The notes under the pieces: model-generated
Databases searched by the model: none
Seen by the model: the letters and a program-made list of their open reading frames with translations, nothing else
What the model was told of the DNA's origin: nothing
NCBI GenBank assembly: GCA_945906965.1
Contig: CAMDRP010000008.1
Location: 1 to 59,622, forward strand
Direction: 5' to 3'
Source: Opitutus sp. GAS368
Lineage (GTDB): Bacteria > Verrucomicrobiota > Verrucomicrobiia > Opitutales > Opitutaceae
DNA: 59,622 bases
Shown here: in pieces, positions 1 through 59,622 of the stretch
How the letters are laid out: each line of letters opens with the position of its first letter
Numbering within the stretch: position 1 is the stretch's first letter
Program-made: the position numbers and the translations under genes

Positions 1-1340
1 TTATAGGACATCTCGTCGGTCTCGCCGTAGACGCTGCCGGCTTTTACGCCGCCACCCGCCATCCAAATGGTAAAGCAGCGCGGGTGGTGATCGCGCCCGT
101 AGTTGGTTTCGGTGAGGGTGCCTTGGCTATAAACGGTACGGCCGAATTCCCCGCCCCAGATGACCAGCGTGTCCTCGAGCAGGCCACGCTGTTTCAAATC
201 TTGCACGAGGCCGTAGCAGGCTTGGTCGACGTCTTTACACTGCGAGGCGAGATCGCGAGGCAGGCTACCGTGCTGGTCCCAGCCGCGGTGGAAAATTTGC
301 ACGAATCGCACGCCCCGCTCGACGAGACGGCGCGCCATGAGCGCAGAGCTAGCAAACGTGCCGCGCGTGCGGGCTTCTTCGCCGTAGAGCGCGTAGGTCG
401 CGGCGCTTTCACCGGAAAGATCGGCGAGCTCGGGCACGCTCGTCTGCATGCGAAAAGCCATTTCGTATTGTTGCGTACGCGTCTGGATTTCGGGGTCGCC
501 GATCTGCGCGTAGCTGCGGCGATTCAGTTCGCCGAGTCCGTCGAGCATGCGGCGACGAAGCTCTCGCGGGATACCTGGCGCGTCGTTGAGATAAAGCACC
601 GGATCGCCCTGCGTGCGCATAGAAACTCCCGCGTGTTTGCCGGGTAAGTAGCCGCTGCCCCACAGACGCGAGGAGATCGCCTGCACGTTGGAAAACGGAC
701 TGGAGTGTTTCGCGTGCAGAACGACGAAGGACGGAAGATCGGCGTTGAGCGTACCAAGGCCGTACGAGAGCCAGGAGCCAATCGAGGCTTTGCCATTTTG
801 CATCGAGCCCGTGTAAACCAGTTGGTTAGCGGGCTCGTGGTTGATGGCGTCGGTCTTCATCGAGCGGATGAAGCAGAGATCGTCGCTCATCTTCGCGATA
901 TTGGGCAGCAGCTCGCTGATCCACATGCCGCTCTGGCCGTGTTGGGCAAACTTGAACATCGAGGGCGCGAGCGGGAATTGCGCCTGACCAGCGGTCATGC
1001 CAGTAAGGCGTTCGCCTTGGCCGCCGAGGTAATCTTTGAGATCTTCCTTAAAACGATTTTTCAGCGCCGGCTTGTAATCGAAGAGATCGAGCTGCGAGGG
1101 CGCGCCGATGAGGGAAATGTAGATCGCGCGCTTGGCCTTGGGTGCGATTTTCCACGGCTCGGTCATCGCGGTGCGCAGCGTATCGGCGCTGGCGTCGGCA
1201 GCGATTGCCCGCGAACCGAGGAGTGAAGAAAGCGCGGCGACGCCGAGGCCCGTGGTGGTGCTGCGAAAAAATTGGCGGCGCGTAATCGCGGCGTTGTACG
1301 CTTCAAACGTGGCCTGCCAGTCAGGAGGAAGTGGGTTCAT
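1..1340 (-). CDS. DUF1501 domain protein, C-terminus cut by window edge
   Basis: Partial gene: translation starts at the ATG ending at 1340 and stays open to base 1, so the C-terminus lies outside. The N-terminus has a Tat-like twin-arginine stretch (ITRRQFFRS) followed by a hydrophobic segment ending near SRAIAA, so export is likely. Toward the window edge it reads WMAGGGVKAGSVYGETDE, the conserved C-terminal block also present in the second DUF1501 protein of this window (8835-10280). DUF1501 proteins are sulfatase-like alkaline-phosphatase-fold proteins of unknown reaction, common in Planctomycetes and Verrucomicrobia, and are almost always encoded next to a DUF1549/DUF1553 cytochrome-like protein. 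Here that partner ends 18 bp upstream, so the two probably share one transcript. Family assignment is firm; biochemical role is unknown. Confidence 0.9.
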   Translation of the reverse strand, partial: MNPLPPDWQATFEAYNAAITRRQFFRSTTTGLGVAALSSLLGSRAIAADASADTLRTAMTEPWKIAPKAKRAIYISLIGAPSQLDLFDYKPALKNRFKEDLKDYLGGQGERLTGMTAGQAQFPLAPSMFKFAQHGQSGMWISELLPNIAKMSDDLCFIRSMKTDAINHEPANQLVYTGSMQNGKASIGSWLSYGLGTLNADLPSFVVLHAKHSSPFSNVQAISSRLWGSGYLPGKHAGVSMRTQGDPVLYLNDAPGIPRELRRRMLDGLGELNRRSYAQIGDPEIQTRTQQYEMAFRMQTSVPELADLSGESAATYALYGEEARTRGTFASSALMARRLVERGVRFVQIFHRGWDQHGSLPRDLASQCKDVDQACYGLVQDLKQRGLLEDTLVIWGGEFGRTVYSQGTLTETNYGRDHHPRCFTIWMAGGGVKAGSVYGETDEMSY

Positions 1341-1358
1341 GGAAGGAGTGCGTGGGCG

Positions 1359-4300
1359 TTATTTAGTGAGCGATTCGTCGAGGTTCATCACCTGGCTGGC
1401 GACGAGCGTCCAAGCCGCGAGTTCTGGTCCGGGCAACCGGGTATCAACGGGTGATTCCCCGACGGCGAGGAGTTGGCTCGCCGCCGCGGGATCACGCGCG
1501 TAGCTCGCGAGGGCGGCGTCAAGCGTGCGGCGCACAACGGTGCGTTCGGGCGCCGAGAACGTGCGACCGAGCAACGGCAACGACACCGCGTCGAGGCGCG
1601 AATCGAGTGATTGAGCCACGTGCAAAGCACGGGTGGCCAAGGCCCGCGAGGCCTCGACGAAGAGCGGGTCGTTGAGCGTGACGAGAGCTTGGAGCGGGGT
1701 GTTGGTGCGATCGCGGCGCACGCAGGAGACTTCGCGATTGGGCGCGTTAAGAATATCCATCGCCGGCGCCAGGGCGGTGCGTTTCCACAAGGTGTACATC
1801 GAGCGACGGTAAAGATTTTCACCGCGATCTTGTCGATAGAAGCGGGTCGTAGACTGTTTCATGGCGACGTCCTCCCAGATGCCTTCCGGTTGATACGGGC
1901 GCACGGGTTGACCGCCAACCTTGGGGACAAGTAATCCGGATGCGGCGAGAGCTTGGTCGCGGAGTTGCTCCGCATCGAGTCGGTAGCGCGGACCGCGCGC
2001 GAGCAGACGGTTGGCCGGATCGCGCTCAGTGAGTTCCGCCGATGCTACAGCAGACTGGCGATAGGTCGCACTGGTTACCATCTGGCGCACTAGACGGCGA
2101 TAATCCCAGCCCGATTCGCGGAAATCTAAGGCTAGCCAATCTAGCAGCTCAGGATGCGACGCGTGGCTACCCGTGACACCAAAATCGCCGGTTGATTCCA
2201 CGATACCGGTGCCGAAAAAATTCTGCCATACTCGGTTTACCGTCACGCGTGCGGTGAGTGGATTCTTCGGGTCGACGAGCCATCGAGCGAGGGCGAGGCG
2301 GTTGCGCGGAGCATCAGCAGGCAACGGCGCCAGCACCCCGGGCGTGGTCGCGAGCACTTTTTCTCCGAGCTGCGCATACTCACCGCGTGTGAGCACGTGC
2401 GCGAAAGGCTCGGAGTCTTTCTTTTCCTCCATTACAAGCGAGATGCCGCCGCGAGCGCGAAGGCGATCATCCTCGGCGAGCAGCGCATCGAGTTTCGCGC
2501 CCAGCGGCTGCGAGGTCGCATCAACCGCGGCGAGATAGTGGGAGCGAAGCAGTTTTGTCTGCGCCTCAGTACGTTGGTCCGCGGACGTCACTAAAGCCTC
2601 ATAAGCAAGCGCGACATAGGCCCCGGGTTTATCGGAAATGAGTTCGCGGGAATTGGCGGGCAGAAAACCGCGATCGTGGTGACGGAAGTCCTGCACCCAG
2701 ACATCGCCGCCTGTGATAGCCTTGACTGCGCTGCCATCGGCGCCGTGGCGCGATCCGAGACGCAGCGGCGCAGTTGGGAGAATGTCATTGGGGAAACTGC
2801 CAATTTCGCCGGAGCTAGCGGCGGGCTTACCGTTGACGAAGGCGTCGATGGATCGGCTACGCATCGAAGCCACGTCGTAGGCCAAAAACACGTGATGCCA
2901 CTTGCCCGGCGCGAGCGGCTCCTTGGCCAAGCCGCGACCGATCAGACCGCTTTTAGCATCATAAAACATCAGCCCGACTTTGCCGTTTTCCAAAAACAGC
3001 TCCCAACCGCTCTGTTTACTTTCGGCGTCTAAGCAGGAAAGCAGCGTGCCGCTCGGCTTGTCGTCAACGCGCACGAGCAATCCGAAACTCTCAGCGCCAT
3101 GACGGAGCATCGCTACAGGCGGACCGAGGACGAGATCGAGGCCGTTAATACTCGTTGCCGGGCCGTACGGGCCTGCGACTGCGGCGGTTGAGGCTGGGGC
3201 AACGTGCAAACGGCTTTGGCGCTCGCTGCGTTCACGAGGGAGCGGCGTAAGCTGCGGCGCAGAGGCCAGCCATGCGGCGAAGTCGGCATCGGCCTGTTTG
3301 GTGCGGGCGGCGAGTGCAGATTTAGTCGCAGTAATTTCACTTTGTAAGACGGGCCAGCGTTCGCGGTCGGACTTGGCCGGCACAAAGAGGCTGGGTGGTG
3401 TGTCAGAGATATTCCCGTCCATCGCCGGCATCGTGTTGTTGCGGAAAAATGCCGTAAGCGAATAAAAATCCTTGGTCGTGATCGGGTCGAATTTGTGATC
3501 GTGGCAGGCGGCACAACCGGTCGTGAGACCGAGCCACACCGTAGACATCGTCTCAACGCGGTCCTTGGCGTAAATCGCTTCGTACTCGGCAGCGATCGCG
3601 CCGCCCTCACTCGTCGTCGGGAGGCAACGGTTGAAACCGGAGGCGACCTTCTGATCAAGTGTCGCGTTGGGCAAAAGATCACCGGCAATCTGCTCGATGG
3701 TAAATTGGTCAAAAGGTAGATTGGTTTTAAACGCATCCGTCACCCAATCGCGGTAGGGCCAGATCGAGCGGTAGTTGTCGATGTGGATGCCGTGCGTGTC
3801 GGCGTAGCGTACAGCGTCGAGCCATTGACGGGAGAAATGTTCCGCGGAGGCATCTGTCGTGAGCAAGCGATCAACGGCACGGTCATATGCGGCCGGTGAT
3901 GGGTCGTGCAGGAACGCTGCGATTTCTGCTGGTGTGGGCGGCAAGCCCGTCAGATCCAGCGTAACACGCCGCAGGAGCCGCGAGGGGTCTTCCACGGCTG
4001 CGGGTTTCAAACCTGCACCGACAAGTTTTGCGGCGACGAAGGCGTCGATGGGATTGCGCGCCCCGTTTGCGACGATGCCAGCTGAAGTTGGCACCTCAGG
4101 ACGAGTCGGAGCGAGAAATGACCAGTGCTCCTGATACTCGGCGCCTTCGGCGATCCAACGTTTGAGCAAAGCAATTTCGGCCGGCTTAAGGGTTTTGTGC
4201 GACTCGGGCGGCGGCATAATTTCATCCGCGTCGTTGGATAAAATTCGTTCTACCAGAGGACTGACTTCGGGACGGCCGGGAATAATCGCCGCCTCGTGGT

Positions 4301-4583
4301 CGCCTCGTTCGACCGTAGCGAATTCGAACCGATCGAGGCGCAGCTTCGCTTTGCGCGTGCTCGAATCAGGCCCGTGGCACGAGAAGCAATTTTCGGCGAG
4401 GATGGGCTGGATGTGCTCGTTGAAAGAAAGTTTGTCTCCGTTCGACGGCGGCGCAGATACGACGGCAACTGCTCCGCCCGACTCGGGCGCAGAAGCGCGA
4501 GCGGAACTCGAGCTGTATCCGATTTGGGATAACAACGCCAAGACAGCTAAAACCGTAGCACCTGATAGGAAAATTCGACGCAT
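1359..4583 (-). CDS. DUF1549/DUF1553 protein with planctomycete-type cytochrome c motif and LamG-like insert
   Basis: Protein of 1074 residues. The start is the ATG at 4583 (MRRIFLSG..., a signal peptide) rather than an upstream in-frame GTG. A CFSCH haem-binding motif lies at residues 66-70 (planctomycete cytochrome domain) and a second CxxCH (CAACH, followed by DHKFDP) at about 357-361 inside the DUF1549 region (about 175-385). Roughly residues 485-640 resemble a LamG/concanavalin-like lectin fold (GKWHHVFLAYD and similar), and DUF1553 occupies about 780-1030. The product is probably exported and binds c-type haem; the reaction is not known. The following DUF1501 gene begins 18 bp downstream. 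The second such protein in the window (10283-13393) has no recognisable lectin insert, so the two copies are diverged paralogues. Confidence 0.93.
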   Translation of the reverse strand: MRRIFLSGATVLAVLALLSQIGYSSSSARASAPESGGAVAVVSAPPSNGDKLSFNEHIQPILAENCFSCHGPDSSTRKAKLRLDRFEFATVERGDHEAAIIPGRPEVSPLVERILSNDADEIMPPPESHKTLKPAEIALLKRWIAEGAEYQEHWSFLAPTRPEVPTSAGIVANGARNPIDAFVAAKLVGAGLKPAAVEDPSRLLRRVTLDLTGLPPTPAEIAAFLHDPSPAAYDRAVDRLLTTDASAEHFSRQWLDAVRYADTHGIHIDNYRSIWPYRDWVTDAFKTNLPFDQFTIEQIAGDLLPNATLDQKVASGFNRCLPTTSEGGAIAAEYEAIYAKDRVETMSTVWLGLTTGCAACHDHKFDPITTKDFYSLTAFFRNNTMPAMDGNISDTPPSLFVPAKSDRERWPVLQSEITATKSALAARTKQADADFAAWLASAPQLTPLPRERSERQSRLHVAPASTAAVAGPYGPATSINGLDLVLGPPVAMLRHGAESFGLLVRVDDKPSGTLLSCLDAESKQSGWELFLENGKVGLMFYDAKSGLIGRGLAKEPLAPGKWHHVFLAYDVASMRSRSIDAFVNGKPAASSGEIGSFPNDILPTAPLRLGSRHGADGSAVKAITGGDVWVQDFRHHDRGFLPANSRELISDKPGAYVALAYEALVTSADQRTEAQTKLLRSHYLAAVDATSQPLGAKLDALLAEDDRLRARGGISLVMEEKKDSEPFAHVLTRGEYAQLGEKVLATTPGVLAPLPADAPRNRLALARWLVDPKNPLTARVTVNRVWQNFFGTGIVESTGDFGVTGSHASHPELLDWLALDFRESGWDYRRLVRQMVTSATYRQSAVASAELTERDPANRLLARGPRYRLDAEQLRDQALAASGLLVPKVGGQPVRPYQPEGIWEDVAMKQSTTRFYRQDRGENLYRRSMYTLWKRTALAPAMDILNAPNREVSCVRRDRTNTPLQALVTLNDPLFVEASRALATRALHVAQSLDSRLDAVSLPLLGRTFSAPERTVVRRTLDAALASYARDPAAASQLLAVGESPVDTRLPGPELAAWTLVASQVMNLDESLTK

Positions 4584-4717
4584 AGGGGTAGACGTGAAGA
4601 CTAAGTAAAAATTCAATCTAACGTGCCAAAGCACGGCTGTCTATTACAGGAACGACATTTATTGGTGCACCAACGGCAAAGCTCACCACCGCCGAAACCT
4701 ACGCGAAAGTTAACTAG

Positions 4718-4752
4718 CGGCTGGGTCGGCCCACATCCAGCAGACCCAGCCG
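4718..4752 (-). terminator. Hairpin downstream of parC, weak terminator
   Basis: A perfect 10-bp stem (CGGCTGGGTC paired with GACCCAGCCG) with a 15-nt loop lies 12 bases past the parC stop. The sequence after the stem on the minus strand (CTAGTTAAC) is only mildly T-rich, so this may be a weak or factor-assisted terminator, or an mRNA 3'-end stabiliser, separating parC from the DUF1553 gene that follows. Confidence 0.5.
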
Positions 4753-4764
4753 ATAAAATTAAAA

Positions 4765-6855
4765 TCAGTTGAGCCGCTTTACGCTCTTCACGGCCCACTT
4801 GCTGACCGTAAGGCCTTTGGCGCTGCGGCTGCTCACCGGCAAAGGCGTAAGATCGAAGTCGAGTTCGCGAATGCGCGCTCCGCCACGACCATCGATTGAA
4901 ACATGCAGCGTTTTGGGCATCGCTTTCTCCGCGGGGCTGACGTCGAGGTAGATCACCTTGGAACCCTCACTGGGGACGAGTGGGTACAATTTATCTCGAG
5001 AGAATCCACCAATTTGGAAGCGCTTAGCGAAGGCTTTGCCCGATGCGCCATCCTGATAAACCATGGTATAAAAATTCTTATCACCGTCAGCGGGCAGAAT
5101 CACGCAATGGATAATATCGCGTCCCATAAAAACCTTGTCGGCGACCTTGGTAACCTTGAGCGAGCCATCGGCCATCAGGCACAATACGCTGTCGAGCACG
5201 GAGCATTCCTGCACGAATTCGTGCTGGCGCCAGTTCAGGCCGATGAAACCTTCCTCCCGATTGACGTAGAGGCGCTGGTTCACGGAGACGACCTGCGCGG
5301 CGTTGATCTGTTCGATCTCGTCGTAGGTCGTGCGGCGCTTGTGGCCTTTGCCGTATTTTTCCTGCAAAGTCTCAAACCACTTCACGGCATATTCGGTGAG
5401 ATTCTTGAGGTGATGTTTCACCTCTTTCATCTCGACCTCCGTCTTCTTCATGGCCTCGTCGGCTTGGAAACGGTTATAGGCCGAGATGCGCTTGATGCGT
5501 ATTTCGGTGAGACGCGTGATATCTTCGTCGGTAACGTCGCGGCGGAGTTGCTTGAGGAATGGCTTTAAACCCTCGCGAATCTCGCTGATGACCTCAGCCC
5601 AGGTTTTTGATTTTTCGATTCGGCGATAGATGCGCTCCTCTATAAAAATACGTTCCAAGGAGTCCCAGTGCCATTGTTGCTCCAACTCGCCGAGACGGAT
5701 CTCAAGCTCGCGCTTCAAGAGCGTCTTCGTCTTATCGACACTGCGGCGCAGGATCTCGCGCACACCGAGGAAATGAGGTTTATCGTCCTCGATCACGCAG
5801 GCCGCCGGCGATAGTGCCAACTGGCAATTCGTGAAGACGTAAAGCTGTTGGATAATCTTCTCCGCTTCGGCACCCGCGGGCAGGTGCACAAGAATTTCGA
5901 CAACGTCGGCGGTGTTGTCATCGACGTGTTTGATCTTGATTTTACCCTTCGCGTTGGCGCCGAGGATCGACTCGATAAGCGACTCGGTCGTCGCGCCGTA
6001 AGGTAATTCCGTGATCGCAAGCAGGTACTTCGAGCGCACCTCGATCTTGGCGCGGACCTTCACTTTACCGCCGCGCTCGCCATCATTGTATTCACTGAAA
6101 TCGGCGATACCGCCGGTGGGGAAATCAGGATAAATGCGGAAGGTTTTTCCTTGGAGGTGATTAATGGCCGCGCGACACAGATCGTTAAAATTATGCGGGA
6201 GAATCTTGGTCGAGAGGCCGACCGCGATACCTTCGGCCCCCTCGAGCAAAACGATGGGGAACTTAGCGGGAAGCGTGACAGGCTCCTGCGCGCGGCCGTC
6301 GTAACTGAGCTGCCAAGCAGTGGTCTTAGGGTTGAAGAGCACGTCCTTGGCGAAGGGCGTGAGTCGGGCCTCGATGTAACGAGGAGCCGCCGCGTCGTCA
6401 CCGGTGAGCGTGTTGCCGAAGTTTCCCTGCGGCTCGATAAGAAACGAGCGTTGGCCGATGCCGACGAGCGCCGCTCCGATCGAAGCATCACCGTGCGGAT
6501 GCAACGACATCGCGCGGCCGACGACGTTGGCCACCTTGTGAAAACGACCGTCATCCATGTCCCATAACGTGTGGAGAATACGGCGTTGGACGGGCTTGAG
6601 ACCATCGTCGAGATGCGGGACGGCGCGATCGAGAATGACGTAGCTCGCGTACTCCAAAAACCAGGTGCGGTAATGTTTTACCAGCGGCGCATCGGGTGAA
6701 TTTTTCTCGGCAACTTTGGGTGCCGCGACGACGAGCGCGGTGGCCGTATCTTCGGCGCCGGAAGCCGCGGGAACCACTGGGGCCGCGGGTGTAGTATCGC
6801 CGGAAAGCGAGAGCTCAGTTTGATCGGAGGCCTTCGGTACTTTGCGTTTGGGCAT
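4765..6855 (-). CDS. parC: DNA topoisomerase IV subunit A
   Basis: Cleavage-religation subunit of a second type II topoisomerase (696 residues). After a roughly 55-residue low-complexity leader comes the winged-helix/tower core ([20 protein letters not shown]), with the catalytic tyrosine at residue 160 in APRYIEARL. The protein is shorter than GyrA (836 residues, 35569-38079) and lacks the GyrA-box (QRRGGKG type), which fits a decatenase rather than a gyrase. The overall type resembles the ParC of Bacteroidetes and PVC bacteria more than enterobacterial ParC. In the quinolone-contact stretch HPHGDASIGAAL, the positions equivalent to GyrA Ser83 and Asp87 are Ala124 and Ala128. It starts 52 bp after parE on the same strand, so the two are likely co-transcribed. 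The ATG has no clear Shine-Dalgarno. Confidence 0.95.
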   Translation of the reverse strand: MPKRKVPKASDQTELSLSGDTTPAAPVVPAASGAEDTATALVVAAPKVAEKNSPDAPLVKHYRTWFLEYASYVILDRAVPHLDDGLKPVQRRILHTLWDMDDGRFHKVANVVGRAMSLHPHGDASIGAALVGIGQRSFLIEPQGNFGNTLTGDDAAAPRYIEARLTPFAKDVLFNPKTTAWQLSYDGRAQEPVTLPAKFPIVLLEGAEGIAVGLSTKILPHNFNDLCRAAINHLQGKTFRIYPDFPTGGIADFSEYNDGERGGKVKVRAKIEVRSKYLLAITELPYGATTESLIESILGANAKGKIKIKHVDDNTADVVEILVHLPAGAEAEKIIQQLYVFTNCQLALSPAACVIEDDKPHFLGVREILRRSVDKTKTLLKRELEIRLGELEQQWHWDSLERIFIEERIYRRIEKSKTWAEVISEIREGLKPFLKQLRRDVTDEDITRLTEIRIKRISAYNRFQADEAMKKTEVEMKEVKHHLKNLTEYAVKWFETLQEKYGKGHKRRTTYDEIEQINAAQVVSVNQRLYVNREEGFIGLNWRQHEFVQECSVLDSVLCLMADGSLKVTKVADKVFMGRDIIHCVILPADGDKNFYTMVYQDGASGKAFAKRFQIGGFSRDKLYPLVPSEGSKVIYLDVSPAEKAMPKTLHVSIDGRGGARIRELDFDLTPLPVSSRSAKGLTVSKWAVKSVKRLN

Positions 6856-6907
6856 TGCGGGAAAGTGTCGCTGAAATGGTTTACGCTAACGTTCGAGTCG
6901 CAGCGCT

Positions 6908-8749
6908 TCAGGCTACAATTAGGTCTTTTTCGACCTTAAGATTATCGATAATGAAATCCTGACGCTCTGGGGTGTTTTTTCCCATATAGAACGAAAGCAG
7001 CTCATCGGTGTTGTGCAGGTGATGGAGCGAGACGGGCTCGAGCCGGATTTTTTCACCGATGAAATCCTTGAACTCATTGGCGGAGATTTCACCTAGGCCT
7101 TTGAAGCGCGTGATCTCGTGGCTGGCGCCGAGTTGGGCGATGGCGGCCTGTTTTTCTTGTTCGTCGTAACAGTAGATCGTTTTCTTTTTGTTACGCACGC
7201 GAAAGAGCGGCGTCTCAAGAATCGAAAGGTGCCCGCGGGCGATCAGATCGGGGAAAAATTGCAGGAAAAACGAGAGTAACAGCAGGCGAATGTGCATACC
7301 GTCCACATCAGCATCGGTCGCAATGATGACTTTACCGTAGCGCAGACCGTCGAGTCCTTCCTCAATGTTGAGCGCAGATTGGAGGAGGTGAAATTCCTCG
7401 TTTTCGTAAATGACTTTTTTAGAGAGGCCGTACGTGTTGAGCGGTTTGCCCTTGAGGGCGAAGACCGCCTGCGTCTGCACGTCGCGGCAAGCGGTGAGCG
7501 AGCCGGCGGCACTGTCACCCTCAACGATAAAGAGGCTGGAGCCTTCGGCGCGCTCGTTCTTATCGCCGAAATGGAGGCGGCAATCGCGGAGTTTCTTGTT
7601 GTGCAGCGAGGCCTTCTTGGCGCGCTCGCGGGCGAGGTTGCGAATACCGGCGAGTTCCTTGCGCTCGTGTTCGCTCGCTTGGATTTTTCTGAGAATCGCC
7701 TCGGCCGTTGCGGGATTTTTGTGGAGATAAACGTCGAGCGTCTGCTGGACAAATTTACCGATGAAATCCTTCACACTCGGGCCACCTGGGCCCATGTCGG
7801 CGGAACCGAGTTTGGTCTTAGTCTGCGATTCGAAAACAGGTTCCTGCACGCGTACGGCGATCGCGGCGACGATAGATTGGCGCACATCGGCGGCTTCGAA
7901 TTCTTTTTTGTAAAAATTGCGTACGGTCTCGACGACAGCCTCGCGGAAAGCCTGCTGATGCGTGCCGCCCATTGTGGTGTGCTGGCCGTTGACGAAGGAG
8001 AAATATTCTTCACCGTAATGGCTACCGTGGGTCATCGCAAATTCGATGTCTTCGCCCTCGAGATGCAGGATCGGATACAGCGTCTCGCCGGTGAGGTTTT
8101 TAGCGAGTAAGTCTTCGAGGCCTTTTTCGGATTTAAACGCCTTGCCATTGAAGGTGAGCGTGAGCCCGCGATTCAAGAAGGCATAGTTCCAAAGCATGTC
8201 CTCAACGAATTCAGGACGGAACTTGAAGTCGGCGCCGAAGAGCGCGGCGTCAGGGATGAACTCAATAAGCGTACCGTTGCGCTCGGTAGATTTGATAACC
8301 TTGTGGTCTTTCTTGAGTTTACCCTGAGCAAATTCGACGAGCTTCGATTCGCCTTCGCGGATGGCAGTGGCGCGGTATTCGAGAGCGAGGGCGTTAACGG
8401 CTTTTTGGCCGACACCGTTGAGGCCGACAGCTTTTTGAAATGTTTCGCTGTCGTATTTGGCGCCCGTGTTGATGATCGAGACGCAGTCGATGAGTTTACC
8501 GAGCGGGATGCCGCGGCCGTAATCGCGCACGAGCACGGTGCGATCGTTGAGCTCGATTTCGATCTTCTTGCCGTGGCCCATCATGAACTCATCGATCGAG
8601 TTATCGATGGTCTCCTTCAGGAGAACGTAAATGCCGTCCTCGGCGTGGGTGCCGTTGCCGAGCCGGCCGATGTACATGCCGGGACGCAGACGGATGTGCT
8701 CGAGGGACGAAAGGGTCTTGATACTAGCTTCAGTGTAGTTGGACGCCAT
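6908..8749 (-). CDS. parE: DNA topoisomerase IV subunit B
   Basis: ATPase subunit of topoisomerase IV, 613 residues. The N-terminal GHKL ATPase is visible as [17 protein letters not shown] and the GRGIP box; the transducer domain follows. The TOPRIM domain begins at EGDSAAGS (Glu410), and TDADVDGMH supplies the metal-binding acidic residues. The C-terminus ends soon after the conserved KGLGEI motif without the insertion present in this organism's GyrB (850 residues). The sequence style ([29 protein letters not shown]) is shown here only in part and matches the Bacteroidetes/PVC-type ParE. It precedes parC by 52 bp in one operon. The ATG at 8749 lacks an upstream Shine-Dalgarno. This is a firm family call, and the pairing with parC supports topoisomerase IV. 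Confidence 0.95.
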
Positions 8750-8834
8750 AGGTGAAACGTGCGCTCAGCGTCCGTGCGCAACGAGCCGAGACAAGCGAAA
8801 ATACCCGAAACCGTCCGCGGCGAGACGCGCCGGT

Positions 8835-10280
8835 CTAGGCTATCAAGCCTTTAACTACTTCGCCGGCGATACCCGTGAGGCGCACATCGAGCCCCTGGAA
8901 CTTGGTGCTGAGCCGGCGGTGATCGACGCCCATCAAGGCGAGCATCGTCGCATGTAAGTCGTGGACGTTGACAGGGTTTTCCACGGCACGGTAACCGAGT
9001 TCGTCGGTCGCGCCGTATACAGTGCCCGCCTTCACGCCACCACCGGCCATGAACACGCTAAACCCCAGAATGTGGTGATCGCGGCCCGTGCCCTGCCCCA
9101 TCGGAGTGCGGCCGAATTCGCCGCCCCAGAGAATGAGCGTATCTTCGAGCATGCCGCGTTGTTTGAGATCCGTGATCAGCGCGGCGGTCGCTTGATCGAC
9201 GTCTTGCGCGCCGCTTTTCATGCCACTCTCCAAGTTGTCGTGATGATCCCAAGCGCGGTGATAGAGCTGGATCATACGCACGCCGCGCTCCGCGAGTCGG
9301 CGCGCAAGAAGACAGTTGGAAGCGTAACTGCCGTCGCCCGGCTCCTTCACGCCATAAAGGTCGAGCATGGCCTGCGGCTCATTTTTAAAATCGGTCAGAT
9401 CGGGGACGCTCGTCTGCATTTTGAACGCCAACTCATATTGCGCGATGCGCGTGGCGATCTCGGGGTCGTGCGTGCCGGTGGCGAGCAATCCGTTCATGCG
9501 GCGCACTTCTTCGATGACCTGACGCTGCGTGCTCTGGCAGACGCCCTCGGGATTGCCGACGTAGTGGACCGCGTCGCCGCGGGCTTGAAACTGGATGCCT
9601 TGGAAGCGACTCGGTAGCACGCCGCTTGACCATTGCCGCGCGGAAATCGGTTGCTGACCGGTTTTACCCTGCGAAGTGAGTACGATGAAACCGGGTAAGT
9701 CCTGCGTCTCCGCGCCAAGACCGTAGAGCAACCACGAGCCCATACTCGGACGACCCTTAATGATCGAGCCGGTGTTCATGAACGCGTGGGCCGTATCGTG
9801 GTTGATTTGCTCGGTCTGCATCGAGCGCACCACGCACAAATCATCTGCCACGCGGCCGATGTGCGGGAAAAGATCGCTGATCTCGATGCCAGCTTGGCCG
9901 CGTTTGCTAAACGACGCGATGGGGCCGCGTGCTTTCAACACCATGTTTTGCAACTGCGCGAGTTGCTGACCCGCCGTAAACGAGGCCGGGAACGGTTGAC
10001 CATCGAGAGCTTTGAGCTGCGGTTTCCAATCGAACGTCTCGAGCTGCGAGGGGCCGCCCGCCATGCAGAGGAAAATCACGCGCTTGGCACGCCCTGGCAG
10101 ATGCGACTCACGCAGCGCGCCGTTCCAGCCCGTCGGCGGCATCGTAGGCGCAGCGCTCTCTGCGGAGAGCTTGCTCTGCAACAGCGCGTACGCGATGCCG
10201 CCGAGACCGTAGGCGCTCTGAGTAAGAAACGTGCGGCGATTGACGCTCAAAGCGTGCGCGGTGGGATCAAAGGGCGACAT
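8835..10280 (-). CDS. DUF1501 domain protein (complete)
   Basis: Protein of 481 residues. I start it at the ATG ending at 10280, directly after the TGA of the upstream DUF1553 gene (2 bp between them), rather than at a longer in-frame start that would overlap that gene. The N-terminus carries a twin-arginine-like motif (NRRTFLTQSAYGLGG) and a hydrophobic stretch, so export is likely. Further conserved blocks are FLCMAGGPSQLETFDWKP, WGGEFGRTPMGQGTGRDHH and MAGGGVKAGTVYGATDE. These are hallmarks of DUF1501, an alkaline-phosphatase/sulfatase-fold family with no defined reaction. The tight coupling to the DUF1549/DUF1553 gene indicates that the two products act together. It is the paralogue of the partial gene at the left edge, on the other side of parE/parC. 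Confidence 0.92.
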   Translation of the reverse strand: MSPFDPTAHALSVNRRTFLTQSAYGLGGIAYALLQSKLSAESAAPTMPPTGWNGALRESHLPGRAKRVIFLCMAGGPSQLETFDWKPQLKALDGQPFPASFTAGQQLAQLQNMVLKARGPIASFSKRGQAGIEISDLFPHIGRVADDLCVVRSMQTEQINHDTAHAFMNTGSIIKGRPSMGSWLLYGLGAETQDLPGFIVLTSQGKTGQQPISARQWSSGVLPSRFQGIQFQARGDAVHYVGNPEGVCQSTQRQVIEEVRRMNGLLATGTHDPEIATRIAQYELAFKMQTSVPDLTDFKNEPQAMLDLYGVKEPGDGSYASNCLLARRLAERGVRMIQLYHRAWDHHDNLESGMKSGAQDVDQATAALITDLKQRGMLEDTLILWGGEFGRTPMGQGTGRDHHILGFSVFMAGGGVKAGTVYGATDELGYRAVENPVNVHDLHATMLALMGVDHRRLSTKFQGLDVRLTGIAGEVVKGLIA

Positions 10281-10282
10281 GG

Positions 10283-13200
10283 TCAGTAACGGGTGATGAC
10301 TTCTTGCGTATTCAGGAGCACGCGCGCGAGTTGAGTCCAAGCGGCGGCTTCGACGAGGTCGCCGCCAGTGGGCGGGGCGAGGCCGATGCGAAGTAGTTTT
10401 TTGGCGGAGGAAAGATCGGCACGATAAATCTCGCGCTGGGCGGCGAGGAACGTCGCGAGCGAGTCACGCTCAGCGCGCTGCGCCGGACGCGAGAGCGCGA
10501 GTTGAAAAGCGAGGTCAAGACGCGCGGCTTCGTCATGGGCACCGGCCGATAAAATACGGCCAGCAAAGGCGCGGGCGGCTTCGACAAAGCTGGGGTCATT
10601 CAACAAAGTGAGCGCTTGTTGCGGCGTGTTGCTGACGTTGCGCGCCGCAGCGCACTCGTCACGAGAAGGCGCATCAAAGTTGGCGAGCATCGGATGCAGA
10701 AACGTGCGTTGCCAGTGCGAGTAAACCCCGCGCCGCCATTGAGCATCGGCGTCGCTCGCGAGGTAATCACGCTCGGGAAATTGCAACGCGACGTAATAAC
10801 CAGGCGGTTGATACGGCTTGGCGCTCGGGCCGCCGAGATCGCGCAAATCAAGTAGACCCGAAATCGCGAGGGCGTTGTCGCGCACAAACTCAGCCTCGAG
10901 CCGTCGCGGATTTTGCGAAGCGAGCAAGCGGTTCGCTGGATCGATATCGCGCAGCTCCGGCCGCAGGCTGCTGCTTTGGCGATACGTGGCGCTCGTCACC
11001 ATGAGACGAATCATGTGACGCAAGTCCCAACCGCTACCGCGGAATTCACTCGCGAGCCAGTCGAGCAATTCGGGATGCGAGGGCAATTCTCCCTGCGAAC
11101 CCAGATCGTCCACCGCTGCGCTGAGGGCATTACCAAAATAAAGCGCCCAAAGCCGATTGGTGACCGCGCGCGCCGTGATGGGATTTTCTGGGGAAACAAT
11201 CCAACGAGCTAAATCGAGACGAGTGAGCCGTTTCTCCGCAGTACTTTCGAGCCGACCAGGAAGAAAGCTCGGTGTCGCCGGCGAGACGATAGGGCCGCTC
11301 TCATCCTGCCAGTTACCGCGCGGCAACACGCGAACAGGGATTGGTTTCGCCGCCTCCGTGATCATCGACCAGGCCTTGCCGCGGTAGGTGTCGTTAAGCT
11401 TCGTGACGAGCTGATGATAACGCGTGAATGCCGCCGGGTCGTCGGCGGTGCTCATCATCCAGGTGTCGGCGAGCAAGGTCTCCTGCGAGGGTGTACGTTG
11501 CGGCGCGGTCAACGCGGCCAAGGTAGGGGCAGACGCCACCTCGAGCGGATCACGCGCGCCAAGGCGACTCGTGGACATCCGGAATTTCGACAACGTCTCA
11601 CCTGAAACAATCACCACCAGCGACTCACCTGCCGCCAACGTCAGCGGCTCCGCCAGCAACCAAACACCCGTGATCGTCTCCCGCTTCGTAGGCTCGGGCA
11701 ACCGCCAGCCCGCGGTGACGCCGTGAAGTTCGGCCCCGTTGATGAATCGCGGTGCTTTCACCGCCGCATCGGCAAAGACCACCTCGAGTTTACGGACTTC
11801 GCCCTCGGCGCATTGCACGCTCGGGATCAGCATGACATTTGTCGACGGCCATCTCCACTCCACCAGACCGCTCGGGGGCTCGAGCATCACCTCGAGTCGC
11901 AATGCGGTGATGCGACCGCCCTCGGGTTGAAAAGTGATGCGATAAAACTCGCGGTTAGCCAACGGTTGGCCGCCGCAGACGGTGCCGTCGGTTTCGACGG
12001 TGACGGGCCGCTCGGTGATGACTAGGTCGCCTTTGCGCAGTTCGGCCTTCGTCGCGCGCAACGGTTCCCAACCCGTCGGGACACGGCCGAGGTGCGCGCG
12101 GGTTTCATCCAACCATGTGGTCAGACGGGCCGCTGATGCAGTCGCTTGCGCGTGTTGGCGCATCGCGGTGACGTGCGCGGCGATTTCATCCTGCGCGCGC
12201 TCATGCCGAGCGACGAGGTAGGGGCTCTCAACTTCGATCTCGGGCGGGAACGGGAAGTCATTATTGAAGCCTTTTAGGTCGGGATTGCGTGAGTAAACGT
12301 AATCGCTGTACACGCCGTACTGTTTCACATCGGCGAAGAACGACTGAAGCTCGTAAAAATCGCGCGTCTTGATCGGGTCAAATTTGTGGTCGTGGCATTC
12401 CGCGCAACCGAACGTGCTGCCAAACCACGCGGCCGCCACGCTGCGCACCCGCTCGGCGCCATACTTGGCGAGATATTCTTTCGGCTGCGCCCCACCCTCG
12501 CGCGTCATCATGTTGAGCCGATTATAACCGGTGGCGACGCGTTGCTCGATCGTGGGGTTGGGCAGAAGATCGCCGGCGAGTTGCTCGATCGTGAATTGGT
12601 CGAAGCGTTTGTTGGCGTTGAAAGCGTGGATCACGTAATCGCGGTACGGGAAAATCCGTTGGTTCTGATCGCCGTGAAAACCCACTGTATCCGTGAAGCG
12701 CGCAATATCTAGCCACCAGACGGCCATGCGCTCACCGTGACGCGGCGAAGCGAGCAAGCGCTCGACTTGTTTCTCGTAGGCGTCGGGCGACCGATCGGCG
12801 AGAAATGTCGCCATCTCCTCGGGCGTGGGCGGCAAGCCCGTCAGGTCGAGTGCCACCCGACGCAACAGGCGGGATTTTTCCGCTTGGGGCGATGGGTTGA
12901 TTTTCTTTTCGGCGAGCCGGGCGTGAATGAACGCGTCGATGGGGTTTACCTCGCCGCGCGCCTGAGTCGGCACCGGCGGTGGCACGAGCGGCGCATAAGC
13001 CCAGTGCGGCTCATACACGGCGCCCTCCGCGACCCAGCGGCGAAATAGTTCTTTTTGCGCCGCCGTGAGCGATTTATGCGCGTCGAGGGGCGGCATTGGG
13101 TCACTGTCGTCAAAAATACGACTGATGATTTCGCTGTCGTCGGGCTGGCCCGGCACGATGGGAAGCGCCTCGGTCTTGGTCGGCTTTAATGCCTCGTCGC

Positions 13201-13393
13201 GCAGATCGAGCCGCATGCCCGCCTCGCGGGTTTTGGCGTCGAAACCGTGGCAATGAAAACAGGTGTCCGACATGATTGGCCGGATGTCGCGGTTAAACGA
13301 AATTTTATCATTAGCCGCTACCATCCGCAACGGCCAGGCCAAGAAAATCACCATGCATAGAAAAAAAATGGAGCGGCGAGACGCGACGTACAT
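10283..13393 (-). CDS. DUF1549/DUF1553 protein with planctomycete-type cytochrome c motif
   Basis: Protein of 1036 residues with an N-terminal signal peptide (MYVASRRSIFFLCMVIFLAWP). A CFHCH haem motif at residues 45-49 defines the planctomycete cytochrome domain. DUF1549 spans about residues 150-360 and contains a second CxxCH (CAECH, followed by DHKFDP) at 330-334. DUF1553 occupies about 740-980 (SRQNP, NTPQQALTLLNDPSFVEAAR). The middle region (about 460-620) is a different, beta-rich segment, with no LamG-like repeat that I can recognise. The start is well supported by one of the few good Shine-Dalgarno sequences in this window (GGAGGT, eight bases before the ATG). The stop lies 2 bp before the DUF1501 start. 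Probable exported c-type haem protein; substrate unknown. Confidence 0.93.
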   Translation of the reverse strand: MYVASRRSIFFLCMVIFLAWPLRMVAANDKISFNRDIRPIMSDTCFHCHGFDAKTREAGMRLDLRDEALKPTKTEALPIVPGQPDDSEIISRIFDDSDPMPPLDAHKSLTAAQKELFRRWVAEGAVYEPHWAYAPLVPPPVPTQARGEVNPIDAFIHARLAEKKINPSPQAEKSRLLRRVALDLTGLPPTPEEMATFLADRSPDAYEKQVERLLASPRHGERMAVWWLDIARFTDTVGFHGDQNQRIFPYRDYVIHAFNANKRFDQFTIEQLAGDLLPNPTIEQRVATGYNRLNMMTREGGAQPKEYLAKYGAERVRSVAAAWFGSTFGCAECHDHKFDPIKTRDFYELQSFFADVKQYGVYSDYVYSRNPDLKGFNNDFPFPPEIEVESPYLVARHERAQDEIAAHVTAMRQHAQATASAARLTTWLDETRAHLGRVPTGWEPLRATKAELRKGDLVITERPVTVETDGTVCGGQPLANREFYRITFQPEGGRITALRLEVMLEPPSGLVEWRWPSTNVMLIPSVQCAEGEVRKLEVVFADAAVKAPRFINGAELHGVTAGWRLPEPTKRETITGVWLLAEPLTLAAGESLVVIVSGETLSKFRMSTSRLGARDPLEVASAPTLAALTAPQRTPSQETLLADTWMMSTADDPAAFTRYHQLVTKLNDTYRGKAWSMITEAAKPIPVRVLPRGNWQDESGPIVSPATPSFLPGRLESTAEKRLTRLDLARWIVSPENPITARAVTNRLWALYFGNALSAAVDDLGSQGELPSHPELLDWLASEFRGSGWDLRHMIRLMVTSATYRQSSSLRPELRDIDPANRLLASQNPRRLEAEFVRDNALAISGLLDLRDLGGPSAKPYQPPGYYVALQFPERDYLASDADAQWRRGVYSHWQRTFLHPMLANFDAPSRDECAAARNVSNTPQQALTLLNDPSFVEAARAFAGRILSAGAHDEAARLDLAFQLALSRPAQRAERDSLATFLAAQREIYRADLSSAKKLLRIGLAPPTGGDLVEAAAWTQLARVLLNTQEVITRY

Positions 13394-13417
13394 GAATAAA
13401 ACCTCCGTAACGACGGA
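13394..13417 (-). promoter_or_regulatory. Shine-Dalgarno of the 10283-13393 gene, partly inside a small hairpin
   Basis: On the minus strand GGAGGT (13406-13401) precedes the ATG by eight bases. The arm ACGGA of a 5-bp stem (TCCGT-CGTT-ACGGA, 13417-13404) covers the first three bases of this ribosome-binding site. Most genes here lack any Shine-Dalgarno, so this site stands out. Whether the hairpin regulates translation is speculation. Confidence 0.5.
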
Positions 13418-13557
13418 TAGAAAAAGGGGTGAAACTAGAACAATACAAACCTACCCGATAAACATCCTTCGCTAAACCGAAAGCAAGCGCAGGACTAATG
13501 AAAAATCAGAGTCCAGCCGTGTGGCCAAAGGTCATCGCTGCCTTGCGCCCAACTAGA

Positions 13558-14661
13558 TCATGGATCCACGACCACCGTCAGCCCGACCCACACGAGGGGC
13601 AGCAACGTCTGCGCGTCCCAATTTGCGAGGCGGAGGCAACCATGCGACTCCGTGCGCCCGACTTGCTCAGGTTTCGGCGTGCCATGTATGCCGTAGCCCG
13701 GACGATCGAGACCGATCCAAGCCACGCCCACCGGATTATTTGGCCCGGGCGGTAAAATCAGTTTCCGCCCGAGTTGTTGCGCTTCCTCTGACTCCGGAAA
13801 CACCGCCGGATCGAACGTATAATCTGGATTAGCGATCGCCACCGTGACGCGTAACTCGCCGACGGGCCGCTTCTCGACTTTGCGCGCGATGCTCACGGGA
13901 AAATGCGCGAGCAAACGATCCTCCACGTCGCGCACCTGCAGCACCCGCTCCGCCAATTTCACGTGCAAGCGCGCCGCGACGCCGCTCACGTTGATCTTTC
14001 CCACCGCCGGCACCGTTAAAACGCTACCAGGCAAAATCGGCGCGCTCCAATCGATCGCCGGATTCAATCGCTTCACCAGATTTGGACTCGCGTGTGCGCG
14101 CTCAGCGACAAGCTCCAATACCGTCTCATAATCGAGCGCGGACTGCGTCGATTTACCGAGCCACGTGTCACTCAACGGTTGCAGTCGGGCGCAATCTGCG
14201 GCGCTCAACGTCAAAGTCGTCAATGGCTCAACCTGCATCAAAAGTTTCTCCCGCGTGGGCCCATCCAGCGCACCCGACGGCGCGAGATGCTCTTTTTCCT
14301 GAAACGCTCGCAGCGCCGCCGCCGATTGCGCCCCACCCACACCATCAATCGCGCCGCTCGAAAAACCCCGACGCGCGAGCTCGATCTGCGCCTCCAGCCA
14401 CGACGTCACAGGCCGACCAACGCTTGCCTCCGCAGTAACCTCGAGCGCCGTATCCGGCGCCGCCGTTGCTGCGGCGGGTTCAAGCGCCGTAGGTGCCGCG
14501 GGCGTTTCCTCCGGCGGAGGCGGCGCAGGAAGTTTAAACTCCACCACCGGAGCCGCACTCACGCCAAGCACCACGCACAGTCGCGCCATGCCGAGCCGAC
14601 GAGCCGCCACGGAAAAAACAATCATCGCAATCGAGTATGCAGCAAAGCGCCTCGTTGCCAA
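13558..14661 (-). CDS. L,D-transpeptidase (YkuD) with peptidoglycan-binding domain
   Basis: Cell-wall cross-linking or lipoprotein-anchoring enzyme. The YkuD catalytic domain is C-terminal, with the histidine of GIHGT and the SHGCLRL motif carrying the active-site cysteine. About residues 90-140 form a peptidoglycan-binding type 1 domain (RGFSSGAIDGVGG, ALRAFQEKEHLAPSG), and a LysM-like stretch follows (SPNLVKRLNPAIDW). The N-terminus is proline- and alanine-rich after a hydrophobic segment, so the protein is exported to the periplasm. The start is uncertain: TTG at 14661 gives a good signal peptide (MATRRFAAYSIAMIVF), and ATGs at 14625 and 14589 are alternatives. It lies 40 bp after the dehydrogenase gene on the same strand. 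Its wobble positions are G-rich, unlike the C-rich neighbouring gene. Confidence 0.88.
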   Translation of the reverse strand: MATRRFAAYSIAMIVFSVAARRLGMARLCVVLGVSAAPVVEFKLPAPPPPEETPAAPTALEPAAATAAPDTALEVTAEASVGRPVTSWLEAQIELARRGFSSGAIDGVGGAQSAAALRAFQEKEHLAPSGALDGPTREKLLMQVEPLTTLTLSAADCARLQPLSDTWLGKSTQSALDYETVLELVAERAHASPNLVKRLNPAIDWSAPILPGSVLTVPAVGKINVSGVAARLHVKLAERVLQVRDVEDRLLAHFPVSIARKVEKRPVGELRVTVAIANPDYTFDPAVFPESEEAQQLGRKLILPPGPNNPVGVAWIGLDRPGYGIHGTPKPEQVGRTESHGCLRLANWDAQTLLPLVWVGLTVVVDP

Positions 14662-14701
14662 GACTCACTCGGGCGTCATCCGCCGAAGCCCAAGTGAAAC
14701 T

Positions 14702-17700
14702 TCACAGTCCGCCGTCGGGGGCGGCGGTACCGGTGGCGCCGCGACGAGGACGTGGTTTCTGCGCCGCAAGGAACGCCACGACATCGCGCACTTCGCGCGG
14801 CTGCAAAATACCGAGCATCGGCGGCATGATGGAAACCGGCGGGGTTTGCGTCACGATGTCGGCGCGAGCGAGCGTGCGATTGGTACCGTCAAAAAGCCGA
14901 ACCCCGACCGACTGCGGCGTCTCGCGTGCGATCGTGCCAGCGACGATGGATCCGTCTTTGAGGGTCACGCTCACGAGGCCGTAACCGGTGGCGATTTGCG
15001 CGTTGGGCACGAGTAACGATTCGAGGAGATATGCGTGGTCACGCTGGCTGCCGATGGTGCTCAAATTGGGACCGACTTCGCTGCCGCCGTTGGCTTCGAT
15101 GCCGTGGCAAGCGAGGCAGTTGGCGTTAAGGTTATTTTGCACAATCTCCCGTCCGGCGAAGACGCTGCCACCGAGTAGTAACTCGCTTTGCGCAACGCCT
15201 GTGGCAGACGCGGTGTAAGCTGCGACTTTCGCCGCGAGATTAGGATTGGCCGTGGCGCGGGCGCGAGCGGCGTCGAGCACATCAAGTTTCAACTCGGGCG
15301 CGCAGGCGCCGGCGACCAAGGTGTCGGCGTAGGTGAGAAGAATCGCGTCGGCGGCCGGCGTGGCGGCTTGAGCGAGGAGCGCGAGCGCGTGTTGTTTTTC
15401 GGGGATCGGGCGCGATTTCAGGACCGCTTGCACCTCGTTGACGAGACGGGCGGCTTGAGCCGGTAGTAGCAATTCGAGCGCCGCGCCGTGCAACGGCTCG
15501 GGCGAGGCCGCGGCGAGCGCGGTATTCATGGCAGCAGCGAAAGCAGATTCGCCGCGCAGCGCGGGATCGGCGAGGAGGCGAAGGGCTTGGGCGCGGAGTT
15601 CACCCGGAGCGGCGGTCTCCCCGACGATGGCCGCGATCTGCGCCGGGGCCGCTCGGAGCGCGTGCGCGATCATGATTTGGATCGCGAGGGTTTTGAGTTC
15701 CGGATCGGTCAAGGCCAGCAGCGCGTCGAGTTTCGGCGCAAGGACGACGGCGATGGGTTGCGGTTTAAACGTGCGGGCATAGCCATCGACGAGGTCGAGG
15801 GGCTCAGGCGCGTTCCACATCCGCAAGCTCGCGAGTGCTTCTTCGCGGATCGAGCGGTCGGCGCGCGCATCAAGTGCAAGTGCGAGCAAGCGGGCCGCAG
15901 CTTCAGGCGTGCCGAGGCGGAGGTTGGCGTTGAGCGCGCGGCGCGAGATAAATTCGTTGGGCGAACGCGCGTCGATGAGCGCGGCGAGTTGGGGCAACGC
16001 AGCGGGAATGCCGCGTTCGTCGTGGATCGCACGGGCGGCTTCGGCGACGACGAGTGGATCGGCATCGTGTAAAAACTCTGCGATGAGCGGGGATACGTGG
16101 CGACGGAGCGCGACGACGCTGACGAGGCGGACGTTTAAGGACGGATCGTTTGTGCGCGCGGAAAGTTGGACGGCGGTCGCGCAACCGGTGAGGCCAACCA
16201 CAGCGGCGTGACGCAACACGGGCGCGGCGGCATCGGTAGCGGCGAAGGCGAAGAGAGCGTCCACGGCGGCGGGCTCAGCGTGTTTACCAAGGGCAATCGC
16301 GGCTTGGAGCCGCACGCGCGGGGCGATGTCCGTAAGCAACGGAATGAGGCGTTTCGCTTCGGGTTTCGCGCTGGCAGCGTCGCCGAGAATTTTCGCGGCC
16401 TGCGTGCGGATTTCCGCGTCGGCATCGGCGAGCAAGGGCCACGCGGCGGCGACGGGCGCCGCAGCGCGGCGGAGGAGTTGGCCGTAACCCCAAACGGCGT
16501 GCACGCGAGCAAGGAGCGGCGCGGCGGCATCGCGGGCGACGGCGAGGAGCGCGGCGGCTTGACCGCGTTTGGCGAGCTCAAGTTGGGCGCCTTGACGAAC
16601 GCGTTGGTCGCGGTGACCGAGAAGGGCGACGAGTTCAGCGGGAGCGGTTTTGGCGAAACCGGCGGAGAGCAAGAGACGCGTCTGGAGACGCTGGGCATCT
16701 TTGGCGGTGGCGGGAGTTTCAACGCGCCAGACGGCGCCTTTGCCATCGAGCGGATAACCGCCGATCCAATCGGCCATGAAGAGCGAACCATCGGGATGCC
16801 AGGCGAGGCCGATGCCCATGATGCCTTCGCTTAGGATGCGGGCGTCGACCATCTTGAACGACGCGCCGTCGCGCTCGGCGCGGAAAGCACGCATTTTTCC
16901 GGAGGGAAATTCGTTGAGGATAAACAGGCCGCGCTGCGCGTCGCTGAGCGCGGTACCGGGTTCGTATTTAAAACCGGCGGGGCCATCAGAGTAATTGAGC
17001 AACGCGGGCAAAAGGTAAGCGGCCTGTGCTGGGAAATGCGGTTTCCAGAGGCCCTCGCGCATCCACGGGGCGGATTCCTTCATGTATTGGTAATTACAGC
17101 GCCAACCGGTATCGCTGCCCTCGACGATGTAGGCGAAGCGTTCGCGTTCGCCTTTCATGTCGGCGTCGTTGTCCACGACGAAGAGATCACCGAAATCGTC
17201 GAAAGCGGGCTCTTGAGGGTTGCGCACGCCGTGGGCGAAGACCTCGAAGTTGGAACCATCGGGCTCGATGCGGAGAATGGAGCCTTCGTTGGGGTAATAA
17301 AAGTGGCGGCCTTCCTTAGAGGTGACGTTAGCGCCCTTGTCGCCTATGCTCCAATAGATGCGGCCGTCGGGGCCGACGGTGAGACCGTGCATGTCGTGGC
17401 CAGCGTAGGCGATGTGGATACCGAAGCCGTGCACAAGAATTTCGCGGATGTCGGCGACGCCGTCGTCGTCGGTGTCTTTGAAGCGCCAGAGATCAGGGGC
17501 GATGGTGGCGTAAACCCAGCCATCATGGTACATCACACCGGCGGCGATGCCGGTGACGGGCGTATTAAAACCCTCGGCGAAAACAGTCATCTTGTCGGCC
17601 ACGCCGTCGCCGTCAGTGTCGCGCATTTGATAAATGCGTTCGGTGGTGGTCGTGAGATCTTTCCAGTCGATGGAGCCGTCGCCGTTGTTGTCCTTGAGCG

Positions 17701-18040
17701 AACCACGCGGAGCGCGAACTTTGCCAGGGGCTAGGACGTCTTGGTAAAAAGCGAGTTTGGCGTCGACGCTGTTCAGGGCGACGTCGTTGGGGATCCAGTC
17801 ACGGTATTCGCGGATGTCGAGGTCGCCGACCTTGCGGCGCGTGGTCGAGGCCACATAGACGCGGCCTTGGGGATCGACGGCGCACGCGACGGGGTCAGGG
17901 ACGTTGAGGGCACCCGACCATTTTTGGAGCACAAGCTCGTTTTTGCTGGGCGTGGTCTGCGCCGTGGCGAACGGAGTAACCAGGGCGACCAAGAAACCGG
18001 CTGCAACAAGCCGGGCGGAAGACGGAACAGATGGGAACAT
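14702..18040 (-). CDS. PVC-type haem-binding CxxCH dehydrogenase with HEAT repeats
   Basis: Large exported protein of 1112 residues. The chosen start (ATG at 18040) gives a clean signal peptide (MFPSVPSSARLVAAGFLVAL); the longer in-frame TTG is rejected. Residues about 30-430 form a beta-propeller of the membrane-bound dehydrogenase/glucose-sorbosone type (DPVACAVDPQGRVYVAS, DTDGDGVADKMTVFAEGFN, GVRNPQEPAFDDFGDLFVVDND). Residues about 440-800 consist of HEAT-like helical repeats (RVRLQAAIALGKHAEPAAV). The C-terminus is a cytochrome c domain with CLACH at 975-979. This architecture is typical of Planctomycetes and Verrucomicrobia; a role in sugar or alcohol oxidation is usually assumed but is not proven. 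It lies between the WYL regulator (73 bp upstream) and the L,D-transpeptidase, all on one strand. Confidence 0.93.
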   Translation of the reverse strand: MFPSVPSSARLVAAGFLVALVTPFATAQTTPSKNELVLQKWSGALNVPDPVACAVDPQGRVYVASTTRRKVGDLDIREYRDWIPNDVALNSVDAKLAFYQDVLAPGKVRAPRGSLKDNNGDGSIDWKDLTTTTERIYQMRDTDGDGVADKMTVFAEGFNTPVTGIAAGVMYHDGWVYATIAPDLWRFKDTDDDGVADIREILVHGFGIHIAYAGHDMHGLTVGPDGRIYWSIGDKGANVTSKEGRHFYYPNEGSILRIEPDGSNFEVFAHGVRNPQEPAFDDFGDLFVVDNDADMKGERERFAYIVEGSDTGWRCNYQYMKESAPWMREGLWKPHFPAQAAYLLPALLNYSDGPAGFKYEPGTALSDAQRGLFILNEFPSGKMRAFRAERDGASFKMVDARILSEGIMGIGLAWHPDGSLFMADWIGGYPLDGKGAVWRVETPATAKDAQRLQTRLLLSAGFAKTAPAELVALLGHRDQRVRQGAQLELAKRGQAAALLAVARDAAAPLLARVHAVWGYGQLLRRAAAPVAAAWPLLADADAEIRTQAAKILGDAASAKPEAKRLIPLLTDIAPRVRLQAAIALGKHAEPAAVDALFAFAATDAAAPVLRHAAVVGLTGCATAVQLSARTNDPSLNVRLVSVVALRRHVSPLIAEFLHDADPLVVAEAARAIHDERGIPAALPQLAALIDARSPNEFISRRALNANLRLGTPEAAARLLALALDARADRSIREEALASLRMWNAPEPLDLVDGYARTFKPQPIAVVLAPKLDALLALTDPELKTLAIQIMIAHALRAAPAQIAAIVGETAAPGELRAQALRLLADPALRGESAFAAAMNTALAAASPEPLHGAALELLLPAQAARLVNEVQAVLKSRPIPEKQHALALLAQAATPAADAILLTYADTLVAGACAPELKLDVLDAARARATANPNLAAKVAAYTASATGVAQSELLLGGSVFAGREIVQNNLNANCLACHGIEANGGSEVGPNLSTIGSQRDHAYLLESLLVPNAQIATGYGLVSVTLKDGSIVAGTIARETPQSVGVRLFDGTNRTLARADIVTQTPPVSIMPPMLGILQPREVRDVVAFLAAQKPRPRRGATGTAAPDGGL

Positions 18041-18113
18041 AGAGCGACGGAGTCTAAAAATGAGCAATCACCGCGCCCGCGAGGCGAGAGGATTCAACCT
18101 GCGGACACCAAAA

Positions 18114-19100
18114 TTATTTAGCGTACAACCGGGCGAGCGCCGCGGCGGTCTTGCCCACACTCGCGCGCAACTCCGCCGGCCCTATCACCTCTGCCGCCGC
18201 GCCCCAACCGAGCACCCATTGCTCGACCTCCACCAAAGCCCCGAGGTGCAACCGCAATTCCAGCCGACCGCCGGCCAACTCTCGCATCTCCTGGGATTCG
18301 TGCCACTCGCGCTCGCGCACCCGCTCGGCCACGCTCGCGTCAAACCGGATCACCACGCGGTGATCGCCGTCACCGCCCAATACGCCGAGCGCACTCGCAA
18401 AAAATTTCTCCGGCGAAAAATCCTCCGGGCGCACAAACGTCGCACCGCCACCCACGACGTCACCGATGCGAGGCAACGCAAACGTCCGCAAAGCATCCCG
18501 CTCCACGTCGTGACCGACGAGGTACCAAGAATTTTCGCGGTTCGCCAAATGATAGGGTCGCACGTGGCGCGGCGCGGACTGCTTCTCCCCGGACTTGCGG
18601 TAGTTGAACGTCACTTCCTCATGCCGTAGCACCGCCGCGCTCAGGGTGTTGAAGACCGTGAGATCGGTCTTCCCTAACCCGATGTTTTTAAACGACACCG
18701 CGCGCAACTCATCCGCGGGCGAAAACGAAATCTTGTCACGCAGCCCACCCGCCAGTTTGCCGAAAGCCACTTCAAGTTGGCGGTGAAACGGCGTGCCGCG
18801 GTACTGCTCCAAGGCCCGCTGCGCCACCAGCAACGCGAGGAGTTCGCCCTCGGTCACATTCACCGTCGGAAACGCATTCACCTGGGTCGTGTAACGGTAA
18901 GCCTGAATCCCCGCGTCAAATTCGATGGGTAACTCCAACCGATCCCGCATAAAAGCGATGTCGCGCACCACCGTCTTACGCGAAACCTCCAGCGCATGCA
19001 TGAGCATCGTACAGTTCACGAGCGCTCCGCGACGGAGTTCCTCGTGGATGCGCAGCATCCGCTCGAGCGGAGGCCGGGACTGTTGCGCGCGTGAGTTCAT
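18114..19100 (-). CDS. WYL-domain transcriptional regulator
   Basis: Protein of 328 residues. The N-terminal DeoR/YafY-like helix-turn-helix lies at about residues 15-65 (LERMLRIHEELRRG, LEVSRKTVVRDIAFMRD), and the WYL domain at about 150-240 includes WYLVGHDVERDALRTFALPRI. WYL domains are ligand- or nucleic-acid-sensing modules of regulators in the YafY/PafBC/CapW group. The ATG at 19100 is the first plausible start. It is followed after 73 bp by the haem-binding dehydrogenase on the same strand, so it might control that operon; this is inference from position only. Some WYL proteins regulate defence systems, but no defence gene is next to this one. The wobble base is mostly G, unlike the downstream gene. 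Confidence 0.92.
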   Translation of the reverse strand: MNSRAQQSRPPLERMLRIHEELRRGALVNCTMLMHALEVSRKTVVRDIAFMRDRLELPIEFDAGIQAYRYTTQVNAFPTVNVTEGELLALLVAQRALEQYRGTPFHRQLEVAFGKLAGGLRDKISFSPADELRAVSFKNIGLGKTDLTVFNTLSAAVLRHEEVTFNYRKSGEKQSAPRHVRPYHLANRENSWYLVGHDVERDALRTFALPRIGDVVGGGATFVRPEDFSPEKFFASALGVLGGDGDHRVVIRFDASVAERVREREWHESQEMRELAGGRLELRLHLGALVEVEQWVLGWGAAAEVIGPAELRASVGKTAAALARLYAK

Positions 19101-19266
19101 GATTTCGTGGCCAGAGCCACCCCTACGAATCAGTCCGCCCGCCGTCAGGGCAACGTCAGAATTATGGCGAGGAGCCCTTCGCCCTCTAAATTAAGCCTAA
19201 AAAATAATTTAAACATTTTGATAGCTGGGCCAGCCAATGTCCCACCCTACCCAGTAGGATGCGCTC

Positions 19267-19950
19267 ATGAACTTAACTGCCTCCCAACGCTCCTACGCCC
19301 GCTCCGCCTCCTACGCCCCCACCACCTCCCGCCGCGCCCGCAGCGTGAAATGCTATGTTCCCCTAGCGCTCACCTGGTCGCACAGCGGCGTCCTCCACCG
19401 CGTGACACAATGGCCCGACGTCCAATTTGAACGCCTCTACGGAACCGATTGGATCGCGATCGCTCCGAGCGCCGAAGCCCTAGCCACCGCCGCCAAGACC
19501 CTCACTGCCGCCGACTGGCAACCCTACCTAGAATTCGTCCCCGCCGCCGTGCGCGAGTTCATGGGGCCGTTTAATTTCTCGCGCCTTGAAGCCCTCCAAG
19601 TCGCCGCCCGTTGCCCGGCGCTCATCGCTGACCTCGCCGAGACGCCCGCGCTGACGGCCTTCGTATCCGCCCACGTTGAACTTCGTGGCTCCCCAGCCCC
19701 GCGCTGGACCGAGATCAACGCCATATATGAGCGCAACGGTATCTTCGGCATCCTCGAATGGCTCGGCCTACCCGCCTCGCGTCAGACCCTCGCGATCTTG
19801 CGCAACGTCGTGCAACCCAACCTCCCACGTCGCTTCCTCGAACCCCTCCGCGGCATGCTCTGGGAACCCAAAGCCCTGACCGCTCTCCAACGCGACCCCG
19901 CCCTCACCGACCGTCAACTCTCCCGCTACATCCACGCCCTCGCGGCGTGA
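19267..19950 (+). CDS. Hypothetical protein
   Basis: Protein of 227 residues that I do not recognise. The ATG at 19267 is the first in frame. The N-terminal 25 residues are rich in Ser, Arg and Tyr (SRRARSVKCYVPLAL); there is no convincing signal peptide or membrane segment. Most of the rest appears alpha-helical, with conserved-looking blocks (PRWTEINAIYERNGIFGILEWLGLP, here cut short as EINAIYERNGIFGILEWLG, then LAILRNVVQPNLPRRFLEPL). The strong C bias at third positions, as in gyrB, and the absence of stops over 228 codons support a real gene. It is transcribed away from the WYL regulator, with 166 bp between their starts, so a shared regulatory region is possible. No function can be given. 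Confidence 0.75.
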   Translation: MNLTASQRSYARSASYAPTTSRRARSVKCYVPLALTWSHSGVLHRVTQWPDVQFERLYGTDWIAIAPSAEALATAAKTLTAADWQPYLEFVPAAVREFMGPFNFSRLEALQVAARCPALIADLAETPALTAFVSAHVELRGSPAPRWTEINAIYERNGIFGILEWLGLPASRQTLAILRNVVQPNLPRRFLEPLRGMLWEPKALTALQRDPALTDRQLSRYIHALAA

Positions 19951-20187
19951 GGATTCCATTAATGTAGTATTTAAGCGGTTCGGTGATTTCACGGTCTGCG
20001 GTCGTGGACATATCGTGCTTACTTTCCTTGAGTCACACCACACCGCTATCGGCGAAGAAGTGGAGTGAATGGCTAATTTAGGATAAGGCACACCATATTA
20101 CGCACAGATTACGAATGCTGAATCTAACCTCGGTAAAACGCAGAAAACCGTTTTGCCAACGTGGGAAGCGGCCTGTTGTGTGCGTAA

Positions 20188-21801
20188 ATGCGCCTGCGCC
20201 TGTCTGTCTTTTTGTTTTTCTTCGCCGGATTTTTTTTCAGCGGTTGCAACCCACGCGAGACGCGCGTCATCACCGGAAACCGTGACGGTATCCTCCACCT
20301 CGGTAACGGCGCCGAACCGCAAGATCTCGATCCACAGCTCATTAGCGCCAGCACCGACCAAAACCTCGCCGTCGCCCTTTTCGAGGGGCTCACGACGCTC
20401 GATGAAAAAACCTCCCAGCCTATCCCTGGTGTAGCCGAGCGCTGGGAAATTTCGCCTGATGGACTCTCCTGGACCTTCCATCTAAGAGCCACCGCCCTTT
20501 GGTCTGATGGCTCGCCACTCACCGCCGATGATTTTGTGCAATCGTGGCGCCGCATCCTTACCCCCGCGCTGGGCGCCGAAAACGCATACCTACTTTATCC
20601 AATCAAATCCGCCGCCGCGCTCAACGACGGTTCCCTTAAAGACCCCGCCGCGCTCGGCGTCACCGCGCCCGATGCCCGCACGCTCGTCGTCACGCTCGAA
20701 CGGCCCACCCCGTATTTTTCGACCCTAACCGCGCTCACCGCACTCTTCCCGATCAACCCACGCGTCCTCGCTAAATTTACGGCGCTCAACCAACGCGGCA
20801 CCGCCTGGACCCTCCCGCCCAACCTCGTCGGCAACGGCCCATTTCTTCTCCGCGAGTGGACGCCCAACGCCCGCCTCATTGTCGAAAAAAATCCGCACTA
20901 CTGGAACGTAAATAAAGTCGCCCTCAAACAGATCGTTTTTTATCCAATCGAAAACCCCGGCGTCGAAGAACGCGATTTTCGCGCCGGCCAACTCCACGCC
21001 ACTTACGAATTGCCCCTATCGAAAGTGGAAACCTATCGCCGCGAATCACCCTCGCTGCTGCGGATCGAGCCCTATCTCGAAACGTTTTTCCTCCGCTTCA
21101 ACGTCGCTAAACCTCCGCTCGACCGCCGCGACGTCCGCGCCGCGCTCGCACGAGCGCTCGATCGTGAGTCGATCACGCGCAACTTACTTTCCGGCACGCG
21201 CATGCCGGCGCACCACTTCACGCCGCCCGACTGCGCCGGCTACACCTCGCGCGCTACCATTCCTGACGATTTCGCCGAAGCCCGTAGGCTTCTAGCTGCC
21301 GCCGGTTTCCCGGGCGGGCGCGGTTTCCCAAAACTTGAACTCCAGATCCGCAACGACGAACTCCACGCCAAAGTCGCCGAGGCCATCCAAGCGATGTGGA
21401 AACGCGAACTCGGCATCGATATTGCCCTCGTCCAACTCGAACAAAAAACGTGGCTGCAAAACCAACAGAGTAAAAATTACACGATCACCACCTCGCGCTG
21501 GGTCGGTGATTTTGTCGATCCCGTCACCTACCTCGAAGTACACCAAACGGGCGGTGGCTACAATTTCAACGGCTGGAGCAATGCGCGCTATGATGAATTA
21601 CTCCGGCGCGCCGCCCTCGCGCCCAACTCGGCGGCACGCCATGAATTTTTCCAACAAGCCGAGGCCGTACTTCTCGACGCCGCGCCGAGCGTGCCGCTTT
21701 TTTTCGGTGCAAGGATTTACCTGCAACAGCCGAGCGTACAGCAATGGTCTCCCGCCCTACTCGGGTTACATCGCTACGGGGAAGTTAAACTCGCGCGTTG
21801 A
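20188..21801 (+). CDS. Oligopeptide-binding lipoprotein (ABC transporter solute-binding protein family 5)
   Basis: Protein of 537 residues of the OppA/DppA (SBP_bac_5) family. A lipoprotein signal peptide ends in the lipobox FSGC (Cys20), so the mature protein is anchored to a membrane. Family features follow: EPQDLDPQLISA, VAERWEISPDGLSWTFHLRA (in part), WSDGSPLTADDFVQSWRRIL and NGPFLLREWTPNARLIVEKNPHYWN. It should capture peptides or related ligands for an Opp-type importer. No permease or ATPase gene is adjacent, so it is an orphan binding protein in this window. The 237-bp upstream region holds an imperfect hairpin (about 20133-20158) but no clear promoter. A small secreted protein gene starts 43 bp downstream. 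Confidence 0.93.
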   Translation: MRLRLSVFLFFFAGFFFSGCNPRETRVITGNRDGILHLGNGAEPQDLDPQLISASTDQNLAVALFEGLTTLDEKTSQPIPGVAERWEISPDGLSWTFHLRATALWSDGSPLTADDFVQSWRRILTPALGAENAYLLYPIKSAAALNDGSLKDPAALGVTAPDARTLVVTLERPTPYFSTLTALTALFPINPRVLAKFTALNQRGTAWTLPPNLVGNGPFLLREWTPNARLIVEKNPHYWNVNKVALKQIVFYPIENPGVEERDFRAGQLHATYELPLSKVETYRRESPSLLRIEPYLETFFLRFNVAKPPLDRRDVRAALARALDRESITRNLLSGTRMPAHHFTPPDCAGYTSRATIPDDFAEARRLLAAAGFPGGRGFPKLELQIRNDELHAKVAEAIQAMWKRELGIDIALVQLEQKTWLQNQQSKNYTITTSRWVGDFVDPVTYLEVHQTGGGYNFNGWSNARYDELLRRAALAPNSAARHEFFQQAEAVLLDAAPSVPLFFGARIYLQQPSVQQWSPALLGLHRYGEVKLAR

Positions 21802-21844
21802 TTTTATTGGCCGCGCGGCCGCATCCCCTCAAACTTCGACCGAC

Positions 21845-22312
21845 ATGCGCTCCGTGCTTACCGCTTTTTTGTTATTCACCTTAGTCTCCTTAGCGCGCGC
21901 CGCGGACGTCGAACTCACGCGCGTCTGGCCAGCGTGGCGCAGCGCAGAATCGTTTGAGCGCATCTCGGAATATTTCAACGGTCAGGAAAACACGGGCCGC
22001 CACACTGTGCTGCGCACGCAACCCAACGCGCGTGCCGGCTACTATTTTCTTATACGCGCCAAAGCCGCGGCAAACACGACCGGGGCTAAATTTGTACTAC
22101 AGATCATCACCCCCGAGGCACCTGAGCCCAAGACCCATACCTTCCCAATCACACTCGGTCCGAAAGAAGCGGTTTTTGATATCGGTCTAACGGGCACGGA
22201 TTGGGCCGGACGTAAAACGCACGCGGTCGCTTGGCGCCTAAGCGTGGTCAACGCCGAAGGCCGCGAACTCGCCAGCCAGCAAAGTTTCCTATGGTCGAAT
22301 CCGGCGCCGTGA
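21845..22312 (+). CDS. Small secreted protein of unknown function
   Basis: Protein of 155 residues beginning at the ATG at 21845. The reading frame is open further upstream, but that part overlaps the binding-protein gene in another frame, and a clear Sec signal peptide (MRSVLTAFLLFTLVSLARAA) starts at the chosen ATG. The mature part looks beta-rich (HTFPITLGPKEAVFDIGLTG, WRLSVVNAEGRELAS) and ends in NPAP. I do not recognise a family. It overlaps the start of the OGG1-like gene by 22 bp, so the two genes are probably translated from one message and coupled. The combination of a periplasmic protein with a DNA glycosylase looks more like genomic compaction than a shared function. Confidence 0.8.
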   Translation: MRSVLTAFLLFTLVSLARAADVELTRVWPAWRSAESFERISEYFNGQENTGRHTVLRTQPNARAGYYFLIRAKAAANTTGAKFVLQIITPEAPEPKTHTFPITLGPKEAVFDIGLTGTDWAGRKTHAVAWRLSVVNAEGRELASQQSFLWSNPAP

Positions 22313-23250
22313 ATCTTAAAGGTTGGACCGACTGGCGACCGCTCGCGCTAGCGACGCCACCCAACTCAGCTGTACTCGCAGAAACGATCGACGGTGGGCA
22401 GGCGTTTCGGTGGCAGCGTGCAGCGGACGAGATTTGGCTGGGGCAATGGGATCGCCACCTCGCGCGCCTGCGTCTCGGCGTAGCGGGTCGGCTGGAATGG
22501 TCGGCAGCCACAGCGGGGACAGAGGCGGCGCTGAGCACGTATCTCGACTCTAACCGCGATGCGCGGGAACTGGCGGATACGTTACCGTGGCGCAGCGATG
22601 TGCATCTAGCGCACTGCATCGCCGCGTTTCCAGGACTGAGGATTTTGCGGCAACCGTTCGGCGAGACCTTGCTGGGATTTTTGTGCAGCGCGACCAAGCA
22701 GATCGTGCAGATCAAGCAAATGATGGCGCTGCTCGCCGCGCGGCATGGTGCGGTGATTGCTGCCGAGGGCGCAACGGATGTGAAGGACGGGGGCGGGGAT
22801 GCACGGATGGGCCGATGGTCGGTCCCCAACTACCACCGATTGCCGACGTGGACGGAGATCGCGGCGGTGCCGGAGGCAGAGTTGCGCGGGTGTCTACTGG
22901 GATTTCGCGCACGCTACATTCACCAAACAGCGCAATTCATCGCGGCAAATCCGGGCTGGCTAGAGGAAACGGAGGCGTTGCCCTACACGGAGGCGAAGGC
23001 GCGACTAGTCACATTGCCCGGCGTGGGGGAAAAAGTCGCGGATTGCGTGCTACTGTTCGGCGCAGGGCGACTGGAGGCGTTTCCAGTGGATGTGTGGATT
23101 TTGAAAACGATGGCGGCGAGGTACGGGCTCGACGGATGGAAGCCGGCACAGGTGGCGCAGTTTGGACGCGCGCACTTCGGTCCGCTGGCCGGTTTGGCGC
23201 AGCAATATCTTTTCGCATGGGAGCGGGCCGAGGCGCGGCGCGGCACGTAA
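22291..23250 (+). CDS. OGG1-like 8-oxoguanine DNA glycosylase (HhH-GPD)
   Basis: Base-excision repair enzyme of 319 residues. The start is the ATG at 22291; an upstream in-frame start would extend it into a basic, non-homologous leader. The N-terminal OGG domain includes GGQAFRW, matching the glycine region used for 8-oxoG recognition in OGG1. The helix-hairpin-helix LPGVGEKVADC supplies the catalytic Lys248, and PVDVW supplies Asp267; these fall almost exactly on human Lys249 and Asp268. It should remove oxidised purines and act as a bifunctional glycosylase/AP lyase. The OGG1 asparagine loop (FICSSNNNIARI in human) reads FLCSATKQIVQI here, so substrate or opposite-base preference may differ. 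The gene overlaps the preceding one by 22 bp. Its wobble positions are G-rich. Confidence 0.9.
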   Translation: MVESGAVNLKGWTDWRPLALATPPNSAVLAETIDGGQAFRWQRAADEIWLGQWDRHLARLRLGVAGRLEWSAATAGTEAALSTYLDSNRDARELADTLPWRSDVHLAHCIAAFPGLRILRQPFGETLLGFLCSATKQIVQIKQMMALLAARHGAVIAAEGATDVKDGGGDARMGRWSVPNYHRLPTWTEIAAVPEAELRGCLLGFRARYIHQTAQFIAANPGWLEETEALPYTEAKARLVTLPGVGEKVADCVLLFGAGRLEAFPVDVWILKTMAARYGLDGWKPAQVAQFGRAHFGPLAGLAQQYLFAWERAEARRGT

Positions 23251-23278
23251 GCGGGAGGCGCGGAGTAACGCGAAGCAA

Positions 23279-24304
23279 CTAGGCGTTGATCTGCAAGGCG
23301 GCGACTTGGGCGCGCAGGACATCTCCGAGTGCGAGCAGATGCGTGGTCGCGGGATAAGCAGGCCAAGGCGCGAGAGCGGCAGTAGCATGCGCAAGTTCGT
23401 CATGAATGCAGGTAGTCACGGCAGCGAATACACCTAGGTCGTTCATTTGCTGGAGGCGGAGCGCAAGCTGAGGTGGACGTTTACCGGTGATTTCCTCGGA
23501 GAGGAGTTGGCGCTCAGCAGCGGGGAGGCGTTCGCTGAGGGTAATCAGAGGGAGCGTGAGTTTGCCGCTAGCAAGATCGGTACCTAGGGTTTTACCGATG
23601 CGGGCTTCGGTACCGAAGTAATCGGCAAGGTCGTCGTAAATTTGGTAAGCGATGCCGAGGTGGCGGCCAAAGCGGGCGGCGGCATCGGCGCAAGCGGGCT
23701 CGGCGCCAGAGAGTTTAGCGCCTAGGAAGCAGGAGACGCGGAATAATTCGGCGGTCTTGAGGTCGATGATGCGCTGGTAATCGGCGAGGGAAATGTTGAG
23801 CGAGCCGCGGCGGAGAGTTTGGACGATCTCGCCAGCGCAGACGCGGCGCGTGGATTCGGAGACGGCGGCGCAGATTTCGGTGGTGGGAAATTGCGTGGCA
23901 AGGTGGAGCGCATGGGCGAAGAGCGCATCACCGAGAAGCACGGCTGCAACGGGGCCGAATTCACGGGCCGCGGTGCGACGGCTGCGACGAACGACAGCTT
24001 CGTCCATGATGTCGTCGTGCACAAGCGTGGCGAGATGGACGAGTTCGACGACGGCGGCGACGCGGACGAGGTCTGGCGTGATGGCTCCGGGGCCGCGCCA
24101 GCCGCTTAAAAAAACGAGCGCGGGTCGGATACGTTTGCCCGAAGTATCGATGCAGTAATCAGCCATGGCCCGAATCTCGGGCTCAAAGGACTCCAGTTGA
24201 GCGTGTAGAAAGCGGTCGAGTTCGGCCATGTGGGGCGCGAGATGAGCAAACACGCCGGCAAAGGCGGGCTTGGGGCTGGGCGCGGTAGAGGCTTCGCGGT
24301 TCAT
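23279..24304 (-). CDS. Polyprenyl diphosphate synthase (long-chain, class 1 trans-isoprenyl)
   Basis: Protein of 341 residues of the polyprenyl_synt family, probably making the octaprenyl- or longer diphosphate side chain of a quinone. The isopentenyl-diphosphate-binding GKRIRPALV lies at residues 57-65. The first aspartate-rich motif is DDIMD at 97-101, and the second is DDLADYFG, preceded by YQIY. Product length cannot be read with confidence from the residues before the first motif. The start is the ATG at 24304; no Shine-Dalgarno is seen. It is convergent with the OGG1-like gene (28 bp between stop codons). The roughly 350-bp leader upstream contains a terminator hairpin (24384-24410) pointing the same way, so an independent promoter must lie between that hairpin and 24304. 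Confidence 0.93.
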   Translation of the reverse strand: MNREASTAPSPKPAFAGVFAHLAPHMAELDRFLHAQLESFEPEIRAMADYCIDTSGKRIRPALVFLSGWRGPGAITPDLVRVAAVVELVHLATLVHDDIMDEAVVRRSRRTAAREFGPVAAVLLGDALFAHALHLATQFPTTEICAAVSESTRRVCAGEIVQTLRRGSLNISLADYQRIIDLKTAELFRVSCFLGAKLSGAEPACADAAARFGRHLGIAYQIYDDLADYFGTEARIGKTLGTDLASGKLTLPLITLSERLPAAERQLLSEEITGKRPPQLALRLQQMNDLGVFAAVTTCIHDELAHATAALAPWPAYPATTHLLALGDVLRAQVAALQINA

Positions 24305-24383
24305 GACTACGGCGAACCTTTAGGTGAGAAATGGAAATAAACAATCCCGGTGTCGAAATAGCACGAGTCCGCTAGATAGGCAC

Positions 24384-24410
24384 AAAAAAGGCCGGTCGTG
24401 AAAACCAGCC
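24384..24410 (-). terminator. Orphan intrinsic terminator
   Basis: On the minus strand GGCTGGT pairs with ACCGGCC (7 bp, one G-T) across a 7-nt loop and is followed by six T residues (24389-24384). The nearest upstream gene, the COX24-domain gene, already has its own terminator, so this one appears to end a separate short transcript of about 160 nt or less. Confidence 0.65.
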
Positions 24411-24571
24411 CAGGAGATAAGGATACGGAATAGGTTTAAAAAATTAGTACACTTTAACGAGGTCAAAGCAGGGGATAGCGCCAAGTTAACCTAGAACAGA
24501 CGAGAGCGACAAAAGATAGTAAATTGCACAAAACCGACCAGTGGACACTCCTGATAGACAATCAGATGCGC

Positions 24572-24600
24572 AAAAAAACCGCCGCTCAAATGCGGCGGTT
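24572..24600 (-). terminator. Intrinsic terminator of the COX24-domain gene
   Basis: A perfect 9-bp stem AACCGCCGC/GCGGCGGTT with a 6-nt loop (24586-24591) is followed on the minus strand by a run of seven T residues. It lies 50 bp past the stop of the 33-residue protein gene. Confidence 0.88.
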
Positions 24601-24650
24601 GGATCCAGGTAACTGGATTAAGGAATGCGACGCGGTGGACCGCGCGGACC

Positions 24651-24752
24651 TTACTGCTGCCAAGAACGCTTCTTATGGCGATGCGACTTCAAGCGCTTGC
24701 GACGCTTGTGCTTGTTCATCTTCAGACGACGTTTCTTTTTCAGGTTACCCAT
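24651..24752 (-). CDS. AURKAIP1/COX24-domain mini-protein (33 residues)
   Basis: A tiny gene read from the minus strand: ATG at 24752, TAA at 24651-24653. The product has 33 residues and is extremely basic ([18 protein letters not shown], then [15 protein letters not shown]). The pattern [12 protein letters not shown] is typical of bacterial AURKAIP1/COX24-domain proteins, related to the mitochondrial small-subunit protein mS38 and thought to be ribosome-associated. The reading frame is short, but it has a perfect intrinsic terminator 50 bp downstream and strong family resemblance. There is no Shine-Dalgarno. The next gene upstream on the same strand is the AddA-like gene, which ends 85 bp before; a role of the mini-protein in translation is inference from the family. 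Confidence 0.88.
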
Positions 24753-24837
24753 GGTGCTTGAGAATTGGTGAAGGGTCACCGTGTAACCACCCCTACAGCC
24801 TGTAAAGCGAATTTATCCAACCTTACAAAGATACGAA

Positions 24838-27800
24838 TCAGCCCGCCGCCACTACCCGTTCCATCCGCCGCAAACGCGTGAACACCAGGCAACACTCCAC
24901 CCGCCCTACCGAAACCTTGGCCAACACCGCCACCACACGCCGATAAAGATTCAACTGTCCCGCGTGGCGCGCGACCGCGGTGGCAACCTCCGCGTCTGTG
25001 CCCACCCGATCGGTCTTATAATCTACGATAAGCGCTCGCGTCGTAACACCCGAGGCATCGCGCTCCACCACCACGCGATCAAAAACCCCCGTCACCCACG
25101 CCCCATCGAGCACCATTTCAAACGCTCGCTCACGCCACACCTCAACCAATTCGCTCAGCGGCTTCGACCAAACTGAAGCCATCGCCGATGCCCCCAGACA
25201 AGCCAACCCCTCGGCCACGGCCTCGTTATCCGCTCCATATTTATCCCGCCATAACGCCGCCCAACGCTCTATCGCACCAGTACCATCGAGCCACTCCACT
25301 TCCGCAAAAAGCTCGTGCACGGCCGTGCCGAAGTCCGCCCCCTCGTTTCTGTTTAGCGCAAAAACCAACGACCCACTCACCCCACTCTGTTTCAAGGCCG
25401 AAGGCGTCCGCGCCGGCCGACGTGCCGCCCGCCGTACCCAAGCAGTCGGCGTCAGCCGCGAAAGGTCATTTTCCGCCGCCAGCTTCGGCGATTTAAACTT
25501 AATCTCATCAAACCACCGCGCTTCACCGGTGCTCCATGTTTCACCCAGCGCATCGTGCAGCAACCGCGTAAAATTCTGCGACTTCGAAGTATTCTTCGTC
25601 GGCTCCGTCACTAAAATCATCGCCCGTTTCGCCCGCGTCATCGCCACATATAGCAGGCACAAATTCTCATAAGCCGCCTCACTCTCTGCCACGGCCATAT
25701 GAGACGCCAACACCGGTTCATGCTTAGCAAAAATTTTGTTCGGCAAATCCAACACCCACTCGATCGAACGATCCTCCGTGCGTTGCACGGCCAACCCGCT
25801 CCGGCGCGAGGCGAGCGTTTTACCCTCCAAATCAGGTAAAATCACCAGATCGAAACCCAAGCCCTTCGCCTTGTGCACCGTCATCACGCGCACCACCCCG
25901 AGGGTGTCGGCCTCACGCACCGTGTAACCTTCCATAAATTCCAAAAACTCCGCTACATCCCGGCTGCCACCTTCATCAAAACGTTCCGCCGCTGCGACCA
26001 ACAAACGCCCGCGCTCCCGGCTAAATTCATCATCTTTCAACGCCGATTCGAGCCGACGCAACCAACCCTCCAGCGTGCCCGCGAAACCGAGCGCCTGCAC
26101 CTCCGCCAACACCCGCAACGTCAACGCATCGCTCCCCACTAACCCCTCCACTTGGAGCCACGGCTCCAGCGGCGACATCCGCACGTGCTCTCGCGCTAAC
26201 GTGTCGCCCGGAAACGCCGCCGCCCGCAACAACGCCAGCAAAGCCACCGTCAACAGATTGTCCGTCGCTACGCACAGATCACTCTCCGCCAACGCCGCTA
26301 CCCCACCCTCGCGGCGCAAATATTCCGCCAACGCCGCGGCCGTTTTATTTTGCTGCACCAAGACCACCACCGTCAGTCCGCGCCGCGCCGGTTCCACCTC
26401 GCGCAAAATCTTTAACGTCTCCGCAAACCTTCCCTCCTCATCCAGCGCATGCCGCAACTCCGCGAACCCCACCGCCGCCTCATCCGCGCTCGTATGCGCC
26501 CGCCACTCCCGGTTCCACTCGTTCGCTGCCGCCACTGGGACCGATGCGCCCAGGACCTCCGCCGCGCCGAACACCGCGTTCACCATCGCGATCACCGCCG
26601 GCGTCGAACGCCACGACACATCCAAACGCCCTTCCACGATTTTTCCCGGCGCGCTCGCGTTGTAGTGATTAAAAATTTCGCGAAACAACCGAGGATCGCC
26701 CCCGCGCCACGCGTAAATCGCCTGCTTCACATCGCCCACGTAAAACAAGCTCCGGCGGCCCTCGGCGTCCTGCACCGCCTCGTCGATTAGATTACGCAAC
26801 ACGCTCCACTGCTCGTAGCTCGTGTCTTGAAATTCATCCAGTAACCAATGATCGAACTTCGCGTCGAGTCGCCAATCGATCAACAGCCGCGCCTCCTCCG
26901 CATCACGCCCCAGTCCGTCGCTTTCCTGCGCCAAGGCCGGCGCGCCCGCGCCCGGCAACAACCGCCGCAACACATCCGCAAACGTCAACCGCCCCGCGCG
27001 CCGCACGAGCGCATCATAAGTCATCTCATAGCTGCGCAACACCGCGAAAATCCCCCGCGTCATCTCCAATCGCCGCGTCAACTCAGCGCCCGCGATTCCT
27101 TCCACGACTCCGCGCAACGCCGCGCGCGCGTCCTCGCTGAGCGCGACTTTTTTCCGTTCGATCGTCACTTCCTCCAGCGCAGGCCACGCCGCCAACGCGT
27201 TTTTCAACAAATACTCGAGCGGCCCCGGTAAAACTGCGCCGGGCACCCATTCCTCCAGCGCCGCAAAGAAATGTTCCACGCGCTCGCGTTGTTTTTCGCT
27301 CCATGGCTCGGTCGCCCACGCCGCGCGCAAGGCCTGCGCGGCCGCCGCGCGCCCATCCACCGCCGCGAGCCACGCGCAACCCGCCGGCCAGATCCGCCCG
27401 GCATCACCCCATTGGTCCGCCGCCGATGCCGCCAAAAAATCTTCCCCGTGCTCATCAAGAAATTGATCGAGCACACGCGTCAGCCGTTTTTCTTCCACGC
27501 CGAAGGTCGCCCGTTTGAACGCCTCGATAAACTCGCGCTGCGCCGCGTCCGGCTCGCCCGCCGCCGTAAACATCTGCTGCAACACGCGCCGCCGCTCGCG
27601 CGCCGCCGCGGAAGCCTCGAGGATTTGAAATTCTCCATCGAGCCCGAGCTCGAGCGGGAAATTCTGCACGACGCGCGCGAAAAATCCATCCAGCGTCCCG
27701 AGATTTAAACGCGGCATCGCCGTCACCACCACGCGCAACAACCGCAAAAAGTCCGCCGCACCCAACGTCGGCGCACCGATCTCCACCGCCAATTTTTCGG

Positions 27801-28005
27801 CTTTCGTCGTATCTGTCGCAGCAGACGCTAATTTTTTCAAAATCTCATCAAAAAATTCTCCCGCCGCTTTCCGCGTAAACGTCAGCGCCACGATCCGCTC
27901 CGGCGCGGCCCCGTGCGCCAGCAAGCGCACAAAGCGATTCGTCAACGCGTAGGTTTTGCCCGAGCCTGCCGAGGCCAAAATCATCTCATGTTGCAGCGCC
28001 TTCAT
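24838..28005 (-). CDS. AddA/RecB-like UvrD helicase with C-terminal PD-(D/E)XK nuclease
   Basis: Protein of 1055 residues, likely the active helicase subunit of an end-resection complex. Superfamily 1 motifs are visible in order: Walker A ASAGSGKT at residues 11-18, DEFQDTS (motif II), LDVSWRS (motif IV), MTVHKAKGLGFD (motif V) and YVAMTRAKR (motif VI). The C-terminus has the nuclease signature (GTAVHELF, then VTGVFDRVV and IVDYKTDR). The start is the ATG at 28005: it overlaps the TGA of the AddB-like gene as ATGA and is preceded by a good Shine-Dalgarno (GGGAGGAA), so translation is coupled. The likely role is processing double-strand breaks for RecA loading, or degrading foreign linear DNA. 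Chi recognition cannot be judged. Codons end mainly in G. Confidence 0.93.
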   Translation of the reverse strand: MKALQHEMILASAGSGKTYALTNRFVRLLAHGAAPERIVALTFTRKAAGEFFDEILKKLASAATDTTKAEKLAVEIGAPTLGAADFLRLLRVVVTAMPRLNLGTLDGFFARVVQNFPLELGLDGEFQILEASAAARERRRVLQQMFTAAGEPDAAQREFIEAFKRATFGVEEKRLTRVLDQFLDEHGEDFLAASAADQWGDAGRIWPAGCAWLAAVDGRAAAAQALRAAWATEPWSEKQRERVEHFFAALEEWVPGAVLPGPLEYLLKNALAAWPALEEVTIERKKVALSEDARAALRGVVEGIAGAELTRRLEMTRGIFAVLRSYEMTYDALVRRAGRLTFADVLRRLLPGAGAPALAQESDGLGRDAEEARLLIDWRLDAKFDHWLLDEFQDTSYEQWSVLRNLIDEAVQDAEGRRSLFYVGDVKQAIYAWRGGDPRLFREIFNHYNASAPGKIVEGRLDVSWRSTPAVIAMVNAVFGAAEVLGASVPVAAANEWNREWRAHTSADEAAVGFAELRHALDEEGRFAETLKILREVEPARRGLTVVVLVQQNKTAAALAEYLRREGGVAALAESDLCVATDNLLTVALLALLRAAAFPGDTLAREHVRMSPLEPWLQVEGLVGSDALTLRVLAEVQALGFAGTLEGWLRRLESALKDDEFSRERGRLLVAAAERFDEGGSRDVAEFLEFMEGYTVREADTLGVVRVMTVHKAKGLGFDLVILPDLEGKTLASRRSGLAVQRTEDRSIEWVLDLPNKIFAKHEPVLASHMAVAESEAAYENLCLLYVAMTRAKRAMILVTEPTKNTSKSQNFTRLLHDALGETWSTGEARWFDEIKFKSPKLAAENDLSRLTPTAWVRRAARRPARTPSALKQSGVSGSLVFALNRNEGADFGTAVHELFAEVEWLDGTGAIERWAALWRDKYGADNEAVAEGLACLGASAMASVWSKPLSELVEVWRERAFEMVLDGAWVTGVFDRVVVERDASGVTTRALIVDYKTDRVGTDAEVATAVARHAGQLNLYRRVVAVLAKVSVGRVECCLVFTRLRRMERVVAAG

Positions 28006-30836
28006 GAGCGTTCCTCCCAAGCGATACTAGCTTCCGCGCCGCCGTGAAACAACTCGGCGAACTCATCTTGCTGCGCGTCGCGTCCTGTGAGTTCGCGCGG
28101 CGGCCAAAATTCAGCCGCCAGCACCGCCGAGACCACGCCGGTGGCGCACGCTTCAGCCGAAGCCTGCGTTTCCCGTGAAAAATCGTCCCACAAAATTACC
28201 GCGGTTTCACCGGCCGCTTTCGGTAAATTGAAATAACCGCACGCCACCGCGTCGCCCCAGATCGCCGCGACCGCCAGCCGGTAAAGCGGCAACTGCAAGT
28301 CCGTCCAAGCGCGCGATTTTCCTTCGGCATCGCTCATGCGCAACCACTCAGGCCGATCTAGATCATCCTCACACTCCGAGCGTAAATGCGCCGCGATAGG
28401 CTTACCCGAGGTATCGCCAGTTTTATAATCGAGCACGCGCACACGTCCATCGGCGTGGCGATCGATTCGATCGATTTTTCCTTTCACGACTAAGCCACCG
28501 ATCACCAACTCAATTTTCCACTCCACGTGCTCCGTGCGCCAGCCATCTGCCCGCTCGCGCGCCTCGACTTCGGCCGCCGCGCGCAGGCGTTGCCGCGCGG
28601 CTTCAAATTGCACCACGAGCGGCAAGGTGAGTTCCGCGCCGTAGCGCAAGCGCACGATCCGCTCGAATCGCTCGATCAAAAAATCACTGAGCTGCGTCGC
28701 CTCGACGCAATCGCGCAGCGCCGGCTCTTGGCCGAGTTGCTGCAACGCTTCGTGCATCAAAATCCCGAAATCCAGGGCGTTGAGTTCTGCTTTCTCGGGC
28801 TCCACGCGCGTCATGCGCAACACGTGTTTCAGATAAAACCGAAACGGGCACGCGAGCCAGTCGCGGAAAGCCGTCACCGACAACTGCGTCGGGGCCGCCG
28901 CCACCCTCGGGCGCAATTTCCACGCCCGCGCCCAAGGCGGACTCGGCCGCGCCGCTGCGATCGGCTGAAATAATTGCGTCACTCGCTCGGGTAAAACCGC
29001 ATCCGCGCAGCGCAACAACAGCCGCGAAGGCCGCAATGGATCGCCAGAGGCCGTGGTTTTGCCCAGTAAAATATCCAGTCGACCGTTCGTGCTCGTCCGT
29101 ACCGCCGCGATCGACGCAAGCAAGTACGCATCACACGCAAAACGCTCAGCATTGCGCTTCAAACCAAGACGTTCGCGCAGTGTTTCCGGCAAGAAAACGT
29201 CGCCCACGATCGCAGAGGGCACACGCCCGTCGTTCAACCCCGCGACCACCAGGTGGGGTGCGTCGTCCCAAAGTAGTTCCAGCCAACCAAGCAGATCGAT
29301 CGCGCCAACCGGCCGTTCGCTCGTGCGCACTTCATCCGCAAAGGCCCCCAGCGCGAGTTGCCAAGCCTCGGTCGCGGTTAACACCACCGCGCCACCGCGA
29401 GCCAGCGCCTGCTCGATCTCGCGCAGCTGCGCCATCCACGCCTCGGCGGATTCCGCGAGCACGCCCGCCGCCTCGAGTTCGCGGCCCGCGAAGAGCTCCA
29501 TCAACGCCGCGGCCGCGTTGCTCGGGAAACGGCCGCGCGTGAGCGTCGTCCGCAACTCCGCCAAGGCCGCCAGCGCCAGTTCGACTTCAGGAAATAATGC
29601 TGCCTGCGCCCGCGCCGCCGCCAGCGTCGGCGGTAAATGGTTCGCGCCTAATTGATCGAACTGGCGTAAAAATTTCGCCGCGGAAAAACGCCCATCGGCC
29701 CGCGCGCGGAGCCATTCTAAAATATCCGGACAGCGCGCCAAGGTCGTCACTGCCGCAAAATCCGGCACCGCGGCAAACTCCGCTAACGCCGCGAGCAGAG
29801 GATATAATCCATCGTGCCGCCGCGCCCGACCCTCAGGATTAAACGCTGCGATGCCCACGCGCGCGCAGCCTTTTTCCAAAAGCGGCAACAACTCAGGGTC
29901 GGCCACGCCGATGCCGAGCATGGTCTCCGGCTCGGGCGTTGCTTGCGCGAGCGCGGTGATCCACGCGACTTGTTCAGCGGGATCGGCGCACACGCGCACG
30001 CGCTCGCCGAATGCTACGATCGTCAACTCGCGCGCCGCCCACGCCGCCGCCTGCGGACGTCCCCAACTATCAAAATTGTCCGCCTCGGACTCCGGCGCGT
30101 AAACTACGACGTCCACGGGCAATGTAGCCGCGTGCGCCGCGAGCACGCGCAGAGCCAGTGGCAACGGATCGGGCGCACCGATCACCGCGATGCGCGCGAA
30201 ATCGCGCATGGGCGCCGGTGCGAGCGCCGCCGCGATGCGCGCGGCCTGCGCGTCGAGCAGACCGAGCTCGGCCAACCGCGCGGCGTGCCTCCGTTCGAGT
30301 TCGCCGAGTTCGCGCCAACGATCGAGCTCCGGACACGTTTCACCGGCGCGCGCCGCGACATCACCCAAGCGCCAACCGCCTTCAGCGAGCGTGGATTGGA
30401 GACGCGCCAACTCGCGCCCAAGGCCGAGCGCCCACGCGAAATCCCGCGCGGGCGGATCATGGGGCAACACCGCGCGCACCTCAGCCAAATCCACGGCGCG
30501 CAAGACTTCGGTCCAAGCGAGAAGCGATTCCAGGCGATTCGCCGTCGGGGTGCCGGGGGTGACCGCCTGCGTGACGAGCAATTCGGGCGTGACGACGCGG
30601 GGCGGAAACACGGCTTGGCCGCGCGTGGCCGCGTGTTCGGCGAGCGCCTCGCGCAAGCGACGTCCGGCTTGGCGCGTGGGCACGACGACGAGCCACGATG
30701 AGAGGTTCAACGGTCCCGCACCCGTCCATTCACGCGCGAGCCAAGCGACGGCCTGCGGCAGCAACGGCGCGGCCCAAGGCAAAAAATGACGGCGGACGTT
30801 GGCGGGAGGAGGCACCACAGCGGGAAGGTGCACCAT
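28002..30836 (-). CDS. AddB/RexB-like PD-(D/E)XK nuclease subunit
   Basis: Protein of 944 residues from the ATG at 30836; a TTG nine codons upstream is possible. The N-terminus has a degenerate helicase-like motif (VVVPTRQAGRRL) with no GKT Walker A, so it is probably an inactive helicase, as in RexB. The C-terminal nuclease domain is recognisable from ACPFRFYLKH, FGILMHEALQQL, IDRIDRHADGRVRVLDYKTGDT (in part) and a final aromatic region. The AddB iron-sulfur cluster needs one cysteine before and three after the nuclease core. The first is present in ACPFRFYL, but I do not see the C-terminal C-x2-C-x5-C triad, so the cluster is probably absent. It overlaps the AddA-like gene by four bases (ATGA). 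Confidence 0.9.
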   Translation of the reverse strand: MVHLPAVVPPPANVRRHFLPWAAPLLPQAVAWLAREWTGAGPLNLSSWLVVVPTRQAGRRLREALAEHAATRGQAVFPPRVVTPELLVTQAVTPGTPTANRLESLLAWTEVLRAVDLAEVRAVLPHDPPARDFAWALGLGRELARLQSTLAEGGWRLGDVAARAGETCPELDRWRELGELERRHAARLAELGLLDAQAARIAAALAPAPMRDFARIAVIGAPDPLPLALRVLAAHAATLPVDVVVYAPESEADNFDSWGRPQAAAWAARELTIVAFGERVRVCADPAEQVAWITALAQATPEPETMLGIGVADPELLPLLEKGCARVGIAAFNPEGRARRHDGLYPLLAALAEFAAVPDFAAVTTLARCPDILEWLRARADGRFSAAKFLRQFDQLGANHLPPTLAAARAQAALFPEVELALAALAELRTTLTRGRFPSNAAAALMELFAGRELEAAGVLAESAEAWMAQLREIEQALARGGAVVLTATEAWQLALGAFADEVRTSERPVGAIDLLGWLELLWDDAPHLVVAGLNDGRVPSAIVGDVFLPETLRERLGLKRNAERFACDAYLLASIAAVRTSTNGRLDILLGKTTASGDPLRPSRLLLRCADAVLPERVTQLFQPIAAARPSPPWARAWKLRPRVAAAPTQLSVTAFRDWLACPFRFYLKHVLRMTRVEPEKAELNALDFGILMHEALQQLGQEPALRDCVEATQLSDFLIERFERIVRLRYGAELTLPLVVQFEAARQRLRAAAEVEARERADGWRTEHVEWKIELVIGGLVVKGKIDRIDRHADGRVRVLDYKTGDTSGKPIAAHLRSECEDDLDRPEWLRMSDAEGKSRAWTDLQLPLYRLAVAAIWGDAVACGYFNLPKAAGETAVILWDDFSRETQASAEACATGVVSAVLAAEFWPPRELTGRDAQQDEFAELFHGGAEASIAWEERS

Positions 30837-30940
30837 GCACGTCGGGTGGCGCGCGAAGTTCAAACTCGTTCTGCGCGCGAGAGTTCAATTTTTAACTACG
30901 ACTGCGAGCGACGAGGCGAATACGGCGGCGGCGGCGATAA

Positions 30941-30976
30941 AAAATAAAAACCCGCGGCCGGAAGGCACGCGGGTTT
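30941..30976 (-). terminator. Intrinsic terminator of rpsT
   Basis: A perfect 9-bp stem AAACCCGCG/CGCGGGTTT (30948-30956 with 30968-30976) and an 11-nt loop. T-rich sequence (TTTTTATTTTTT) follows the stem on the minus strand, about 40 bp after the rpsT stop. The A-rich stretch on the other side could make it bidirectional. Confidence 0.85.
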
Positions 30977-31015
30977 AAAAAAAAGAGGAAAAAACGGGCA
31001 GACCGCCCGGTTAAC

Positions 31016-31276
31016 TTACTTGGCGAGCATGTACTTCGCGACGTGGGCCTTGGCGCGGCTGGCCGCGTTGCGGTGCACGACGCCGGACTTGATGGCTTTG
31101 TCCATGGCGGAAGCGTAAGAGGCGCCTGCGGCTTTGGCGGTGACGAGATCTTTGGCGACCACGGCGGCGTCGAACTTCTTGCGCAGCGTCTTGATGGTGG
31201 TCTTGACGCCACGGTTACGGGTCGTGAGGCGGACGGCCTTGCGGGCGGCTTTGATAGCGGATTTGGTATTGGCCAT
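31016..31276 (-). CDS. rpsT: 30S ribosomal protein S20
   Basis: Protein of 86 residues that binds 16S rRNA and assists 30S assembly. It begins MANTKSAIKAARKAVRLTTR and is a lysine/alanine-rich helical bundle, with the conserved SAMDKAIKSGVVHRNAASR block near the C-terminus. Length is normal for the family. It is a single-gene unit: its own terminator lies at 30941-30976, and an intergenic stretch of about 350 bp lies upstream. The leader contains an inverted repeat GCCCGCC/GGCGGGC (31314-31320 and 31342-31348), which could be part of autoregulation, as known for S20 in other bacteria; this is only a suggestion. There is no Shine-Dalgarno before the ATG. Codons end mostly in C, as expected for high expression. 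Confidence 0.97.
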   Translation of the reverse strand: MANTKSAIKAARKAVRLTTRNRGVKTTIKTLRKKFDAAVVAKDLVTAKAAGASYASAMDKAIKSGVVHRNAASRAKAHVAKYMLAK

Positions 31277-31629
31277 GGTCGTTAGAGAGATTTAGCCGGT
31301 CAAAGACTCAAACGCCCGCCAGAGAGTCAAGGGTTTTGTCGGGCGGGCACTGAGTCTTGCCCTATCAAAAGAGGACCGGCGCAGGAATTTAGAATGGAAA
31401 GGAGGCAGAGGTTATTTAGCAGCGGGCGCGAAGGAGCCGTTGATCTCGACGGTTTGGAGGTATTGCGACTAGACGCACCGCGTGTACCCAAAGCGGCAAG
31501 AACCCGAAATCGTAACTTCTGGCCAATAATAGGACCCCATCCATTACAACGCCCCTCGGCCATCACATCCTATTTTGCAAATGTGAACCGGGTTTAATAT
31601 GGCGGGTGGGTCGCGATTTGAAAAAATTT
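31277..31629. other. Intergenic region between rpsT and rnpB
   Basis: 353 bp with no gene I can support. The part near rpsT carries a 7-bp inverted repeat with a 21-nt loop (31314-31348). A minus-strand stretch at 31412-31465 could encode an isolated C-terminal-like peptide (SQYLQTVEINGSFAPAAK) just after an in-frame stop; I treat it as a possible gene remnant only. Confidence 0.5.
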
Positions 31630-32076
31630 AGCTTTGGGGCCGTTAAGCCGGATTCTGTGCCACGTCTTGCGACGCTTCGGCCGTCATTTCTCTCAACGTC
31701 CTTGCGGACGAGTCCCGCGCCCGGCACTTGCCCGACGATGGGATGCGGCATACCCGTGACTATCGGACGGGCCGCCCAGTCACCTATTTTGCCTTGCACC
31801 GGAAGGGGTTTGTCATGCCGCCCGCCTCGCGGCGGACGCGGTGGGCTCTTACCCCACCTTTTCACCCTTACCGAGCGGTTGCCCGCCCGGCGGTATATTC
31901 TCTGTGACACTTTCCGTCAGCGCGCTTTGAGACGCACTGCCTGTGCTCGCGGTGAAGCTGGCACAGCATCCTGCCCTACGGTGTCCGGACTTTCCTCTCC
32001 AAATTTCAAAACGGACGCGGCGTTTAACCGCGTCTTGGGATCAAAGAACTTGGAGCGACAGCCAGGCCCCAAAGCT
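31630..32076 (-). ncRNA. rnpB: RNase P RNA (bacterial class A type)
   Basis: Catalytic RNA of RNase P, which matures tRNA 5' ends. On the minus strand the 5' and 3' ends form a perfect 12-bp P1 helix (AGCTTTGGGGCC with GGCCCCAAAGCT). The conserved P-RNA landmarks are present in order: GAGGAAAGTCCGGAC near the 5' end, ACAGAGAATA, GGGTGAAAAGGTGGGGTAAGAG (in part), and near the 3' end GGCACAGAATCCGGCTTA. Length is about 447 nt, a little above the usual 350-420, consistent with extended peripheral helices. A run of six T residues follows 3 bases after P1. The 5' end coincides with the stop codon of the zinc-ribbon gene upstream, so its promoter must be inside that gene or the RNA is cut from a shared transcript. 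Confidence 0.97.
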
Positions 32077-32794
32077 AAGATTCCCAGTAAACGATACGTC
32101 CGCAGTTCTCGCAAGTCGCGAGTTGGTTAGGTCCAGCGGCGCCTTTGCCGCGCGCGGCGGTCTCGACTTCGTTGGAAACTTTCAAATGGCAACCACAGCA
32201 GGTACCACTACTCGTGGCCACGATCACCGGTTGTGTGCGCACCGCGATGCGATCGTAGAGCCGCCGCGCCGGCTCGGTCACGGGCTCACGCGCCAGATTA
32301 AAGGCCGCCTGCGCGTCCTTCAGCTCGGCCGCCAGACTAACCTCGCGCTCGCGCAAGGTTTTGATCCGCCCTTCATGGCCTGAGATATTGGCCTTCAAGA
32401 CCGCTTCGGCGGCGGCAAATTTCTTCCTCGCCTCGTCGAGACCATACATCAACTCGAGTTCTTGACCCTCAAATTCGCCGATCTGCTTCAAGGTCGTCTC
32501 GATCTCGTGGCCGAGCGCCTGATATTCTTCGTTTTTGCGCACCGAGAGCTGCTGCGTGCGGTATTTGGCGAGTTTGGTCTCCGCCGAGCCGATTTCGGTC
32601 TCTAGTAACTTCTTTTTGGTCTCAAGCTCGCGAATCTCGGTCCGCGCCGCCTCGATGGCCGCCTTTTCTGCCGCAATCTTAGCTTCGACGGCCGCTACGT
32701 CGCGGGGCACCGCCTTCAATTGCACCTCAATGCCCAGTTTTTTCGTGTCGCGATCCTGAAGAATGAGCAGCGTTTCGAGCAAAGGGCTGGGCAT
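32075..32794 (-). CDS. Coiled-coil protein with C4 zinc ribbon (zf-RING_7 / DUF164)
   Basis: Protein of 239 residues starting at the ATG at 32794 (MPSPLLETLLILQDRD). An in-frame extension upstream runs into the gyrB 5' region and shows no similarity. Residues about 20-190 form a long charged coiled coil (EAKIAAEKAAIEAARTEIRE and repeats). The C-terminus holds the zinc ribbon, with cysteines in CCGCH and CENCGRIVYW. Bacterial members are related to a flagellar chaperone-like fold seen in Helicobacter HP0958, but the general function is unsettled, and nucleic-acid binding is often suggested. The gene directly precedes rnpB, an arrangement I recall from other bacterial phyla, and its stop codon overlaps the rnpB 5' end. 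It is divergent from gyrB with 166 bp between the starts. Confidence 0.9.
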   Translation of the reverse strand: MPSPLLETLLILQDRDTKKLGIEVQLKAVPRDVAAVEAKIAAEKAAIEAARTEIRELETKKKLLETEIGSAETKLAKYRTQQLSVRKNEEYQALGHEIETTLKQIGEFEGQELELMYGLDEARKKFAAAEAVLKANISGHEGRIKTLREREVSLAAELKDAQAAFNLAREPVTEPARRLYDRIAVRTQPVIVATSSGTCCGCHLKVSNEVETAARGKGAAGPNQLATCENCGRIVYWES

Positions 32795-32912
32795 GGACGA
32801 GGTTCTTGCCGGTACCCCCATCCCGGTCAAACGAAAGGTTTCCTTTAAACGCAAAGGACCGCCCTTCCCAACCTCGTTTTTTCTCAAAAAAACCCTCGCG
32901 TATCCAACCTGA

Positions 32913-35513
<2,601 letters not shown>

Positions 35514-35568
35514 TCCGCGCCCCGCATCGGCCACCACCTAACGTTTATCGCTCATCGCCCCCTCTTCT

Positions 35569-38079
35569 GTGTACACCGCCAACGAAAAACTCTCCTCGGC
35601 CAACATCACCGACATCATGCAGTCAGCCTACATCGAGTACTCGATGTCGGTCATCATCTCGCGCGCCCTCCCCGACGCCCGCGATGGCCTGAAGCCCGTG
35701 CAACGCCGCGTTCTTTACGCGATGCTCCGCGAAGGACTGCTCCACAACCGCTCCTTCGACAAATGCGCCGGCGTCGTCGGTGAAGTCCTTAAAAATTACC
35801 ACCCACACGGCGATTCCTCCGTGTACGACACGCTCGTCCGCATGGCCCAACCTTGGGTCATGCGCTACCCGCTCATCGATCCGCAAGGCAACTTCGGCTC
35901 CGTGGACGGCGATCCACCCGCGGCGTACCGTTACACCGAGGCGCGCCTCAACGCGATCGCCGAAGACCTCCTTAAAGACATCGAGGAGGACACCGTGGAC
36001 TTCGTACCCAATTACAAAGAATCCACGACCGAGCCCACCGTGCTCCCGTCCGCCTTGCCGAATCTTTTGATGAACGGCTCGACCGGTATCGCTGTCGGCA
36101 TGACCACCAACATCCCGCCGCATAACATCGACGAGATCATCAACGCCACCTTCGCCATCATCGACAACCCCCGCATCTCCGTCGACGAACTCTGCGAGAT
36201 CGTGCGCGGGCCCGATTATCCCACCGGCGGCATCATCTCCGGCCGCGACGGCATCCTCTCCTACCTCAAGACCGGCAAGGGCATCGTGCGCACCCGCGGC
36301 AAAGCCCACACCGAGGAACTCAAGGGCGGCATGGAGCAGATCGTCATCACCGAGATTCCCTATAACGTAAACCGTAACACCTTGGTCCTGCGCATCGCCG
36401 AACTCGTCAGCGAAAAGGAAATCGACGGCATCCGCGACCTCCGCGACGAATCCGACGAGAATACCCGCATCGTCATCGAGCTCAAACGCGGCGAACAGGC
36501 CAAGGTTGTCATCAACCAGCTCTTCCAAAAAACCGCCCTCGAATCCTCCTTCGGCGTCACGCTCCTGGCTCTCGACAAGAAGCGCCCGAAGCAGATGAAC
36601 ATCAAGGAACTCATCGAGTGCTACATCGAGCACCGCCGCGACGTCGTCACCCGCCGCACCAAGTTCCGCCTCAAAGAAGCCGAAGACCGCGCTCACATCC
36701 TCGAAGGCTACATCATCGCCCTCGATAACCTCGACGACTTCGTCAAAATCATCCGCGCCTCCTCCAATCGCGAGGAAGCCAAACAACGCTTGATGGCGAA
36801 GTACCCGCTCTCCGAGCGCCAAACCGACGCCATCCTCGAGCTCCGCCTCTATCAACTCACCGGCCTGGAGCGCGGTAAGATCGAGGCCGAGTACCTCGAG
36901 CTCATGAAGCTCATCGCCGAACTCCGCGCCATCCTCGAGTCCGAGGCTGTGCTCATGGCTCTGATCAAAAAAGAACTCGGCGAGATGAAGGCGAAATACA
37001 CCTCGCCCCGTCGCACCGAGATCATCGGCTCCGCCGGCGAATTTCGCATGGAAGATGTCATCCCCAACGAAGGCTGCGTCATCACGGTCTCCCACTTGGG
37101 TTTCATCAAGCGCACGCCTGTCGCTGACTACCGCTCGCAGAAACGCGGCGGTAAAGGCGTCATCGGCGCCGAGACCTACGACGAGGATTTCGTGCAGAAT
37201 CTTTTCACCGCCTCGACCCACGATTACATCTTATTCCTGACCAGCATCGGCCAATGCCATGCCAAAAAGGCCTATGATGTCCCCGAGGGCACGCGCACCG
37301 CAAAAGGCAAATCCGTCGCCAGCTTCCTCCGTCTCGCGGAGGGCGAAAAGATCGCCGCGATGATCTGCGTCAAAGATTTCGCCGAAGATCGCTTCCTCGT
37401 CATGGCCACCAAGAGCGGCGTCATTAAGAAGAGCTCCCTCGCCGACTACGCCAACTGCACCCGCGACGGCGGGCTCATCGGCATCAACCTCGCCGACAAC
37501 GACACCGTCATCGGCACGGTCCTCACCACCGGCAACGACGAACTCATCCTCGTCTCCCACCAAGGCCTCGCCGTCCGCTTCCGCGAACGCGATCCCGAGA
37601 CGGGCGAGGAAAACTTCCGCGCCACGGGTCGCGCCACGGGCGGCGTCACGGGCATGCGCTTCAAGCTCGATAGCGACCACCTCGATGTCATCGAAGTCGT
37701 CGACCACACCGCCAAATTCCTCGTCGCCAGCGAAGCCGGTCTTGGCGTCCGCACGCGCTTCGAAGATTACCGCCTCATCAACCGTGGCGGCAGTGGCGTC
37801 TGGGCGATCGATCTACCCGAAGACGGTTCGATCAAACTCGCTGGCGCCCTCAGCGTCAAAGACACCGATGAAATCATGCTTCTCACCGCCAAGGGTCAGA
37901 GCGTGCGTTGTCCGGTTAATACGATCCGCGAAGTAAATCGCGGTGGCAAAGGCGTGAAGCTGCTGACGCTAGCCCCCGGCGACAAATTGCTGAGCGTCGC
38001 GCGCGTCGTCGAAAGCGCGGAAGAACTCGAAGCCGCCGCCGGCGGTGAAGAGGAAATTCCACCCACCGCGACGACTTAA
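35569..38079 (+). CDS. gyrA: DNA gyrase subunit A
   Basis: DNA-cleaving subunit of gyrase, 836 residues. I use the GTG at 35569, giving [20 protein letters not shown] right after the start; no ATG fits better. The catalytic tyrosine is Tyr122 in [10 protein letters not shown]. The quinolone-resistance-determining region reads [11 protein letters not shown], with Ser83 and Asp87 at exactly the E. coli positions, so the gyrase looks quinolone-sensitive. The C-terminal wrapping domain is present, with the GyrA-box QKRGGKG near residue 525 and six beta-pinwheel blades, marking this enzyme rather than the 4765-8749 pair as the supercoiling one. It follows gyrB by 55 bp and ends before an intrinsic terminator at 38127-38160. 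Confidence 0.98.
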
Positions 38080-38126
38080 TCCCCCCCTCGCAAAGCAATG
38101 CGGAGCACTTTGCTTCGTTATCACTC

Positions 38127-38160
38127 AAGGCGCCGGCTCATCCCGGCGCCTTTTTAATTT
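38127..38160 (+). terminator. Intrinsic terminator of gyrBA
   Basis: A perfect 10-bp stem AAGGCGCCGG/CCGGCGCCTT with a 6-nt loop, followed by TTTTAATTTTT, 47 bp after the gyrA stop. It may also serve the convergent gene ending at 38175. Confidence 0.9.
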
Positions 38161-38174
38161 TTAAGTCCGCCGAC

Positions 38175-38762
38175 TCAAAGCGGCTTCACGCGCAATTTTT
38201 TGCGCAACTCCGGGAAACTCATCCAAAATCCACCGAGCGCGGCCGGGGTGATCACCACTTTCGGCCCTTCCATCTCCGGGGTATAATAACTCTCCGAATT
38301 CGCCAGCTGCCAACGTTGCCCGTTTTCCAACGTGAAAACCTCGCGACCTTCCCAGCCCGTAAATTTTCCACGAATGCGGCTCTCCACCGCGAGATATTCC
38401 ACTTCGGTGCCCGGCGTGAGCATCACCTTGGCCTTCGCTAAAAATCCTGCTTCCGCCTTCTTCGCCTGCTTGGTCTCCGCCTTCGCCTGCTCCACGGCGC
38501 GTTCGGCCTGCGTCGCCCGCGTTTCCGCCGCGATCCGCGCCGCGGCGGCCGCTTCAGCTTCACGTCGCGCCGTCGCGAGCGCACCACTCTTGTAAGCCTC
38601 CACCAACGCATCGAGGCGCGTGCGCTCTTCGGGCGAAAGCTTCGCCAATCCGGCCGCAGAAAAATCCTCCGGCCGCACCGCCTGCGAAAATTTTTCCTGC
38701 GCGTAAAGTCCACCCGCCAATACGCTCATCATCAAAATCACCGCGCCGAGTTTTCGTTTCAT
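38175..38762 (-). CDS. Secreted coiled-coil protein of unknown function
   Basis: Protein of 195 residues from the ATG at 38762 (MKRKLGAVILMMSVLAGGLYAQ, a clear Sec signal peptide). A longer frame upstream runs antisense into the EIIA gene and is rejected. Residues about 50-125 are an Ala/Glu/Arg/Lys-rich helix suggesting a coiled coil (RREAEAAAAARIAAETRATQ). The C-terminal 75 residues are a compact beta-rich unit (GTEVEYLAVESRIRGKFTGW, then FPELRKKLRVKPL). I do not recognise the family; its likely place is the periplasm or outer envelope. It is convergent with gyrA and divergent from the EIIA gene (109 bp between the starts). Confidence 0.8.
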   Translation of the reverse strand: MKRKLGAVILMMSVLAGGLYAQEKFSQAVRPEDFSAAGLAKLSPEERTRLDALVEAYKSGALATARREAEAAAAARIAAETRATQAERAVEQAKAETKQAKKAEAGFLAKAKVMLTPGTEVEYLAVESRIRGKFTGWEGREVFTLENGQRWQLANSESYYTPEMEGPKVVITPAALGGFWMSFPELRKKLRVKPL

Positions 38763-38871
38763 GGGCGTTACGTGAAACCCGCCTCCTTCCACGTGCAACG
38801 CCATTTCCACCCTTGCCAACCCGTTTTCACGAGCCTGACTTGCGATAATCTCACTCGCTCCGATCGCTCGT

Positions 38872-39357
38872 ATGGCCGGCAAAATTTCCTCGCTCCTCTC
38901 CCCCTCGTGCATCGCGCTCGATGTCAAAAGCACCCAGCGCACTGCCGCGCTCCATGAGGTCGCCAAGCTGCTCACCGATCATCCTGCCGTGACCAATTTC
39001 GACGGTTTCTACCGCGAACTGCTCGCCCGTGATCGCCTCGAGACCACGTGCATCGGCCATGCTGTCTCCTTGCCCCACGCCCGCACCGAGCACGTCAAAT
39101 CCATCGCCCTCGCCGTCGGTCGCAGCACTTCCTTTATCCACTGCGGCGAGGGTGCCGATGAACAGGTCCGCCTCATCTTCATGCTCGGCACGCCCAAGAC
39201 CAATCCCGCCGACTACCTCGCGATCGTGAGCGCCCTGTGTAAATTGCTCAAACACGAGAGCAACCGCACCGCCTTCCTCACCGCCGCTACGCCCGAGGAA
39301 TTTATCGCCGCCATCGCCGCCGCCGAAGAACGCCTCCTCGTCACCACCTCTGTTTAA
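38872..39357 (+). CDS. PTS EIIA domain protein (fructose/nitrogen type)
   Basis: Stand-alone EIIA of the PTS_EIIA_2 family, 161 residues. The phospho-accepting histidine is His69 in GHAVSLPHAR, the family signature, with the supporting His63. The rest matches the fold (IALAVGRSTSF, VRLIFMLGTP, LKHESNRTAFLTAATPEEF). No EIIB/EIIC permease, HPr or enzyme I gene is nearby, so a regulatory PtsN-like role is more likely than sugar uptake. The CorA gene begins 12 bp after its stop, so the two are very probably one operon. The ATG at 38872 has no Shine-Dalgarno. Confidence 0.9.
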   Translation: MAGKISSLLSPSCIALDVKSTQRTAALHEVAKLLTDHPAVTNFDGFYRELLARDRLETTCIGHAVSLPHARTEHVKSIALAVGRSTSFIHCGEGADEQVRLIFMLGTPKTNPADYLAIVSALCKLLKHESNRTAFLTAATPEEFIAAIAAAEERLLVTTSV

Positions 39358-39369
39358 CCTCCCCGGCCC

Positions 39370-40329
39370 ATGATTCATTCGTTCGTCTTCAGCGAGGGTA
39401 AACTCGTCAGCCGCGACCTTGAGCTCGAGGCGCTGCGCCTCGTCCACGGCGACAAGGGCCTCATCCTCTGGGTCGACCTCGATCAACCCACCGACGAAGA
39501 AATCAAACTCATCCTCGAAGGCGTTTTTAATTTCCACCCGCTCGCCATCGAAGACTGCGTCACGCCGAGTTCCCTCCCGAAAATCGAGGACTACGAAGAC
39601 TACCTCTTCATGGTCACTCACGCCGTCGATTTCACCCGCACTGATAAATTTGCCACCACCGAGCTCGATCTATTCCTCGGCAAAGAATTTCTCGTCACGT
39701 TTCACCGCGCGCCCCTGCGCTCCGTCGCCACCGCCTTCGAGCGCGTCACCAAAAGCACCGCCCGCGGCCCCGATCGTCTCGCCCACACCTTGCTCGACCA
39801 TCTCGTCGACAACTACCAGCCGGTCATGGACGAACTCCGCGCCGAGTTGGAGGAACTCGAGGAAAGCGTCCTCGCCCGCGATTCCGCCCAGAAAAAACTC
39901 GTCAACGAGCTGCTCTCCGTCCGCGGCGATTTTTCCCGCCTGCGCACCATCGTCCGTCCCCAGCGCGACGTCATCGACCGCCTCGCCCGCGGCGATAGCA
40001 AATTCATCCGCCCGATCCTGCTGCCCTACTTCCGCGATCTCCGCGATAATCTCACCCGGCTCGAGGACACCGCCGTCAACTACCACGAACGCCTCATGAT
40101 GGCGTTCGACATTTATCTCAACAAAGCCGCCTTCGAAGCCAACGAAGGCATCAAGTTTCTCACCGCGATCACCGCCGTCACGATTCCCGTCATGGTCGTC
40201 GGCACCTGGTTCGGCATGAACTTCGAAAGCATGCCCGAGCTCAAAGCCGGCTACCCGTGGGCTATCGGCATTACCGTCATCACAACCTCTCTGATGGTGG
40301 TCTATCTCAAGCGGAAGAAGTGGTTCTGA
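39370..40329 (+). CDS. corA: CorA-family magnesium/divalent cation transporter
   Basis: Protein of 319 residues. A large soluble N-terminal domain with long helices (PVMDELRAELEELEESVLA) is followed by two C-terminal membrane segments, the first ending in the selectivity motif GMN (residues 282-284, in WFGMNFESMPEL) and the second near the end (PWAIGITVITTSLMVVYL). The C-terminal basic tail KRKKWF is typical. The protein should form a pentameric Mg2+ (or Co2+/Ni2+) channel in the inner membrane. It is 12 bp downstream of the EIIA gene, which suggests PTS phosphorylation state could influence cation transport or that they are simply co-expressed; PtsN is known to affect potassium transport in enterobacteria. 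Confidence 0.95.
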   Translation: MIHSFVFSEGKLVSRDLELEALRLVHGDKGLILWVDLDQPTDEEIKLILEGVFNFHPLAIEDCVTPSSLPKIEDYEDYLFMVTHAVDFTRTDKFATTELDLFLGKEFLVTFHRAPLRSVATAFERVTKSTARGPDRLAHTLLDHLVDNYQPVMDELRAELEELEESVLARDSAQKKLVNELLSVRGDFSRLRTIVRPQRDVIDRLARGDSKFIRPILLPYFRDLRDNLTRLEDTAVNYHERLMMAFDIYLNKAAFEANEGIKFLTAITAVTIPVMVVGTWFGMNFESMPELKAGYPWAIGITVITTSLMVVYLKRKKWF

Positions 40330-40353
40330 GGCCCGGGTTCCCGCCGCGTTGAA

Positions 40354-41193
40354 TTACGCGGGCGCCCCTGCCCCTGCCCCTGCTCCCGCCCCCAGCCCTT
40401 CCGTCGGCTCCTCCCCGCGCTCGCACCGCGTGCCCGCCCGCGCTGTCACGCGCTCCATCGGCCACACGCCTACCTCCACCGGCCGCGCCACACTCACGTG
40501 CTCCGGCGCGCGCCCCTCGCGGTCAAATCCCGCCAGCCGCAACCCCGCATCGTCCCACACCGATACTTCCGCCGCGCCGATCTCATACGGCGCATGATGC
40601 ACCCGCCCCGTGAACAACCGTGCCCCGCTCGCGTCCCACGCAAACAACCGGTAACGTTCCACGAGAAAAAACTCCAACGTCCCCGCCACGGCCGGCCGCG
40701 CCGCCCCCACGGGCCGATAGCAAAACCGACTCTCGATAGTCTGCCCCTGCCGCCGCGACCGGTAATCCACTGCCTGCGTGCGCGCGTCCACCGTCGCCGC
40801 CATCGTCGCATGTTGGTAAGGCAGATGAAACAGCGCCCGCGCGATCTTCACCGCGAGCCACTGGTTCGCATCGAGCGAGTAAAACCACACACCGGGTCGC
40901 CCCTGCGCATCGTGGACATACGTCCGCACATTTAACTCCAGGAAATCCGAAAGACCCCACACCGCCGGCAACCCGCGCGGCCGCACCCGCTCCATCGCAA
41001 ACGGCACCAGCCCGAGCCACGCACGCCCCTCGTGGACATCGACCGTCAAACCCGGCGGCAACGTGCGTTGAATCTCCGCCGGATCCCACGCCCAATGCAG
41101 AAACAACAACTGCGCCCAACGCTGCCGCATGACCGGCGCACCCGCGGGCTGTTCCCGCTCGGCGAGCCGTTGCGCGAGGGAAGGTGAACTCAT
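40354..41193 (-). CDS. DUF2071 (YqjF-like) protein
   Basis: Protein of 279 residues in the DUF2071 family, whose biochemical function is unknown. Typical blocks are WAQLLFLHWAWDPAEIQRTLPPGL (in part), GLVPFAMERVRPRGLP, FLELNVRTYVHDAQGRPGVW (in part), FYSLDANQWLAVKIAR and FHLPY. No signal peptide or membrane segment is seen. The C-terminal tail is an unusual Gly-Ala run (GAGAGAGAGAPA) encoded by a CCCCTG-type short tandem repeat on the plus strand. The gene is convergent with corA (24 bp). Third positions are G-rich. The ATG at 41193 is the only reasonable start. Confidence 0.9.
   Translation of the reverse strand: MSSPSLAQRLAEREQPAGAPVMRQRWAQLLFLHWAWDPAEIQRTLPPGLTVDVHEGRAWLGLVPFAMERVRPRGLPAVWGLSDFLELNVRTYVHDAQGRPGVWFYSLDANQWLAVKIARALFHLPYQHATMAATVDARTQAVDYRSRRQGQTIESRFCYRPVGAARPAVAGTLEFFLVERYRLFAWDASGARLFTGRVHHAPYEIGAAEVSVWDDAGLRLAGFDREGRAPEHVSVARPVEVGVWPMERVTARAGTRCERGEEPTEGLGAGAGAGAGAPA
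40365..40382 (+). repeat. Hexanucleotide tandem repeat (CCCCTG)x3
   Basis: Three exact CCCCTG units followed by degenerate copies up to about 40398. They lie inside the 3' end of the DUF2071 gene and encode its Gly-Ala tail. A six-base unit changes length without shifting the frame. Confidence 0.8.
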
Positions 41194-41285
41194 GCGCCTA
41201 GTCTGCCTCCACTGCTAACCCGCTGCAACCCTCGCAAAGCAGAATTATTACTCGCGGCCTGAGTCATGTAAAAAACCCGCCAAAA

Positions 41286-41324
41286 GGTAGGGGTCGCGAC
41301 CGCTGGGCGCGCCGCCAGCCTACC
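41286..41324. repeat. Cloverleaf-like palindromic element
   Basis: The outer arms GGTAGG and CCTACC enclose a perfect 10-bp palindrome (GGTCGCGACC, 41292-41301) and a second hairpin (CTGG...CCAG, 41303-41318). The compact multi-stem layout resembles REP-type dispersed intergenic repeats; no second copy is seen in this window. Confidence 0.55.
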
Positions 41325-41431
41325 CAAAGGTTAAACGCGAGGTGGAGCCTGCCGAAACGAACCAAGCACGCTCGCCTCCTTTGGGTTCCGTGCTCGGATA
41401 TTTGGTGTCCAAGACTAATCCTAAGCCAAAA

Positions 41432-41461
41432 GGCTCACTATACGCGGGCTTTTAGTGAGCC
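41432..41461. repeat. Perfect 9-bp inverted repeat
   Basis: GGCTCACTA (41432-41440) and TAGTGAGCC (41453-41461) are separated by 12 bases. There is only a short T run in the loop and none after the stem, so it does not look like a terminator; an operator or part of a repeat element is possible. Confidence 0.55.
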
Positions 41462-41736
41462 GCCGCTCCCCCCGCAACCCACCAAGCATCCCTCCAACCG
41501 AGCGCGCGCCAGCGGCTATTCTTAGGTTAGGAGGGAAAGGGTTAGCATGTACCGTACCCAGCCATCGGGCAGCAGCCGTTGCTCGCGCAACACCCCATCG
41601 GCGCGCCGCCGCTAAGTACGCGCTGGCCGCTGGCGAGTAGACGCTTTGGCCGCTGATAGCCACCGGTTGCAACGGGTTCATCTGCGGCGGCGATTCGCCG
41701 CTTGCGGCCCAGCGCGGGCCACGAAAACCTTGCTCT

Positions 41737-43149
41737 ATGCGCCGCCTCCTGTTCGCCACCCTGCTCGCCCTCACCCGCTTGGAAGCCCAAACGCCTGCGC
41801 CCGCCGCTTCCGCTGCCGCCGCCAACCCGCCCGCTTCGCCCGAAGCCGTGATGCTCGAGCGTATCTTCACCGAGGCCCTCGCCCGCGGCACCGCCTACGA
41901 AAACCTCCGCGCCCTCACCTCCCGTTATCCCGGCCGGCTCGCCGGTTCCAAAGCCCTCGAAGGCGCCGTCACGTGGTCGCAGAAACAACTCAACGCCCTC
42001 GGCCTCGATCGCGTGTCCACGCAAGAGGTGATGGTCCCTCACTGGGAACGCGGCTCGCGCGAATCAGTCCGGCTCATGCTCGCCACGGGGCCCGCGATCA
42101 ATCTCGCCGCCCTCGCCCTCGGCAACTCCATCGGCACGCCGCCCGCCGGCATCACCGCCGAAGTCATCGAAGTAAAATCCCTCGACGAGCTCGAAGCGCT
42201 CGGACGCGATAAAATCGCCGGCAAGATCGTCTTCTTTAATCGCCCGATGGACCCCGCGATGGTCCTACCCGGCCGCGCCTATGGAGCCGCCGGCGACCAA
42301 CGCGGCCGTGGCCCGATCACTGCCGCCAAATACGGCGCCATCGGCGCCCTCACGCGCTCCCTCACGCACGCGCTCAACAACGTCCCGCACACCGGTGCCA
42401 CCACGTTTCTACCCGAAGGTCCCAACATCCCCGCGTGCGCCCTTTCCACCGTCGCCGCCGACCGCCTAAGCGCCGCCCTCGCCGCCGATCCCAAAATCCG
42501 CGTCGAGCTCAAGTCCCATGCCTCCCGTTACCCCGACGCCCTTTCGCACAACGTCATCGGCGAGATCCGCGGCTCCCAGTTTCCCGACCAAATCATGGTC
42601 GTCGGCGGCCACCTTGATTCTTGGGACATCTCACCCGGCGCCCACGACGACGGCTCGGGCGTGGTTCAGGCGATGGAAGTTCTCCGCATCTTCAAAACCC
42701 TCGGAATCAAACCACGCCACACCCTCCGCGCCGTCCTATTCACCAACGAAGAAAACGGCCTCCGCGGCGCCACGACCTACGCCGACCTCGCGCGCAAGGC
42801 CGGCGAAAAACACATCCTCGCCCTCGAATCCGACAACGGCGGCTTTCAACCTCGCGGCTTCGAGCTCGCCAGTTCGCAATTCGACGCGATCGCCCGCGCC
42901 GCCCGTTGGACCAAACTCTTCGAACCCTACGGCCTGCCCTTGCTGGTCGCCGGCCGTGGCGGCGCCGATGTCGCCCCGCTTTATCTACTCGGCGCGACGA
43001 CGGGGGAAATCCTTCCCGACTCGCAACGCTACTTCGACATCCACCACACGACCGCCGACAACCTCGAACAAGTGAACCCGCGCGAACTCCACCTCGGCGC
43101 CGGCGCCCTCGCTTCGCTCATCTGGCTCATCGACACGCAGGGATTGTAA
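41737..43149 (+). CDS. Secreted M28-family zinc metallopeptidase
   Basis: Protein of 470 residues, probably an exported aminopeptidase or carboxypeptidase-Q-like enzyme. A signal peptide (MRRLLFATLLALTRLEAQT) is followed by an Ala/Pro linker. Residues about 120-260 contain a PA-like inserted domain. The di-zinc catalytic domain shows GGHLDSWD (His292), GAHDDGSG (Asp304), TNEENG (Glu338/Glu339), ESDNG (Asp366) and HHTTAD (His437 area), the complete M28 ligand set. It likely trims peptides in the periplasm. The HAD phosphatase gene starts 28 bp downstream on the same strand. The upstream intergenic region is long (543 bp). The ATG has no Shine-Dalgarno. Confidence 0.93.
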   Translation: MRRLLFATLLALTRLEAQTPAPAASAAAANPPASPEAVMLERIFTEALARGTAYENLRALTSRYPGRLAGSKALEGAVTWSQKQLNALGLDRVSTQEVMVPHWERGSRESVRLMLATGPAINLAALALGNSIGTPPAGITAEVIEVKSLDELEALGRDKIAGKIVFFNRPMDPAMVLPGRAYGAAGDQRGRGPITAAKYGAIGALTRSLTHALNNVPHTGATTFLPEGPNIPACALSTVAADRLSAALAADPKIRVELKSHASRYPDALSHNVIGEIRGSQFPDQIMVVGGHLDSWDISPGAHDDGSGVVQAMEVLRIFKTLGIKPRHTLRAVLFTNEENGLRGATTYADLARKAGEKHILALESDNGGFQPRGFELASSQFDAIARAARWTKLFEPYGLPLLVAGRGGADVAPLYLLGATTGEILPDSQRYFDIHHTTADNLEQVNPRELHLGAGALASLIWLIDTQGL

Positions 43150-43177
43150 GCGGCGCCATTTTTCCGAATTCGCCGCC

Positions 43178-43837
43178 ATGCTTCGCGCGCTCATTTTTGA
43201 TTTCGACGGCCTGATCCTCGACACCGAGTCCGCGCTCATCCGTTCGTACGCGGATGTTCACGCGGCGCGCAGCGTGGCCTTCGACGAAGCGCTGTTTATC
43301 CGCGCGGTAGGGCACGTTGATTTTAAATTTGATCCTTGGGCCGCCTTTGGTTCGAGCGCGGTCCATGCCGAGCTTGAGGCCCAACGCCAACACACTAAAA
43401 AAGGTCGCCTCGAACAACTCACGCCGTTGCCCGGCGTCGTCGCGCTCCTCGACGAAGCGCGCGCCGCCGGCTTGCCGGTCGCCATCGCTTCCAACTCTGA
43501 ACACACGTGGGTCGAGCCGCACCTCGCACGCCTCGGGCTCTTGGAACGGTTCACCTTCGTGGCCTGCCGCGAAGACGCGCCCTCGCCCAAGCCTGAGCCC
43601 GATCTCTACAAACTCGTCCTCAATCAATTCGGTCTGCGCGCGCACGAAGCGGTCGCTTTCGAAGACTCGCACACCGGCAGCATCGCCGCCAAACGCGCGG
43701 GGCTGTTCACCGTCGCCGCGCCCGGGCCTTCAACGCAGCACCACGATTTTGCGCACGTCGATCTACGCGTGAACTCGCTCGCCGAGGTCACACTCACCAG
43801 CCTAGGCGCGCGCTTGGTTGCGTCGCGCGGGGTTTAA
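43178..43837 (+). CDS. HAD-superfamily hydrolase (beta-phosphoglucomutase/phosphatase-like)
   Basis: Protein of 219 residues of HAD subfamily IA. Motif I is FDFDGLILDTE with the nucleophile Asp8 and the acid/base Asp10; motif II is the serine in IASNSEH; motif III/IV is KPEPDLY and then AFEDSHTGSIAAKRAG. A four-helix cap lies between motifs I and II, as in beta-phosphoglucomutase and phosphoglycolate phosphatase. The substrate cannot be told from sequence. It follows the M28 peptidase by 28 bp. Its TAA stop overlaps the TAA of the convergent ABC-F gene: the two stops share the palindrome TTAA at 43834-43837. Confidence 0.92.
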   Translation: MLRALIFDFDGLILDTESALIRSYADVHAARSVAFDEALFIRAVGHVDFKFDPWAAFGSSAVHAELEAQRQHTKKGRLEQLTPLPGVVALLDEARAAGLPVAIASNSEHTWVEPHLARLGLLERFTFVACREDAPSPKPEPDLYKLVLNQFGLRAHEAVAFEDSHTGSIAAKRAGLFTVAAPGPSTQHHDFAHVDLRVNSLAEVTLTSLGARLVASRGV

Positions 43838-45645
43838 CCGCCGAGTTCTTCCCAGCGTTTGTAAGTCGTCGCGATCTGCGCCTCGAGTTCGTGCAGGCGT
43901 CCCGTGGCCTGCGTCACTTCGAGTGGCGGTTTTTTGAAAAACAACGGATCGGCGAGCTTGGCGGTGAGCGCGGTCTGTTCGTTTTCGAGTTTCTCGATCA
44001 ACGCCGGCATCGCGTCCAATTCGGCGCGTTCTTTGTTGGTAAGTTTGCGCGCTTTGGAGGCGGGCGCGCCGGCACCACCACTAGCGGCGGCCTTCGCGGC
44101 GCGTTTCGCTAGTTCCTCGGCGGCGGCGAGCGCGGCGGCTTTGCGGGCTTTTTCTTTCTGCCAATCATCGTAGCCGCCGATGTAATCGACGACGCGGCCT
44201 TCGCCTTCAAACACGAGCAAGCTCGTGCAGACTTCGTTCAAGAACGCGCGATCGTGGCTAACGAGCAATACGGTGCCGCCAAATTCCACGAGCAAATCCT
44301 CAAGGAGCTCGAGCGTTTCGGCGTCGAGATCGTTGGTCGGTTCGTCGAGCACGAGCACGTTAGCGGGCTTGGTGAAAAGCCGCGCGAGGAGGAGTCGATT
44401 ACGTTCGCCGCCGGAGAGCGCCTTGATCGGAGTGCGGGCGCGAGTGGGTTCGAAAAGAAAATCTTCCAAGTAGGAAATCACGTGCCGCGTGCGGCCGTTG
44501 ATCGTGATCATGGTGTTGCCGTCGGCCACGGCGTCTTGCACGCGCATGGTTTCATCAAGCTGCGCGCGGAGTTGGTCGAAGTAGACGATCTCCAATTGCG
44601 TGCCTTGCTCGACGAGGCCGACCTTCGGCTTCAATTGCCCGAGCAACAATTTCAACAGCGTGGTTTTGCCCGCACCGTTGGGCCCAACGATGCCGATCTT
44701 GTCGCCGCGCTCGATGCGCGTGGTGACATCGCGCACGATCCATGGGCCGTCCTCGGCGTAGCGAAAACCCGCGTCTTCGCAGGTGATGACCTTAAAGCCG
44801 CTGCGATCGGCTTCCTGTGCGGTCATCGTGGCTTTGCCCTGACGGTCGCGCCGATCGGCGCGTTCGGCGCGCATTTTCTCGAGTGCGTGGATGCGGTTGT
44901 TGGCGCGCGAGCGCTGGGCTTTCACGCCGCGGCGAATCCAGACTTCTTCCTGCGCGAGTTTCTTATCGAACTGCGCGCGCTCGACTTCTTCGGCTTCGAG
45001 CACGGCCTGTTTGCGCACGAGAAACGTATCATAGTCGCACGCCCAACCGATGAGTTGACCACGATCCACTTCGACAATGCGCGTGGCCAACTTCCGCAAA
45101 AAGGCCCGATCGTGCGTCACAAAAAGCAAGGCGCCGCCCCATTCTAGTAAAAATTCTTCGAGCCACTGGATCGACGCGAGATCGAGATGGTTCGTCGGCT
45201 CGTCCAAGAGCAGCAGCTGCGGCGCCTCGACGAGGCCGCGCGCAAGCAACACGCGACGTTTTTGTCCGGCCGACAACGCCGTGAAATCTTGATCCGCCGG
45301 CAAACCCATCTGCTCAAGCAAGCGCTCGACGCGATCGTGGCGCTCCCAGTCGTTGTGTTCCTCGTAGCTACCGCCATCGCCTTCGACCACGGTGCGCACC
45401 GTGCCCGCGAGGCCGGCGGGGACTTCTTGCTTCAACGTCGAAAATACCGCGCCCGCTTGGCGAAACACCTGGCCCTTGTCCGATTCAAGCTCGCCAGAGA
45501 TCACCTTCATGAGCGTGGACTTACCCGCACCATTGCGCCCGACCAAACAGACCCGCTCGCCGCGGTCGATCTGGAGATTGACGCGATCCAGCAACGGCGC
45601 ACCGCCGAAGCTCAAGCTGACATCGAGAAGACTCACAATAGCCAT
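43834..45645 (-). CDS. uup: ABC-F family ATPase, Uup type
   Basis: Protein of 603 residues with two fused ABC ATPase domains and no membrane segment. The first has Walker A GRNGAGKST, signature LSAGQKRRV and Walker B LLLLDEPTNHLD; the second has GPNGAGKTT, LSGGERNRL and VLVLDEPTNDLD. The linker between them contains the charged P-site tRNA-interaction motif region. A C-terminal coiled-coil (IEKLENEQTALTAKL and onward) marks the Uup branch, which binds ribosomes or branched DNA. The start is the ATG at 45645 (MAIVSLLDVSLSFGG); a frame extension upstream overlaps the exonuclease gene and is not conserved-looking. It lies 88 bp after the exonuclease gene on the same strand. Confidence 0.93.
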   Translation of the reverse strand: MAIVSLLDVSLSFGGAPLLDRVNLQIDRGERVCLVGRNGAGKSTLMKVISGELESDKGQVFRQAGAVFSTLKQEVPAGLAGTVRTVVEGDGGSYEEHNDWERHDRVERLLEQMGLPADQDFTALSAGQKRRVLLARGLVEAPQLLLLDEPTNHLDLASIQWLEEFLLEWGGALLFVTHDRAFLRKLATRIVEVDRGQLIGWACDYDTFLVRKQAVLEAEEVERAQFDKKLAQEEVWIRRGVKAQRSRANNRIHALEKMRAERADRRDRQGKATMTAQEADRSGFKVITCEDAGFRYAEDGPWIVRDVTTRIERGDKIGIVGPNGAGKTTLLKLLLGQLKPKVGLVEQGTQLEIVYFDQLRAQLDETMRVQDAVADGNTMITINGRTRHVISYLEDFLFEPTRARTPIKALSGGERNRLLLARLFTKPANVLVLDEPTNDLDAETLELLEDLLVEFGGTVLLVSHDRAFLNEVCTSLLVFEGEGRVVDYIGGYDDWQKEKARKAAALAAAEELAKRAAKAAASGGAGAPASKARKLTNKERAELDAMPALIEKLENEQTALTAKLADPLFFKKPPLEVTQATGRLHELEAQIATTYKRWEELGG

Positions 45646-45733
45646 AAGAACCCGCCAACGTGCCCACCCACGCCGACCAGAGCAAGGCTCGCCTTCCAAC
45701 ACCCGCAATTTTTCCCTGCGCACCTCGGTAATT

Positions 45734-46399
45734 TTAAAACAACTCGCGCTGCGTGAGCGCATCCCGCTTCGCCCCGTCAAGCGTACTCAACGCCAGCAAC
45801 TGCATCACGCTCATGCCTGCCACCGCCGGCTCCCGCGCGAGCGAGGCCAACAACACCGCGCCTGCCAAGGCATCGTACAACGCCGCGTGATAACGTCGCC
45901 GTTCCCCAGGGCAAAATGTCTCCGCCAGAACGTCCAATTCGGCCTGCAAGCCGCACGCCGCGATCAAATCCTCCAGTTTACCCGAAGCGAGTTGCGGATA
46001 AAGTTGCCCATAAATCCGGGCTGAATCGATCCACGGCCCCCACTCGACGATCCGCTCGCCGGGCCGCGCGAAATCCGGCGATTGCCGCGGATAGGGCCAC
46101 ACGCCTTTGAGGAGCGCATTTTCCACGCCCGCATAATGCGCCGCCAGCGGCCCGCGCTCGCGCAAGCCCGCAAAATACTCCCACTCATCGGCAAACGGCG
46201 CGCGTCCGGCCAGCTCGGGCTCGCTCAAGCCGTGGACCGCCACGTCCTCTGCCCGCACGCGGCCCGTTGCCGCGCACAAGCGCGTCGCGGCCTCGACCAC
46301 GCGTCCACCCAGCAACGTCGCGACGCCATATTCCAGCACGCCTGACACGCGGCTGCCTTCAAAATCGACAAAGAAAATCGGCTGCTCGGTCCAAGACAT
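45734..46399 (-). CDS. DEDDh-type 3'-5' exonuclease (DnaQ-like)
   Basis: Protein of 221 residues starting at the ATG at 46399 (MSWTEQPIFFVDFEGSR). ExoI motif residues are the Asp and Glu of FVDFEG. The ExoII region reads AHYAGVENALL, where the usual aspartate of the DnaQ pattern (HNAxFD) is replaced by a glutamate. ExoIII is YHAALYDALA with the catalytic His and Asp. It is most likely a stand-alone proofreading or repair exonuclease, or an RNase T-like enzyme; substrate is uncertain. It is divergent from the HisN-like gene (95 bp between the starts). Third positions are G-rich, as in the AddAB-like genes. Confidence 0.85.
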   Translation of the reverse strand: MSWTEQPIFFVDFEGSRVSGVLEYGVATLLGGRVVEAATRLCAATGRVRAEDVAVHGLSEPELAGRAPFADEWEYFAGLRERGPLAAHYAGVENALLKGVWPYPRQSPDFARPGERIVEWGPWIDSARIYGQLYPQLASGKLEDLIAACGLQAELDVLAETFCPGERRRYHAALYDALAGAVLLASLAREPAVAGMSVMQLLALSTLDGAKRDALTQRELF

Positions 46400-46494
46400 T
46401 CCCCTCACCCAACACGCAACCGGCGACGAATCCAATCCTGCCTTTTGCGATTTTTTCCGTGTATTTCGGTAGGTTCGTCCGCCACTCTGCCCGC

Positions 46495-47265
46495 GTGGAC
46501 CTCACGCCTTACCGCTCTTTCCTGACCGAGCTCGCCGAGCGCAGCGGCGATTTTATCCGCCCGCACTTCGCGAACCCCGCGCTCACCGTCGAGACGAAAG
46601 CTGATGCGTCCCCCGTCACCATCGCCGACCGCGGCGCCGAGGAACTCCTCCGCCAGCTCATCGCGAAAAAATTTCCCACGCATGGTATCATCGGCGAGGA
46701 ACTCGGCAACGAACGCGCCGATGCGCCCTTCGTCTGGGTGCTCGATCCCATCGACGGCACGAAATCATTCATCAGTGGCGTCCCGCTTTTCGGCACGTTG
46801 ATCGCGCTGCTTTACGAGGGCCAACCGGTACTCGGTTGCATCCACCAGCCGATTCTCCGCCAACTCATGATCGGCGACGGCTCAACCACGACGCTCAACG
46901 GGCGCCCCGTGCGTTGCCGGCCGACTACGCGTCTCGCCGACGCCACTGTGCTCACGAGCGATCCGCTGAACCTCGCCAAATATCAAAACGGTCCCGCGTG
47001 CGATCGCCTGCTCGCCGCCGCGAAACTTGTCCGCACTTGGGGTGATTGCTACGGCTACCTGCTCGTCGCTTCGGGCCAAGCCGATGTCATGTGCGACCCG
47101 ATCATGAACCCGTGGGATATCGCCGCACTGGTGCCCGTGATCCGCGGCGCGGGCGGCGTGATCAGTGATTGGCGCGGCGGCGCGGCTTATCCCGCTGAAT
47201 CCACGCTTGCCGCCGCCACGCCGGAATTGCACGCGGCTGCGCTCGCGGTGCTTTCGGCGCGGTAA
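46495..47265 (+). CDS. hisN: Inositol-monophosphatase-family phosphatase, HisN-like (histidinol-phosphatase)
   Basis: Protein of 256 residues. I start at the GTG at 46495 (DLTPYRSFLTELAERSGDF follows); the longer open frame upstream overlaps the divergent exonuclease gene. Metal-binding motifs are IIGEE (Glu68), WVLDPIDGTKSF (Asp84, Asp87) and NPWDIAAL (Asp208). The WGDCYGYLLVASGQADVM block is characteristic of the HisN histidinol-phosphatase branch rather than of CysQ or SuhB, so it may perform the phosphatase step of histidine synthesis. No other his gene is in the window, and a broader inositol/nucleotide phosphatase role remains possible. It is followed by the convergent queF gene after 43 bp. 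Confidence 0.88.
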   Translation: MDLTPYRSFLTELAERSGDFIRPHFANPALTVETKADASPVTIADRGAEELLRQLIAKKFPTHGIIGEELGNERADAPFVWVLDPIDGTKSFISGVPLFGTLIALLYEGQPVLGCIHQPILRQLMIGDGSTTTLNGRPVRCRPTTRLADATVLTSDPLNLAKYQNGPACDRLLAAAKLVRTWGDCYGYLLVASGQADVMCDPIMNPWDIAALVPVIRGAGGVISDWRGGAAYPAESTLAAATPELHAAALAVLSAR

Positions 47266-47308
47266 TTTTTTTGCGCGCGGAGCCCAGGATCAGTCGCGGA
47301 AAATCGCC

Positions 47309-47683
47309 TTAACGTTTCTTGGCCTTCGGGGCTTTTTTCGCCGACCACTCGCACGTCACGACGGAGCTAATGCCGCCGCGGCCTTTCCAGTCGGCGATGA
47401 TCGTCAATTCGCGGGGCTTCAAGGCGCCGCCGAGGTCGTCACAGATTTTATTGGTCACAGCCTCGAAAAAAATGCCCGCGTTGCGAAACGCGTGGAGATA
47501 GAGCTTGAGCGACTTGAGTTCGACGCAGGTTTTATCGGCGACGTAACGCACCGTGATCGCGGCGAAATCAGGGTGGCCGGTGATCGGGCACATCGAAGTG
47601 AATTCGTGCTGCGTGTGCGCGATGACGTAGTCGCGGTGCGGCGCGGGATTAGGAAACATTTCGAGGATCTTAGGATCGGCCAT
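47309..47683 (-). CDS. queF: NADPH-dependent 7-cyano-7-deazaguanine reductase (type I QueF)
   Basis: Reduces preQ0 to preQ1 in queuosine tRNA modification. At 124 residues it is a compact type I (YkvM-like) enzyme, about 40 residues shorter than the Bacillus protein (165), with the missing part at the N-terminus. Catalytic Cys32 and Asp39 lie in SMCPITGHPDF, and the substrate-binding Glu55 in CVELKSLKLY. The NADPH-binding ELKSLKLY(L)HAFRN block is intact. The C-terminus is lysine-rich. No queC, queD or queE is nearby, so the rest of the pathway must be elsewhere. The ATG at 47683 has no Shine-Dalgarno. It lies downstream of rny on the same strand (113 bp gap). Confidence 0.95.
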   Translation of the reverse strand: MADPKILEMFPNPAPHRDYVIAHTQHEFTSMCPITGHPDFAAITVRYVADKTCVELKSLKLYLHAFRNAGIFFEAVTNKICDDLGGALKPRELTIIADWKGRGGISSVVTCEWSAKKAPKAKKR

Positions 47684-47796
47684 GGTGGTGAAAGTGATTT
47701 AAGCGGAAAAGAGGTGTAAGAAAAACGAGGCGGCCAAGTAAAGACGCCAAACACCAGCCTCAGAGCGCCCGCTTTAAACAAAGGACGCGGACGCGT

Positions 47797-49377
47797 TTAC
47801 GTAGCCGTCTCCGTGAAGCGCGCTTCGCGGATGACGGTGATCTTAATCGTGCTCGGGTATTGGAGCTCGGACTCGATCCGGGCGCGGAGTTCTTTGGCGA
47901 TGTCGCGGGCGCGGTCATCGGTGACGTGTTGGGGCGAAACTACGACGCGAATCTCGCGGCCGGCCTGAATCGCAAACGCCTGTTGCACGCCTTCGATTGA
48001 GAGCGCGAGTTTCTCGAGGCGATCGAGCCGTTGGACGTAGCCGGCGATGGATTCCGCGCGGGCGCCGGGCCGAGTGGCGGAGATCGTGTCAGCGAGAATC
48101 ACAATGCCGGCGTAAATCGTCTCAGGTTTGACCTCTTCGTGGTGGGCGGCGACGGCGTTGGTGACGATCGGCGTCTCCCCGTAGCGTTTGATAAATTCGG
48201 CGCCGATATGAGCGTGCGAACCCTCGAGTTCGCCGGAGGCGGCTTTGCCGATATCGTGAAGTAGACCGGCGCGTTTGGCGAGGTTGGGATCGAGGCCGAT
48301 CTCGCTCGCGATCAAAGAAGCGAGAAACGCCGTCTCCACCGAGTGATCGAGGACGTTTTGGTTGTAGGAGAAACGGTATTTCAGTTTGCCGAGCAGCTTA
48401 ATGATCTCGGGGTGGAGGCCGTTGATGTTGAGCTTGGTGACGGCGTCTTCACCGGCCTGCGTGGTGACAAGGTCGATCTCCTCGCGGGCGCGTTGGACGA
48501 ATTCTTCGATGCTGGCCGGATGGATGCGGCCGTCTTTCACCAACGCGTCGAGGGCCGAGCGGGCGATCTCGCGGCGGATCGGATCAAAGGACGAAATCAA
48601 AACCAGCTGGGGCGACTCATCGATGAGCAACGTGACGCCGGTAGCGGCTTCGAAGGATTTGATGTTGCGGCCTTCGCGACCGATGATGCGGCCCTTCATT
48701 TCCTCACTGGGCAACGGCACGAGCGTGGCGGTAAGGTCGTTGTTGGGTTTGCTCGCGATGCGCTGCATGGCGGCGATCAAAATACGACGCGCGTCGTTCT
48801 GGAGTTCTTGTTCCGATTTTTCGAGCATCTGGCGACGCATCGAGCGCAGCTCGTCCTGACACTCCAGCGTGACTTCCTCGCGCAGGGCGCGGCGGATTTC
48901 CTCGGCATCCATTTGGGAAACGCCTTCAAGACGTTTGCGGACGTTTTTGGAGAGGGCGCGGATCGCGTCGCGGGCTTGTTTGACGGCGGCGGTCTCGCGA
49001 TTGATGCGTTCCTGACGCTGTTCCAACTGATAATCAAGGAGCCCCAGGGATTCCTCGTGGGCGCGGATCTCGCGCAGGCGCACATCCATCTCGATCTCGC
49101 GGCGATCGTAATCGCGGTTCAACTCGGCGCGTTTCTCCTGAATTTCGAGATCGGCTTTCTGTTTGAGCTCTTCGGCGGCCACCGCGGCTTCGCGCCGAGC
49201 GACCTCGATCAACTCGGTCGCCTGTTCCTGCGCGATGCGCCAGGTATGGCGGCGTAAGGCCCAAACACCGAAAAAGCCGAGCAACATGCCCACGGCAATG
49301 GATAGCGAGAGCGACCAATCAAAAGAGTCGCTCTCGGCGATCAAGAATGCGAAGTCGGCGGCGCTTTCTGTCGTCAA
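47797..49377 (-). CDS. rny: Ribonuclease Y
   Basis: Membrane-anchored endoribonuclease that initiates mRNA decay, 526 residues (Bacillus protein 520). One N-terminal membrane helix lies at about residues 22-41, followed by a long coiled coil (about 45-200), a KH domain (IGREGRNIKSFEAATGV) and an HD domain (GLLHDIGKA, with EGSHAHIGAEF). The start is a TTG at 49377; it is needed to keep the residues before the membrane segment, and internal GTG or ATG starts would cut into the membrane helix. No Shine-Dalgarno is seen. It is divergent from rodA, with a 292-bp region between. RNase E/G is encoded just beyond rodA, so both decay-initiating enzymes are present. Confidence 0.95.
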   Translation of the reverse strand: MTTESAADFAFLIAESDSFDWSLSLSIAVGMLLGFFGVWALRRHTWRIAQEQATELIEVARREAAVAAEELKQKADLEIQEKRAELNRDYDRREIEMDVRLREIRAHEESLGLLDYQLEQRQERINRETAAVKQARDAIRALSKNVRKRLEGVSQMDAEEIRRALREEVTLECQDELRSMRRQMLEKSEQELQNDARRILIAAMQRIASKPNNDLTATLVPLPSEEMKGRIIGREGRNIKSFEAATGVTLLIDESPQLVLISSFDPIRREIARSALDALVKDGRIHPASIEEFVQRAREEIDLVTTQAGEDAVTKLNINGLHPEIIKLLGKLKYRFSYNQNVLDHSVETAFLASLIASEIGLDPNLAKRAGLLHDIGKAASGELEGSHAHIGAEFIKRYGETPIVTNAVAAHHEEVKPETIYAGIVILADTISATRPGARAESIAGYVQRLDRLEKLALSIEGVQQAFAIQAGREIRVVVSPQHVTDDRARDIAKELRARIESELQYPSTIKITVIREARFTETAT

Positions 49378-49669
49378 GGAACGCGAACCCTAGGTGGCTA
49401 CTACTAGTGAGCTCAAGCCTTTCTACTAGGGTGCTTGAAATTTTCGGTTCACTGCGTGCCGCTGAAGCAGCCGCACCATAGCTCGGTTAACGTTAATTTC
49501 ATGAGAGACTTAACCTCGATCTCAGGGAGCTATTTTAGCCTAGGCCGAGGCGCGTAAATGGCCAAATAGGGCCGGGACGCGTCGGCGCTCTTGCAGAGTG
49601 GGTGTGAAACGTTATCACGTAGTATTTACCGCAAAGTAACGCGCTCGCCCGACGTTTAAGCCCAAGCCC

Positions 49670-50911
49670 ATGAATCTCGCCTCACCGCTCGATACCCTCG
49701 GGGTCTTTAAGACCACGACGCGCGGGCGTTGGGATTGGCTGACCCCACTGGCGATCTTGGCGCTCAGTGGTTTCGGTATCGCTTTCATCTACTCGGCGCA
49801 GCTTTCAGTGCACGGCTCGGATTGGGTCAAACAAGTGGTTTTTCTGGGCCTCGGGGCGCTGGTTTATGCAGGGGTGGCGATGATTGATTACCGATTTTGG
49901 CTGGGGATCGCGCATTGGATCTATTTTTTGGCCATGGTGCCGCTAGTCTTGGTGCTAATTCCAGGTATCGGCAGCGAGGTCTATGGGTCACAGCGCTGGA
50001 TCAATCTGGGGTTCTTCTCCTTTCAACCCTCGGAAACGGCCAAGGTCGCGGTGTTGCTAATCACGGCGAGCACGTTGATCCGCAATGAAATCGGGACGAT
50101 CCAGCAGTCTTTGGGCGTATTAGGGAAATTGGCCCTTGCGGTGGGCTTGCCCATGCTTTTGGTGTTGTTGCAGCCGGATTTAAAGTCGGCGATTGTCCTG
50201 CCCCCGATGGTGTTTTCCATGCTTTACGTTTCCAAGTTGTCCGTGCGCTTTTATGCGGTGGCGCTGGGCGCGTTCGTGTTACTCGTAAGCATCGTAGCTT
50301 GGGATAGTTATAACTATGTGCGGTTTATGGACAGCCACGGGTATTCCTTCGTCGAAAAGAAGGATCGCGGCAAATACGAGGCGCTCTCCTGGGTGCCCCT
50401 TCACGATTATCAGCGCAACCGCATCCTCGCCTTCGCCGCCCCGGAAAAAGTCGATCCAAGCGGCACCGGCATCACGTATAACCGCACCCAATCGCTCATT
50501 TCTGTCGGCTCCGGCGGCTTAACGGGCCGCGGCTGGCAAGAAGGCACGCAGGCTCAACTTGGCTACCTGCCGCGCTCCATCGCGCACAACGACTTTATCT
50601 TTTCTGTAATTTCCGAAGAACTCGGTTTCCTGGGAAGCATCACGGTTCTCGGCCTGTTTGGGCTGGTACTGTTCAACGGCATCCGCATCGCCGGTCTCGC
50701 GAGAGACCGATTCGGCACCCTCCTCGCCCTCGGCGTGACGGTGCTGTTTTTGGTGCATGTGTTTGTGAACATCGCCATGACCATCGGGCTCGTGCCCATC
50801 ACGGGCATACCGCTTCCCTTCATCAGCTACGGTGGCTCCTTTGTGCTCAGTTGCTGCTTGCTGCAAGGACTGGTCCAGAGCGTCTATCGCTTCCGAAAGG
50901 ATTTCGCATGA
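49670..50911 (+). CDS. rodA: Rod shape-determining protein RodA (SEDS glycosyltransferase)
   Basis: SEDS-family peptidoglycan polymerase, 413 residues with about ten membrane segments. Recognisable blocks are GSQRWINLGFFSFQPSE (the conserved SEDS signature), PDLKSAIVLPPMV, a long periplasmic loop with RNRILAFAAPEKVDP, AHNDFIFSVISEELGFLG and the C-terminal GIPLPFISYGGSF. Together these fit RodA rather than FtsW. It works with a class B penicillin-binding protein (not in the window). The first half of the gene uses G/T-ending codons and the second half, from about 50390, mostly C-ending codons. The ATG at 49670 has no Shine-Dalgarno. The RNase E/G gene starts 105 bp downstream. Confidence 0.95.
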   Translation: MNLASPLDTLGVFKTTTRGRWDWLTPLAILALSGFGIAFIYSAQLSVHGSDWVKQVVFLGLGALVYAGVAMIDYRFWLGIAHWIYFLAMVPLVLVLIPGIGSEVYGSQRWINLGFFSFQPSETAKVAVLLITASTLIRNEIGTIQQSLGVLGKLALAVGLPMLLVLLQPDLKSAIVLPPMVFSMLYVSKLSVRFYAVALGAFVLLVSIVAWDSYNYVRFMDSHGYSFVEKKDRGKYEALSWVPLHDYQRNRILAFAAPEKVDPSGTGITYNRTQSLISVGSGGLTGRGWQEGTQAQLGYLPRSIAHNDFIFSVISEELGFLGSITVLGLFGLVLFNGIRIAGLARDRFGTLLALGVTVLFLVHVFVNIAMTIGLVPITGIPLPFISYGGSFVLSCCLLQGLVQSVYRFRKDFA

Positions 50912-51016
50912 ACTCCATGCAACTTCCTCTCCGCGTTATCGACCGCTCTGCCGGAATTTCCTGCGCCGCGACCTCCCCACATCGGTGCCCCGGGCTTAAC
51001 CCGCATAGCACCCACC

Positions 51017-52771
51017 ATGAGCGATCAATCGCAATTCCCCAAACCCGATGCCCCGTCCACGGACATCTCCCAAAAGTATGACGCCGAGCTGGCCAACCCA
51101 CCTCCGGTCGAAGAAGTCACCGGCGTCAACGCCAGTGAGCTAAAAGCCAGCGCCGCCGAACGCGCCAAGGACCGCCCCCTCCTCCAGAAAATCCTCGCGG
51201 TTTTTCAAAAGGAAAAGAGCACCTACCGCGAACTCATCATCAATTCCGAGCCGCTCGAGAAGCGGGTTGCGCTCCTCATCGACGGCCGCCTCGAGAAATT
51301 TGAAATCGAGCGCGAGTCCGACGACCGCATGGTCGGCGGCATCTACAAGGGCCGCATCAAGAACCTCGATCCCGGCCTCAAAGCCGCCTTCGTCGACATC
51401 GGCTACTCCAAGAACGCGTTTCTGCACTACTGGGATATGCTCCCCGCTGCAACCGATTCCAACATCGAGGTCGTCCGCGTTAACAAAAAGAAAAACGCCG
51501 CCCCCCGCCCCGCCGAGCCCACGGTCAAAGACATCCCATCGATGTATCCCCCGGGCTCCGAGATCGTGATCCAGGTCACCAAAGGCCCCATCGGCACCAA
51601 AGGCCCGCGCACCACGACCAATCTATCCATTCCCGGCCGTTACCTCATCCTCACGCCGTTTTCTGATGGCTGCGGCATCTCCCGCAAAATCGAGGACCCG
51701 CAGGAACGCAAACGCCTCAAAACCCTCATCAACGAGCTCACCCTCCCCGAAGGCGTGGGCGTGATCGTCCGCACCGCCGGCGAGGGCAAGAAATCGCGTT
51801 ACTTCGTCCGCGATCTCCACCTGCTCCTCAAGACTTGGGAGAACATCCAGCACAAGATGCTCAACGACAAAGCCCCGTGCTGCCTCTACCAGGAGCCCGA
51901 CGTTGTCGAGCGCACCGTGCGCGATTTCCTCACCGAGGAAGTTGACCGCGTCCTCATCGACAGCAAAGACGACCACGAGCGTACCCAGAAACTGGTCGCC
52001 CAGATCTCCAAACGCTCCGCCAGCAAGATCGCCCTCTACAAAGACAGCATCCCGATCTTCGAACGCTTCAACATCGAGCGCCAGATCGAGCAGACCGGCC
52101 AGCGCAAGGTTCCGCTTCCCTCCGGCGGCGAAATCATCATCGACGAAACCGAGGCCCTCATCGCTGTCGACGTAAACACCGGCTCCCACAAGAACCGCGG
52201 CGGCGACGAGAAAAACGTCATCTATGCCGTCAACCTTGAGGCCGCCGCCGAAATCGCCCGCCAGATCCGCCTCCGCAATCTCGGGGGTCTGATCATCATG
52301 GACTTCATCGACATGAAGGAACGGCGCCACCGCAACGCCGTTTACGAAAAGATGGTCGAGCTGATGTCCACCGACAAAGCCAAGAACCACATCCTGCCCA
52401 TCTCGCAACTCGGCATCATGCAAATGACCCGCCAGCGCCAGCAGGAATCGCTCTCGGCCAATCTCTACACCGACTGCCCGTATTGCCGGGGCCGCGGCAT
52501 CGTGAAGAGCGCGACCACCATGTCGGTCGAGCTCCAACGCCGCCTCTCGTCTATCGCGCGCCGCCTCCAAGTCCGCAACGACGGCAAGGAATACTCCCTG
52601 CGCGTCCTCGTCCACCCGAGCATCCTCGAACGTCTCCGCAGCGAAGATGCCGACCTGCTCGTGCGCGTCGAGAAACTCTACGGCGTGAAACTCGCCTTCC
52701 GCGCCGATCCCAACTACCACCTCGAACACTTCAAGGTCATCAACGCCATCACCGGCGAAGAATACCGCTGA
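51017..52771 (+). CDS. rng: Ribonuclease E/G family endoribonuclease
   Basis: Protein of 584 residues, similar in plan to RNase G. The S1 RNA-binding domain near residues 95-190 ([21 protein letters not shown] in part, then AFLHYWDM) carries an insertion ([13 protein letters not shown]). The 5'-sensor/DNase I-like core follows, with catalytic Asp385 in IAVDVNTG and Asp429 in MDFIDM. The zinc-link cysteines are Cys487 and Cys490 in CPYCRGRG. There is no long unstructured tail as in E. coli RNase E, so it lacks an obvious degradosome scaffold. It should process rRNA and decay mRNA alongside RNase Y. It follows rodA by 105 bp and has its own terminator at 52817-52848. The ATG has no Shine-Dalgarno. 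Confidence 0.95.
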
Positions 52772-52816
52772 GATTTTCCCGCGGGCGGGCTCAACCCGCG
52801 CGGCTCAGTTCTCACT

Positions 52817-52848
52817 AAAAAGGCCGCCCATCTGGGCGGCCTTTTTTT
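52817..52848 (+). terminator. Intrinsic terminator of rng
   Basis: A 14-bp stem AAAAAGGCCGCCCA/TGGGCGGCCTTTTT around a 2-nt centre, ending in a T run, 45 bp past the rng stop. Because it is flanked by A on one side and T on the other it could also end the convergent sulfatase transcript. Confidence 0.92.
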
Positions 52849-52884
52849 CATTCGCGCATAGATCGCAGCACGTCCGAGAAAACG

Positions 52885-54345
52885 TTAATCCATTTTCTCG
52901 CCCGCTGGCAGCAAGGCCCGCGGCCGATTTGCCGGGCCGGGTTTTGGCACGGGCAAACCGTGGATAAATTCTGCCCCGGCTTTACGCGATGCAACCTGCG
53001 TCGCATCGGCGGCGCGGTTACGATATTCGCCCGGATCCTCGGCGCGCACATAAAGCTCGAGTCCTCGATTACCGCCGTCCCATTCCGTGTAGCGCCAGTT
53101 CGACGCGATGACCGTACGGCTCATCACGTCGGTGCGCTTCGCCGTATCGTAGTGAAACACCATGCTCGCCGCCGGCCGCCGCGTGGCACTCGCCTCGGCG
53201 CGCATCAAACCCACCAACGACTGACCTTCCAGACCAGCCGGCGCCGGCGCCTGACACAACTCGGCCAATGTCGGATAAACATCCAGCAGTTCAACCGGCG
53301 CATTTACCACGCGGCCCACGGGCACACCCGCACCCGCGATGATCATCGGCACGCGCGTCGCGTTATCAAACGCGCTCAATTTCGCCCACATGCCGCCGTG
53401 ATCGCCCAAGTGAAAACCGTTATCACCAATCAAAACGACGACCGTACTTTTCCAGAGATCGAGCCGCTCCAACTCGTCGAGCAGCATCCCGACGTGTGAA
53501 TCGGTAAACGAAATACACGCGTAGTAACCGCGAATCGCCGCCTCACGGGAATCCGGCTGCGCGAAACCTGAAAGCTCCGTCTGCAACGCGATTGCCGGCA
53601 CGTCCTGCATCGTGGGCTCAGCTTTGGGCGTGAGACTACCGGGGGGATAAAGATCAAAAAACTTCTTCGGCGCCGTCCACGGCAAATGCGGTTTGTGAAA
53701 GCCCGCCGCGAGAAAGAAAGGTTTTCCCGCCGTGTTTTGCTCCTGCATCAGCCGCAGGATCGTGCGGACATTGCGCCCATCACGCGTGCGCGCACCGTCA
53801 CTCGTCAGCATAAACGACGCGGGCCGTCCATCACCGCCACCCGCCTCGCCCGCGCCATACCGCGATTGGATCGCCGCCATCTCCTCGGGGTCCTGCGTGG
53901 CGTCATCTTCATAAAGATCCCACGAAGCCGCGTCGCTCACTTTGGCATTATGAAAAACTTTGCCCACGCCCGCGCTGAAATACCCGCGCTGACGGAAAAG
54001 TTGCGGCAACATCACCGCCTCGGGCAGCGCCTTGCGCGCCGGCGTGGTCAACACATACACGCCGCTGGTCTCGGGCCGACGCCCGCTAAGAAACGACACC
54101 CGGCTCGGATTGCACAACGGATATTGGCAATACGGGCGATCAAACCGCACACCGCGCGCCGCAAGCCGATCGATGCTGGGCGATTGCACGCGCGTGTCGC
54201 CGTAACAGCCGAGCGAGGGATTCAAATCATCGACAACAATCAATAAAACGTTCGTCGGCTTCGATGCTGCGGCCTGAGCCACGGGCATAAAAACAAGAGC
54301 GGACGCAGCTAAGAAAAACCCAGTGAAACAACGTGAAGGATGCAT
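52885..54345 (-). CDS. Secreted sulfatase (iduronate-2-sulfatase-like)
   Basis: Protein of 486 residues with a signal peptide (MHPSRCFTGFFLAASALVFM, then AQAA). The sulfatase active-site motif is CNPSR at residues 78-82, with Cys78 to be converted to formylglycine. Metal-binding Asp39-Asp40 lie in VVDDLNPSLGCYGD, and further active-site blocks are GFHKPHLPW and GDNGFHLGDHG. The sequence style (AGFHKPHLPW, PTLAELC) is that of the iduronate-2-sulfatase/S1_7-like group. It likely removes sulfate from polysaccharides in the periplasm; the exact substrate is unknown. Only 6 bp separate it from the preceding sulfatase, so the two are co-transcribed. The region before the ATG is AT-rich with no Shine-Dalgarno. 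Confidence 0.93.
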   Translation of the reverse strand: MHPSRCFTGFFLAASALVFMPVAQAAASKPTNVLLIVVDDLNPSLGCYGDTRVQSPSIDRLAARGVRFDRPYCQYPLCNPSRVSFLSGRRPETSGVYVLTTPARKALPEAVMLPQLFRQRGYFSAGVGKVFHNAKVSDAASWDLYEDDATQDPEEMAAIQSRYGAGEAGGGDGRPASFMLTSDGARTRDGRNVRTILRLMQEQNTAGKPFFLAAGFHKPHLPWTAPKKFFDLYPPGSLTPKAEPTMQDVPAIALQTELSGFAQPDSREAAIRGYYACISFTDSHVGMLLDELERLDLWKSTVVVLIGDNGFHLGDHGGMWAKLSAFDNATRVPMIIAGAGVPVGRVVNAPVELLDVYPTLAELCQAPAPAGLEGQSLVGLMRAEASATRRPAASMVFHYDTAKRTDVMSRTVIASNWRYTEWDGGNRGLELYVRAEDPGEYRNRAADATQVASRKAGAEFIHGLPVPKPGPANRPRALLPAGEKMD

Positions 54346-54351
54346 AAAAAA

Positions 54352-56169
54352 TTAGAGTGCAGAACGAACCAGATATTCAGCGGCGCGGGCCGTGTAATTA
54401 TCGGCGCCATTGGGGGCCGAAGTTTTGGCCAATGACGTGATTACACTGACCACGCTCGCCGGCGCTTTACGCGGGATGCGGGCGACCACATTGACGGCAA
54501 ACAACCGGCCTTCGGATTTCGTCGCATCTTTGAGGGCGGATTCGATCACATTCCAAGCGTTCGCGTTTTCACCACGCCGCAAAATGGCCTCGGCTGCTGC
54601 CAGTCGCACCACGGGTTCAGTGTCGCCCAAAAGCGGCGTCACATCCGGTAACGTCTCCGCGCGCAGTGCGGCGACCGCCGCCCAGTAACGAATCACCGCC
54701 TCAGGCGCGCGCAACGCCGCCGTGAGGGCCTTAGTATCGGGCGATGCGGGCTGCTGCAAAGCGTCGATCGTATCGAGGACCCGAGCGAGCGGGTAACGCG
54801 TCTCATCGGCGGCGACGAGGGCCGGCGAAGCTTTCGCGGCCCAATCAATCATCAGCGGCTCCGGCATAAAGCCGGTGTCACGAATCGCGAGTTGATGCCC
54901 GCGCAGCGCGGCGCGCAGACGCAACAGGTGCGGACGCGCGCTGGGATCACCGACGAGATTGCGGACGTTGTCGGGATCGTTGGCGCAGTCGAAGAGTTCC
55001 TCGACGGGTTTGAATTCGAAGAAGGCGCGTTGAGCGGCATTGAGTTTTCCCGCCGCGTGCAGGCTTGCCCATTCGGCCATCGAGGCTTGGCGCCAGAGAA
55101 AATCGAGATGCTGGCCCCAGGGCTGGCTCGGGTAGTAATTGCGGATGTAGCGGTAGCGTCCATCGGTCGCAGCGCGCGCGAGGTCGTAGCGTTCATCCAT
55201 GCGATCGCGGAATGAAAACGTGTACGTCGGCGCGGCGGCGCGGGCCGGACCAGCGATGGCGCGACCTTGAAATTGCGCGGGCAACGGCACACCCGCGAGG
55301 CTCAATACCGTGGGCGCGAAATCGACGAAATTAACGAGTTCGCCGAGGCGTGAATCAGGTGCCGCGGGGGCGAGGTGTTGATATTTTTTCGGGAAATGCG
55401 CGATGAGCGGAGGATGCGTGCCGTTCTCGTAGAGGAAGCGTTTGCTGCGCGAGACGGCGCCACCGTGGTCACCGTAGTAAAAAATAATCGTGTCTTCGGC
55501 GAGGCCGTCTTCGGCGAGTTGATCGAGGATTTTTCCGAGGGCTGCATCGGCGCGGGCGACGCAATCGTAGTATTGGGCGATATCGGCGCGGACGGTCGGC
55601 GTATCGGGCAAATAAGCTGGCACGCGAACCTTGGCGGGATCGGTCACGAGCGGGGTACGTTTGTGCAGGTTACTCTCATGCGTTTGCTCGAAATTGAAGA
55701 TCGCAAAAAAAGGTTGGCCGGGAGCGCGGTGACGCCAGTGAGCGCGTTTGTTGTTCTCGTTCCAGGCCGAGTCCCATTCGCTGGAGGTGTTGTAATCGGT
55801 CTTGGCGTTGTTGGTGGTGAAATAGCCGGCGGCGCGGAGGTACTCCGGGAAGAATTTCACGCCTTCGGGCAGCGGACGCTGACTGCGCATGTGTTGCGTG
55901 CCCATGCTACTGGCAAAACGGCCCGTGATGATGCTCGAGCGCGTCGGGGCGCAGACGGCCGAGGCGGAATAACAGCGATCAAAGACGATGCCGCCGGTAG
56001 CGATGCGATTGATGTTAGGCGTGCGCGCCAGCGGGTCACCATAAGGGCCGACGGTGGTGGCGACGTTGTCCTCGGTGACGATCCAGAGGATGTTGGGACG
56101 ATCAGCCGCATGCAGCACGCCCGTGATGACTAAAGTGAAAAAATAAAAACGGCGGATAAATGAGGACAT
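54352..56169 (-). CDS. Secreted sulfatase with C-terminal HEAT-like repeats
   Basis: Protein of 605 residues. The signal peptide (MSSFIRRFYFFTLVITGVLH) is followed by the sulfatase domain. The metal site uses Glu33-Asp34 in IVTEDNVATT instead of the usual Asp-Asp, a variant found in a known branch. The active-site motif is CAPTR (residues 73-77). Later blocks include FNFEQTHESN and YYGDHGGAVSRSKRFLYENG (in part). The last 130 residues are helical HEAT-like repeats (RYWAAVAALRAETLPDVTPL, VRLAAAEAILRRGENANAW), unusual for a sulfatase; they may mediate protein contacts. It starts 24 bp after the next upstream sulfatase gene and is followed after 6 bp by another. Confidence 0.92.
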   Translation of the reverse strand: MSSFIRRFYFFTLVITGVLHAADRPNILWIVTEDNVATTVGPYGDPLARTPNINRIATGGIVFDRCYSASAVCAPTRSSIITGRFASSMGTQHMRSQRPLPEGVKFFPEYLRAAGYFTTNNAKTDYNTSSEWDSAWNENNKRAHWRHRAPGQPFFAIFNFEQTHESNLHKRTPLVTDPAKVRVPAYLPDTPTVRADIAQYYDCVARADAALGKILDQLAEDGLAEDTIIFYYGDHGGAVSRSKRFLYENGTHPPLIAHFPKKYQHLAPAAPDSRLGELVNFVDFAPTVLSLAGVPLPAQFQGRAIAGPARAAAPTYTFSFRDRMDERYDLARAATDGRYRYIRNYYPSQPWGQHLDFLWRQASMAEWASLHAAGKLNAAQRAFFEFKPVEELFDCANDPDNVRNLVGDPSARPHLLRLRAALRGHQLAIRDTGFMPEPLMIDWAAKASPALVAADETRYPLARVLDTIDALQQPASPDTKALTAALRAPEAVIRYWAAVAALRAETLPDVTPLLGDTEPVVRLAAAEAILRRGENANAWNVIESALKDATKSEGRLFAVNVVARIPRKAPASVVSVITSLAKTSAPNGADNYTARAAEYLVRSAL

Positions 56170-56193
56170 AAATAAAAGCGGCGAATTCGTGCG

Positions 56194-57894
56194 TTAGCCG
56201 GAATTTTTCTTGGCGTTTTTATTCACGGGCCAAGGCATAACGCCCGCGCGCTTTGCCCACGTGTCGTAGCTTTGGATCATAGCCCGGACGCGCTCGGGCT
56301 GTTGGGCGGCCAGATCGTGGAGTTCGGCGCGATCGGTCGAGATATCATAGAGCTCCCACCCATTGGGAAACTTCGAAACGATTTTCCAACTTCCATCGCG
56401 GACGGCGCGGTTGCCTTCGTGCTCCCAGAAAATGGGCTGAGAACGCCCGAGCGGTTGACCGGCCAAGGCGGGACGCAAGCTCACGCCTTCCATCGGGGTG
56501 ATGGTTTCCCCGTTGAATTTCTTCGGATACGATGCGCCGGCGAGATCGACGCAGGTGGCCATAAGATCGATGAGGTGGCTGGGTTGCGTCTCGAGTTTCC
56601 CGTTACGCGCGGCAGGAATTCCAGCAGGCCAATGCGCGATCAACGGCGTCGAGATGCCGCCTTCGTGGACCCAGTGTTTGTACTCGCGAAAGGGGGTGTT
56701 ACCAACGTTGGCCCAGTCGCGGCCATAGGCGACAAATGTATCCGCCGGACCGGGCATCACGCCATAACCCGTGCGCACCGGATATCCGTCGCGCGTCTGC
56801 GCAGGCTTGTTGCCGTGCTGGTAAGCGTTTGGGTCGAGCGGGGGCAACGTAGGCGCAGAGGCGCGGGCGAGCGGTGGGCCGACGCGACCGTTGGTTTCTT
56901 CGCAGGCGCCGTTGTCTTGGAGATAGAGAATGACCGTGTTCTCGTATTGGCCGGTGGCCTTTAGCTCCGCGACAATCCGGCCAATGCCGGCATCCATCGA
57001 GGTGAGCATCGCGGCGTAAACCTCCATGCAACGGGCTTCGAATTCCTTGTTGGCAACCTTCGACCAATCGCCGGATTGCGGGGTGAGTTCTGAGGCGGGA
57101 TCGACGAGGCCGAGATTTTTTTGCTTCGCCCAGCGAGCGGCGCGGATCGAAGTGTAACCGCCATCGTAACGGCCTTTGTACTTGGCGATGTCACGATCGC
57201 GGGCATGCATCGGCCAGTGAGCAGCGGTGTAGGGCACGTAGAGGAAAAAAGGCGAAGTCGCATGTTCGCGACGGTGTTCACGGATGAATTGCGTAGCGTG
57301 ATCCGTGAGCGCGTCGGTGTAATAGTACTGTTCCTTGGGTTGATAGGCGGGGTCGTTGGCGACGGTGAGGTTGGTGTTGTCGCGCACGAGCGAACCGGGG
57401 TCCCAGAAGCTGCCGGCGCCTTGGATCGTACCGTAGTAACGATCGAAACCGCGTTGCAGGGGCCAATTCGATTTATTCTCCCATTCTGCCAGCGTGTAAC
57501 CAGGTGTGACGTGCCATTTGCCTGAGATGTAGGTACGATAACCGGCGGGTTTGAGGGCTTCGGCGATGGTGACGCTGCGGCGGTTGAGCGTGCCGCGATA
57601 ACCGTCGACGCCGTCGTCGTTCATCATGTGGCCGATGCCGGCTTGGTGCGGATAAAGCCCAGTGAGGAGCGAGGCGCGCGTGGGGCAGCAACGACTCATG
57701 TTGTAAAACTGTGTGAAGCGCACGCCACCAGCCGCCAAAGCATCCAAGTTGGGCGTAGCGATTTCACTACCATAGCAACCAATGTCAGAGTAACCGACGT
57801 CGTCAGCCATGATGATGATGACGTTGGGGCGTTCAGCCGCACGAACGGCTAAAGCCATGGATAGAGCTGCGATCAGACGAAGGATAATCTTCAT
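56194..57894 (-). CDS. Secreted arylsulfatase
   Basis: Protein of 566 residues. A signal peptide (MKIILRLIAALSMALAVRAA) precedes ERPNVIIIMADDVGYSDIGC with metal-binding Asp31-Asp32. The active-site motif is CCPTR at 69-73, with Cys69 as the formylglycine precursor. Typical arylsulfatase blocks follow: LTGLYPHQAGIGHM, YISGKWHVTPGY, YVPYTAAHWPMHA and WEHEGNRAVRDGSWKIVSKF (in part). The group resembles S1_4 arylsulfatases. The C-terminus is lysine-rich. It is the first gene of a tight run of three sulfatases (24- and 6-bp gaps). The 121-bp leader to the gene remnant upstream is AT-rich near the ATG. Cleavage of sulfate esters from algal or animal polysaccharides is inferred from family. Confidence 0.94.
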   Translation of the reverse strand: MKIILRLIAALSMALAVRAAERPNVIIIMADDVGYSDIGCYGSEIATPNLDALAAGGVRFTQFYNMSRCCPTRASLLTGLYPHQAGIGHMMNDDGVDGYRGTLNRRSVTIAEALKPAGYRTYISGKWHVTPGYTLAEWENKSNWPLQRGFDRYYGTIQGAGSFWDPGSLVRDNTNLTVANDPAYQPKEQYYYTDALTDHATQFIREHRREHATSPFFLYVPYTAAHWPMHARDRDIAKYKGRYDGGYTSIRAARWAKQKNLGLVDPASELTPQSGDWSKVANKEFEARCMEVYAAMLTSMDAGIGRIVAELKATGQYENTVILYLQDNGACEETNGRVGPPLARASAPTLPPLDPNAYQHGNKPAQTRDGYPVRTGYGVMPGPADTFVAYGRDWANVGNTPFREYKHWVHEGGISTPLIAHWPAGIPAARNGKLETQPSHLIDLMATCVDLAGASYPKKFNGETITPMEGVSLRPALAGQPLGRSQPIFWEHEGNRAVRDGSWKIVSKFPNGWELYDISTDRAELHDLAAQQPERVRAMIQSYDTWAKRAGVMPWPVNKNAKKNSG

Positions 57895-58015
57895 AAGAAT
57901 TCGGGGATCAAAAAATAAACGCGTTTAACGGAGGGGTAAAAGGACGATGTTTGAGAGGACCCGACCGGGACAACTGCATTCTCAGCAGCTCAAGCGATCG
58001 TCGCGGATGAAATAA

Positions 58016-58243
58016 CTAGAGTCGTGCTAGTTTATCGCAGCGACGGGCGCCGGAATAAATGCGATCGAGGCGGACTTTATCGGCAGCCACGGTCGCAGCC
58101 ACGCGCTCGTCGTCGACCGCGCGTACCGCAGCAAAGGAATCGGCCTCCACCGCGTGGGCAAAAACACTGCAGATTAAAATACCAACAAAGCAAACGATCC
58201 GTCGGACCGCAGAGGTGGAAAAGCTCCGACGGATCGTTGGCAT
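58016..58243 (-). pseudogene. Truncated DUF4440/SnoaL-like secreted protein remnant
   Basis: A 75-codon frame from the ATG at 58243 to a TAG at 58016, beginning 4 bp after the stop of the partial sulfatase gene. After a basic N-terminus and hydrophobic stretch (RRIVCFVGILICSVFAHAV), the sequence ADSFAAVRAVDDERVAATVA and then ADKVRLDRIYS matches the first helix of small NTF2-like/DUF4440 proteins. These normally continue for another 80-100 residues (a YAHSNG-type strand and a beta-sheet), which are missing here; the residues after RIYS look unrelated. I therefore read it as a degraded or truncated copy. The first 17 codons contain both arms of a 14-bp perfect inverted repeat, so the start may not be functional. 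Confidence 0.55.
58193..58238. repeat. 14-bp perfect inverted repeat, 18-nt spacer
   Basis: AACGATCCGTCGGA (58193-58206) and TCCGACGGATCGTT (58225-58238) are exact inverted copies. It begins 10 bases after the sulfatase stop on the minus strand and is followed by TGCTTTGTTGG, so it could work as a weak terminator for that gene, or mark the boundary of a past rearrangement. Confidence 0.75.
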
Positions 58244-58247
58244 GATC

Positions 58248-59622
58248 TTAAAGTGCGCCCGTCGGCTTGGCGCCTTGCCAGCCTTTGCGCCACTGGGCGA
58301 GGAGTTGTTCGACGAGTTCGCCGTTGGCGGGGGCTTTGGCGACGTTGAAGTTTTCCTGCGGATCGATCTGGTGATCGTAGAGCTCGATGGCGTCGATCTT
58401 AGTGTGGTCATTACGGCCAACCCAGACCGTGAGGCGGTAGCGCTCGGTGCGCATCGAATAGCCCATGAGCGCTCCCGCGCCTGACTTGCCGGCGTTCCGC
58501 GGATATTGGCTAAAGGCGGCCGTCTTCCAGGGCCGAGCGGGATTTTCGACCACCGGCCTAAAGCTGATGCCTTCGAGATGTGAGGGCAACGGAAGTCCCG
58601 CGAATTCAACCAAGGTCGGATAGATGTCCACAAACTCGACGATGGATTTAGTCTTAGCGCCCGCGTTCTTCATGCCGGGGACGGAGAGAAGTAAGGCGGT
58701 GTTGGTATCGTTCTCGGTTGTGGTGTGTTTGCACCAAGCATCGTGCTCACCGAGTTTCCAGCCGTGGTCGCCCCAGAGAACGATGATCGTGTTCTTGCGG
58801 AGATCGAGCCGGTCGAGTTCGTCGAGCAACTTGCCCACTTGCGCGTCCATGTAGCTGATCGACGCGTAGTAGCCGTGCTTGAGCTGACGAGCGAGGTCGT
58901 CAGGAATCGAGCCTTCGGGAATACCGTAATAATTGCGCAGTTCACCACCGGGAAGGATCGAATAATCGGGCGCGTCTTTCGGGCGGAATTTATTGGGCGC
59001 GAGCTCAATCTTGGCTGGATCGTAGAGGTCCCAGTATTTTTTGGGCGAAACAAACGGGAGGTGAGGTTTCACGAAACCCACGGCGAGGAAGAAGGGCTCG
59101 GATTTTTTGCTCATGCTCTGGAGCGTGGAAACGGCGAGCTCAGCGACTTTGCCGTCTTGGAAATAATTATCCGGCACGTCCGCGCCTTCGAAGGCGGGGC
59201 CGCGGATGTTTTTCCGCGCGGGCATGGAATCGGGGATAGTCGCAGCGGCACTGGCGACGGCCTTAGCTTTGCCTTTCCCTTTGGCTTTTGGCTCAGGGTT
59301 ATTGTCGCCGTCGGGATCGACGCCGTAGCGGCGGGCGTTCAGTTTAACGTTTTCCGGCAACGCGTATGTTTCGGCTTTCGGTGTCCCCCACGGGACCGAC
59401 CAACTCGGGGTGTCGTCGAGGCTGCCGTGGTAAATCTTGCCCATGCCTTGGACGAAGTAGCCGTGATTTTTAAAGTGTTGGCCGAGGGTGACCACGTTGG
59501 GCAGAGCGACGCGGAAGTGTGTCTCCAAGTCCCAGACCTTATTCGTATCGGGCCGGGTGCCAGTCAAAATACTGGTGCGCGTCGGCGAACAGACCGCTTG
59601 CTGGCAGTACGCCCGCTGGAAG
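58248..59622 (-). CDS. Sulfatase (iduronate-2-sulfatase-like), N-terminus cut by window edge
   Basis: Partial gene entering from the right edge; the visible part has about 457 codons. Its first residues read FQRAYCQQAVCSPTRTSILT (in part), so the formylglycine motif CSPTR is present right at the edge, and about 70-85 N-terminal residues, including signal peptide and metal-binding aspartates, are missing. Further blocks are GKIYHGS, AVGFVKPHLPFVSPKKYWDLY (in part), WGDHGWKLGEHDAWCKHT and GYSMRTERYRLTVW, as in the iduronate-2-sulfatase group. A Lys/Ala/Gly-rich insertion (KAKGKGKAKAVASAAA) lies near residue 115 of the visible part, an unusual low-complexity stretch. It is followed by the gene remnant at 58016-58243 and then the three-sulfatase run. 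Confidence 0.92.
   Translation of the reverse strand, partial: FQRAYCQQAVCSPTRTSILTGTRPDTNKVWDLETHFRVALPNVVTLGQHFKNHGYFVQGMGKIYHGSLDDTPSWSVPWGTPKAETYALPENVKLNARRYGVDPDGDNNPEPKAKGKGKAKAVASAAATIPDSMPARKNIRGPAFEGADVPDNYFQDGKVAELAVSTLQSMSKKSEPFFLAVGFVKPHLPFVSPKKYWDLYDPAKIELAPNKFRPKDAPDYSILPGGELRNYYGIPEGSIPDDLARQLKHGYYASISYMDAQVGKLLDELDRLDLRKNTIIVLWGDHGWKLGEHDAWCKHTTTENDTNTALLLSVPGMKNAGAKTKSIVEFVDIYPTLVEFAGLPLPSHLEGISFRPVVENPARPWKTAAFSQYPRNAGKSGAGALMGYSMRTERYRLTVWVGRNDHTKIDAIELYDHQIDPQENFNVAKAPANGELVEQLLAQWRKGWQGAKPTGAL

Follow-up and report, generated by a model that had tools for sequence, protein, structure and literature searches.

Constrained silent sites at the end of rodA point to an RNA element ahead of an RNase E/G-family gene in Opitutaceae

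Introduction

The 5′ leader of the E. coli rne gene carries the Rfam name rne5. This 361-nt 5′ UTR mediates feedback regulation in cis, and the 5′ UTR of Synechocystis rne holds a cis element that is cut by RNase E and for which a role in control has been proposed, with a U-rich site and premature termination (both as given in passages of PMC10989929). For viruses, the FRESCo method, as outlined in part of PMC4376164, seeks excess synonymous constraint over elements embedded in coding regions, and PMC2031905 gives a general description of the compositional asymmetry between strands (GC skew) in bacterial chromosomes.

The DNA considered here, called the window below, is a stretch of 59,622 nucleotides from Opitutus sp. 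GAS368 (GenBank assembly GCA_945906965.1, contig CAMDRP010000008.1, positions 1 to 59,622 of the forward strand). On its plus strand lies rodA, of the FtsW/RodA/SpoVE family (49670..50911, 413 codons; PF01098, E = 4.7e-82), followed on the same strand by an RNase E/G-family gene, here called rng (51017..52771; PF10150, E = 1.2e-98), which is the presumed target of the element described below. An earlier note on the window had sorted its genes into two wobble-base classes, ending most codons in C or in G regardless of coding strand, and had seen a switch of class inside rodA. That change of composition inside one gene led to a predicted RNA element that had been hidden in it, while the genome-wide classes behind it turned out to be largely ordinary strand bias.

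Strand Asymmetry and the Wobble Bias

Genes were called in 860 kb of the Opitutus sp. GAS368 genome, made up of the window and 40 stretches of 20 kb, with a purpose-made dipeptide-scoring model in which third positions are not scored; among the 755 calls, some spurious antisense ORFs are left in the ribosomal region. Large differences between genes in C- and G-ending codons, as the earlier note had reported, were found first in raw composition and then in theta, the amino-acid-corrected C-versus-G tilt at four-fold sites fitted gene by gene, and they exceed what sampling and amino-acid usage would give. Over the 605 called genes of at least 450 nt, theta has a standard deviation of 0.436 against a sampling error of 0.093 (chi2/df 25). 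The two classes themselves dissolve on inspection, as theta forms a single broad hump (Silverman test p = 0.96; BIC 725.7 for one Gaussian and 730.5 for two), the unimodal shape that the earlier note had named as speaking against its own proposal, and two discrete codon classes were rejected for these 605 genes.

The supposed independence from the coding strand also gave way, for the sign of theta goes with the strand. Within the window, the 12 plus-strand genes have a mean theta of +0.29 and the 22 minus-strand genes a mean of −0.24 (p = 0.003), with exceptions to the rule among them. Adjacent genes on the same strand resemble each other (r = +0.75 for gaps of at most 50, n = 150; r = +0.59 for larger gaps, n = 210), those on opposite strands are opposed (r = −0.64, 204 pairs), and the signs are still present eight genes apart, where opposite strands give −0.38. 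Strand-signed theta per stretch follows intergenic GC skew (r = −0.89, 41 stretches), so that non-coding DNA shares the asymmetry. Among the 573 genes kept by a score filter, skew alone correlates with theta at r = −0.61, against |r| of at most 0.13 for random strand labels, and 42% of the variance is taken up when intergenic skew and the neighbouring genes are used together as predictors in a regression. From the neighbour correlations, the intergenic skew and the regression, it follows that the classes are strand bias plus a residual. The wobble classes are thus largely ordinary DNA-strand asymmetry of the GC-skew type, and the earlier note was wrong to exclude what is their main cause. This asymmetry pushes third positions towards G on one strand and towards C on the other.

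The Opitutus sp. GAS368 assembly consists of 190 contigs, from which the order of skew along the chromosome is not derivable, and two complete relatives were therefore of use. The 4.73 Mb chromosome of relative G016, sampled in 20 stretches, falls into two skew halves with two changes of sign and with theta opposite on the two strands; the pattern in the 5.96 Mb relative G015 is weaker and noisier. The G-rich strand carries 113 of 189 genes in G016 (one stretch of near-zero skew omitted) and 251 of 486 in Opitutus sp. GAS368. In both complete relatives dnaA lies near the start of the record, off the skew turning points of G015 (about 1.7 and 4.4 Mb) and roughly 170–410 kb from one in G016. A parS consensus with up to one mismatch allowed was found in none of six genomes, and the SSU rRNA family, also sought for locating the origin, was likewise found in none of six, in a search that recovered only 9 of 14 control genomes; neither result is informative about the origin.

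Some local features may be recorded here. In one stretch of the Opitutus sp. GAS368 genome (L024, C6:20001-40000), the ribosomal L2 gene and, as judged by eye, rpoB-, rpoC- and ribosomal-protein-like genes sit on the locally C-rich strand, in contrast to the L2 gene of G015 and G016, which is on the G-rich strand. At 22291-24229 of the window, an OGG-like glycosylase gene (plus strand, G-leaning) and a polyprenyl synthetase gene (minus strand, C-leaning) tilt opposite to their surroundings; a recent inversion at 22–24 kb was rejected because the OGG, polyprenyl synthetase and AddA genes have the same order and orientation in all seven relatives that have the three genes at the locus. The window also holds a second gene pair of the gyrase/topoisomerase IV type (4768-8749) besides gyrB-gyrA (32961-38079), with a Pfam assignment for the A subunit of the second pair only, its B subunit and gyrB-gyrA being named by eye.

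After the strand context is removed, the residual of theta has a standard deviation of 0.33, well above the sampling error of 0.09. It leans towards G in polytopic membrane proteins (−0.30 in 47 genes versus +0.03 in the 526 others); proteins with at least four predicted membrane segments make up 16 of the 50 lowest residuals and none of the 50 highest, and within the 47 membrane genes the membrane segments are G-leaning relative to the loops by 0.084 (p = 0.0097). The residual goes with the use of C in two-fold boxes (rho 0.73). By Pfam, the ten most C-leaning genes after strand correction encode RecA, enoyl-CoA hydratase, a histidine-biosynthesis barrel (HisF-type), a TonB receptor, a GMC oxidoreductase, deoxyhypusine synthase, part of a membrane pyrophosphatase and others, with one lacking a match, while the ten most G-leaning include TauE, AddA-like, HAD, hydrolase, GATase and TPR proteins, with three lacking a match at 1e-8. 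rodA and its paralogue ftsW have the same residual, −0.47. This second, gene-specific part of the bias would thus consist of G in membrane proteins and C in others, perhaps the abundant ones, and expression level is a plausible driver of it, judging from the kinds of genes involved.

The Composition Change inside rodA

What the earlier note had described as a switch to mostly C after about 720 bp of rodA is there in the raw composition, where C minus G at four-fold sites is −0.14 for codons 1–240 and +0.23 for the rest, whereas the description of the remainder as mostly C fails once amino acids are corrected for, the tilt of the same two parts being −0.46 and −0.04 (z = 2.7). In seven successive pieces theta is −0.39, −0.68, −0.57, −0.29, +0.42, −0.14 and −0.35; the remainder is not mostly C because the excess of C is a bump at codons 237–295, after which the tilt is negative again. 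The best change point, at codon 225, has z = 3.44, a value attained by 13 of 139 genes of 350–480 codons, rodA included, and the switch is a modest one.

Relatives were compared through 109 rodA loci which, with the window, gave 101 distinct sequences. Largely the same gradient is found in them, an outcome that the earlier note had set against its own reading: in 70 of 101 orthologues the lean towards C is greater in the later part than in the first, z being above 2 in 25 orthologues and below −2 in 3. The bump at codons 237–295 is the mean pattern over these 101 sequences (+0.22), goes with the tilt of rng (r = 0.57) and coincides with a stretch without predicted membrane segments (crude hydropathy); it is not explained by the RNA structure described below. 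A replacement of half of rodA by recombination, also raised by the earlier note, found no support when the two parts were tested separately for phylogenetic origin. Both trees contain the same close group of six members (support 1.0), and for the five closest relatives the two parts show no difference in four-fold divergence (Fisher p 0.21–0.87).

Silent-Site Conservation in rodA

Among 12 more distant relatives, 11 have a clearly lower four-fold divergence in the 3′ part of rodA than in the 5′ part (Fisher p < 0.05). The conservation was quantified in 74 orthologues, left after dropping sequences with GC3 below 0.65, with fewer than 380 codons or at least 90% identical to a kept sequence, as the excess of four-fold identity over the expectation from each gene's own codon usage in bins of 25 codons. 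This excess is 0.10 in codons 1–25 and −0.00 to 0.06 in codons 26–225, except for 0.16 in codons 151–175, and from codon 226 onwards successive bins give 0.10, 0.15, 0.21, 0.30, 0.21, 0.27, 0.48 and 0.31. The stretch of excess synonymous conservation spans 50417..50911 on the plus strand (codons 250–413) and is strongest in codons 376–405. The control genes rng (61 sequences) and rny (16 sequences) reach at most 0.13 in any bin; in matched genomes ftsW (14 sequences) has a maximum of 0.13, rng (12) one of 0.17, from a 6-column bin, and rodA (14) one of 0.48. A profile of the same shape was obtained from 14 genomes found by protein search.

Rare codons are among those kept, with GGA322 and CTT382 in 74 of 74 orthologues and GGA400 in 73. 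The tilt of codons 296–413 varies between the 74 species with a standard deviation of 0.095, below the sampling expectation of 0.138, while an equally long upstream piece of rodA has 0.295, or 9.6 times the variance; the tilt of codons 296–413 is weakly correlated with that of rng (r = 0.34). These codons are more C-leaning than codons 1–225 in only 45 of the 74 orthologues, so that the direction of the switch differs between species. In our reading, the visible switch lies near the boundary between free and constrained codons, and the silent sites are most likely not free from about codon 250 because the rodA-rng messenger folds there.

An isolated conserved island was seen farther upstream at 50126..50140 of the plus strand (codons 153–157), with TTG154 and CTT156 in all 74 orthologues and GCG157 in 61; it may belong to an alternative fold. 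The island contains CCTTGC, complementary to GCAAGG at 50863-50868 in the 5′ arm of the hairpin described below.

An overlapping or antisense protein gene was considered for codons 280–413 and found no support, as no frame is kept open across the 74 orthologues. Frame −1 is open in 36 of 74 against 34 expected, and frame +3 has 81 stops against 137 expected and is open in 23 of 74 against 11, which falls short of a kept frame; the other three frames are open in none.

A Predicted RNA Structure across the rodA Stop Codon

Comparative analysis makes it highly probable that a conserved RNA structure exists at the end of rodA and in the spacer behind it. The predicted element, given here in window coordinates, consists of a domain of about 200 nt inside rodA, followed by an interrupted hairpin of 31 pairs across the end of rodA and the spacer, all on the plus strand. 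The 5′ arm of the hairpin (50850..50890) lies inside the last 20 codons of rodA, the rodA stop codon (50909..50911) is in the apical loop (50891-50932), and the 3′ arm (50933..50972) belongs to the first 60 nt of the rodA-rng spacer, with a conserved box starting GACCGC at 50941. In the hairpin, GGACTGG, CAG, GCG, TC and TATCGC of rodA pair with GCGTTA, GA, CGC, CTG, CCGG and TCC of the spacer, with further pairs outwards. The upstream domain, predicted from comparative pairing, covers 50616..50818 with 42 pairs. It is closed by a helix of GGGAAG with CTTCCC (50632-50637/50813-50818), in which the invariant codons GGA322 and CTT382 face each other, and is preceded there by a small hairpin (50616-50631). 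Inside are the helices 50651-50655/50786-50790, 50670-50679/50763-50771, 50693-50697/50704-50708, 50714-50719/50740-50745 and 50725-50728/50732-50735, and an inner hairpin at 50792-50797/50803-50808.

The loci for structure prediction were those in plus orientation with enough spacer, numbering 63 (window folds), 64 or 76 out of a 95%-identity set of 91; the hairpin was folded over 76 sequences, and pairs were counted in an alignment (A2) of 43 of the 64. Among the 300 most strongly covarying column pairs, 36 are complementary, over a background of 6%. The second strongest complementary pair is 50890-50933, and 50886-50937, lower in rank, belongs to the same helix, which joins the end of rodA with the spacer. 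Codon 406 of rodA switches between TAT and TGG, and its partner bases in the spacer change along with it, A/G and T/G at 50886-50887 being accompanied by T/C and A/C at 50937-50936; in the window sequence itself, 50887/50936 reads T-T. The two columns fail to pair in 13 of 43 sequences, as do 50894/50899 in 19 of 43.

Over the 43 sequences, 94.2% of hairpin cells are paired, compared with 28.6–47.7% when the partner is slid. Double changes that keep a pair occur in 30 cells, where shuffles give 11.3 (0 of 500 reaching 30) and slid versions 1–14, and they affect seven pairs against 3.5 in shuffles (1 of 500 as high), although the slide of +3 still keeps 6 such pairs with 14 cells. For the upstream domain, 97.4% of cells are paired and 31 double-change cells stand against 11.2 in shuffles (0 of 500 as high); 7 of its pairs covary, a number attained by 30 of 500 shuffles. 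With a tree of codons 1–285, upstream of the modelled element, 39 double compensatory changes were inferred over 73 pairs, versus 2–6 in six slid controls that keep the codon phase, while the 109 pair-breaking changes are inside the range of the slid controls (72–138).

Departures from pairs with a Watson–Crick majority are more often G.U than A.C, at 179 versus 27 in the upstream domain and 66 versus 45 in the hairpin, which favours RNA of the coding strand, although this comparison and that with the slid controls are tipped towards the structures because these were predicted on the coding strand (G.U allowed, A.C not) from the same sequences in which pairs were counted. Window folds over the spacer gave z of −9.6 and −7.5 for the coding strand and −8.8 and −7.8 for the complementary strand (8 column shuffles each), and when 40 sequences were folded singly, the hairpin had only a slight advantage over shuffles (mean z −1.4).

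Paired wobble sites in codons 315–406 are more conserved than unpaired ones (0.44 versus 0.27, p = 0.0015), with no significant difference within codons 315–375 (0.33 versus 0.24, p = 0.3). Since unpaired wobble sites are conserved as well, the structure model is incomplete, and the synonymous excess in codons 250–315 falls outside it. At 50600-50619 another small hairpin is suggested by a strong covariation of 50602 with 50617 (wobble positions of F311 and E316); it conflicts with the consensus-fold hairpin at 50616-50631.

A search of Rfam returned no family match at E ≤ 5 in 49400-51300 of the window and none at the gathering score in seven related loci. An intrinsic terminator was not found at the hairpin, the only terminator-like site in 50300-51100, a stretch with 0.7 expected by chance, being 50731-50746.

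Occurrence of the Element

A covariance model of the hairpin was searched against 223 genomes of the order, with stricter filters at which weak matches are lost. At E ≤ 0.001 it matched 25 genomes, once each, and all 25 matches are located between rodA and rng. Of the 22 Opitutaceae genomes among those listed, 21 matched at E ≤ 1e-17, and four of the other genomes at 3e-5 to 2e-4; the weak matches contain many non-standard pairs and depend chiefly on the coding arm. Seven Opitutaceae genomes were checked via rng, of which four have strong matches, G020 (E = 1.8e-7) and G232 (0.0074) weak ones and G024 none. The element is thus strong in 25 of the 28 Opitutaceae genomes examined, G232 being counted once. 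All three exceptions retain rodA next to rng, and their loci have 47–50% G+C, compared with 60–66% in the four strong cases of the same check. These three lower-GC members of the family, with rodA-rng and without a convincing hairpin, indicate that the gene pair can do without it.

The Opitutus sp. GAS368 genome has a single hairpin match at E ≤ 0.001, and a further weak one (L031, 17.4 bits, E = 0.48) was taken as chance. Sequence resembling rng was also seen 3′ of rodA in the five order-level loci (L064, L068, L070, L072 and L073) with a correctly read downstream flank. In the window, an RNase Y-type gene is divergent to rodA-rng (47797-52771), so that rodA is flanked by two endoribonuclease genes. 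None of the literature entries listed dealt with an RNA element at a junction of rodA with an RNase E/G gene, which does not prove its absence from print.

What the Element May Do

The explanation that we consider probable joins the two lines of evidence: strand bias and a gene-specific residual would account for the wobble differences between genes, and the silent sites of rodA would be held by a folded rodA-rng mRNA that acts as a cis leader of rng. The messenger, presumably co-transcribed from both genes, would fold into the domain of about 200 nt and then into the hairpin with the stop codon in its loop, and the folded element would act in cis as the leader of the RNase E/G gene that follows. 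The RNase E/G enzyme, or RNase III, might sense or cut this messenger and so set the level of the enzyme, a job that would be that of the E. coli rne leader, embedded in this case in the upstream gene. A cis-acting leader for feedback or processing is the most likely role because the element, wherever it was matched, is always 5′ of the RNase E/G gene and because leaders control the RNase E genes of E. coli and, as has been proposed, of Synechocystis. That the feedback would come from the rng product itself is quite possible on these analogies, and the embedding in rodA could couple the RNase level to rodA translation. More tentatively, the whole, some 360 nt in length, may represent a new RNA family in Opitutaceae that serves as an RNase E/G feedback sensor within rodA and ties the RNase level to translation of the elongation machinery via the stop-codon hairpin, with the island at codons 153–157 maybe taking part in an alternative fold.

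RNA-processing sites at operon junctions commonly take the form of a long interrupted stem. The hairpin has this shape and its model always matches at the rodA-rng junction, and it might be no more than a site at which RNase III or RNase E splits the rodA message from that of rng and determines how stable the two are relative to each other, with no feedback by the rng product. Such a site alone would not need a conserved upstream domain of about 200 nt, and we regard this alternative as doubtful. Translational coupling, in which ribosomes ending rodA at the stop codon open the hairpin and allow expression of rng, would agree with the position of that codon in the apical loop (as seen in the window) and with the coding nature of the 5′ arm; it is nonetheless unlikely, since the start codon of rng follows the 3′ arm at a distance of 45 nt, behind variable sequence, and the start region is therefore outside the stem.

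The conserved box in the spacer and the single match of the model in the genome would also suit a DNA element, be it an origin, terminus, partition or promoter site. The double compensatory changes speak against it, as does the excess of G.U over A.C departures, the latter helped by prediction on the coding strand. Moreover, rodA is far from the approximate skew turns, at 332 kb in G015, with turns near 1.7 and 4.4 Mb, and at 872 kb in G016, with turns near 2.2 and 4.5 Mb, and a sigma-70-like promoter had no match in 50300-51100, other promoter types being outside the model. A DNA element is accordingly very unlikely. Spread of similar 3′ ends of rodA by recombination, in place of selection on silent sites, would give the lower 3′ divergence seen in the 11 of 12 more distant relatives, and is hardly credible in view of the six-member group shared by the trees of both parts, the compensatory changes and the overall greater conservation of paired than of unpaired sites. 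Codon choice kept for co-translational membrane insertion or accuracy in the C-terminal half is the least credible of all: the synonymous excess does rise with amino-acid conservation (rho 0.32), but there is no such excess in ftsW of the same family or in the well-conserved rng and rny, the conserved rodA residues are not more C-leaning than the variable ones (mean difference −0.015, which leaves translational accuracy unsupported), and the covariation extends into the non-coding spacer.

Comparison with Known Systems

Synonymous change is usually taken as neutral or as codon optimisation. In Opitutaceae, an RNA structure apparently constrains the last 100 to 160 codons or so of a cell-wall gene and continues past its stop codon into the leader of an RNase gene. 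The proposed leader offers a testable model for RNase E/G control outside the well-studied groups and may connect RNA decay with cell elongation.

The compositional background agrees with the GC skew of bacterial chromosomes in its strand-dependent sign, its intergenic skew and the two halves of a complete chromosome, with no difference in kind. With the viral regions sought by FRESCo, as far as the consulted part of that source describes them, the locus shares low synonymous change over an element embedded in a coding region; the difference is that a bacterial gene pair is concerned, across a family, and that the structure runs through the stop codon into the spacer. Like the Synechocystis rne 5′ UTR, in the passages that describe it, the rodA-rng element would be a cis element preceding an RNase E/G-family gene; cutting by the enzyme is a feature of Synechocystis, as are the U-rich site and premature termination, whereas the rodA-rng element is predicted to be base-paired and has no terminator-like site at the hairpin. 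From the E. coli rne leader it differs in showing no homology to that leader family in Rfam, where no family matched at E ≤ 5 in 49400-51300, and in lying mostly inside the coding sequence of the upstream gene, with a feedback that is proposed by analogy. What the two have in common is a long structured RNA, predicted from sequence in the present case, directly 5′ of a gene of the RNase E/G family.
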